Assembly (NCBI GenBank): GCA_029851965.1
Contig: JARKUW010000033.1
Location: 1 to 32,809 of the forward strand
Direction of reading: 5' to 3'
DNA length: 32,809 nucleotides
Origin: Bacteroidota bacterium
GTDB taxonomy: Bacteria > Bacteroidota > Bacteroidia > Sphingobacteriales > Sphingobacteriaceae
Positions within the stretch are counted from its first letter, which is position 1. Every line of letters begins with the position of its first letter. The notes under the pieces were generated by a model. It was not told the DNA's origin, made no database searches, and saw nothing but the letters and a program-made list of their open reading frames with translations. Shown one piece after another: positions 1 to 32,809 of the stretch. A program made the position numbers and the translations under genes.

Positions 1-338
1 GCGTTGGTACAGCGTTGCCTGTTTACATCAAGTTTATCTTTTTAACGATTCTTCCCATACTCGTGATCTGCTATGCACTGTATTGGCTCATTACAAAAAC
101 CCGTATCCCGGATCTGGTTGTCGTCGGCTCATGCTTTCTGATCGGGGGTGGAATCGGAAATCTCTTCGATCGGCTTCTTTTTGGATCGGTCACGGATTTT
201 TTCCACATCAATTTTGTGCTCTTTCAAACCGGCGTCTTTAACATGGCGGATGTTTCCATTGTATTTGGCATATCCCTGATCCTGTTTCAAAATTATGTGC
301 TCAACAAGCTTGACGGCGGGCATGTGCGTTCTGCATAG
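1..338 (+). CDS. lspA: Lipoprotein signal peptidase (signal peptidase II), C-terminal part
   Basis: This is an inner-membrane aspartic protease that cleaves the signal peptide of prolipoproteins after lipidation of the conserved cysteine. The gene is cut by the window start. The frame is open from base 3, so the TTG at 15 is an internal codon and not the start. About 110 residues remain, with two or three hydrophobic segments. Both catalytic-Asp motifs of the family are visible: GNLFDRL followed by GSVTDFFH, and FNMADVSI near the end. The end at SA with TAG is normal for the family. lepB follows 53 bp downstream on the same strand, so the two signal peptidases are neighbours and may be co-transcribed. 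The identification is secure. The N-terminus cannot be assessed. Confidence 0.93.
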   Translation, partial: VGTALPVYIKFIFLTILPILVICYALYWLITKTRIPDLVVVGSCFLIGGGIGNLFDRLLFGSVTDFFHINFVLFQTGVFNMADVSIVFGISLILFQNYVLNKLDGGHVRSA

Positions 339-391
339 GTTCGTAACAATTTTCTTGTCCGCTGCTCTAATGGTGATAAAGCCTGCGGTAC

Positions 392-1501
392 ATGAAAATC
401 AACTCGTCAACTAAGGGGCGCAAAGACGGTATTGCCGGCAAGCGTTCGAAAAAGAAAGAATGGTTAAATGCGATCGTGTTTGCACTGATCGCCTCAACGC
501 TCATCAGAGGGCTCGTCTTTTCAGCCTATGCCATACCATCCGGCTCCATGGAGGGCAGCTTGCTTACCGGCGATTATCTGTTTGTCAGCAAGATTGCGTA
601 TGGGCCCAGAATGCCGGTGACCCCGGTTTCGAATCCATTTCTTGAACCCACCATCACAAAGTATCACCTCCGGACATACTGGGACGGAATTCAGCTTCCA
701 TACTTCCGTCTACCTGGATTCAGCCAGATCAAGCGTGGCGATATCGTCGTTTTTAACAAACCTGAAGAAGCGGATCCGAAGCTTCGGGTGCCGGTTGATC
801 AGCGGACGAGCCTGATTAAACGCTGCCAGGCAATACCCGGAGATGTACTTCAGATCATAGACGCTAAAATTTACATCAATGGAAAGCCTGTGCAGGATGC
901 AGATCATTCGCAGTCGACCTATCTCGTAAAAACAGAAGGTAGCACCATTAACCCTGATGTGTTTCAGGATCTGCAAATAGAGGTGCTGGCGCAGGAGGAT
1001 CAGTATACATTTCTGATGTCAATTCCGAAAGCTTCTTTGGCGGCATTCAGCGGGTATTCTTACATCAAAAGTGTTTTACCGGCCGTTGCGGAGCCCGGGA
1101 AGTTCGATCCGTTGATCTTTCCCCATCGTGCAGAATTTCCATGGAACGTTGATAATTACGGTCCTTTAGCCATTCCCAAAGCAGGCATGTCCATCCCGCT
1201 GAATGATTCTACACTCACCTTATACAGCCGGGCAATTAAATGGTATGAAAACAACAGGGTGGAAAAAACTGGCAAGGACATTCTGATCAACGGGAAGAAG
1301 GCCGATCAATATACTTTTAAGCTCGACTACTACTGGATGATGGGTGACAACCGGCACAATTCTGTAGACTCCCGTTTTTGGGGTTATGTGCCGGAAGATC
1401 ATGTGGTTGGGAAAGCAATTGTTACCTGGCTGAGTTTAAACTCGCAAGGTGACCTGCTGGACAAGGTACGCTGGAGCAGGATCCTGATGCCCATCCGATA
1501 G
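392..1501 (+). CDS. lepB: Signal peptidase I (LepB)
   Basis: This membrane-bound Ser/Lys protease (family S26) removes signal peptides from secreted preproteins. A basic N-terminus is followed by one transmembrane segment (about residues 25-45). The catalytic Ser is Ser52 in PSGSMEGSLL, and the general-base Lys is Lys143 in LIKRCQAIPGD. The late signature MMGDNRHNSVDSRFWG is followed by GYVPEDHVVGKA. At 369 residues it is longer than typical proteobacterial or Firmicutes enzymes. The extra length lies between the Lys box and the GDNR box (roughly residues 165-300), an insertion common in Bacteroidota LepB. The start is the first ATG after the lspA stop. No strong ribosome binding site is seen, as is usual for this phylum. 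Confidence 0.95.
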   Translation: MKINSSTKGRKDGIAGKRSKKKEWLNAIVFALIASTLIRGLVFSAYAIPSGSMEGSLLTGDYLFVSKIAYGPRMPVTPVSNPFLEPTITKYHLRTYWDGIQLPYFRLPGFSQIKRGDIVVFNKPEEADPKLRVPVDQRTSLIKRCQAIPGDVLQIIDAKIYINGKPVQDADHSQSTYLVKTEGSTINPDVFQDLQIEVLAQEDQYTFLMSIPKASLAAFSGYSYIKSVLPAVAEPGKFDPLIFPHRAEFPWNVDNYGPLAIPKAGMSIPLNDSTLTLYSRAIKWYENNRVEKTGKDILINGKKADQYTFKLDYYWMMGDNRHNSVDSRFWGYVPEDHVVGKAIVTWLSLNSQGDLLDKVRWSRILMPIR

Positions 1502-1589
1502 CATGGAATGAGCTGCACGCTGCAGAACTTAATGTCCGTTGATTTGTTGTCTTTTTAGCTGCAATGGTGCAGTGATAAGGGATGTGCTC

Positions 1590-1844
1590 ATGGAAAATGC
1601 AATAAAAAAGGACTGGGAGGAGATTGACAACAAGCTTTACAAAGTGATTATATTTAAGCATTTCTCAGAAGCTTTTGCTTTCATGGGAAAGGTTGCCGCA
1701 CTTGCAGAACGCAACAATCATCACCCAAAGTGGTGTAACGATTACAACAAACTTGAAATCTGGCTCTCGAGCCATGATGCCGGAGATACGGTAACCGAGA
1801 AAGACAGGAATCTGGCGAAATTGATTGACGGGCTTCTGGAGTAG
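1590..1844 (+). CDS. Pterin-4a-carbinolamine dehydratase
   Basis: Family members dehydrate 4a-hydroxytetrahydropterin during recycling of the cofactor of aromatic amino acid hydroxylases. Some bacterial members act elsewhere in pterin metabolism. The product is 84 residues when started at the ATG at 1590, which has a purine-rich AAGGG about 8-12 bases upstream. An in-frame ATG at 1539 would add 17 residues unlike the family, so I reject it. The family signature is clear: NNHHPKW (active-site His-His-Pro), then YNKLEIWLSSHDAGDTVTEK and a final helix with DRNLAKLID. It is convergent with the PAS protein, with only 10 bp between the stops. No aromatic hydroxylase gene is present in this window. 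Confidence 0.9.
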   Translation: MENAIKKDWEEIDNKLYKVIIFKHFSEAFAFMGKVAALAERNNHHPKWCNDYNKLEIWLSSHDAGDTVTEKDRNLAKLIDGLLE

Positions 1845-1854
1845 AGATCGGGTT

Positions 1855-2910
1855 CTATGGATCTGTGTTCTTAGACTCTGCATGCTTCACCACATTCTTG
1901 AGGTGCTTATCAAGTTCGAGGATACTTTCCTCAAGTAGCTTCAAGATGGTTGCTGAGTCATCTGATTCAGAGCTCGTATTCAGCAGTGGAATCAACCCCA
2001 TTACATTTGCCAGGGGCCTTCTGATCATGTGAGACTGGCTCATGGCAATTTGCTCGAACGTATCCTGATTTTCCGTAATCGTTTTTTGGGCGGAGGACAG
2101 ACTGGATGACAGGGAAGAGTGGCTCGCGATCTGCTGGAGCTTTTGTTTATTGATGTTGGTTGCGGATCCAAACCAGAGTTCGATCTTGCCGGCTTCGTTG
2201 TAGTAAGGCTCTGCACGAAACAGGTACCATTCCGGGTCTTTATTCTTTGCCTGAAAGCGCAATTCCTTTTCCATTATCTTTCCGGTTTTCAGGCAGCTTC
2301 TCCAGTATAGCAAGAGGCCGCGGCGGTCTTTTGGATACACGCCTGCAAATTTGCTGTAATCAGCCGGATCCTCGAAGTTAAAATAATCCCGCACACGATC
2401 GTTGATGAAGTTAATCTGTCCGTTCGGCAGCGCCGTAAAGATCATATTGGGTGTTAAATCGGCGAGGAATTTGAACCTTTTTTGCTCTTGTTCAGCAATC
2501 CGTTTCTCCTGCATCAGTTCTTTTTCGTACTTCTTCCGGTCGGCAATTCTGTGGATAGAGGCATTGATCAGCAGTACCTGTCCTTGCGCATCCTTATGTG
2601 CCGTAGCATCAAACAGGATGTCCAGCCGCTGATCCCTGGTAACCAGAACCAGGCTAATCTCATTTACACTTCCCTGTAAAGACAACATTGGATTGAGGAC
2701 CATCTGAAAATACATACTGCCCGCCTTCGTTAATATAGAGGTCATATTGGACTGGCAAACTTCTGAAGGCGGACGCCCAAGCCAGGAACACAGGGTCTCA
2801 TTTACGCGGTGGATGTTCCCATCGGGGGTAAAGGAGATGAGGCCGGAGGGTGCATGCTGGTAAAGAAATTCAGCATCCAATAAGTGAGAGAGTTGATTTT
2901 GTTCCGGCAT
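1855..2910 (-). CDS. PAS-PAS sensor protein ending in a histidine-kinase H-box (no ATPase domain)
   Basis: This is a 351-residue cytoplasmic protein with no membrane segment. A first PAS domain spans about residues 10-120 (HAPSGLISFTPDGNI, then VNETLCSWLGR). A charged helical linker (about 122-145) leads to a second PAS/PAC domain (about 148-255, TPNMIFTALPNGQINFINDR). A predicted coiled helix then carries an H-box-like motif, SQSHMIRRPLANVMGL, with His294 as the possible phospho-acceptor. The protein stops about 55 residues later, so the N, G1 and G2 boxes of a kinase ATPase domain are missing. It lies 6 bp from the upstream rsbQ-like gene, or closer to 790 bases of shared transcript, which suggests an input partner as in RsbQ-RsbP. 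Whether it signals, accepts phosphate in trans or is degenerate cannot be told from sequence. Confidence 0.82.
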   Translation of the reverse strand: MPEQNQLSHLLDAEFLYQHAPSGLISFTPDGNIHRVNETLCSWLGRPPSEVCQSNMTSILTKAGSMYFQMVLNPMLSLQGSVNEISLVLVTRDQRLDILFDATAHKDAQGQVLLINASIHRIADRKKYEKELMQEKRIAEQEQKRFKFLADLTPNMIFTALPNGQINFINDRVRDYFNFEDPADYSKFAGVYPKDRRGLLLYWRSCLKTGKIMEKELRFQAKNKDPEWYLFRAEPYYNEAGKIELWFGSATNINKQKLQQIASHSSLSSSLSSAQKTITENQDTFEQIAMSQSHMIRRPLANVMGLIPLLNTSSESDDSATILKLLEESILELDKHLKNVVKHAESKNTDP

Positions 2911-2916
2911 AGATCT

Positions 2917-3702
2917 TTATTCGGTTATAAAGTTTTCGATTGCACGTATAACTTCTTGCGGATCACTCAGATGCGGGCAATGGCCGGTAGATTCCAGGAA
3001 GACCATTTCATTCCCCTTGGTATGTTCGAACACGTATTCAGCAGTTGTAAATGAAGCAAGAAAGTCTTCCCTGCATTGAATGGTTAAACTTGGAATATTC
3101 AAGCGCGACAGGTCATTCCGGTTATCGGACAAAAATGTTACCCGCGCAAACTTCCTTGCGATCTCCGGGTTGGTGCTGCAGAAGCTCTCCGCAAGGCCGT
3201 CCGACAGCTCAGGACTGTTGGCGCTGCCGACAATCACCGGAGCAACGGAAGCAGACCAGCCCAGATAGTTACTGTCCATAACTTCCAGAAGCTCTTCCAG
3301 ATCTGCGCGCTCCATGGCACCGACGTAATCCGTGTCGTGGGTGTATCGGGGGGAGGGGCCGATGAAGACTATTTTCTTAAAGAAAGCGGGTTCCTTATTA
3401 ACTGCAATCAGACCGATCATGCTACTCACAGAGTGGCCCACAAAAACAACGTTCTCGAGCGCTAACGCGGAACAGATGTCCAGGACATCCTGTGCATAGC
3501 CGCTGAGGTCATTGTAACGCTCATCATCGTAGGCGCTCAGATCTGAACCACCCGCACCTACGTAATCGAAAACAACGATCTTGTACTTGTCTCTAAATGC
3601 CGGTAGCACAAATCTCCAGGTATTCTGATCGCATCCAAAGCCATGCGCGAACATTAACGTCAAATTTCCCTCGCCTGATACGGTGACGTTGTTCCGTTTC
3701 AT
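2917..3702 (-). CDS. RsbQ-like alpha/beta hydrolase (energy-stress / KAI2-like family)
   Basis: This alpha/beta-fold hydrolase strongly resembles Bacillus RsbQ. Shared features are FAHGFGCDQ near the N-terminus, FDYVGAGGSDL, GYAQDVLDICSAL, the nucleophile elbow VGHSVSS, FCSTNPEIARKFA and TGHCPHLSDP. From the ATG at 3702 the triad is Ser91, Asp213 (CRED) and His241, giving 261 residues against 269 in RsbQ. A TTG at 3741 would add 13 residues and cannot be excluded. In Bacillus, RsbQ activates the PAS-PP2C phosphatase RsbP, probably by way of a small hydrophobic ligand. Plant karrikin and strigolactone receptors belong to the same family. Here the downstream partner is the PAS-PAS protein at 1855-2910. 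The family call is strong; the ligand is unknown. Confidence 0.88.
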   Translation of the reverse strand: MKRNNVTVSGEGNLTLMFAHGFGCDQNTWRFVLPAFRDKYKIVVFDYVGAGGSDLSAYDDERYNDLSGYAQDVLDICSALALENVVFVGHSVSSMIGLIAVNKEPAFFKKIVFIGPSPRYTHDTDYVGAMERADLEELLEVMDSNYLGWSASVAPVIVGSANSPELSDGLAESFCSTNPEIARKFARVTFLSDNRNDLSRLNIPSLTIQCREDFLASFTTAEYVFEHTKGNEMVFLESTGHCPHLSDPQEVIRAIENFITE

Positions 3703-3990
3703 GATTCTTTTTACCTCGGGATCAATGTTGTTGGTATTCAATGTCTTAAGGGTTAACTTTTACTTTGCTAGTTAAATAGTCAGGAATTTTCCGACATTTG
3801 CTTCCGTTGAAGCAGTTATAAAAAGTTAAAGATCGGCTTTTTTGATTTACGAAGCAATGCCTTCTGGCAGTTGGTGGAAGTTGTTCTCATTTGTAGCCTG
3901 TTGGGGTGCGAATATATATTGAAAGGCTGATCCCGTAGATTCAGATCGCAGATCTTGTAACGACATCTGAAACTCGACATGTTTTTAGTT

Positions 3991-4794
3991 ATGCGCACAA
4001 AGTTTAGTTATTTTTTACTTTTGGCGGCCATCTTTGCCGGCTGTCAGGTTAACGAGTATAGTCCGAACCAAAAGTTCAATGAAAGATCTGCAACGGACGT
4101 CAATGCCCGTGAGATCGCCACACTGCCTAAAAAGGAACCTGGTGCCCACATCCGGATCGCCGTTTCAGGAGATACACAGCGGACCTATAAGGAAAGTCAG
4201 CTTTTTGTGGATCACATCAATGCACGAGATGATATAGATTTTGTGTTTCTCAATGGTGATATTTCCGATTTTGGGTTATTGCTGGAGTTTGACGGCGTGG
4301 AGAAAATCTATTCTACCTTGAAAGTTCCCTACATCGCGATTATTGGAAACCACGACCAGGTTGCCAATGGTTACGATGTCTACAAAAGAATGTTCGGCCC
4401 GGTAGACTTCACGTTCAATTATGCAGGTGTTAAGTTTGTTTGCCATGACTCCAACGGCCGGGAACATAACTTCAACGGTAAAATTCCGGATATGGATTTT
4501 CTTAGAAGCAATATGAAGCTGGAACCGGGGGTAAACCACCTGATTGCGATGTCGCATATTCCACCAATGGACAACGACTTCGACAGCAAGCTGAGTGCTC
4601 CGTATCAGGATTTGATCAATCAGACGCCGGGGGTACTTGCATCCATTCATTCGCACCAGCATTCTTCCAATATTATTTACAGCAACAATGGCAAGGGAGT
4701 GCCGATTATAATTACCAACGCTATTGTAAACCGATCCTATACACTTATTGATGTTGAAAATGATGTACTTACGGCCACACCTGTATCGTTTTAA
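3991..4794 (+). CDS. Lipoprotein metallophosphoesterase (calcineurin-like)
   Basis: This is a predicted lipid-anchored phosphoesterase. The N-terminus has a hydrophobic segment ending in a lipobox, LLAAIFAGC, so the mature protein would begin at the cysteine and sit in the periplasm or outer membrane. The metal-binding motifs appear in family order: SGDTQ (aspartate; the usual DxH is altered), NGDISD, GNHD, SHIPP and HSHQH. The start chosen is ATG 3991 (MRTKFSYFLL); an in-frame ATG at 3979 would add four residues. Its end overlaps the start of the next gene by about 44 nt. The natural substrate (nucleotide, phosphodiester or phosphoprotein) cannot be inferred. The preceding ~290 bp up to rsbQ contains no gene that I can support. 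Confidence 0.85.
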   Translation: MRTKFSYFLLLAAIFAGCQVNEYSPNQKFNERSATDVNAREIATLPKKEPGAHIRIAVSGDTQRTYKESQLFVDHINARDDIDFVFLNGDISDFGLLLEFDGVEKIYSTLKVPYIAIIGNHDQVANGYDVYKRMFGPVDFTFNYAGVKFVCHDSNGREHNFNGKIPDMDFLRSNMKLEPGVNHLIAMSHIPPMDNDFDSKLSAPYQDLINQTPGVLASIHSHQHSSNIIYSNNGKGVPIIITNAIVNRSYTLIDVENDVLTATPVSF

Positions 4795-5365
4795 TGCTTT
4801 TATATTGCTGATGCTTACTGCTCCCCTGGCATTCGCTCAGCGTAAGACGGCGAATGCACTTGTGCCTGATAAAGTGATCACACAGTATGCAGGAAGTATC
4901 GGATACATGAGTTTGGGCCTGGGCTACGATTTGTTTCAGGAACGGACAGAACTCAGTTTTCACTATGGCTACGTACCGGAGGTGAAAGGAGGTGAGCTAC
5001 ATATTGCAGCACTTAAGTTTGAATACAAGCCATTTAAGCTGAAGATATCCGATGGGCTTGTGTTCCGGCCGGTGAACCCAGTAGTTTTTGGTTCCTATAC
5101 ATTTGGGAAAGCATTTGGATTAAGCTTTGATCGGGATCAGTATCCAAAAGGATATTATTTCTGGTCTCCGGCACTTAGAGGACATCTCGGTGCCACCTCA
5201 GAGCTGGAGATACTTGCAGATGCCTCGAGTTCCATCAAGTCAATTACCCTGTTTACCGAGGCAAATACAAATGATCTTTATCTGGTGAGCTGGTACGAAA
5301 ACCGCACGACAACCCCTTTCTATAAGATCTTCCACCTTGGCTTTGGCCTAAAGATGAACTTCTAA
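4751..5365 (+). CDS. Secreted, probably outer-membrane beta-barrel protein, unknown function
   Basis: I do not recognise a named family. The product is about 204 residues, with an N-terminal signal peptide whose hydrophobic core is NAFILLMLTAPLAFAQ. The rest is rich in alternating beta-strand stretches with aromatic residues and ends HLGFGLKMNF; a terminal phenylalanine is typical of outer-membrane barrels. The start is uncertain: ATG codons at 4751, 4760 and 4763 are all possible, and all lie inside the 3' end of the phosphoesterase gene. This implies translational coupling and a shared role at the cell envelope. No enzymatic motif is visible. Confidence 0.68.
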   Translation: MLKMMYLRPHLYRFNAFILLMLTAPLAFAQRKTANALVPDKVITQYAGSIGYMSLGLGYDLFQERTELSFHYGYVPEVKGGELHIAALKFEYKPFKLKISDGLVFRPVNPVVFGSYTFGKAFGLSFDRDQYPKGYYFWSPALRGHLGATSELEILADASSSIKSITLFTEANTNDLYLVSWYENRTTTPFYKIFHLGFGLKMNF

Positions 5366-5509
5366 TTCGAGATATACCGTAAAACCCGCGTTTGCTACGT
5401 ATTTGACGCAGTGGTATACGCGTTGAGGCGCTCCAGGTGAAAAATTCGACGCTTTGTAAAACCTTTAACCGTTTGTTTTGATTTATGAATAGAACCCATA
5501 TCTCAATTA

Positions 5510-7456
5510 ATGATAAAATCAAACGGCAAAAAGCGAGTTATCATCACCAATGTATCTCCAACCGTTGAATCGGGAAGATACACGGCGAAAGCGGTAACCG
5601 GAGATGAAATTACATTTACGGCGGATGTCTTCGGAGACGGACATGACGTCATAGCAGCAAGCATATATTTCAGGCAGCAAGGGCTTGATAACGTGGAAGA
5701 GCTTCCAATGACGCTCATCAATAATGATCACTGGGAAGTCGCCCATGTTTTCAATCAGACAGGGCGGTTTGAATTCTGGGTTGAAGGATGGGAAGATCAT
5801 TATGGCAACTGGACACACGGCCTGATCAAGAAATATGAAGCCGGACAGGATCTCACGGTAGAGCTTCAGATCGGCATTAATCTTATTCAAAAAGCCGCTG
5901 AATTTTCAGCTGCCAACCGGGAGGTACTGCTGCAATGGATCGAAAGGTTTAACCAGGCGGAAAGTGTCGCGGCCTCTGTATCCCTGGCCTTAGCTCCAGA
6001 ACTGGTCAAGCTGATGTATAGCTACCGGCAACCCGACATTATTACGGCTTCCGACTTTTATCCACTGGAAATCGAGCGAAAGAAAGCTGGATTCAGTAGT
6101 TGGTATGAGCTGTTTCCAAGATCTGCATCGGCCGAGGCCGGAAAACATGGAACTTTCAAGGATGTAATGAACCTGCTGCCGAGAGTAGCGCAGATGGGCT
6201 TTGATGTTTTGTATTTTCCGCCTATACATCCCATTGGGGAGAAAAACAGGAAAGGGAAAAACAATAGCCTTACGCCGGAGCCCGGCGAACCGGGGTCACC
6301 CTGGGCCATCGGGAACAGAAAGGGCGGGCATAAAGCGATCCATCCGGAGCTGGGTACGCTGCGCGACTTCAAGAAGTTGATTGCGGCGGCGAATAGCCTC
6401 GATATTGAGATTGCGATGGACATCGCTTTTCAGTGTGCGCCGGACCACCCCTATGTGAAAGAACATCCGGAGTGGTTTACCTGGCGGCCGGATGGCACTG
6501 TTCAGTATGCGGAGAACCCGCCAAAAAAATACGAAGATATTCTTCCTTTCAATTTTGAAACCGACGACTGGGAAAATCTGTGGGAGGAGCTGAAAAGTGT
6601 TATTGAATACTGGGTAGATGCCGGTATCCGGATATTCCGCATAGACAATCCACACACCAAGGCCTTTCGTTTCTGGGAATGGACGATCAATGAGATCCGG
6701 ACCAAGAACCCTGAAGTTTTATTTCTTGCAGAAGCGTTTACCCGCCCCAGGGTGATGGAGCGCCTCGCTAAAGCGGGCTTCAACCAGTCATATACTTACT
6801 TCACCTGGAGAAACAATAAAAAGGAGCTGGAAGAGTATATGCTGGAACTGACACAAACGGAGATGCGGTATTATTTCCGCCCCAATTTCTGGCCGAATAC
6901 ACCAGACATCCTTCCTCCGGCTTTAATTCACGGTGGCGAGAATGCGCACATCATGCGTCTGATACTTGCAGCAACGTTGTCTTCCAGCTACGGAATCTAT
7001 GGTCCGGTGTATGAATTCGGCATCAATACGCCTCATGGCGCAAAAGAGGAGTACGTGGACAATGAGAAATATGAGATCAGGCATTGGAACTGGAATCAAT
7101 ATACCCGGATAACCGAGCTTATTATCCGTATTAACCAGATCCGTAAAGAGAATGCAAGTTTACAAACCACCTGGAATGTAGCGTTCGCGGAAACAACAAA
7201 CGCCCAGATTATTTGTTACATCAAAACAGATCCGGCAACGGGGAACCGGCTGATTATCGCGGTGAACATGGACGTGCAGCATACGCAAAGTGCAATGGTC
7301 AGAATTCCGCTTGCTGAGCTGGACATTCTGCCCGGATCGTCGTTCCGTATACACGATCTGCTAAGTGGAGACAAATATACCTGGCAGGATGAATGGCAGT
7401 ATGTGGAGCTAAATCCATACTTAATGCCCGCACATATTTTTAGAATAGAATCATAA
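5510..7456 (+). CDS. glgE: Alpha-1,4-glucan:maltose-1-phosphate maltosyltransferase GlgE
   Basis: GlgE (GH13 subfamily 3) transfers maltosyl units from maltose 1-phosphate to the non-reducing end of alpha-1,4-glucan, releasing phosphate. An N-terminal beta-sandwich and helical region (about residues 1-200) precedes the TIM barrel. The GlgE-specific stretch FPPIHPIGEKNRKGK is present. Catalytic residues read as Asp379 (nucleophile, FRIDNPHTK), Glu408 (acid/base, LAEAFTR) and Asp466 (NTPDILP). The length of 648 residues is normal. It is the first gene of a plus-strand operon with treS-mak and glgB. The start ATG at 5510 follows 144 bp of non-coding sequence without a convincing promoter match. 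The assignment is very secure. Confidence 0.96.
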   Translation: MIKSNGKKRVIITNVSPTVESGRYTAKAVTGDEITFTADVFGDGHDVIAASIYFRQQGLDNVEELPMTLINNDHWEVAHVFNQTGRFEFWVEGWEDHYGNWTHGLIKKYEAGQDLTVELQIGINLIQKAAEFSAANREVLLQWIERFNQAESVAASVSLALAPELVKLMYSYRQPDIITASDFYPLEIERKKAGFSSWYELFPRSASAEAGKHGTFKDVMNLLPRVAQMGFDVLYFPPIHPIGEKNRKGKNNSLTPEPGEPGSPWAIGNRKGGHKAIHPELGTLRDFKKLIAAANSLDIEIAMDIAFQCAPDHPYVKEHPEWFTWRPDGTVQYAENPPKKYEDILPFNFETDDWENLWEELKSVIEYWVDAGIRIFRIDNPHTKAFRFWEWTINEIRTKNPEVLFLAEAFTRPRVMERLAKAGFNQSYTYFTWRNNKKELEEYMLELTQTEMRYYFRPNFWPNTPDILPPALIHGGENAHIMRLILAATLSSSYGIYGPVYEFGINTPHGAKEEYVDNEKYEIRHWNWNQYTRITELIIRINQIRKENASLQTTWNVAFAETTNAQIICYIKTDPATGNRLIIAVNMDVQHTQSAMVRIPLAELDILPGSSFRIHDLLSGDKYTWQDEWQYVELNPYLMPAHIFRIES

Positions 7457-7469
7457 CCCAACACACCAT

Positions 7470-10400
7470 ATGGCTGAGCAAAACACTCCAATAGACGATA
7501 ACCTGCATTGGTATAAAGACGCGATTATATATGAACTTCACATTAAGGCCTTCCGCGATGGCAACGGGGATGGCATCGGGGATTTCCAGGGCCTTATAGA
7601 AAAGATACCTTACCTGGCTGACCTCGGTGTGACGGCCATATGGCTGTTGCCATTCTATCCATCGCCGCTAAGGGATGATGGCTACGATATTTCCGATTAC
7701 TACCACATTAATCCTTCGTATGGTGACATTAAACAATTTAAAGCCTTTTTAAAGGAAGCACATAAGCGAGGGTTACGGGTAATTACGGAGCTGGTCATTA
7801 ACCACACGTCTGACCAGCATCCCTGGTTTCAACGGGCCCGGCTGGCACCGAAAGGCTCCAAGCTGCGGGACTATTATGTGTGGACGGATGATCCGACCGA
7901 GTTTAAGGACGCCAGGATCATATTTCAGGATTATGAGACCTCAAACTGGACATGGGATCCAGTGGCCAAACAATACTTCTGGCACCGCTTCTTTCATCAT
8001 CAGCCGGATCTAAACTTCGCGAACCCGGTGGTTCAGCAAGAGGTATTTAAAATCATGGACTATTGGTGTAAGATGGGCGTTGACGGCTTCAGGCTGGATG
8101 CCGTGCCGTATCTGTTTGAAAGAAATGACACCAATTGTGAGAACTTACCGGAGACACATGATTTCCTGAAAAAGCTGAGGAAATATATAGATGACCACTA
8201 TCCAGGTACGCTTCTGCTTGCAGAGGCCAACATGTGGCCGGAAGATTCTGCAGCCTATTTTGGTGAGGGGGATGAGTGTCAGATGAACTATCATTTTCCG
8301 CTGATGCCACGGATGTTTATGTCTTTACAGATGGAAGACAGATACCCGATAACGGACATTTACGATCAGACACCGGCAATTCCGGAAACCTGCCAATGGG
8401 CAATTTTCCTTAGAAATCACGATGAGCTAACGCTGGAAATGGTGACGGATGAAGAGCGGGATTACATGTACAAAGTTTATGTGAAGGATCCAAAAGCCAG
8501 GATAAACCTGGGTATTCGACACCGGCTGGCACCATTGCTGGAAAATAACCGCCGGAAAATAGAACTGATGAACACCTTACTTTTCAGTTTGCCGGGAACG
8601 CCGGTGATCTACTATGGCGACGAGATCGGAATGGGTGATAATTTCTATCTCGGCGACCGCGATGGGGTACGTACGCCGATGCAGTGGCATTCCGATCGGA
8701 ATGCAGGCTTCTCTGCGGCCAATCCCCAACAATTGTATCTTCCGCTTATCCTGGACCCGCAATTCCACTACGAGTCCGTCAATGTCGAACTTCAGTCCAG
8801 AAATACATCATCGCTACTGTGGTGGATGAAGCGGGCAATTAATACCCGGAAAAAATACAAAGCGTTCGGACGCGGAGATTTGAAATTTGTACAAAGCGAA
8901 AATGCGAAGGTACTTGCGTTTACGCGGACCTACGAAGACCAGACCATGCTTGTCATCGCCAACCTCTCTAGATTTGCACAGGTCGCAGAGCTTCAGCTGG
9001 ACAGCTTCAAAGGCTATGTGCCGGTAGAGATACTAAGCAGAAACCGCTTTCCGATCGTGCGCGAAGATGTACCTTATTTCTTCACCCTCGGGGCCTATGC
9101 AACACAAAGCTTTATTTTAGAAAAGACACATTCAGAACTGGAGAATGACCATGAGCTGCACACACTGTCCCTGAGCAAGTGGAAAGACCTGTTGAAGCGG
9201 GAAGTGCTGGAAAAACTGGAGAATGAGATCCTGCCCAAATACATGATGCGCCTTCGCTGGTTTGGAGGCAAGGGCAGGGGCATGGAAACTGTAAAGATCA
9301 TTGATCATGCAACCATTCCAATGGAACAGAATCCAGCATTTGTCCTGCTGCTTGAGGTATCTTACCGTGACGGCCTGCCGGACATGTACCAACTTCCGGT
9401 CGCATGCGGAATGGGTGAGTTTTCATACAAGATCAAGGACAGTTGCCCGCAGTCGGTCATCGCCATGCTACAGCTGGATGGTGAAGATGTGGTACTGTAT
9501 GATGCGATTTACGGACTGGACTTTCAGCAGGCGGTAATCAATAGCATGGCACGGCAGCATACCCTGAACCAGGGCGGTTCAGAGCTCCTCTTTTCTGGAA
9601 ACAGGGCCTTACGAAAACATCTCGTGTTAAATCCGAAGACTAAACCACGGGTAATATCAGCCGAGCAAAGTAATACATCCATCACCTATGACAACGCTTT
9701 TTACCTGAAATTCTACAGGAAAGTGGACCGTGCCATCAATCCGGACGTGGAATTGAGCCGCTTTCTGACGGAGAGTGCCAAGTTCAAACATACCCCCGGC
9801 TACATTGGAGCGATCGAATGGAAGTTTGGGAAAGATAAGACCATGGTGCTCGGCATGATGCAGGAGATGGTCAGCAGCACGAGCGACGGATGGGAGTATA
9901 TGATAGATCGTCTGAATGATTTTAATGAAAAGATCCTTGCGCATCCGGATGCAGTTGCGGCTCCGCCGGAACTTGTAGGAACGTTGACCAATCCAGTTGC
10001 TTATGAAGAGATTCCAGAAACAATAAAGAGCTTGCTGGAGGCGACGGTCGCGGAACTGGCGACCATGCTGGGCAAACGGACGGGAGAGATGCATCTTGCT
10101 TTATCTTCAAATACCGATCAGGCTGCATTCCAGCCAGAGCCTTTCTCGCTGCACTACCAACGCTCGCTGTTTTCATCTTTGCAGTCATTGGTGCGGGTTG
10201 CCTTCCAGAGCCTGAGTAAGAATATGAAGTCACTCTCTCCGGCTGTTCAGGAGGAGGCCGCAGAAGTACTGAAGATGAAGGATGAGATCCTGAACATCAT
10301 GAAGCGGATTTACAGTAAAAAGATCGACGTTACAAAAATCAGGATCCATGGCGATTATCACCTGGGGCAGGTTTTGTTTACGGGTAAAGATTTTCTGATC

Positions 10401-10811
10401 CTTGATTTCGAAGGGGAGCCTTCGCGCAGCTACAGTGAAAGGCGATTGAAGTACTCGGCCCTTCGGGACGTCGCCGGTATGATCCGGTCCTTCCATTATG
10501 CCGCTTATGGCAGCCTGTTCCTCGACAACCAGATCCGGGAGGAAGATATTGTTACGTTGCTGCCTTATGTGCGGCAATGGTACCATTATATGAGCGGATT
10601 CTTTATACAGTCGTATCTGGACACCGTTGGTGAGGCGCCGATCGTTCCCGACAACAGGGGAGACCTGGAGATCCTGATGCAAACGTATCTTCTGCAAAAG
10701 GCGATATATGAATTGAATTATGAATTAAATAACAGACCCGACTGGGTGATTGTTCCTTTGCGCGGAATCAAAGCAATTGTAGAAAAAAACCGTAAAGTGA
10801 CGGTTCAATAA
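7470..10811 (+). CDS. treS: Trehalose synthase (maltose alpha-D-glucosyltransferase)-maltokinase fusion
   Basis: This bifunctional protein of 1113 residues lies 13 bp after glgE. The N-terminal GH13 trehalose synthase (about residues 10-555) interconverts trehalose and maltose. It shows IYELHIKAFRDGNGDGIGDF, Asp210 (FRLDAVPYL), Glu252 (LLAEANMWPED) and Asp318 (RNHDE). The C-terminal maltokinase (about residues 560-1110) phosphorylates maltose to maltose 1-phosphate with ATP. It shows RLRWFGGKGRG, the aminoglycoside-phosphotransferase-like catalytic loop IHGDYHLGQV (Asp962) and the metal site LDFEGEP (Asp979). The fusion delivers GlgE's substrate directly. Such fusions are known in other bacteria. 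The stop overlaps the glgB start (TAATG). Confidence 0.95.
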   Translation: MAEQNTPIDDNLHWYKDAIIYELHIKAFRDGNGDGIGDFQGLIEKIPYLADLGVTAIWLLPFYPSPLRDDGYDISDYYHINPSYGDIKQFKAFLKEAHKRGLRVITELVINHTSDQHPWFQRARLAPKGSKLRDYYVWTDDPTEFKDARIIFQDYETSNWTWDPVAKQYFWHRFFHHQPDLNFANPVVQQEVFKIMDYWCKMGVDGFRLDAVPYLFERNDTNCENLPETHDFLKKLRKYIDDHYPGTLLLAEANMWPEDSAAYFGEGDECQMNYHFPLMPRMFMSLQMEDRYPITDIYDQTPAIPETCQWAIFLRNHDELTLEMVTDEERDYMYKVYVKDPKARINLGIRHRLAPLLENNRRKIELMNTLLFSLPGTPVIYYGDEIGMGDNFYLGDRDGVRTPMQWHSDRNAGFSAANPQQLYLPLILDPQFHYESVNVELQSRNTSSLLWWMKRAINTRKKYKAFGRGDLKFVQSENAKVLAFTRTYEDQTMLVIANLSRFAQVAELQLDSFKGYVPVEILSRNRFPIVREDVPYFFTLGAYATQSFILEKTHSELENDHELHTLSLSKWKDLLKREVLEKLENEILPKYMMRLRWFGGKGRGMETVKIIDHATIPMEQNPAFVLLLEVSYRDGLPDMYQLPVACGMGEFSYKIKDSCPQSVIAMLQLDGEDVVLYDAIYGLDFQQAVINSMARQHTLNQGGSELLFSGNRALRKHLVLNPKTKPRVISAEQSNTSITYDNAFYLKFYRKVDRAINPDVELSRFLTESAKFKHTPGYIGAIEWKFGKDKTMVLGMMQEMVSSTSDGWEYMIDRLNDFNEKILAHPDAVAAPPELVGTLTNPVAYEEIPETIKSLLEATVAELATMLGKRTGEMHLALSSNTDQAAFQPEPFSLHYQRSLFSSLQSLVRVAFQSLSKNMKSLSPAVQEEAAEVLKMKDEILNIMKRIYSKKIDVTKIRIHGDYHLGQVLFTGKDFLILDFEGEPSRSYSERRLKYSALRDVAGMIRSFHYAAYGSLFLDNQIREEDIVTLLPYVRQWYHYMSGFFIQSYLDTVGEAPIVPDNRGDLEILMQTYLLQKAIYELNYELNNRPDWVIVPLRGIKAIVEKNRKVTVQ

Positions 10812-12783
10812 TGGCATCTATGGCGAAAAACACGATAAAAACTGTTGCAAAAGTGGAAAGCGGCCCGGCCTGGTTTTCTTTGTTTTCTGATGAAGATATA
10901 CTGCTGTTCAAAACGGGGAAACACCGCACGCTTTTTAACAAGCTTGGCGCACACCCGGTTGAACACAATGGCGTGAAGGGCACCTATTTTGCGGTCTGGG
11001 CTCCAAATGCGAAGTACGTCAGCGTAGTTGGAAACTTCAATGGATGGGAACGCCGTGCAAATCCCATGCATGTACGTTGGGACAGCTCGGGCATCTGGGA
11101 ATGCTTCATTCCTGGGATTTACGGTGCAGAATACTACAAGTACTTTATAGATTCCCACACTGGTTATCAGGTGGAGAAAGGCGACCCTTATGCCTTCCAT
11201 TGTGAAACGCCTCCGCACACGGCCAGTGTGACCTGGGACCTGACCTATCAATGGAACGATGCGGACTGGATGGCACAACGCAAGGACAAGAATGTACTGC
11301 AGCAGCCCGTTTCTATTTATGAGCTGCACCTGGGGTCCTGGCGTAGGAAAAACGGAGAACAGCCCAACGAGTTTTTGACATACCGCGAACTGGCTGCCGA
11401 ACTTCCTGCATATTGCAGTTATATGAATTTTACTCACGTGGAGTTCATGCCCGTTATGGAACATCCATTCTACGGTTCATGGGGTTATCAAATCGTGGGT
11501 TTCTATGCACCAAGCAGCCGCTATGGTACAACACAGGACTTTATGTACCTGATTGATCAGCTGCATCAGGCTGGCATAGGCGTTATTCTGGATTGGGTAC
11601 CCTCTCATTTTCCGACCGACGAGCACGGACCGGGATATTTCGACGGTACTCATTTGTACGAATACGAAGATCCACGCAGGGGGTTCCATCCGGACTGGAA
11701 GAGCTTCATTTTTAATCTTGGGAGAAATGAGGTCAGGGCTTTCCTGATCTCAAATGCTGTATTCTGGCTGGAAAAGTATCACATTGATGGTTTAAGGGTA
11801 GATGCGGTGGCATCCATGTTGTATCTGGATTACTCCCGGAATGAAGGGGAGTGGCTTCCGAACATCTATGGAGGTAGAGAAAACCTGGAATCGATCAGCT
11901 TTCTTCAGGAGTTTAATGAAGTGATACATGAGCGACATCTGATGTATTTACTGTTGCCGAGGAATCTACATCCTGGCCGGGCGTGACGCACCCGGTTGTC
12001 AATGGTGGCTTGGGCTTCGACATGAAATGGATGATGGGATGGATGCACGACACGCTTGGTTATCTCGAGAACCCTACGGTCTACCGGAAATACCATCAAG
12101 GCCAGCTGACCTTTAGTCTGGTGTACGCCTTTTCTGAAAAGTTCATGCTTCCTTTGTCGCACGATGAAGTGGTTTATGGGAAAGGCTCTTTGATTAATAA
12201 GATGCCTGGCGACAACTGGCAGCAGTTCGCGAATCTCCGTTTGCTGTATGGCTACATGTATGGCCATCCCGGTGCTAAAATGATATTTATGGGCGGCGAA
12301 TTTGCGCAGCGTCATGAGTGGCAGCACGACTACAGTCTGGATTGGCATGAAAATAACAATCCCGATCACCAGGGGATACAGCGCGTCGTACGTGATTTGA
12401 ATAAGTTCTATAAGGATCATCCTGCACTGTATGAAAACAACTTCTCGTCGGAGGGTTTTGAGTGGATCAATGCCGATGATGCAGCGCACAGCGTTATCGC
12501 ATGGATCCGGAAGGCAGAAGATGAACAGCTGATTTTTATTGCGAACTTTAGTCCGGTGGTGTGGAATAATTACCGGGTAGGGGTGCCGAAGTTGGGATTT
12601 TATCAGGAAGTGTTCAATACTGATAACCTGTATTATGGTGGAAGCGATCAGTTGAACGCAGGACGGCTGGAAACATCACCGATTCCGTACAATGGAAAGA
12701 CGCATTCCTTATCGTTAACACTACCGCCATTGGGCATGATCATACTTCAATTTAACGATACTTACAATTGGTATAAGCCTTAA
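10811..12783 (+). pseudogene. glgB: 1,4-alpha-glucan branching enzyme GlgB, interrupted by a one-base frameshift
   Basis: GlgB introduces alpha-1,6 branches into the glucan made by GlgE. The 5' part, in frame with the ATG at 10811, encodes a CBM48-type N-terminal domain (YFAVWAPNAKYVSVVGNFNGWE) and the first half of the GH13 barrel, including nucleophile Asp331 (LRVDAVASML). It then runs into a short foreign tail ending at 11986. The rest of the barrel, with acid/base Glu in VAEEST (codon 11959) and Asp in [10 protein letters not shown] (codon 12163), lies in the next frame from about 11941 to the stop at 12783. Inserting one base at 11939-11940 restores [14 protein letters not shown] and gives a normal 657-residue protein. 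The two pieces do not each hold a full active site. It may be a real mutation or a sequence error. Confidence 0.9.
11939..11940 (+). other. Frameshift site in glgB (one base missing)
   Basis: The codon between CAT (His, 11936-11938) and GAT (Asp, 11941-11943) has only two bases, CT. Family members have a residue such as Pro here (xPDVxTIAEES). The upstream sequence matches GlgB in one frame and the downstream sequence matches in the frame one base shorter. No slippery heptamer such as A AAA AAG and no nearby Shine-Dalgarno-like stimulator is seen, which argues against programmed frameshifting. The missing base most simply is one C. Confidence 0.8.
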
Positions 12784-12806
12784 TCTTGTGAAAGATTAAG
12801 GCTTAT
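12773..12806. terminator. Bidirectional hairpin terminator between glgB and glgP
   Basis: This is a perfect inverted repeat with 15-bp arms (12773-12787 and 12792-12806) and a four-base loop GTGA. The glgB stop codon (12781-12783) lies inside the left arm. The hairpin sits between two convergent genes and can serve both; on the plus side a short T-rich run follows. Confidence 0.75.
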
Positions 12807-12813
12807 CTTGTTG

Positions 12814-14466
12814 CTACATTTTATACATTTTCTCGTAATACTCATTGGCGAGGCGGCCTGCTTCGAAAGCTGGTACAACGTCTGCTGCGGCCTGCTTCAG
12901 GATCTGCAGCCAGGCTGCTTTGTCTCTGTAGTACATGGGAAGAACGGTACGCTCCAGGGTGTTCATCAGGTTTTCATTTTCGATCTTATCTTTTTCGTCC
13001 ACAGGTAAGGAATCTGCTGCAGGCTCGATGATAAAGCAGTTTTCAAGCGGCTTAGCAAATTCAGGTACCCAGCCATCTGGTATGGATAAGTTTATCGCAC
13101 CGTTCATTGCTGCGGCCATCCCGCTGGTTCCGGATGCTTCACGATACATTCGGGGATTATTCAGCCAAACATCTGCACCCTTCTTGAGGTAAGCGGAGAG
13201 GTCAAGCTCATATCCCGTCAGGACGGCACAGTTCTTAAAGGGACGTGCGCGGTTGATGATGTGGTTGAAGAGGCCAATGGCTTCCATGTCTTTCGGGTAA
13301 GGCTTTCCTGCCCAGATCAGCTGCACAGGGAACTCCGCGTTGTTGATCAGCCTGGTAAAGCGTTCCCAATCCTGCATCATCAGATCCGCACGTTTATACC
13401 CCGCAAAGCGCCTTGCCCAAACGATGGTAAGGACATTTTCGTCAAACAGCTTTCCACATTGGTCTGCAACGATCTTAAAGAGTTCGGCTTTCATCTCTTT
13501 TTTACGGCTGGTAATCGCGGTATCATCGTTACCGGCAATTGCATCATCGAAAACGGGATCTTTCCAGTAGGTTTTATTTTGCGCATTGGTGATCTCGGTG
13601 ATCTCACATACACCCGGATTACTTCCCCACATCTGGCGTGCAACTTCCCCGTGAAGGACGGAGACTCCATTGGCTTTACGTGCGAATTTTAGTGCACCCA
13701 GGGTATAGTTGAAGTCGTGACCGTCCATTCCTAAAATGTACTTCACTTCATGCTCCTGCAAGTGGTAAAAGAAAGACATCTCCTTAAGCAGCGCGTAGCT
13801 GTGCGACTCGTTTCCGGCCATTTCAGGTGTATGGGTGGTGAAGACAACGCGCTTTTTAACCTCATCAAGATTCCTGAATTTGGCATAGAGGTAGAAATTC
13901 AAGGGAACGGCATGGCCTTCATTCATGTGATAGACATCAGGCGTGAGCTCCAGCTGATCCAGCAGGATCGCGCCGCCAATGCCCAAAATGATGCTCTGTG
14001 CAATGCGGGTCGATTCATTGGCGTCGTAAAGGTTGTTGGTGATCGAACGGGACAATACATCATTCTCCGGAATGTCTGTACTCAACAGGAACACTGGTGC
14101 AGACTTGAACGTTTCCGGTTTAAGCAGCCAGACCTTCACCCTTACCGGGGTATCGTGGACCGGAACTGTAAAAACCAGGCCCGTATCCTGCAGATACGAG
14201 TAGTCTTTCTGAACGAAATCCGGCTTCATCTGTGCATGTTCGTCCCTTACCTGTTCATAATAGCCATATTTCCACAGCATTCCAATGCCAATAAGGTTCT
14301 GCTTGAGTTCGTAGGCGCTTCTAAGATGGGAGCCGGCCAGAAAACCCAGGCCACCGCTGTAAATTTTGAGCGCCTGATCTATGGCAAACTCCATAGAAAA
14401 GTAAGCAACGGAGCGGGCGTATTTTTCGTCGGGTTCATACCCGAATATTTCTTGTCTGGTAAGCAT
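12814..14466 (-). CDS. glgP: Alpha-glucan phosphorylase-like protein (GT35, short type) lacking the PLP lysine
   Basis: Members of the short alpha-glucan phosphorylase family release glucose 1-phosphate from glycogen or maltodextrin. The 550-residue product shows AYFSMEFAIDQALKIYSGGLGFLAGSH in two overlapping motifs at the N-terminus, HMNEGHAVPL, TTHTPEMAGN and the phosphate-site motif WARRFAGYKR. In the C-terminal signature EASGTSGMxAAMNG, the position that is Lys in classical enzymes (Lys680 in rabbit muscle phosphorylase, forming the Schiff base with PLP) is Ala451 (codon GCC, 13114-13116). Either it has lost phosphorolysis and does another glucosyl-transfer or binding job, or it belongs to a subgroup with changed cofactor use. 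It converges on the GlgE operon, which supports a role in the same glucan metabolism. The symbol is given by homology only. Confidence 0.85.
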   Translation of the reverse strand: MLTRQEIFGYEPDEKYARSVAYFSMEFAIDQALKIYSGGLGFLAGSHLRSAYELKQNLIGIGMLWKYGYYEQVRDEHAQMKPDFVQKDYSYLQDTGLVFTVPVHDTPVRVKVWLLKPETFKSAPVFLLSTDIPENDVLSRSITNNLYDANESTRIAQSIILGIGGAILLDQLELTPDVYHMNEGHAVPLNFYLYAKFRNLDEVKKRVVFTTHTPEMAGNESHSYALLKEMSFFYHLQEHEVKYILGMDGHDFNYTLGALKFARKANGVSVLHGEVARQMWGSNPGVCEITEITNAQNKTYWKDPVFDDAIAGNDDTAITSRKKEMKAELFKIVADQCGKLFDENVLTIVWARRFAGYKRADLMMQDWERFTRLINNAEFPVQLIWAGKPYPKDMEAIGLFNHIINRARPFKNCAVLTGYELDLSAYLKKGADVWLNNPRMYREASGTSGMAAAMNGAINLSIPDGWVPEFAKPLENCFIIEPAADSLPVDEKDKIENENLMNTLERTVLPMYYRDKAAWLQILKQAAADVVPAFEAGRLANEYYEKMYKM

Positions 14467-14736
14467 ATATCCTGTGTTTTGATGTGGGTGATTGATTCAA
14501 AGAAGCTAACAACTTCATGAAGATAAGTGATTTAATGAATTAATCGAAGTGGTTGAAACATTTAATGAAACTCATTACTTCCAAAGCGTATCCAGATGAT
14601 CCGGATGTGTCTTTTTGGAGGATCCACTGCCGTTATAGCTTCCTAAATTGAATTTTTACAAACAATTGTGCTGCTTAGTCCATTGTTATAGGTGATAAAA
14701 GTAATATAGCCTTAATACAAACTTAAACTAAAACGT

Positions 14737-14967
14737 ATGGCAAAAAACAAAGAAGGGAAGTTTGTTCCCCCAAAGGGGAAACCTTCAGGAAAGGGAAATG
14801 AAACCGTGGGATTAAAGGATGCTTTTGCAGCGATTGATCCGGATAAGGAAAATGAGATAACGGAGAAATACATCTCAGATACAGATGAACAGGAAGCCTT
14901 GATCCAAATGAGGCATGTTAACCGAAATGTGAACAAGGGTGTAGATTACGACGACAATAAAAGTTAA
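14737..14967 (+). CDS. Small highly charged protein upstream of baeRF
   Basis: This is a 76-residue, very hydrophilic protein with no membrane segment or signal peptide. The N-terminal third is Lys/Gly/Pro-rich (KEGKFVPPKGKPSGKG) and the remainder is acidic (DPDKENEITEKY, SDTDEQEAL). It is probably partly disordered, with one amphipathic helix at about residues 24-62. I do not recognise a family. The stop is four bases before the start of the baeRF gene, so the two are almost certainly co-translated, and the protein may be a partner of baeRF. It is divergent from glgP across about 270 bp in which I see no gene or clear promoter. Confidence 0.72.
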   Translation: MAKNKEGKFVPPKGKPSGKGNETVGLKDAFAAIDPDKENEITEKYISDTDEQEALIQMRHVNRNVNKGVDYDDNKS

Positions 14968-14971
14968 GTTT

Positions 14972-16141
14972 ATGGGAGTATTATCAAAGGATGAGCTCGC
15001 CGAGCTAACCAGTTATGAGGCGGATTGTTGTGTATCCATCTTCATGCCGGCACACAGCTCCGGAGTAGAAGTTAATAACCAGCATGATGCAATTGTTCTG
15101 AAGAACAATCTGCAGTCTGCGAGAAAGATGTTGCTTGACAAGGGAAAGAATCAGCGAACAGTAGAGACCATCCTACAGGAAGGTTTCAAACTGGTTGATG
15201 ATCGGGAATTCTGGAACAGCCAGTCGGAGGGACTGGCGCTCTTTATGGCGGAAGGTTTTTTCAAGATTATAAAAATGCCTTTCAAAGCAAAAGAAGAGCG
15301 CTACATTAATTCGACATTTTACATTGTTCCCTTACTGCCGATGACCTCGGAGAACGAGCATTTTTACCTATTGCTGCTTAGTAAGAAAGATGCGAATATT
15401 TATCGTGGAGATGCTTTCGGAATGGAGCTTTTGGAAATCGAAGGATTACCAAACGGCATGGACGATGTCATCCATTTTGAAGAGAAAAATGCACGGCAGA
15501 CGATGCGTCGCGCGGGCGGAGGTGCAGGCCGGGATGCAATAACTGGTGGTGGAAACTACCATGGTCATGGTACCGGGCTTGCAGAGGAGCCGGAATACAT
15601 ATCGCAGTATCTGAAGGAAGTAGACCAAACGTTATGGACGGAGCTTTTGTCAAATGAAAAGGCACCACTGATTCTTGCGGGTACAGAAGCTATTGCCGGA
15701 TCCTACCGCCTGATCTCGAAGTACAAAAATGTGGTTGAAAAGGTTATTACCGGTAATTTCGATCATGAAGACAAGAGTGTCATTTACCAGAAGGTGAAGG
15801 AGTTGGCGGCGCCTATATTTGAGGAAAATACCCGTAAGGCATTGAATGCTTACTATGAAAACTCAACCGGTGCCCTCACGTCTTCAATTCCTGAAGATGT
15901 CATTCCAGCAAGCTTCTATAGTCAGATCTCCGACCTCTTTGTGGTCAAAGATGAACACATATGGGGCACGTTTGATGAGGTCTCCAACGAGCTTAAAATA
16001 CACGAGGAGCCTCAGGAAGGTGACACCTGCCTGATCAATAAGGCGGTTGTGAAAACCATAAAGAACGGCGGGTCCGTTCACCTGATGCAGCGTGATAAAA
16101 TGCCCGCTGACAGTAAAGTTGCTGCTTTCATGAGATTTTAA
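14972..16141 (+). CDS. Bacterial archaeo-eukaryotic release factor-like protein (baeRF family)
   Basis: This 389-residue cytoplasmic protein resembles the baeRF proteins, bacterial relatives of eRF1/Pelota thought to act at ribosomes under stress or conflict; the closest match I recall is baeRF family 3. The N-terminal half has CCVSIFMPAHSSGVEVNN and a mixed alpha/beta fold. A glycine-rich loop at about residues 180-205 (RAGGGAGRD, TGGGNYHGHGTG) sits where eRF1-type domains carry functional loops, but no GGQ is present, so peptide release is not expected by the classical mechanism. The C-terminal half contains APLILAGTEAIAGSYRLISKY and a final domain ending KVAAFMRF, with the fold of eRF1 domain 3. 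The function is inferred only from family. Confidence 0.75.
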   Translation: MGVLSKDELAELTSYEADCCVSIFMPAHSSGVEVNNQHDAIVLKNNLQSARKMLLDKGKNQRTVETILQEGFKLVDDREFWNSQSEGLALFMAEGFFKIIKMPFKAKEERYINSTFYIVPLLPMTSENEHFYLLLLSKKDANIYRGDAFGMELLEIEGLPNGMDDVIHFEEKNARQTMRRAGGGAGRDAITGGGNYHGHGTGLAEEPEYISQYLKEVDQTLWTELLSNEKAPLILAGTEAIAGSYRLISKYKNVVEKVITGNFDHEDKSVIYQKVKELAAPIFEENTRKALNAYYENSTGALTSSIPEDVIPASFYSQISDLFVVKDEHIWGTFDEVSNELKIHEEPQEGDTCLINKAVVKTIKNGGSVHLMQRDKMPADSKVAAFMRF

Positions 16142-16156
16142 AAGCGGTGAAACTTA

Positions 16157-16191
16157 ATAAGAAAAGCTGCCCCAAGGGCAGCTTTTCTTAT
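16157..16191. terminator. Bidirectional hairpin terminator between baeRF and thuA-like gene
   Basis: Perfect 16-bp arms (16157-16172 and 16176-16191) enclose a three-base loop CAA. The stem has a GC-rich top and A/T flanks that give a T-run on either strand, so it fits a factor-independent terminator for both convergent genes. The stop codon of the minus-strand gene (16188-16190) is inside the stem. Confidence 0.85.
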
Positions 16192-17021
16192 TTCCGGGAA
16201 GTATTTCCCAGCCACAGCAATGCATTGAGGATAAATCTATTTTGATCCGCATTGTCAAAGGTAAAAGACAGCTCTTTCTTGCTGTTGTGTTCGTAATCGA
16301 TGTCGTTGTGGCCCATGTTCATGTAGATCATTTTGTAGTTCTTATTGGACCAGGCGACAGGGTAGTCGCCATTGTGCCAGATCTCGCTCTGCTTTGGGCC
16401 GGTTCCTAAAGGAAAGCTGGAGGGATCAATGGACAGGAGTATTTCAATGTCTTTGTTTTTTCGCAGGTCGTTCGTCCAGCGGTACCATTCATTGGGTGAA
16501 GACTTGAAGGTCTTCGCGGTTTCTTTAAGGGCTGAATGTTTCGGGCTTTCATTTCGCAGAGTGGCAGAAGTTGGTCTCCAGGTATTACTCCGGTAAGAGC
16601 CTGATCCGAGAAAAGTCTCATGATACCAGCTCCAGTTCTGCGGATATGTAGAGTTGTCCAATGCGAAAGCAGAGAAGTGAAATCCCATCCATGCACCCCC
16701 CTGATCCATATATTGCTTAAAGGCAGCGCGCTGATCTGTATCTTCGGGACGGGTATCCAGAAACAACACCACCTGATATTTCGCCAGAAAGGCTGCATTC
16801 AGATTGTTCCAGTTGGAGGTGGTGTCAAATTCGAAGTTATTCTTTACAGCAGTTGCCATAAACCAGCGGTTTGCCTCATGCACAAAACTGATGTGCGCCT
16901 GGTCGTTTTTAGCTGTGAAAAACGCGATGGCTTTGAAAGCTGAACTGCGCGGTTGTGCGGAAATTGAAACAAAGCAAATGAGCAAAAGCCCCGTAAGTAG
17001 AAGTTGAAGGTGCTTAACCAT
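16188..17021 (-). CDS. Secreted ThuA-domain protein
   Basis: This is a 277-residue protein with a Sec signal peptide (hydrophobic core LLLTGLLLICFVSISAQ, cleavage near residue 22). The mature part matches the ThuA-like fold, related to class I glutamine amidotransferases and found in Bacteroidota in sugar-related loci. Visible features are AIAFFTAKNDQAHISFVHEANRW near the N-terminus, YQVVLFLDTRP, YMDQGGAWMGFHFSA and MIYMNMGHNDIDY. The family has been linked to trehalose or other disaccharide use (ThuA of Sinorhizobium) and to sugar-processing loci, but most members lack a defined reaction. It is monocistronic, with its own terminator. Confidence 0.85.
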   Translation of the reverse strand: MVKHLQLLLTGLLLICFVSISAQPRSSAFKAIAFFTAKNDQAHISFVHEANRWFMATAVKNNFEFDTTSNWNNLNAAFLAKYQVVLFLDTRPEDTDQRAAFKQYMDQGGAWMGFHFSAFALDNSTYPQNWSWYHETFLGSGSYRSNTWRPTSATLRNESPKHSALKETAKTFKSSPNEWYRWTNDLRKNKDIEILLSIDPSSFPLGTGPKQSEIWHNGDYPVAWSNKNYKMIYMNMGHNDIDYEHNSKKELSFTFDNADQNRFILNALLWLGNTSRK

Positions 17022-17153
17022 ATCTAATTTTCGGTTAAATTAAATATTTAATTGGCTTTTGGAGTGCAACATCTTCGATAAATCAAACTTATAATAGTCA
17101 AAGCCGCACCGGTCTTCGGAAGGCTCCGGTCTTCAACACAGCACTTAAATAAA

Positions 17154-17191
17154 CACAAAAACCTATAAGATTAATCTTATAGGTTTTTGTG
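17154..17191. terminator. 38-bp perfect palindrome, probable terminator of the mla transcript
   Basis: Positions 17154-17172 and 17173-17191 are exact reverse complements, 19 bp each with no spacer (a stem of about 17 bp with a tight loop when folded). On the minus strand the stem ends in TTTTTGTG followed by TTTATTT, which suits termination of the transcript coming from mlaD and the small Lys-rich ORF. The about 200 bp between this ORF and the thuA-like gene holds no other gene that I can support. Confidence 0.7.
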
Positions 17192-17226
17192 CCGGCGCCC
17201 GGCAGTGGCAATCGAAAGCGCTGAAG

Positions 17227-17367
17227 TTATTTCTTTTTCTTCACATCTACTTCTTTTGCATCCTTAGCAGAGATTACATCTTTGGCCTCAGTTCCTTTTG
17301 CCTTTTTTGTATCTTTTGTTTCCGCCTTCGTGGTTGTGCCTTTTTCTGTGTCTGATTTCTTTGCCAT
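17227..17367 (-). CDS. Very small Lys/Thr-rich protein downstream of mlaD
   Basis: This is a 46-residue ORF with an ATG at 17367 and TAA at 17227-17229. The translation is dominated by Lys (about one third), Thr, Ala, Asp and Glu, beginning MAKKSDTEKGTTTKAE and ending DVKKKK. It has no cysteine and no membrane segment and is likely disordered, resembling Lys-rich tails of histone-H1-like bacterial proteins. Codon use is ordinary, and the ORF fills the space between mlaD (61 bp upstream) and the palindromic terminator (35 bp downstream), which supports a real gene. I cannot assign a function. Confidence 0.55.
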   Translation of the reverse strand: MAKKSDTEKGTTTKAETKDTKKAKGTEAKDVISAKDAKEVDVKKKK

Positions 17368-17428
17368 AAAAGTTGAGTTTTTCAATTCAATTAGAACAAT
17401 GGAACACTTAAATGGTTTTTGGAACTAC

Positions 17429-18409
17429 TTACTTCGTTGCTTTCGCTTCTTCCTTCGCTTTCTTTTTGAAGAATCCTCTCAACAACCAGTTGCTCTGAAG
17501 CGCTTCCAGGTTTTCATCCAGTTTCTCACTGCTTGTCTTCAGGTTGTTCATGATTGCCCGGACCTGATCCGCAGTCTGCTGATCATTTAGAAGAAGCCCG
17601 GCTGCATTATCTGTTTGATTGAGTTTACCGGAGGCTTTATTCAGGTTCTCTGTTAAGATCGCGGCAGAACTCGCTGTTTTTTGCAATTCGGTAACCGATC
17701 TCTGCAAGCCAGCGAACACTGCTGTATCCGTAAGCAACTTGTCGGCCAGGCCACCATCTGTATTTAGCTTCCTGCTAAATGCATCCAGTTCTCTGGCCAT
17801 CCGGTCTGTAGAAGCAGTTGTTCGCTGAAGGTTGGCTACGATGGCCTTGAAATTTCCGGCAATCGCCTCGTCGGTTAATAATGCTCCTGCAGCACCTTTA
17901 CCCTCTACCAGGCTGCGTGACAACACCTTGAAATCGCTGGTAATGTCTACAAGGTTCTTGTTGTTCACCTGAAAAGTTTTCATAATATCATCCGTAGATA
18001 GCGTCCCCTGAACCTGTAGTTTGTCGCCATCCTCCACAAACGGGTACTTCGGATTACCACCTGTGATCACGATGATCTTATTTCCAATCAGCCCGTCCGA
18101 GCTAATGCTGGCTTTGGCGTCCTTGTGGATGTATTTATGCGCTTCTTCCTCAATGTTCAGGGTTACTTGAACCTGAGAGTTTCCATAAAACTGAATCTTT
18201 TTAATTGTACCGATCTTAACACCGGAATACCATACGTTATTGCCGGTTTTCAATCCCTGTATATCATCAAATACAACGTTTAAGGCAAAGCTTTTGACAA
18301 AAGCTTTGCGCTGCCCGCCAAGGGTGAAAATACCTACGATAAAGATAAGTAAGCCTAAAAATATAAAGATTCCTACCGTAATCTGTTTGCGGTTATCTGA
18401 TTGTGCCAT
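17429..18409 (-). CDS. mlaD: MCE-domain lipid-transport substrate-binding protein (MlaD-like)
   Basis: This is the periplasm-facing, inner-membrane-anchored component of an Mla-type phospholipid ABC transporter. An N-terminal transmembrane helix (about residues 10-30, ITVGIFIFLGLLIFIVGIF) precedes an MCE domain at about residues 38-115 (VVFDDIQGLKTGNNVWYSGVKIG; SSDGLIGNKIIVI). A long helical, Ser/Thr/Asn-rich tail follows (about 120-310), with repeated TDEAIAG/LLTD-type turns, and a Lys-rich C-terminus. At 326 residues it is much longer than E. coli MlaD (183), a common architecture outside Proteobacteria. The gene is three bases after mlaF in an mlaE-mlaF-mlaD operon. Confidence 0.9.
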   Translation of the reverse strand: MAQSDNRKQITVGIFIFLGLLIFIVGIFTLGGQRKAFVKSFALNVVFDDIQGLKTGNNVWYSGVKIGTIKKIQFYGNSQVQVTLNIEEEAHKYIHKDAKASISSDGLIGNKIIVITGGNPKYPFVEDGDKLQVQGTLSTDDIMKTFQVNNKNLVDITSDFKVLSRSLVEGKGAAGALLTDEAIAGNFKAIVANLQRTTASTDRMARELDAFSRKLNTDGGLADKLLTDTAVFAGLQRSVTELQKTASSAAILTENLNKASGKLNQTDNAAGLLLNDQQTADQVRAIMNNLKTSSEKLDENLEALQSNWLLRGFFKKKAKEEAKATK

Positions 18410-18412
18410 GTG

Positions 18413-19186
18413 TTATTTGATAAAATTATAGTCGTAAAAAGGTTGAACCCTTTCATCATTCGTGTTAAATACTTCTTCAAAAGTGCCCTGGCGCTGAAAC
18501 TGTCCGTCCAGCAACATGGCAACCCGGTTTCCCACTGCCTTGGCGCAGGTTAAATCGTGTGTTATAATAATGGAACTGGTTTTAAAACGTTCCTGTACCT
18601 CATTAATCAAGCTATTAATTTCGATGCAGGTGATCGGATCCAGTCCTGCGGTTGGTTCGTCATACAGCATAATTTCCGGCCGAAGGATAAGCGTTCTTGC
18701 AATCCCGATCCGTTTCCGCTGCCCCCCGGATAATTCTGAAGGCATTTGGTTGATCGTATTTAGCAGCCCGACGGCATCCAGGGTTGATTCTACTGCATGC
18801 GCCACTTCAGCTTTCGTCAGATTTTTCTGGTTACGCACCAGCGGAAATTCAAGGTTCTGGCGGACCGTCATACTATCATACAAGGCACTGTTCTGAAAGG
18901 AGAAGCCGACCTGTAAGCGTAGTGCAAGAAGCTCTTTATAGGTAATCTCATCAACTGTGTTTCCCAGCACCTTAACCATGCCGGCATCCGGTGTAAGTAG
19001 GCCGATGATGATCTTAATTAAAACAGACTTACCTGTTCCTGATTTTCCGAGTACTACCAGATTTTCTCCACGGAACAGGTTGAGATCCACGCCCCTTAAC
19101 ACATGGAAGTTACCGAAGGATTTGTTCAATCCCCTGATCTCAATAACTTTTTCCGTAGTTGTATCTGTCAGTGGTTTTTGTGTCAT
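18413..19186 (-). CDS. mlaF: Phospholipid ABC transporter ATP-binding protein (MlaF-like)
   Basis: This is the cytoplasmic ATPase of the Mla-type transporter, 257 residues. Walker A is GKSGTGKS at residues 47-54, the Q-loop lies in VGFSFQNSALYDSMTV, the ABC signature is LSGGQRKR at 152-159, and Walker B with the following D-loop is IMLYDEPTAGLD at 172-183. The H-loop histidine is in IITHDLT. The Q-loop followed by ALYDSMTV is characteristic of MlaF relatives. It lies nine bases after mlaE and three before mlaD. No STAS-domain MlaB is encoded next to it. Confidence 0.93.
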   Translation of the reverse strand: MTQKPLTDTTTEKVIEIRGLNKSFGNFHVLRGVDLNLFRGENLVVLGKSGTGKSVLIKIIIGLLTPDAGMVKVLGNTVDEITYKELLALRLQVGFSFQNSALYDSMTVRQNLEFPLVRNQKNLTKAEVAHAVESTLDAVGLLNTINQMPSELSGGQRKRIGIARTLILRPEIMLYDEPTAGLDPITCIEINSLINEVQERFKTSSIIITHDLTCAKAVGNRVAMLLDGQFQRQGTFEEVFNTNDERVQPFYDYNFIK

Positions 19187-19195
19187 GGTTGATGA

Positions 19196-20002
19196 TTAAG
19201 ATCTGAATAAACCGAAAAATTGTACGGAGACAACTTCTTCAATAAAAATAAGGAACATGGCGATGACGACAGCTGAGTTGGCGGCCTTACCAACACCCTC
19301 TGTACCTTTTTTCGAATTGTAACCCTGATAGCAGCCAACAATGCCTATCGTGAACCCAAACAGTATTGCTTTTATGGTAGAGGCTGTAAAATCCAGGAAT
19401 GTTATCTGCTCTAAACTTGCCTGAAAAAACAGCTTTGCACTTGTTCCTTCACTCATAGAGACATTCAGCAGGGCGCCCAATAGCCCCACAATCGCCGTAT
19501 AAAATGTAAGTATTGGAATGGTTATCGTTGCAGCGAGCACACGTGTGGCAACCAGAAATTTAAATGGGTTTGTTGCAGAAACTTCCATTGCGTCGATCTG
19601 TTCCGTCACCCGCATTGAACCAAGTTCTGCTCCGATACTGGAGCCAACCTTGCCGGCGGCAATCAATCCGGTAAGCAATGGTGCAAGCGTTCGCAACAAT
19701 GCGATGCCCACCAGCGAAGGCAGCCAGGAGGTGGCACCAAACTCTGCAAGAGAAGGTCTGGATTGTTTCGTAAAAACGACACCTGTGATAAAGCCGGTCG
19801 TGGAAATCAATAAGGCAGAGCGGTAGCCGATTTCATAGCACTGACGCAAGATCTCTTTTCCTTCATAGGGTGGAAGAAACGCTTCCTTGAAGAATCTTGC
19901 TATAAATTTATATACATCATAAAGGATAATGAATATACGCGAGAATTTTCCTGGTTTTTTTTCCTCTTGTTCTGCTACTTTCGAAGTTTCAATACGCTGC
20001 AT
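19196..20002 (-). CDS. mlaE: Phospholipid ABC transporter permease (MlaE-like)
   Basis: This 268-residue integral membrane protein has five to six hydrophobic segments. A cytoplasmic amphipathic N-terminal helix is followed by the MlaE family motif with a conserved Gly/Glu loop, VGSSIGAELGSMRVTEQIDAMEV, given here in overlapping pieces. Later features are NPFKFLVATRVLA and FGFTIGIVGCYQGYNSKKGTEGVG, all typical of the family. It is the first gene of the mlaEFD operon. A promoter-like TATATTTG lies about 62 nt upstream of the ATG. The system moves phospholipid between inner and outer membranes; direction in Bacteroidota is not known from sequence. Confidence 0.93.
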   Translation of the reverse strand: MQRIETSKVAEQEEKKPGKFSRIFIILYDVYKFIARFFKEAFLPPYEGKEILRQCYEIGYRSALLISTTGFITGVVFTKQSRPSLAEFGATSWLPSLVGIALLRTLAPLLTGLIAAGKVGSSIGAELGSMRVTEQIDAMEVSATNPFKFLVATRVLAATITIPILTFYTAIVGLLGALLNVSMSEGTSAKLFFQASLEQITFLDFTASTIKAILFGFTIGIVGCYQGYNSKKGTEGVGKAANSAVVIAMFLIFIEEVVSVQFFGLFRS

Positions 20003-20064
20003 TTATAGCTTAAGTTTATCTATATTCCTTTTACGCATGAAGCAAACCATGCGCCAAGAATCTG

Positions 20065-20088
20065 CAAATATATAACCTCCCCTGCAAA
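20065..20088 (-). promoter_or_regulatory. Possible promoter of mlaE (Bacteroidetes -7 box)
   Basis: On the minus strand, bases 20072-20065 read TATATTTG, a perfect TAnnTTTG -7 box. The nearest upstream TTTG (20088-20085) is only 12 bases away, short of the usual about 20, so the -33 part is weak. The location 62 nt before the mlaE ATG is sensible. Confidence 0.35.
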
Positions 20089-20234
20089 ACATTGTAATCT
20101 GAGCATAATAAAGGCAGAGCTCTGGCAGACCCCGCTGTTTAAGCTCAGGCCAGTGTCGGTGTGACCAATATAAGGGCCGCCTTTTTTCGCTTAAAAGCTA
20201 TAAAAAGTGCATATTGCCGCATATTTATTTTCTC

Positions 20235-22328
20235 ATGACTAAGAACATATTTATTGCATCCGCAGAGCCCTATACAGGGAAATCTGTTGTGGCATTTGGG
20301 CTGATTAATATGCTGCTCGGCAAGACCCAGAAAGTAGGTTACTTTAAACCCATTATTGCACAGGAAGATTCGGAGCTTAAAGAACCCCATATTGATGCAT
20401 TGTTAGATTATTTCAATCTCCCCATCAATTATCCCGATACATTTGCATTTACACGACAGCAGGTTCTGCATCAGGGTGAATCGGAGAACAGGAGTGAGGT
20501 GATTGACACAATCATAAGAAAATATAAGAAGATCGAAGAAAATTACGACTTCACCGTAATTGAGGGGAGTGATTTTCTGGGTGAAGGAATTGCTTTCGAG
20601 TTTGAATCGAACGTACTTATTGCCAAAAACCTCGCTGCGCCGGTCATTATTGTAATCACCGGTGATCAGAAAACAACTGCACAGGTTGTAAACACGGCCA
20701 TAAACATCTACCGGAACTTCCTTTCGCGGGATGTACAGGTGCTCGGCGTCATTGCCAACATGGTCCACCCGGACTACGCTGATGACATCAGAGAACTTCT
20801 TGCGGCACAGCTTCCGCCGGAGCTAATCGTAACGGTAATCCCGATCGAGACCGCACTTCAAAGCCCGACAATGAGCGAAATTACGGCGGCGCTGCAGGCA
20901 AACGTGCTCTTCGGAGAAGATCTGATGGCCAGCCAGGTCGACAACTTCGTAACCGGTGCCATGATGCTGCCGAATTTTTTAAACCACATCAAGGAAAATG
21001 TACTGATCGTGACGCCTGGCGACCGCGGAGATATTATCATTGGTGCCCTTCAGGCCAACCAGTCCACAAGCTATCCAAAAGTAGCGGGAATTGTGCTGAC
21101 GGCAGGGAGCATACCCGATGCCCCCATCATCCGGCTTATTGAAGGATTGCAGACAGTTATTCCAATTATTTCCGTCACAACGGGAACCTTTGAAACCAGC
21201 AATGCAATCGGCTCCATTCACTCCCGCATTACAAAAGACAACAAGAAGAAAATTGAACTCGCCATCAATATCTTTGAGAAGTATGTAGATCTCAAAGCAC
21301 TTGATGATAAGATCATTACCTTCCAGTCGGAAGGTATTACCCCGCATATGTTCCAGTACCAGCTGGTAAAGCGCGCCAAGAGCCTGAAAAAGCACATTGT
21401 GCTTCCAGAAGGCAATGACGACAGGATACTCAAGGCTGCAGCGCGCCTGATCGGTCAGGATCTTGTAGACCTTACCATCTTGGGGGACCCGAATGAAATC
21501 GGACTCGCTATAAAGCGTCTGGGAATAGCGTTGGACATAAACGCCATTCATGTGATCGATCCAAGAAACTCCCATCACTATGAGGAATATGTAGAAACCC
21601 TTTACGAGCTCAGGAAAAATAAAAACGTGAACATGGAAATGGCACGGGACATGATGACCGATGTATCCTACTTCGGAACCATGATGGTGTACAAGGGGCA
21701 TGCAGATGGGATGGTATCCGGAGCAGTACACACCACCCAGCACACCATCCGGCCGGCACTTCAGTTTATTAAAACCAGGCCTGGTGTATCTGTTGTTTCC
21801 TCTGTATTTTTCATGTGTCTGCCGGAAAGGGTAGCGGTCTTTGGAGATTGTGCCGTCAATCCAAATCCTACAGCCACGGAGCTGGCGGAAATCGCCATTT
21901 CCTCTGCCGAAAGTAGCCTCCGTTTTGGCATTGAGCCCCGGGTGGCGATGCTTTCTTATTCATCCGGAAGTTCTGGTGCCGGTGAGGACGTAGAGCGGGT
22001 ACGGGAGGCAACGTCCATTGTACGGGAAAGAAGGCCCGACCTGAAAATTGAAGGTCCGATCCAATACGATGCAGCTGTGGATCCGGCGGTCGGCCAGCAG
22101 AAGATGCCGGGATCTGACGTCGCTGGAAGGGCCAGTGTGCTGATTTTCCCTGATCTCAACACCGGAAACAATACTTACAAAGCTGTGCAGCGCGAAACCG
22201 GGGCACTTGCCATCGGACCAATGTTACAGGGCTTGAATAAGCCGATTAATGATCTGAGCAGGGGCTGCACGGTAGACGACATATTCAATACGGTGGTCAT
22301 TACGGCCATTCAATGTCAGGACATATAG
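20235..22328 (+). CDS. pta: Phosphate acetyltransferase
   Basis: Pta converts acetyl-CoA and phosphate to acetyl phosphate and CoA, and works with the ackA gene 22 bp downstream. The long form (697 residues) has an N-terminal P-loop domain like dethiobiotin synthase (AEPYTGKS at residues 10-17), a middle DRTGG-type domain (about 215-330), and the C-terminal PTA catalytic domain (about 370-697). The catalytic domain shows KKHIVLPEGNDDRIL, DGMVSGAVHTT, FGDCAVNPNPTA and SYSSGSSGAGED. The start at ATG 20235 matches the family N-terminus; a TTG at 20214 is rejected. It is divergent from mlaE across about 230 bp. Confidence 0.96.
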   Translation: MTKNIFIASAEPYTGKSVVAFGLINMLLGKTQKVGYFKPIIAQEDSELKEPHIDALLDYFNLPINYPDTFAFTRQQVLHQGESENRSEVIDTIIRKYKKIEENYDFTVIEGSDFLGEGIAFEFESNVLIAKNLAAPVIIVITGDQKTTAQVVNTAINIYRNFLSRDVQVLGVIANMVHPDYADDIRELLAAQLPPELIVTVIPIETALQSPTMSEITAALQANVLFGEDLMASQVDNFVTGAMMLPNFLNHIKENVLIVTPGDRGDIIIGALQANQSTSYPKVAGIVLTAGSIPDAPIIRLIEGLQTVIPIISVTTGTFETSNAIGSIHSRITKDNKKKIELAINIFEKYVDLKALDDKIITFQSEGITPHMFQYQLVKRAKSLKKHIVLPEGNDDRILKAAARLIGQDLVDLTILGDPNEIGLAIKRLGIALDINAIHVIDPRNSHHYEEYVETLYELRKNKNVNMEMARDMMTDVSYFGTMMVYKGHADGMVSGAVHTTQHTIRPALQFIKTRPGVSVVSSVFFMCLPERVAVFGDCAVNPNPTATELAEIAISSAESSLRFGIEPRVAMLSYSSGSSGAGEDVERVREATSIVRERRPDLKIEGPIQYDAAVDPAVGQQKMPGSDVAGRASVLIFPDLNTGNNTYKAVQRETGALAIGPMLQGLNKPINDLSRGCTVDDIFNTVVITAIQCQDI

Positions 22329-22350
22329 AAATTTTATATACACCATCTTA

Positions 22351-23502
22351 ATGAAGATACTTGTTATCAATTCAGGAAGTAGCTCGCTTAAATATCAGCT
22401 ATTTCAAATGCCAACAAATGAAGCCATTTATACCGGCCTGGTCGAGCGTATCGGCCTGCCAGGTTCCGAGATAAGCAATCATGGGGACGCCCTTAAAAAC
22501 GTATTGTCTTCCCTGCTGGCAACCGGGATTATCTCTGGTCCGGAAGATATAATCGCCGTAGGCCATCGTGTTGTTCACGGAGGAGAGTATTTCTCAGGTG
22601 CAACCGTCATCACCGAAGAGGTGAAAGCGCAGATCAAGTCGTTGTTTCCGCTGGCTCCCCTGCACAACCAGGTGAGCTATAACTGCATAGAAGTCGCGGA
22701 AAAAACCTTTCCCGATGCACAGCAGATTGCCGTTTTTGACACCTCCTTTCACCACACCCTTCCTGAATATGCTTTCCGCTATGCGATCCCCAAATTGTAT
22801 TACACGGACCTGGGGGTTCGGGTATATGGATTTCACGGAACAAGCCATAAGTACGTTAGCCAACGGGCAGCAGCTTACCTCAACAATCCGGATGCAAAGA
22901 TAATCAGTATACACCTGGGCAATGGCTGCAGTATGGCTGCCATAAAGGCCGGTAAATCGATAGATACGAGCATGGGCTTCAGTCCGCTTAGCGGCTTGAT
23001 GATGGGTACCCGTTCCGGCGATATCGATCCTTCTGTGATCTTTCACCTCTTTGATCAGGGTGATTTTACACCGCAGAAAGTAAATAACCTGCTGAATAAA
23101 CAATCTGGTTTACTCGGCGTTGCGGGTTTCAATGATATGCGTGATGTACACAAAGCGGCGGCAGCAGGAAGCGAGGAGGCTAAGCTTGCACTTCAGCTCT
23201 ATGCATATCGTGTCAAGAAATATATTGGTGCTTATGCTGCGGTGCTAAATGGGGTAGATGCGGTCATATTTACCGGGGGCGCAGGCGAGAACGATAAGCT
23301 TATGCGTGCAGCGGTATGTGCAGAGCTGGATTACCTTGGCATCAGCTTCCATGCGGAGCAAAATACAGAGGGAAAGGGCAAGTTGTTTGAAATCAATACG
23401 ATCAGCTCCAAAGTAAAGGTGCTGGTTATTCAAACCAATGAGGAGTGTGAAATTGCAAACCAATGTTACAGTTTGCTCAGCTACACTGCGCATCAAAATT
23501 AA
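22351..23502 (+). CDS. ackA: Acetate kinase
   Basis: AckA interconverts acetyl phosphate plus ADP and acetate plus ATP. The product is 383 residues. Family motifs are VINSGSSSLKYQLF at the N-terminus, GHRVVHGGEYF, FDTSFHHTLP, YGFHGTSHKYV, IHLGNGCSM, and FTGGAGEND near the C-terminus. It forms a pta-ackA operon, giving acetate overflow or substrate-level ATP, and also controls the acetyl-phosphate pool. The next gene starts 186 bp downstream; I see no gene or clear signal in that gap. Confidence 0.96.
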   Translation: MKILVINSGSSSLKYQLFQMPTNEAIYTGLVERIGLPGSEISNHGDALKNVLSSLLATGIISGPEDIIAVGHRVVHGGEYFSGATVITEEVKAQIKSLFPLAPLHNQVSYNCIEVAEKTFPDAQQIAVFDTSFHHTLPEYAFRYAIPKLYYTDLGVRVYGFHGTSHKYVSQRAAAYLNNPDAKIISIHLGNGCSMAAIKAGKSIDTSMGFSPLSGLMMGTRSGDIDPSVIFHLFDQGDFTPQKVNNLLNKQSGLLGVAGFNDMRDVHKAAAAGSEEAKLALQLYAYRVKKYIGAYAAVLNGVDAVIFTGGAGENDKLMRAAVCAELDYLGISFHAEQNTEGKGKLFEINTISSKVKVLVIQTNEECEIANQCYSLLSYTAHQN

Positions 23503-23688
23503 GGTGCTTTATCTACGCGGGTAAATGCCTGAATCGGATGTGAATGACGATGCATGAATATGAGCTGCGTTCTCCTGCTGCCGTTAAACTGGAAATGAAT
23601 AGCAATGAACACAACTTAATCGTACGGTCCGCAAGAAACAATGCATATACGCTTATAAACCAAAATCCCCGGCAATAAATCTATACTT

Positions 23689-24978
23689 ATGAAAAATATC
23701 CTTAAGAACGCTACAGTATTGCTGATGTTCCTGTCGGCGATCGGTGCATCTGCTTATGCACAAACCAGCAAGAAGGCGATACCTGTTCAGGTTGAAAAGA
23801 CTGCAGATGGTTTTACGCTCTCCAGGGCCGGCAAGCCTTATTTCATTAAAGGTGCTGGCGGAACATCAAATATGGATAGATTAAAGGCCTATGGGGGCAA
23901 CTCTGTACGGACGTGGGGCACTCAGAATGGAGACAAAGTTCTGGATGAGGCGGAGCGCCTCGGATTAACCGTGACCATGGGGCTGGATGTCGCACGCGAA
24001 CGGCATGGATTTAACTACGACGATGCAGCGGCGGTAAAAAGACAACTGGAAACGTTGCGGAAGGAAGTTCGGAAATACAAGGGTTACCCTGCCTTATTGG
24101 TCTGGGGTATAGGCAATGAGTTGAACCTGGACTACAGGAACCCGAAGGTTTGGGATGCAGTGAATGACATTGCAAAAATGATTCATGAAGAAGATCCAAA
24201 CCATCCGGCAACAACCATGCTTGCCGGCATTAATCCAAAAGAGGTCAATCACATTAAAACGCAGTGTCCGGATCTGGATCTGTTGTCCGTACAGGTATAT
24301 GGCGGATTGGCAAAAGTACCCGGGCAGTTGAACTCAACGGGTTGGGACCGTGCCTATATGGTAACAGAGTGGGGTCCGACAGGACACTGGGAATGTCCCG
24401 TCACACCGTGGAAGGCACCCATTGAAGAAACCAGCAGTGAGAAGGCTACTGTTTATAAAACCAGATACGAAGCTGCGATTGCAAAAGACAAAAGCTGTCT
24501 GGGATCCTACGTTTTCCTTTGGGGCCAGAAACAGGAAAGAACGCCAACCTGGTACGGACTGTTCACAGAAGCAGGGGAAGAATCTGAAGTTGTAGATGTA
24601 ATGCAGTACGAGTGGACAGGGAACTGGCCTTCGAACCGTGCTCCGCATGTAAGCGCATTCACCCTGGCAGGTAAGAAAGCACTGGATTTCGTTTACCTTA
24701 GTCCGGGAAAGACCTACCCGGCAGTGGTATCTGTGACAGACCCCGATGGTGACAAGCTAACCACCAGATGGGAGCTGCTGCACGAAGCAACGGATCTGAG
24801 CCAGGGAGGAGACCGGGAAAGCAGGCCGGCAAGCATCCCCGGCTTACTAAAAAGCAAAAACATGAAAAATGCAATGTTCACAGCGCCGGAAAAGACTGGC
24901 GCGTATCGCCTGTTTGTTTATGTTTCCGATGGCAACAACAACGTTGCTACAGCCAATATTCCGTTCTATGTTAAGTAG
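23689..24978 (+). CDS. Secreted clan GH-A glycoside hydrolase-like protein
   Basis: This 429-residue protein has a Sec signal peptide (hydrophobic core VLLMFLSAIGASAYAQ). A short N-terminal strand region (SRAGKPYFIKGAGG) leads into a TIM barrel (about residues 45-310) similar to the GH2 catalytic domain. Probable acid/base Glu144 is in VWGIGNELN (the clan GH-A Asn-Glu pair), and nucleophile Glu227 is in VTEWGPTGHWE. A C-terminal beta-sandwich (about 320-429) has an Ig/cadherin-like strand pattern (VSVTDPDGDKL, RLFVYVSDGNNN). It lacks the sugar-binding domains of full GH2 enzymes, so family membership (GH2, GH5-like or other) and substrate are open. Confidence 0.8.
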   Translation: MKNILKNATVLLMFLSAIGASAYAQTSKKAIPVQVEKTADGFTLSRAGKPYFIKGAGGTSNMDRLKAYGGNSVRTWGTQNGDKVLDEAERLGLTVTMGLDVARERHGFNYDDAAAVKRQLETLRKEVRKYKGYPALLVWGIGNELNLDYRNPKVWDAVNDIAKMIHEEDPNHPATTMLAGINPKEVNHIKTQCPDLDLLSVQVYGGLAKVPGQLNSTGWDRAYMVTEWGPTGHWECPVTPWKAPIEETSSEKATVYKTRYEAAIAKDKSCLGSYVFLWGQKQERTPTWYGLFTEAGEESEVVDVMQYEWTGNWPSNRAPHVSAFTLAGKKALDFVYLSPGKTYPAVVSVTDPDGDKLTTRWELLHEATDLSQGGDRESRPASIPGLLKSKNMKNAMFTAPEKTGAYRLFVYVSDGNNNVATANIPFYVK

Positions 24979-25044
24979 GGATTAGTTCATTACCACCCTA
25001 TCGTCATGCCGTCAATAACAATTTGTAATTTTTCGGATGTATTG

Positions 25045-25076
25045 TTTGGATCGAATCTAAATAATGGCAATCTTTG
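25045..25076 (+). promoter_or_regulatory. Bacteroidetes-type promoter of the CxCxxC protein gene
   Basis: TTTG at 25045-25048 is followed after 20 nt by AATCTTTG at 25069-25076, one mismatch from TAnnTTTG. It lies about 20 bases before ATG 25096. If this promoter is used, transcription would start just before that ATG, which argues against the upstream ATG at 25006. Confidence 0.5.
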
Positions 25077-25095
25077 TAAACAACCAACACGGTAC

Positions 25096-25461
25096 ATGAA
25101 GTTTAAATCAGAAATTCCAGCTCACAATTGGAACAAAGTATATGGGAACCAGGCCGGAACGATCTATCAATCGGATTCAGAAAGCTGCTGGTACATCGAT
25201 TTCGCAGGAAAGGTCGCCAGGTTCGACTACAGAAATATACTTAAGCTGAAAAAAGCCGTTTACCAGATTGATATAGAGGAACTCCTGCTGGATACATCGA
25301 AGTCCGGAGACCTCGAAATCATCTTTATTTGTGCATGCGATCACTGCTATGTTTTATCCATTCTGGAGATCATCTCGCTAAAGGATCTGCTTCAGGGAAC
25401 CTTTGTAATGCTCGAACTCAACCACATCCTTAGAGACCGCCTGCACCGGGTAGCCGTTTAA
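25096..25461 (+). CDS. Conserved-looking hypothetical protein with a CxCxxC motif
   Basis: I do not recognise a named family with confidence. The product is 121 residues when started at ATG 25096 (MKFKSEIPAHNWN), chosen because a promoter match overlaps the longer reading from 25006. The middle has IYFxxAGKVARFDYRNIL-like text (here WYIDFAGKVARFDYRN), and IFICACDHCYVLS has Cys-x-Cys-x-x-Cys that could bind metal. The rest is Leu/Ile-rich (LEIISLKDLLQGTFVMLEL). It has no signal peptide. It lies 96 bp before ferritin, which has its own promoter match. An iron- or redox-related role is only suggested by the cysteines and the neighbour. Confidence 0.65.
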   Translation: MKFKSEIPAHNWNKVYGNQAGTIYQSDSESCWYIDFAGKVARFDYRNILKLKKAVYQIDIEELLLDTSKSGDLEIIFICACDHCYVLSILEIISLKDLLQGTFVMLELNHILRDRLHRVAV

Positions 25462-25495
25462 ATATCTTTAGACTTGTTCTATATACGCTGAATAG

Positions 25496-25527
25496 TTTGT
25501 AAATACCAAATTGTAGCACCATTTTTG
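25496..25527 (+). promoter_or_regulatory. Bacteroidetes-type promoter of ferritin
   Basis: TTTG at 25496-25499 is followed after 20 nt by CATTTTTG at 25520-25527, one mismatch from TAnnTTTG. The spacing is identical to the promoter-like pair ahead of the preceding gene. The ferritin ATG is 30 bases downstream, with TAAGGAT just before it. Confidence 0.5.
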
Positions 25528-25557
25528 GTTACTATCATTTACTAAATCTATAAGGAT

Positions 25558-26091
25558 ATGAAAGATATTATGCGTGTTAAATGTTTACTTTCCACAGAAG
25601 TGGAAATGTTAATCAATCAACAAATAAAAAAAGAAGCTTATTCTTCTGCGATTTACCTTTCAATGGCATCCTGGTGTAACCGGAATGGGTTTGATTACTC
25701 GGCAGATTATTTTTTCAAACAGGCAGAGGAAGAGAGACATCATCAGTTGAAGTTCTTTAAATATGTACTCGATATGGGTGGAAATGCGGTTTCACCGGAA
25801 ATCACCAATGTGAAGTCCGAGTACAACTCATTCAGAGAGGTGTTTGAAGAGGCGCTGGAGCAAGAAATTAACATCACACAGTCGATTAAAAACATCGCGG
25901 CGAATTGCATGAAAGAAGCGGATTTTGTGACCATTGAATTCTTAAACTGGTTCTTCAGGGAGCAAAGGGAAGAGGAATACAAAGCCAGACGTGCACTTGA
26001 ACTGTTTGACGTAATTGGTGAAGAAGGTACAGGCAGATGGGAAATTGACAAGCATGTTGGTAAAATTGAGTACACCAGCGAAGCGGAATAA
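25558..26091 (+). CDS. ftnA: Non-heme ferritin
   Basis: This is an iron-storage protein that oxidises Fe(II) and deposits it as mineral inside a 24-subunit shell. It is 177 residues. By alignment with E. coli FtnA the ferroxidase ligands are Glu26 (KKEAYSS), Glu59 and His62 (EEERHHQ), Glu103 (EQEINIT) and Glu135/Gln136 (REQREEE). A five-helix length and a C-terminal tail GTGRWEIDKHVGKIEY are as expected for Bacteroidota ferritins. The start ATG 25558 has TAAGGAT immediately upstream. A very small Cys-rich ORF follows 10 bp after the stop and is likely on the same transcript. Confidence 0.94.
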   Translation: MKDIMRVKCLLSTEVEMLINQQIKKEAYSSAIYLSMASWCNRNGFDYSADYFFKQAEEERHHQLKFFKYVLDMGGNAVSPEITNVKSEYNSFREVFEEALEQEINITQSIKNIAANCMKEADFVTIEFLNWFFREQREEEYKARRALELFDVIGEEGTGRWEIDKHVGKIEYTSEAE

Positions 26092-26101
26092 ATAAATTAC
26101 T

Positions 26102-26242
26102 TTGTCCAAGAAAGATAAGTCTGAGAAAAAGGACGCTAAAAAAGGTCCTAAAATAAAGAAGCTTAAAAAGAAGTGCTGTGAAAAGTATAAAAAGGGGAAA
26201 CGGTGTAAAAACTGTCCCCTTAACCCCTTACTATTCGCATAG
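26102..26242 (+). CDS. Very small Cys/Lys-rich protein downstream of ferritin
   Basis: This is a 46-residue ORF with a TTG start at 26102; an in-frame stop at 26093-26095 prevents extension. The N-terminal two thirds is almost wholly Lys/Ser/Asp/Glu/Ala (SKKDKSEKKDAKKGPK). The C-terminal part has four cysteines in the pattern CC-x8-C-x2-C (KKCCEKYKKGKRCKNCP), which suggests zinc, iron or Fe-S binding. I recall similar small Cys-Lys proteins in Pedobacter-type genomes but cannot name a family. The 10-bp distance from the ferritin stop suggests co-transcription. Lacking an ATG, the start is uncertain. Confidence 0.55.
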   Translation: MSKKDKSEKKDAKKGPKIKKLKKKCCEKYKKGKRCKNCPLNPLLFA

Positions 26243-26286
26243 ATAATATGCTGCGTCCCCCGCAGAAATAAATAATGCTGCTCCGC

Positions 26287-26532
26287 TTAGCGTCTCTTCG
26301 CACGGGCGGCTACGTTTTCTCTCAATGAATGTTTCAAGCTGTCTTTAAGGTTTTCCAGCAGATTTAAATTATTCTCTGCATTATCGGCGATGGAGTCGCC
26401 CAGGTTTGTGAAAAACAAGTCTACTTTTCTCCGGGAGGTTCTTCCCTTGCCAGGGGCCATCAGTACTCCTAAAAATGCGCCAACAGCTAACCCCGTTACT
26501 ATGTTCACAATCACTCTTGAATTGTCTTTCAT
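26287..26532 (-). CDS. YtxH-like small membrane protein
   Basis: The product is 81 residues. An N-terminal membrane-inserting segment (VIVNIVTGLAVGAFLGVLMAPGKG) carries the YtxH-type GxLxAPxxG turn at about residues 20-29. It is followed by Arg/Lys-rich and amphipathic helical sequence to the end (NLLENLKDSLKHSL). In Bacillus and Bacteroidota, YtxH-family proteins are often induced by general stress, but their function is unknown. It stands alone on the minus strand, convergent with the ferritin transcript. The 44 bp between them includes a weak hairpin (CTGCG/CGCAG). Confidence 0.78.
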   Translation of the reverse strand: MKDNSRVIVNIVTGLAVGAFLGVLMAPGKGRTSRRKVDLFFTNLGDSIADNAENNLNLLENLKDSLKHSLRENVAARAKRR

Positions 26533-26652
26533 CTTTACTTTTAAAATTCAAAAAACTGAAGCCGAGTCGCTGCAGCGGTTTGTATAAAGCAATTTTCAGA
26601 CCAATCTAAAGTGGTAAATGGTCGTTTATCGCTTCTGCTGGCGTTTATTCCC

Positions 26653-27951
26653 CTACTGAAGCAGGTAGTTCAGTATAAGTACCCCCACAAGTCCAAGAAT
26701 AGAAACAATCGTTTCCATCAATGTCCAGGTACGGAAGGTTTCTTTCAGACTCAAATTGAAGTACTCTTTAAACATCCAGAATCCCGTATCGTTAACATGC
26801 GAAAACATCAAACTTCCGGAACCGATTGCCAGCACCATCAACTCTGGAGAGGCACCTCCTGCAATTAAGGGTATGACCATGCCTGACGCTGTCAATGCTG
26901 CCACAGTGGCTGAGCCGAGGGTTACGCGCAGCAAAGCGGCGATCAGCCAGCCAAGCAGCAGGGGCGATGCGTGGATGGTCGATGCCATCTGCTTCACATC
27001 ATCTCCAATGCCGCTGTCTACCAAAATCTGCTTGAATGCACCTCCTGCAGCGATGATCATCAGAATCATTGCAATCCCTTTTACACCCTCCGTACAGGAT
27101 GCCATGGCCTGCGACATGGAAAGTTTTTGCAGGAAAAGCGTTGTAATCAGTGTGATCAGCAAAGCAATCGTTGGGTCCGCAATAAAAGAAAGTAATGAAT
27201 GTACCGGTCCTAATGGAAAAAGGATTGTTCCCAGCGTACCAACGGCGATGATTACAATTGGAGACAGGGCGATGATGAAGCTTTTGAACGTGCTGGGTAG
27301 CAAATGTTCATCTTCAAATTCCATCTGTGAAGAAGGAAGCACTTCCGCTCTGTTTCTTTTGATAATGATCCGCGGGAAGACAATTCCGGCAACCACCGCG
27401 ATCGGGATACTCAAGACGAGACCATAGATCAATATCTTGCCAATATCGGCCTGGAAAATACTTGCAAGTGCGACAGGACCGGGATGGGGCGGCAGGAAGC
27501 CATGGGTCACCGACAGCGCCGCCGCCATAGGTATGCCGACATACAGCTTCGGAAGCTTCGCTGCCGAAGCGATACTAAATACCAAGGGTATTAAAACCAC
27601 GAAACCCGCGTTGTAAAATAGTGGGATACCAACCAGTATTCCCGTCAGCAGCACTGCCCATTGAATATTTTTAAACCCAAAAATTCGTATCAGCACGTAG
27701 ACGATCTTTTTTGCTGCTCCGCTATCCTCTGCCAGTTTGCCGATCATGGCCCCGAGTGCCAGTACCATTACCATGCTGGCCAGCGTACTTCCAATTCCAT
27801 TATTGATGGAGGTCATGACCTGCTGGATCGGCATGCCAAGAAATAACCCCGTGATGATGGCACTGATCAGGAGCGCCAGCATTGGATTTATTTTTTTTAC
27901 AATCAGAATTAATAAGATGATAATACCGGCTAATACCCAGAGAAGACTCAT
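26653..27951 (-). CDS. gntT: Gluconate:H+ symporter (GntP family)
   Basis: This 432-residue inner-membrane transporter has about 12 hydrophobic segments. GntP family features include the N-terminal LLIVKKINPMLALLIS-type sequence, GNGIGSTLASMVMVLALGAMIGKL-like text (here NNGIGSTLASM), GIPLFYNAGFVVLIPL, HGFLPPHPGPVA, and the late IGSGSLMFSHVNDTGFW. These match gluconate permeases. It is the second gene of a two-gene operon, one base after the kinase stop. The 120 bp after its stop up to the YtxH gene holds nothing I can name. A substrate other than gluconate, such as another aldonate, is possible. Confidence 0.92.
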   Translation of the reverse strand: MSLLWVLAGIIILLILIVKKINPMLALLISAIITGLFLGMPIQQVMTSINNGIGSTLASMVMVLALGAMIGKLAEDSGAAKKIVYVLIRIFGFKNIQWAVLLTGILVGIPLFYNAGFVVLIPLVFSIASAAKLPKLYVGIPMAAALSVTHGFLPPHPGPVALASIFQADIGKILIYGLVLSIPIAVVAGIVFPRIIIKRNRAEVLPSSQMEFEDEHLLPSTFKSFIIALSPIVIIAVGTLGTILFPLGPVHSLLSFIADPTIALLITLITTLFLQKLSMSQAMASCTEGVKGIAMILMIIAAGGAFKQILVDSGIGDDVKQMASTIHASPLLLGWLIAALLRVTLGSATVAALTASGMVIPLIAGGASPELMVLAIGSGSLMFSHVNDTGFWMFKEYFNLSLKETFRTWTLMETIVSILGLVGVLILNYLLQ

Positions 27952-27952
27952 G

Positions 27953-29458
27953 CTAGTTGTTTAATTGATTTAAGAGGTGCATTGACGCTTTCAGGTCAAC
28001 GTACAGTTTGTGATATATCGGCATCATTGACTTGTAAACTGTATGTTTCTCCATGTCCGGAGAAACAGTTGTGTTTTCGCTGGAGAGCAGTGTGTTTTCC
28101 AGGTTCAGCTGCCCTGGATACAGGGCCCTGCTTGCCAGGATCGCGGCGCCGATTGCGGAAGCATCTTCAGATTGCACGACCACAAGTTTCTTTCCGGTCA
28201 GGTCTGCCAGCAGCTGAAGCCAGACCTGAGAATTTATAAAACCACCACTCACGTGCAGTTCTGTCACCGGATCAAGTGCCTCTTCTATCGTCAGCAGCAC
28301 TTGATTTAGCGCAAAACAGACACCTTCCAGAATGGCCCTGAAGAAATGTGCCGGTGTATGCTGACTGGTTATACCGATGAATGTTCCGCTACTCCTGGTG
28401 TCCCAGATCGGGGCGCGTTCTCCGGTGAGGTAAGGCAGAAAGATCAAGCCCGCTGCACCGGCTGGAATCCCGTCTGCACCCGCAAAAAATGTGTCGTACG
28501 CCTCGTCGGACCCGGCAGCGGAACCCAGGAAAGTTCTGATGCCCCAGTCGATGGCTGCCCCACCGTTGTTCACGGGTCCGCCGCATACATAGGTCTGCTC
28601 ATCCAAAAGGTAATTGAACGTCATTGCAGGAAAGTTGTATATCGGACGGCTGCTGGTTACGCGGACGGCTCCGCTCGTTCCGATCGTTAACGCTGCTTTA
28701 GAAGCATCCACGATAGCGCTTCCCAGGTTTGCGGAACAGCCATCACTGGCGCCGATAACCACGGGGGTGTCTGCCGCTAGGCCTAATCCTGCCGCAACCT
28801 GCGCATCCATATTGTCCCGGTAAAAGGTCGTGTTCACCGGAGTGGAAAAGAGCGAGTCTTTAAGTCCAGCGTAGCGGATGATGTCTGCACTCCAGTTCTG
28901 TGCAACGATGTCAAACAGCCCCGTTGCACAGGCAATAGAGAAGTCGATCTCAAAGGTCCTGAACAGCTTAAACCAGATGTATTCTTTAATCGAGATGAAC
29001 TTATGGGTTTCTTCATATAACTCCGGCCGGTGTTCTTTCAGCCAGATGAGTTTACTTAGCGGCGCCATCGCATGTATCGGTGTGCCGGATGTCCTGTAGA
29101 TGTTTTCCCCATGCGGACCTGCCCGCAAGCCCTCCGCAACGACCTCACTTCTTGAATCTGCCCAGGTGATCAGGTTTGCCAGCGCCGTTCCATCACTGCG
29201 TACTGGTATAATGCTGTGCATCGCACTGCTCAGGCTCAACGCGCGGGGCAAGTGACCAACCTTCTCAAGCGTCTCCCGGATGCACTTCTGGAAAGCTTCC
29301 CAGATATCTTCCGGCTCCTGTTCACTGTAACCGGGTTCCGGCTGCAGGGTCGGATAGGAAAATTGCGACACATTTATGATGTTCCCCTGAAAGCTGATTG
29401 CCACGGCCTTGGTGCTGCCTGTGCCGATGTCTAAACCAATGATATAAGGTTGCTGCAT
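27953..29458 (-). CDS. gntK: Gluconokinase (FGGY family)
   Basis: This is a FGGY-type carbohydrate kinase of 501 residues that phosphorylates gluconate to 6-phosphogluconate, feeding the pentose phosphate or Entner-Doudoroff route. ATP-binding motifs are GLDIGTGSTKA at the N-terminus, and later VIGASDGCSANLG (catalytic Asp), ALTIGTSGAVR and LHVSGGFINSQ. It is the FGGY type, not the small P-loop GntK of E. coli. Its coupling with the GntP permease on the minus strand makes gluconate the best substrate guess. No transcriptional regulator is adjacent. It is divergent from the DgcN-like gene across about 240 bp with no clear promoter match. Confidence 0.92.
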   Translation of the reverse strand: MQQPYIIGLDIGTGSTKAVAISFQGNIINVSQFSYPTLQPEPGYSEQEPEDIWEAFQKCIRETLEKVGHLPRALSLSSAMHSIIPVRSDGTALANLITWADSRSEVVAEGLRAGPHGENIYRTSGTPIHAMAPLSKLIWLKEHRPELYEETHKFISIKEYIWFKLFRTFEIDFSIACATGLFDIVAQNWSADIIRYAGLKDSLFSTPVNTTFYRDNMDAQVAAGLGLAADTPVVIGASDGCSANLGSAIVDASKAALTIGTSGAVRVTSSRPIYNFPAMTFNYLLDEQTYVCGGPVNNGGAAIDWGIRTFLGSAAGSDEAYDTFFAGADGIPAGAAGLIFLPYLTGERAPIWDTRSSGTFIGITSQHTPAHFFRAILEGVCFALNQVLLTIEEALDPVTELHVSGGFINSQVWLQLLADLTGKKLVVVQSEDASAIGAAILASRALYPGQLNLENTLLSSENTTVSPDMEKHTVYKSMMPIYHKLYVDLKASMHLLNQLNN

Positions 29459-29700
29459 GTACTGTTATTCTGAGTTCTGGATTGGTTCTTTCAATAAGGA
29501 GCTCATATTAGAAAAATATCGCTGGATTTCTTAGAATTTTATTCAATATATTTAAAAATCGGTATAAAATGAAACGTGGCGTGTGCATAAGTGCCCGATT
29601 TTCCAGGCTATAATTTAATTTACAAAACAGACACACCTTTCCGGGTATAATCAGGGGGGCAATGGTGTGTGGTTCTATCAGGTGACGACAAATTTTTTGA

Positions 29701-30750
29701 ATGAAGACAGCAATCGTATTAACAGGTAACCTGCTAAGCACAGCAGATGCAAAGACTGCGCACGGTTTGATCCGGCAAAGCAATCGATTTAAGGTTATAG
29801 GCGTGGTAGACGCCACTCAGGCGGGTAAAGACGCAGGCGTGGTCCTGGACGGCAAGTATCGGGAGATCCCGGTGTTTGAAACCGTAGAACAAGCCATTGC
29901 ACTCCAGCCGGACTACTGCGTTATTGGCGTGGCAACTACAGGGGGCATATTTCCGGCTGCAATGCTGGCCCAGGTGGTGACGGCAATACGTAGCGGGGTT
30001 TCGATCGTCAATGGCCTGCACGACTACCTCTCCGAACGCCCGGATATCGTCGCACTTGCGCAGCAGCACAATGTCACGCTCATCGACGTCAGGAAACCCA
30101 AACAAAGAAAAGACCTTCACTTCTGGACTGGAGAAATCCTCAACCTGAAAACACCTGTGGTGGCCGTTCTTGGTACAGACTGTGCTGTTGGAAAGCGCAC
30201 CACAACCAAGTTCCTGCTTGAGGCCTGTGCCAAAAGCGGTATCAATGCCCAGATGATCTACACCGGGCAAACCGGCTGGCTGCAGGGCGGAGCGTATGGA
30301 TTTATATTCGACTCAACGCTAAACGATTTCGTGTCGGGAGAACTGGAGCATGCCATCCTCCGCTGTAATGCGGAAACCTCGCCGGATGTAATCTTCCTCG
30401 AAGGTCAGTCTGCCCTTAGAAATCCGAGCGGCCCCTGTGGTTCTGAGCTCCTCATTTCCGGCAATGCCAGGAAAGTGATTCTCGTGCATGCGCCCAAAAG
30501 GGTTTACTTCGATGAACATGAGGCGTTCGGGAAAGTCCCTTCGCTAGAATCTGAAGTTGCACTTATAAAAATGTATGGGTCTGAAGTGATTGCCATTGCG
30601 CTGAACACCAGCAACTGCAGTGCGGAAGAAGCATCCAGTTACCAGCAAACCTACGAGTCGGAGTTGAATATTCCTGTTGTCTTACCACTCGAGGATGGTT
30701 GCAGCAGGATTGTCGCCCTTATCCAGTCATACAACCACAATCCCGCATAA
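29701..30750 (+). CDS. DUF1611 family protein (DgcN-like)
   Basis: The product is 349 residues. The N-terminal half has a Rossmann-like region (KVIGVVDATQAGK) and the C-terminal half has a P-loop ATPase-like core, AVLGTDCAVGKRTTTKF (about residues 155-171). Other features are YTGQTGWLQGGAYGF and FLEGQSALRNPSG. DgcN proteins of marine Proteobacteria and haloarchaea have been described as D-glutamate N-acetyltransferases acting with the racemase DgcA, and this gene precedes an enolase-superfamily racemase with a TAATG overlap, as in those loci. I infer, but cannot show, the same activity here. The family call is strong; the reaction is moderately likely. Confidence 0.82.
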   Translation: MKTAIVLTGNLLSTADAKTAHGLIRQSNRFKVIGVVDATQAGKDAGVVLDGKYREIPVFETVEQAIALQPDYCVIGVATTGGIFPAAMLAQVVTAIRSGVSIVNGLHDYLSERPDIVALAQQHNVTLIDVRKPKQRKDLHFWTGEILNLKTPVVAVLGTDCAVGKRTTTKFLLEACAKSGINAQMIYTGQTGWLQGGAYGFIFDSTLNDFVSGELEHAILRCNAETSPDVIFLEGQSALRNPSGPCGSELLISGNARKVILVHAPKRVYFDEHEAFGKVPSLESEVALIKMYGSEVIAIALNTSNCSAEEASSYQQTYESELNIPVVLPLEDGCSRIVALIQSYNHNPA

Positions 30751-31814
30751 TGAAAATAAGATCTGTTCGTGCATACTGCAAAAACATCACCTTAAAAAAG
30801 CCGTATACCATTGCCAGAAATACGTTTACCGATGCCGAAATCGTCTTTTTTGAAGTGGAGCTTGCCAACGGCATGGTCGGCCTCGGCGCTGCAAACACCG
30901 ATGTCGAGGTTGTTGGTGAAGGCGTTCAGGATACCATGGCGAACTTGCTTTCGCCGGCAGTAGCCGACCTGGAGGGAAAGGACATCCGCCACTTTCTGAA
31001 GCACATTTCCACATACCGCAATATCTATCCACAATTTCCAGGCACGCAGGCGGCAATCGATATTGCCCTGCACGACGCTTTTTGCAAGTGGCTTGGCATA
31101 TCTGTATTGGATTTCTATGGTCGCTGTCATGAAAAGATGGTTACCTCAGTAACCATAGGTATAAAGGACGTCGCGGAGACCCTTGAAGAAGCCAAAGAGT
31201 ATTACGATGGTGGGTTTCGTGCATTAAAGGTCAAGACCGGGAGAGATGCAGAACTCGATGCAGAGCGGATCATCAAACTCAGGGAGGCCTATGGCAATCA
31301 CTTTGCCATCCGGGTAGACGCCAATACCGGGTACGACCTGGATCAGCTGCGCACGTTTATGCGGCTCACCGCAAATCAACATGTCGAACTTATTGAACAG
31401 CCCTTACTGCCGGGTATGGAATCCGACTTGCTTCAGTTGCCAATAGAAACCAGGCTGAAACTTGCCGCAGATGAATCTCTGAAGAATGCACGGTCGGCCC
31501 TGGAACTTTCGCAATCAAAAGCCTTTGGGATCTTCAATATTAAACTGATGAAATGCGGCGGTATTGTGCCTGCACTGGAAATTGCAACCATCGCTGCGCA
31601 GGCCAGTGTCGATTTATTCTGGGGCTGCAACGATGAAAGCATGATCAGTATCACAGCAGCCCTGCATGCAGCATTCGCTTGTCCGCATTCCAGGTATATA
31701 GATCTGGACGGCAGCCTTGACTTACTTAACGACGTGGTCGTTGGTGGATTTACGATAGAGAATGGCTATATGATACCGGGAAACGAACCAGGCTTGGGCC
31801 TAAGCTTGATGTAA
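30750..31814 (+). CDS. Enolase-superfamily epimerase/racemase (DgcA-like or L-Ala-D/L-Glu epimerase)
   Basis: This 354-residue member of the mandelate racemase/muconate lactonizing group uses two lysines as acid/base catalysts. Visible residues are Lys160 and Lys162 (KVK in LKVKTG), metal ligands Asp190 (VDANTG), Glu216 (IEQPL) and Asp241 (AADES), and Lys265 (FNIKLMK). The DxD motif YIDLDG (Asp318/Asp320) is like that which binds the dipeptide amino group in L-Ala-D/L-Glu epimerases. The adjacent DgcN-like gene instead suggests N-acetyl-D-glutamate as substrate. Start at 30750 overlaps the previous stop by one base; a longer reading from 30699 is inside that gene and is rejected. Substrate is left open. 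Confidence 0.85.
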   Translation: MKIRSVRAYCKNITLKKPYTIARNTFTDAEIVFFEVELANGMVGLGAANTDVEVVGEGVQDTMANLLSPAVADLEGKDIRHFLKHISTYRNIYPQFPGTQAAIDIALHDAFCKWLGISVLDFYGRCHEKMVTSVTIGIKDVAETLEEAKEYYDGGFRALKVKTGRDAELDAERIIKLREAYGNHFAIRVDANTGYDLDQLRTFMRLTANQHVELIEQPLLPGMESDLLQLPIETRLKLAADESLKNARSALELSQSKAFGIFNIKLMKCGGIVPALEIATIAAQASVDLFWGCNDESMISITAALHAAFACPHSRYIDLDGSLDLLNDVVVGGFTIENGYMIPGNEPGLGLSLM

Positions 31815-31815
31815 C

Positions 31816-32809
31816 ATGATGAGCGAACCGACACTAAAGCGAACCATCAGCCGGTGGCCGGCAATACTGCTGGTCATAAGCGCTATCGTCGGCTCCGGTA
31901 TTTTCAAAAAAATCGCCCCGATGTCGGCAGTATTGCAGTCGCCGGAGTTGATTTTGATCTGCTGGGTGGTCGCGGGGATATTGAGTTTAATTGGCGCATT
32001 ATGTACCGCTGAGCTTGTCGCAATGATGCCGGGCTCCGGAGGAGAGTATGTTTACTTCAAGAAGATCTACGGACGATTCTTTTCCTTTCTCTACGGATGG
32101 GGAAATCTAACCGTCATGCGGTCCGCTACCATTGCTGCGCTGGCTTATATTTTTTCAGAATCCTTTAACGTCCTGGTGGAACTCCCCGCATTGTCGTTTT
32201 CCATGCTGGGAACAGTCGGCGAGAACGCCAGTATTAAGCTGCTGGCAACAACACTGATCATCCTGCTCAGTTTCATTAACCACAGGGGAGTCGTGTTTGG
32301 CGAAAAGCTCAGCCGTTTTCTGATCATCGGCATCATCACAGCAATCTTAGGACTTGTTGTGGCTGCCTTCTTTTCCGACCATGGCAGCATGGCCAACCTG
32401 TCCAACGATGTAAATCCCCCTGAAGGCTGGGAACTTGTTGCAGCTTTCTTTGCCGCGGCATTGAGTGCTTTCTGGGGCTACGAAGGCTGGAACAACATCG
32501 GTAATGTCGGTGAAGAACTGAAGGATCCCCAGCGCAACTTGCCCATCGCTTTAGGACTGGGCACCGTGGCGGTAATTGTACTTTACCTACTTGTAAACTC
32601 CGTTTACCTGTACGTACTACCCGTGGGCGAGCTTGCCGCCATAAGTAAGGTGGCCAATCAGGTTGCCGCCGTTGAAGTAGCGAGAATATTAAGCGGAAAC
32701 GCCGGTGCAGTCGCCTTGTCCTGCCTAATCATGCTCACTACATTTTGCTGTGCCAACAGCACCATCCTCCTTTCTTCAAGAATTTTGTTTGCCATGGCGC
32801 GTGACGGTT
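31816..32809 (+). CDS. Amino acid permease (APC superfamily), C-terminus beyond window
   Basis: This gene starts one base after the epimerase stop, at ATG 31816 (or 31819), and remains open to the window end (331 codons seen). The protein has at least eight hydrophobic segments. The APC signature is near the N-terminus, AIVGSGIFKKIAP, followed by GALCTAELVAMMPGSGGEYVYF, AFFAAALSAFWGYEGWNNIGNVGEEL and KDPQRNLPIAL, typical of LAT/cationic or neutral amino acid exchangers. With the DgcN- and DgcA-like genes it probably forms an operon that imports an amino acid or a dipeptide fragment and processes it, perhaps D-glutamate. Specificity is not deducible. Confidence 0.88.
   Translation, partial: MMSEPTLKRTISRWPAILLVISAIVGSGIFKKIAPMSAVLQSPELILICWVVAGILSLIGALCTAELVAMMPGSGGEYVYFKKIYGRFFSFLYGWGNLTVMRSATIAALAYIFSESFNVLVELPALSFSMLGTVGENASIKLLATTLIILLSFINHRGVVFGEKLSRFLIIGIITAILGLVVAAFFSDHGSMANLSNDVNPPEGWELVAAFFAAALSAFWGYEGWNNIGNVGEELKDPQRNLPIALGLGTVAVIVLYLLVNSVYLYVLPVGELAAISKVANQVAAVEVARILSGNAGAVALSCLIMLTTFCCANSTILLSSRILFAMARDG

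Follow-up and report, generated by a model that had tools for sequence, protein, structure and literature searches.

An RsbQ-family hydrolase gene is followed in the window, the 32,809-nucleotide stretch of a MAG (relatives: Pedobacter) analysed here, by a gene for a PAS-PAS protein that ends in a two-helix DHp and has no ATPase domain. The pair is conserved in members of two genera, and its DHp belongs to a family of orphan C-terminal DHp domains that recurs across Bacteroidota, keeps an invariant His, and departs from histidine kinases at the residues linked to kinase and phosphatase activity. We tentatively propose that the RsbQ-PAS module gates this His as a phosphotransfer site for receiver domains.

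The initial annotation had paired an RsbQ-like hydrolase with a PAS-PAS-H-box protein lacking an ATPase, and this description holds: both reading frames are intact, the domains are confirmed, and the hydrolase gene lies directly upstream of the PAS-PAS-DHp gene at an operon-like distance (Table 1). The neighbour on the far side of the PAS-PAS-DHp gene is convergent and ends 10 bp away, which leaves no space for a lost ATPase behind it, and neither a HATPase domain nor a receiver domain was matched anywhere on the 32.8-kb contig. The hydrolase is, by its sequence, a member of the RsbQ family, with full-length similarity to PDB RsbQ (1wom residues 12-272, E=3.3e-84) and a Ser-Asp-His triad aligned with that of RsbQ (Ser104 as nucleophile, 3430-3432; Asp226, 3064-3066; His254, 2980-2982). 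Translation from a possible internal ATG start at 3702 would instead give 261 aa, as in most homologues. Elsewhere in the window, positions 5510-14466 hold an apparent GlgE-type cluster for alpha-glucans, with genes for a maltosyltransferase-like protein, a trehalose synthase-maltokinase fusion, a branching enzyme, and a phosphorylase. In this group, the gene for the glycogen branching enzyme (10811-12783) is present as two overlapping frames of 391 and 266 aa, apparently split by a frameshift due to assembly error or mutation.

Table 1. Coordinates of the hydrolase and PAS-PAS-DHp genes and of the domains of the latter, in window positions.
Feature	Position	Strand	Basis or remark
RsbQ-family alpha/beta hydrolase, 274 aa from TTG	2917..3741	-	PDB 1wom, Abhydrolase_6
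Intergenic gap, 6 bp	2911..2916	-	ORF coordinates; consistent with an operon
PAS-PAS-DHp protein, 351 aa, without HATPase	1855..2910	-	Pfam PAS_4/PAS_9, weak HisKA; AF2
PAS1, RsbP-PAS type, aa 13-122	2545..2874	-	RsbP-like residue spacing
Helical linker PAS1-PAS2, aa 123-150	2461..2544	-	AF2 helix 125-150; 60% pairwise identity in class A
PAS2, aa 151-253	2152..2460	-	Pfam PAS_4 152-253
Signalling helix and two-helix orphan DHp, aa 266-349	1864..2115	-	Profile/HMM matches; AF2 hairpin
His294, predicted phospho-acceptor	2029..2031	-	Codon 2031-2029; H+1 = Met295, H+4 = Arg298

A Pfam scan of the 351-aa protein placed both PAS domains above the cut-off and HisKA below it at residues 293-339 (16.9 bits, cut-off 26.9), with no match to HATPase_c or to a further output domain (PPM, HK, or GGDEF). 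The AF2 model of the whole protein (mean pLDDT 76.7) consists of PAS1, a connecting helix, PAS2, a signalling helix, and DHp helices at 282-311 and 317-349, the chain stopping 2 aa after the helix pair; when the DHp was modelled alone from a 75-sequence alignment, a two-helix hairpin with a pLDDT of 85 was obtained. What had been described as a C-terminal dimerisation helix with His294 and no catalytic domain is accordingly a complete DHp helix pair without a HATPase. Foldseek searches with the whole protein returned PAS proteins only and were uninformative about the tail, and searches with the DHp ranked DHp domains highest (ERS1, CpxA, RetS, and GacS), all with E-values above 0.3. The H-box reads H294-M-I-R-R298 and does not match H-E/D-x-x-T/N.

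In Bacillus subtilis, RsbQ is known to contact the PAS domain of RsbP. By 2011, 45 cases of an RsbQ gene beside an N-terminal RsbP-type PAS had been collected (Nadezhdin, Brody and Price, PMC3183031); the reported outputs were PPM phosphatases, histidine kinases, and GGDEF domains, and the modules outside sigma-B were found in Gram-negatives mostly with histidine kinases (PMC3183031). The window pair resembles this module in its directly upstream RsbQ gene, its RsbP-type first domain, and its helical linker to the output, but differs in that the output is a DHp without a CA domain instead of a PPM, full HK, or GGDEF domain. The suggestion that it represents a variant of the RsbQ module outside sigma-B is thus sound with regard to the output, which is new, but not with regard to the setting, as non-sigma-B modules have been known since 2011.

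The PAS1 signature was compared by way of published RsbP positions and spacings, not the RsbP sequence itself, and on this basis L60, Y67, P74, and E84 of PAS1 have the spacing of L48, F55, P62, and E72 in B. subtilis RsbP. Alanine substitution at L48, F55, Y59, or E72 of the RsbP PAS gives a null phenotype; three of these four positions fit in PAS1 (L60, Y67 as the aromatic consensus, and E84), and at the fourth V71 replaces Y59 (H/Y). The Y59 equivalent is Val or Ile in all members of the DHp-only group of partners (class A), and a signature Pro of RsbP (P86) is also lost in PAS1, while the Glu at the E84/E72 position is found in nearly all of the RsbP-type partners aligned. By analogy with RsbP, PAS1 would be the domain that contacts RsbQ.

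We sought RsbQ relatives in 200 near relatives (51 with matches), 396 phylum genomes (22 with matches), and a number of named genomes. Most of the RsbQ-PAS pairs surveyed across Bacteroidota end in a full kinase: downstream of the 86 RsbQ genes placed in the tree there is a full kinase in 44 cases, no partner in 33, and a DHp-only protein in nine. These nine pairs, six from the Pedobacter group and three from Mucilaginibacter (one frameshifted), form one group among kinase-paired lineages (support 88/76, 84% of bootstrap trees), which fits a single output switch followed by long retention, with moderate tree support. The possibility that the two genes lack conserved co-occurrence was also considered, and the pairing proved to be kept in both genera. 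Homologues are 42-49% identical to the window protein, and an equivalent of His294 is present in all eight class A proteins. One homologue of 217 aa, from P. quisquiliarum (G100, L012), has lost PAS2 and kept PAS1 and the DHp. Carriers of the pair include soil bacteria of the Pedobacter group, and in the MAG G076 the catalytic Ser of the RsbQ homologue paired with a DHp-only protein (L018:1495-2316) is replaced by Cys (GHCVS).

Nearly all of the partnerless RsbQ genes (31 of 33) fall in one Pedobacter clade (L025, L027, L034-L038, and L227-L251); with no PAS partner downstream, these homologues may act alone or with a PAS protein encoded elsewhere. A separate RsbQ-like clade (L252-L258 and L164) adjoins kinase frames of 500-680 aa; their N-terminal region could not be aligned as an RsbP-type PAS, and they may represent a further pairing of a hydrolase with a sensor.

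The closest kinase-ending counterparts of the window protein are informative about the origin of its tail. Class B partners are PAS-PAS-HisKA-HATPase kinases with the H-box SHELKTP and are approximately 35% identical to the window protein over both PAS domains. These and the class C partners (PAS-HisKA-HATPase) share with it the operon order and a homologous PAS1, in class B also PAS2, but carry an H-E/D-x-x-T/N box, a HATPase, and a DHp of another family. An HMM of orphan DHps built without class A scored class A tails at 62-87 bits (73 for the window tail) and class B at 6-18 bits, whereas an HMM built from 100 kinase DHps scored class A at 22-39 and class B at 82-95 bits. Because the class A and class B DHps come from different families, the window protein is the product of an output swap, not of truncation; the concern that it might be a truncated kinase was well founded insofar as full-kinase relatives exist, but their DHp is of the other family. 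A split kinase was considered too, but no CA-only gene was found adjoining the class A loci; the short HATPase frame on C160 belongs to a kinase interrupted by the end of the contig.

The ATPase-less tail is not peculiar to the RsbQ pair: the same DHp type occurs in at least seven proteins of the MAG and, at E<=1e-8 with the tail profile, in 50 of the 396 sampled Bacteroidota genomes, representing 27 genera. The seven proteins that scored above 43 bits in the MAG have no in-frame HATPase and end within 12 aa after the DHp. Six of them, all PAS-rich, are encoded on other contigs (G000 contigs C125, C46, C114, C276, C119, and C142; L004-L009), and one of these six is only 215 aa long with a single PAS. 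All 29 newly fetched loci of the phylum sample have the same ending and no HATPase. More generally, every orphan-DHp protein examined at 37 bits or above ends 0-31 aa after the DHp without a HATPase, and DHp-HATPase proteins score at most 30 bits. Pfam HisKA matches 74 of 75 family members. Among solved structures, the best match of the tail-family profile is the GacS DHp in the RetS-GacS complex (7n0e, E=4e-9), and RetS was matched as well.

Residue conservation was assessed in 40 members whose retrieval did not rely on a search pattern containing the His. This His, an Arg at H+3, and an Asp in helix 2 are each present in 40 of 40; the tail profile itself contains the His, although the conservation of the latter is still marked given that neighbouring residues vary freely. 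Position H+1 is acidic in only six of the 40, as opposed to 81 of 83 H-boxes (E/D) in kinases of the same loci, and is Met or Leu in class A; at H+4, 35 of the 40 have Ala, Lys, or Arg, and 64 of the 83 kinases have T/N. In HisKA kinases, the acid at H+1 is required for kinase activity and T/N at H+4 for phosphatase activity (PMC3510030). Judged from these alignments, the orphan DHps keep the acceptor His without an ATPase domain and without the residues linked to either activity, and the window tail, with its invariant His, H+3 Arg, and helix-2 Asp and its end right after the DHp, is a member of this family. No description of a Bacteroidota orphan DHp family was found in the open-access literature (most subscription journals lay outside the search).

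Genes neighbouring other family members offer a clue to function. A single-REC gene lies within 300 bp on the same strand in 13 of 39 non-RsbQ orphan DHp genes, compared with two of 31 ordinary kinases of the MAG. Nine of the 13 cases represent one orthologous operon type, HK-REC-[REC-PAS-DHp]-REC, with recurrent sizes of ~145 aa for the REC, ~345 aa for the REC-PAS-DHp, and ~135 aa for the final REC protein, and the receiver Asp is kept in the aligned REC domains. Operons of this type were observed at L259-L264 (e.g. L262:1568-4782) in several Bacteroidota families. Their gene order suggests a His-Asp-His-Asp relay with the CA-less DHp as the middle step. The bearing of this adjacency on the RsbQ-paired branch is indirect; of the eight sampled class A proteins, none is encoded next to a single-REC gene, and no receiver partner was found within the 9-kb class A loci, save a short REC frame ~1.7 kb away in L073.

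Our leading but still tentative reading is that the RsbQ-PAS module gates His294, which would serve receivers as a site of phosphotransfer or phosphate acceptance in the manner of Spo0B or ChpT. RsbQ would bind or hydrolyse a small molecule and act on PAS1 of a dimeric PAS-PAS-DHp protein, and the resulting change would reach the four-helix bundle of the DHp by way of the helical linkers and PAS2. There it could gate His294 for REC domains whose phosphorylation takes place elsewhere in the cell. Like Spo0B, ChpT, and PhyT, the protein, which cannot itself generate phospho-His from ATP, would control phosphate flow between receivers. The invariance of the His favors a phospho-acceptor role, and the missing acid at H+1 speaks for an exchange with receiver domains over simple phosphorylation by a different kinase; the initial annotation's suggestion that His294 accepts phosphate from another kinase holds up better for the acceptor than for the donor. 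Against phosphotransfer stand the absence of single-REC genes beside class A, the concentration of REC adjacency in one operon type, and the few family members that do keep an acidic H+1. The degenerate CA kept by Spo0B and ChpT is moreover absent in the window protein, four class A proteins (L069, L072, L075, and L079) are encoded without a hydrolase gene beside them, and PAS1 lacks the His/Tyr and Pro of the RsbP signature.

It is also conceivable, if rather unlikely, that the DHp is phosphorylated in trans by the CA of a separate full kinase, in a split or heterodimeric arrangement, with RsbQ-PAS modulating the substrate of a partner kinase. The invariant His and intact DHp hairpin would suit such a substrate, the MAG encodes more than 40 HATPase proteins, and HK genes occur within the REC-PAS-DHp operons; however, the acid that kinase action requires at H+1 is rare in the family and absent in class A, and class A loci have no conserved neighbouring kinase. 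We likewise consider it unlikely that the DHp is a non-catalytic regulator that heterodimerises with the DHp of a full kinase to inhibit or tune it. The DHp-DHp heterodimer of RetS and GacS is established (PMC12148439), and regulation at the DHp level together with the profile match to 7n0e recalls it, but RetS and GacS are full-length hybrid kinases, closeness to GacS says no more than that the domain is a DHp, and pure binding would not require the His and the H+3 Arg to be absolutely invariant. A role as a response-regulator phosphatase or phosphate sink without relay, proposed for archaeal proteins with HisKA and no HATPase (PMC5847659), appears improbable in that the Thr/Asn needed at H+4 for HisKA phosphatase activity is replaced by Ala, Lys, or Arg, although a sink operating through phospho-His could still function. 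Finally, decay or truncation of a kinase gene, or an assembly artefact, can for practical purposes be dismissed. The source MAG is fragmented (294 contigs, 78.6% complete) and full kinases with similar PAS domains exist, but isolates encode intact proteins of this architecture (P. hartonius, P. metabolipauper, Pedobacter sp. MR2016-24, M. arboris, and M. lacusdianchii), the H-box is the best conserved stretch in class A (mean pairwise identity 75%, against 46% for each PAS), and the tail is of a different family from the kinases' DHp with no HATPase remnant found.

Phosphotransferases with a DHp fold and no kinase activity of their own are known in Spo0B, ChpT, and PhyT (PMC5898713), but these carry a degenerate ATPase-like domain, have no RsbQ/PAS input, and have demonstrated phosphotransfer, whereas for the window protein phosphotransfer is a prediction. 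Archaeal "HisKA, no HATPase" proteins, noted in 2018 with suggested phospho-acceptor, phosphotransfer, or phosphatase roles (PMC5847659), resemble the window protein in domain make-up, in that they combine PAS/GAF domains with a C-terminal HisKA that has a conserved His and lack a HATPase, and they include REC-(PAS)n-HisKA forms; they differ in being archaeal and in having no RsbQ link. The RsbQ-PAS module and CA-less HisKA proteins in archaea are therefore already known, and what appears to be new is the joining of RsbQ-PAS to a CA-less DHp output and a coherent Bacteroidota DHp family with its own H-box signature.

The CA-less DHp constitutes a fourth kind of output for the RsbQ-PAS sensing module, and proteins of this type are easily misannotated as histidine kinases or overlooked. 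It is possible, though we hold this wider proposal with some doubt, that Bacteroidota possess widespread sensor-gated, ATPase-free DHp phosphotransferases acting between receivers, and that RsbQ-PAS was recruited to one branch of them. If orphan DHps do relay phosphate, they could link many "orphan" kinases and receivers of Bacteroidota. The RsbQ pair is a small system through which genetics could approach both the signal sensed by RsbQ and the role of the CA-less DHp. Should the proposal be true, a hydrolase receptor of the RsbQ/KAI2 type would control one step of a phosphorelay rather than a kinase or phosphatase.
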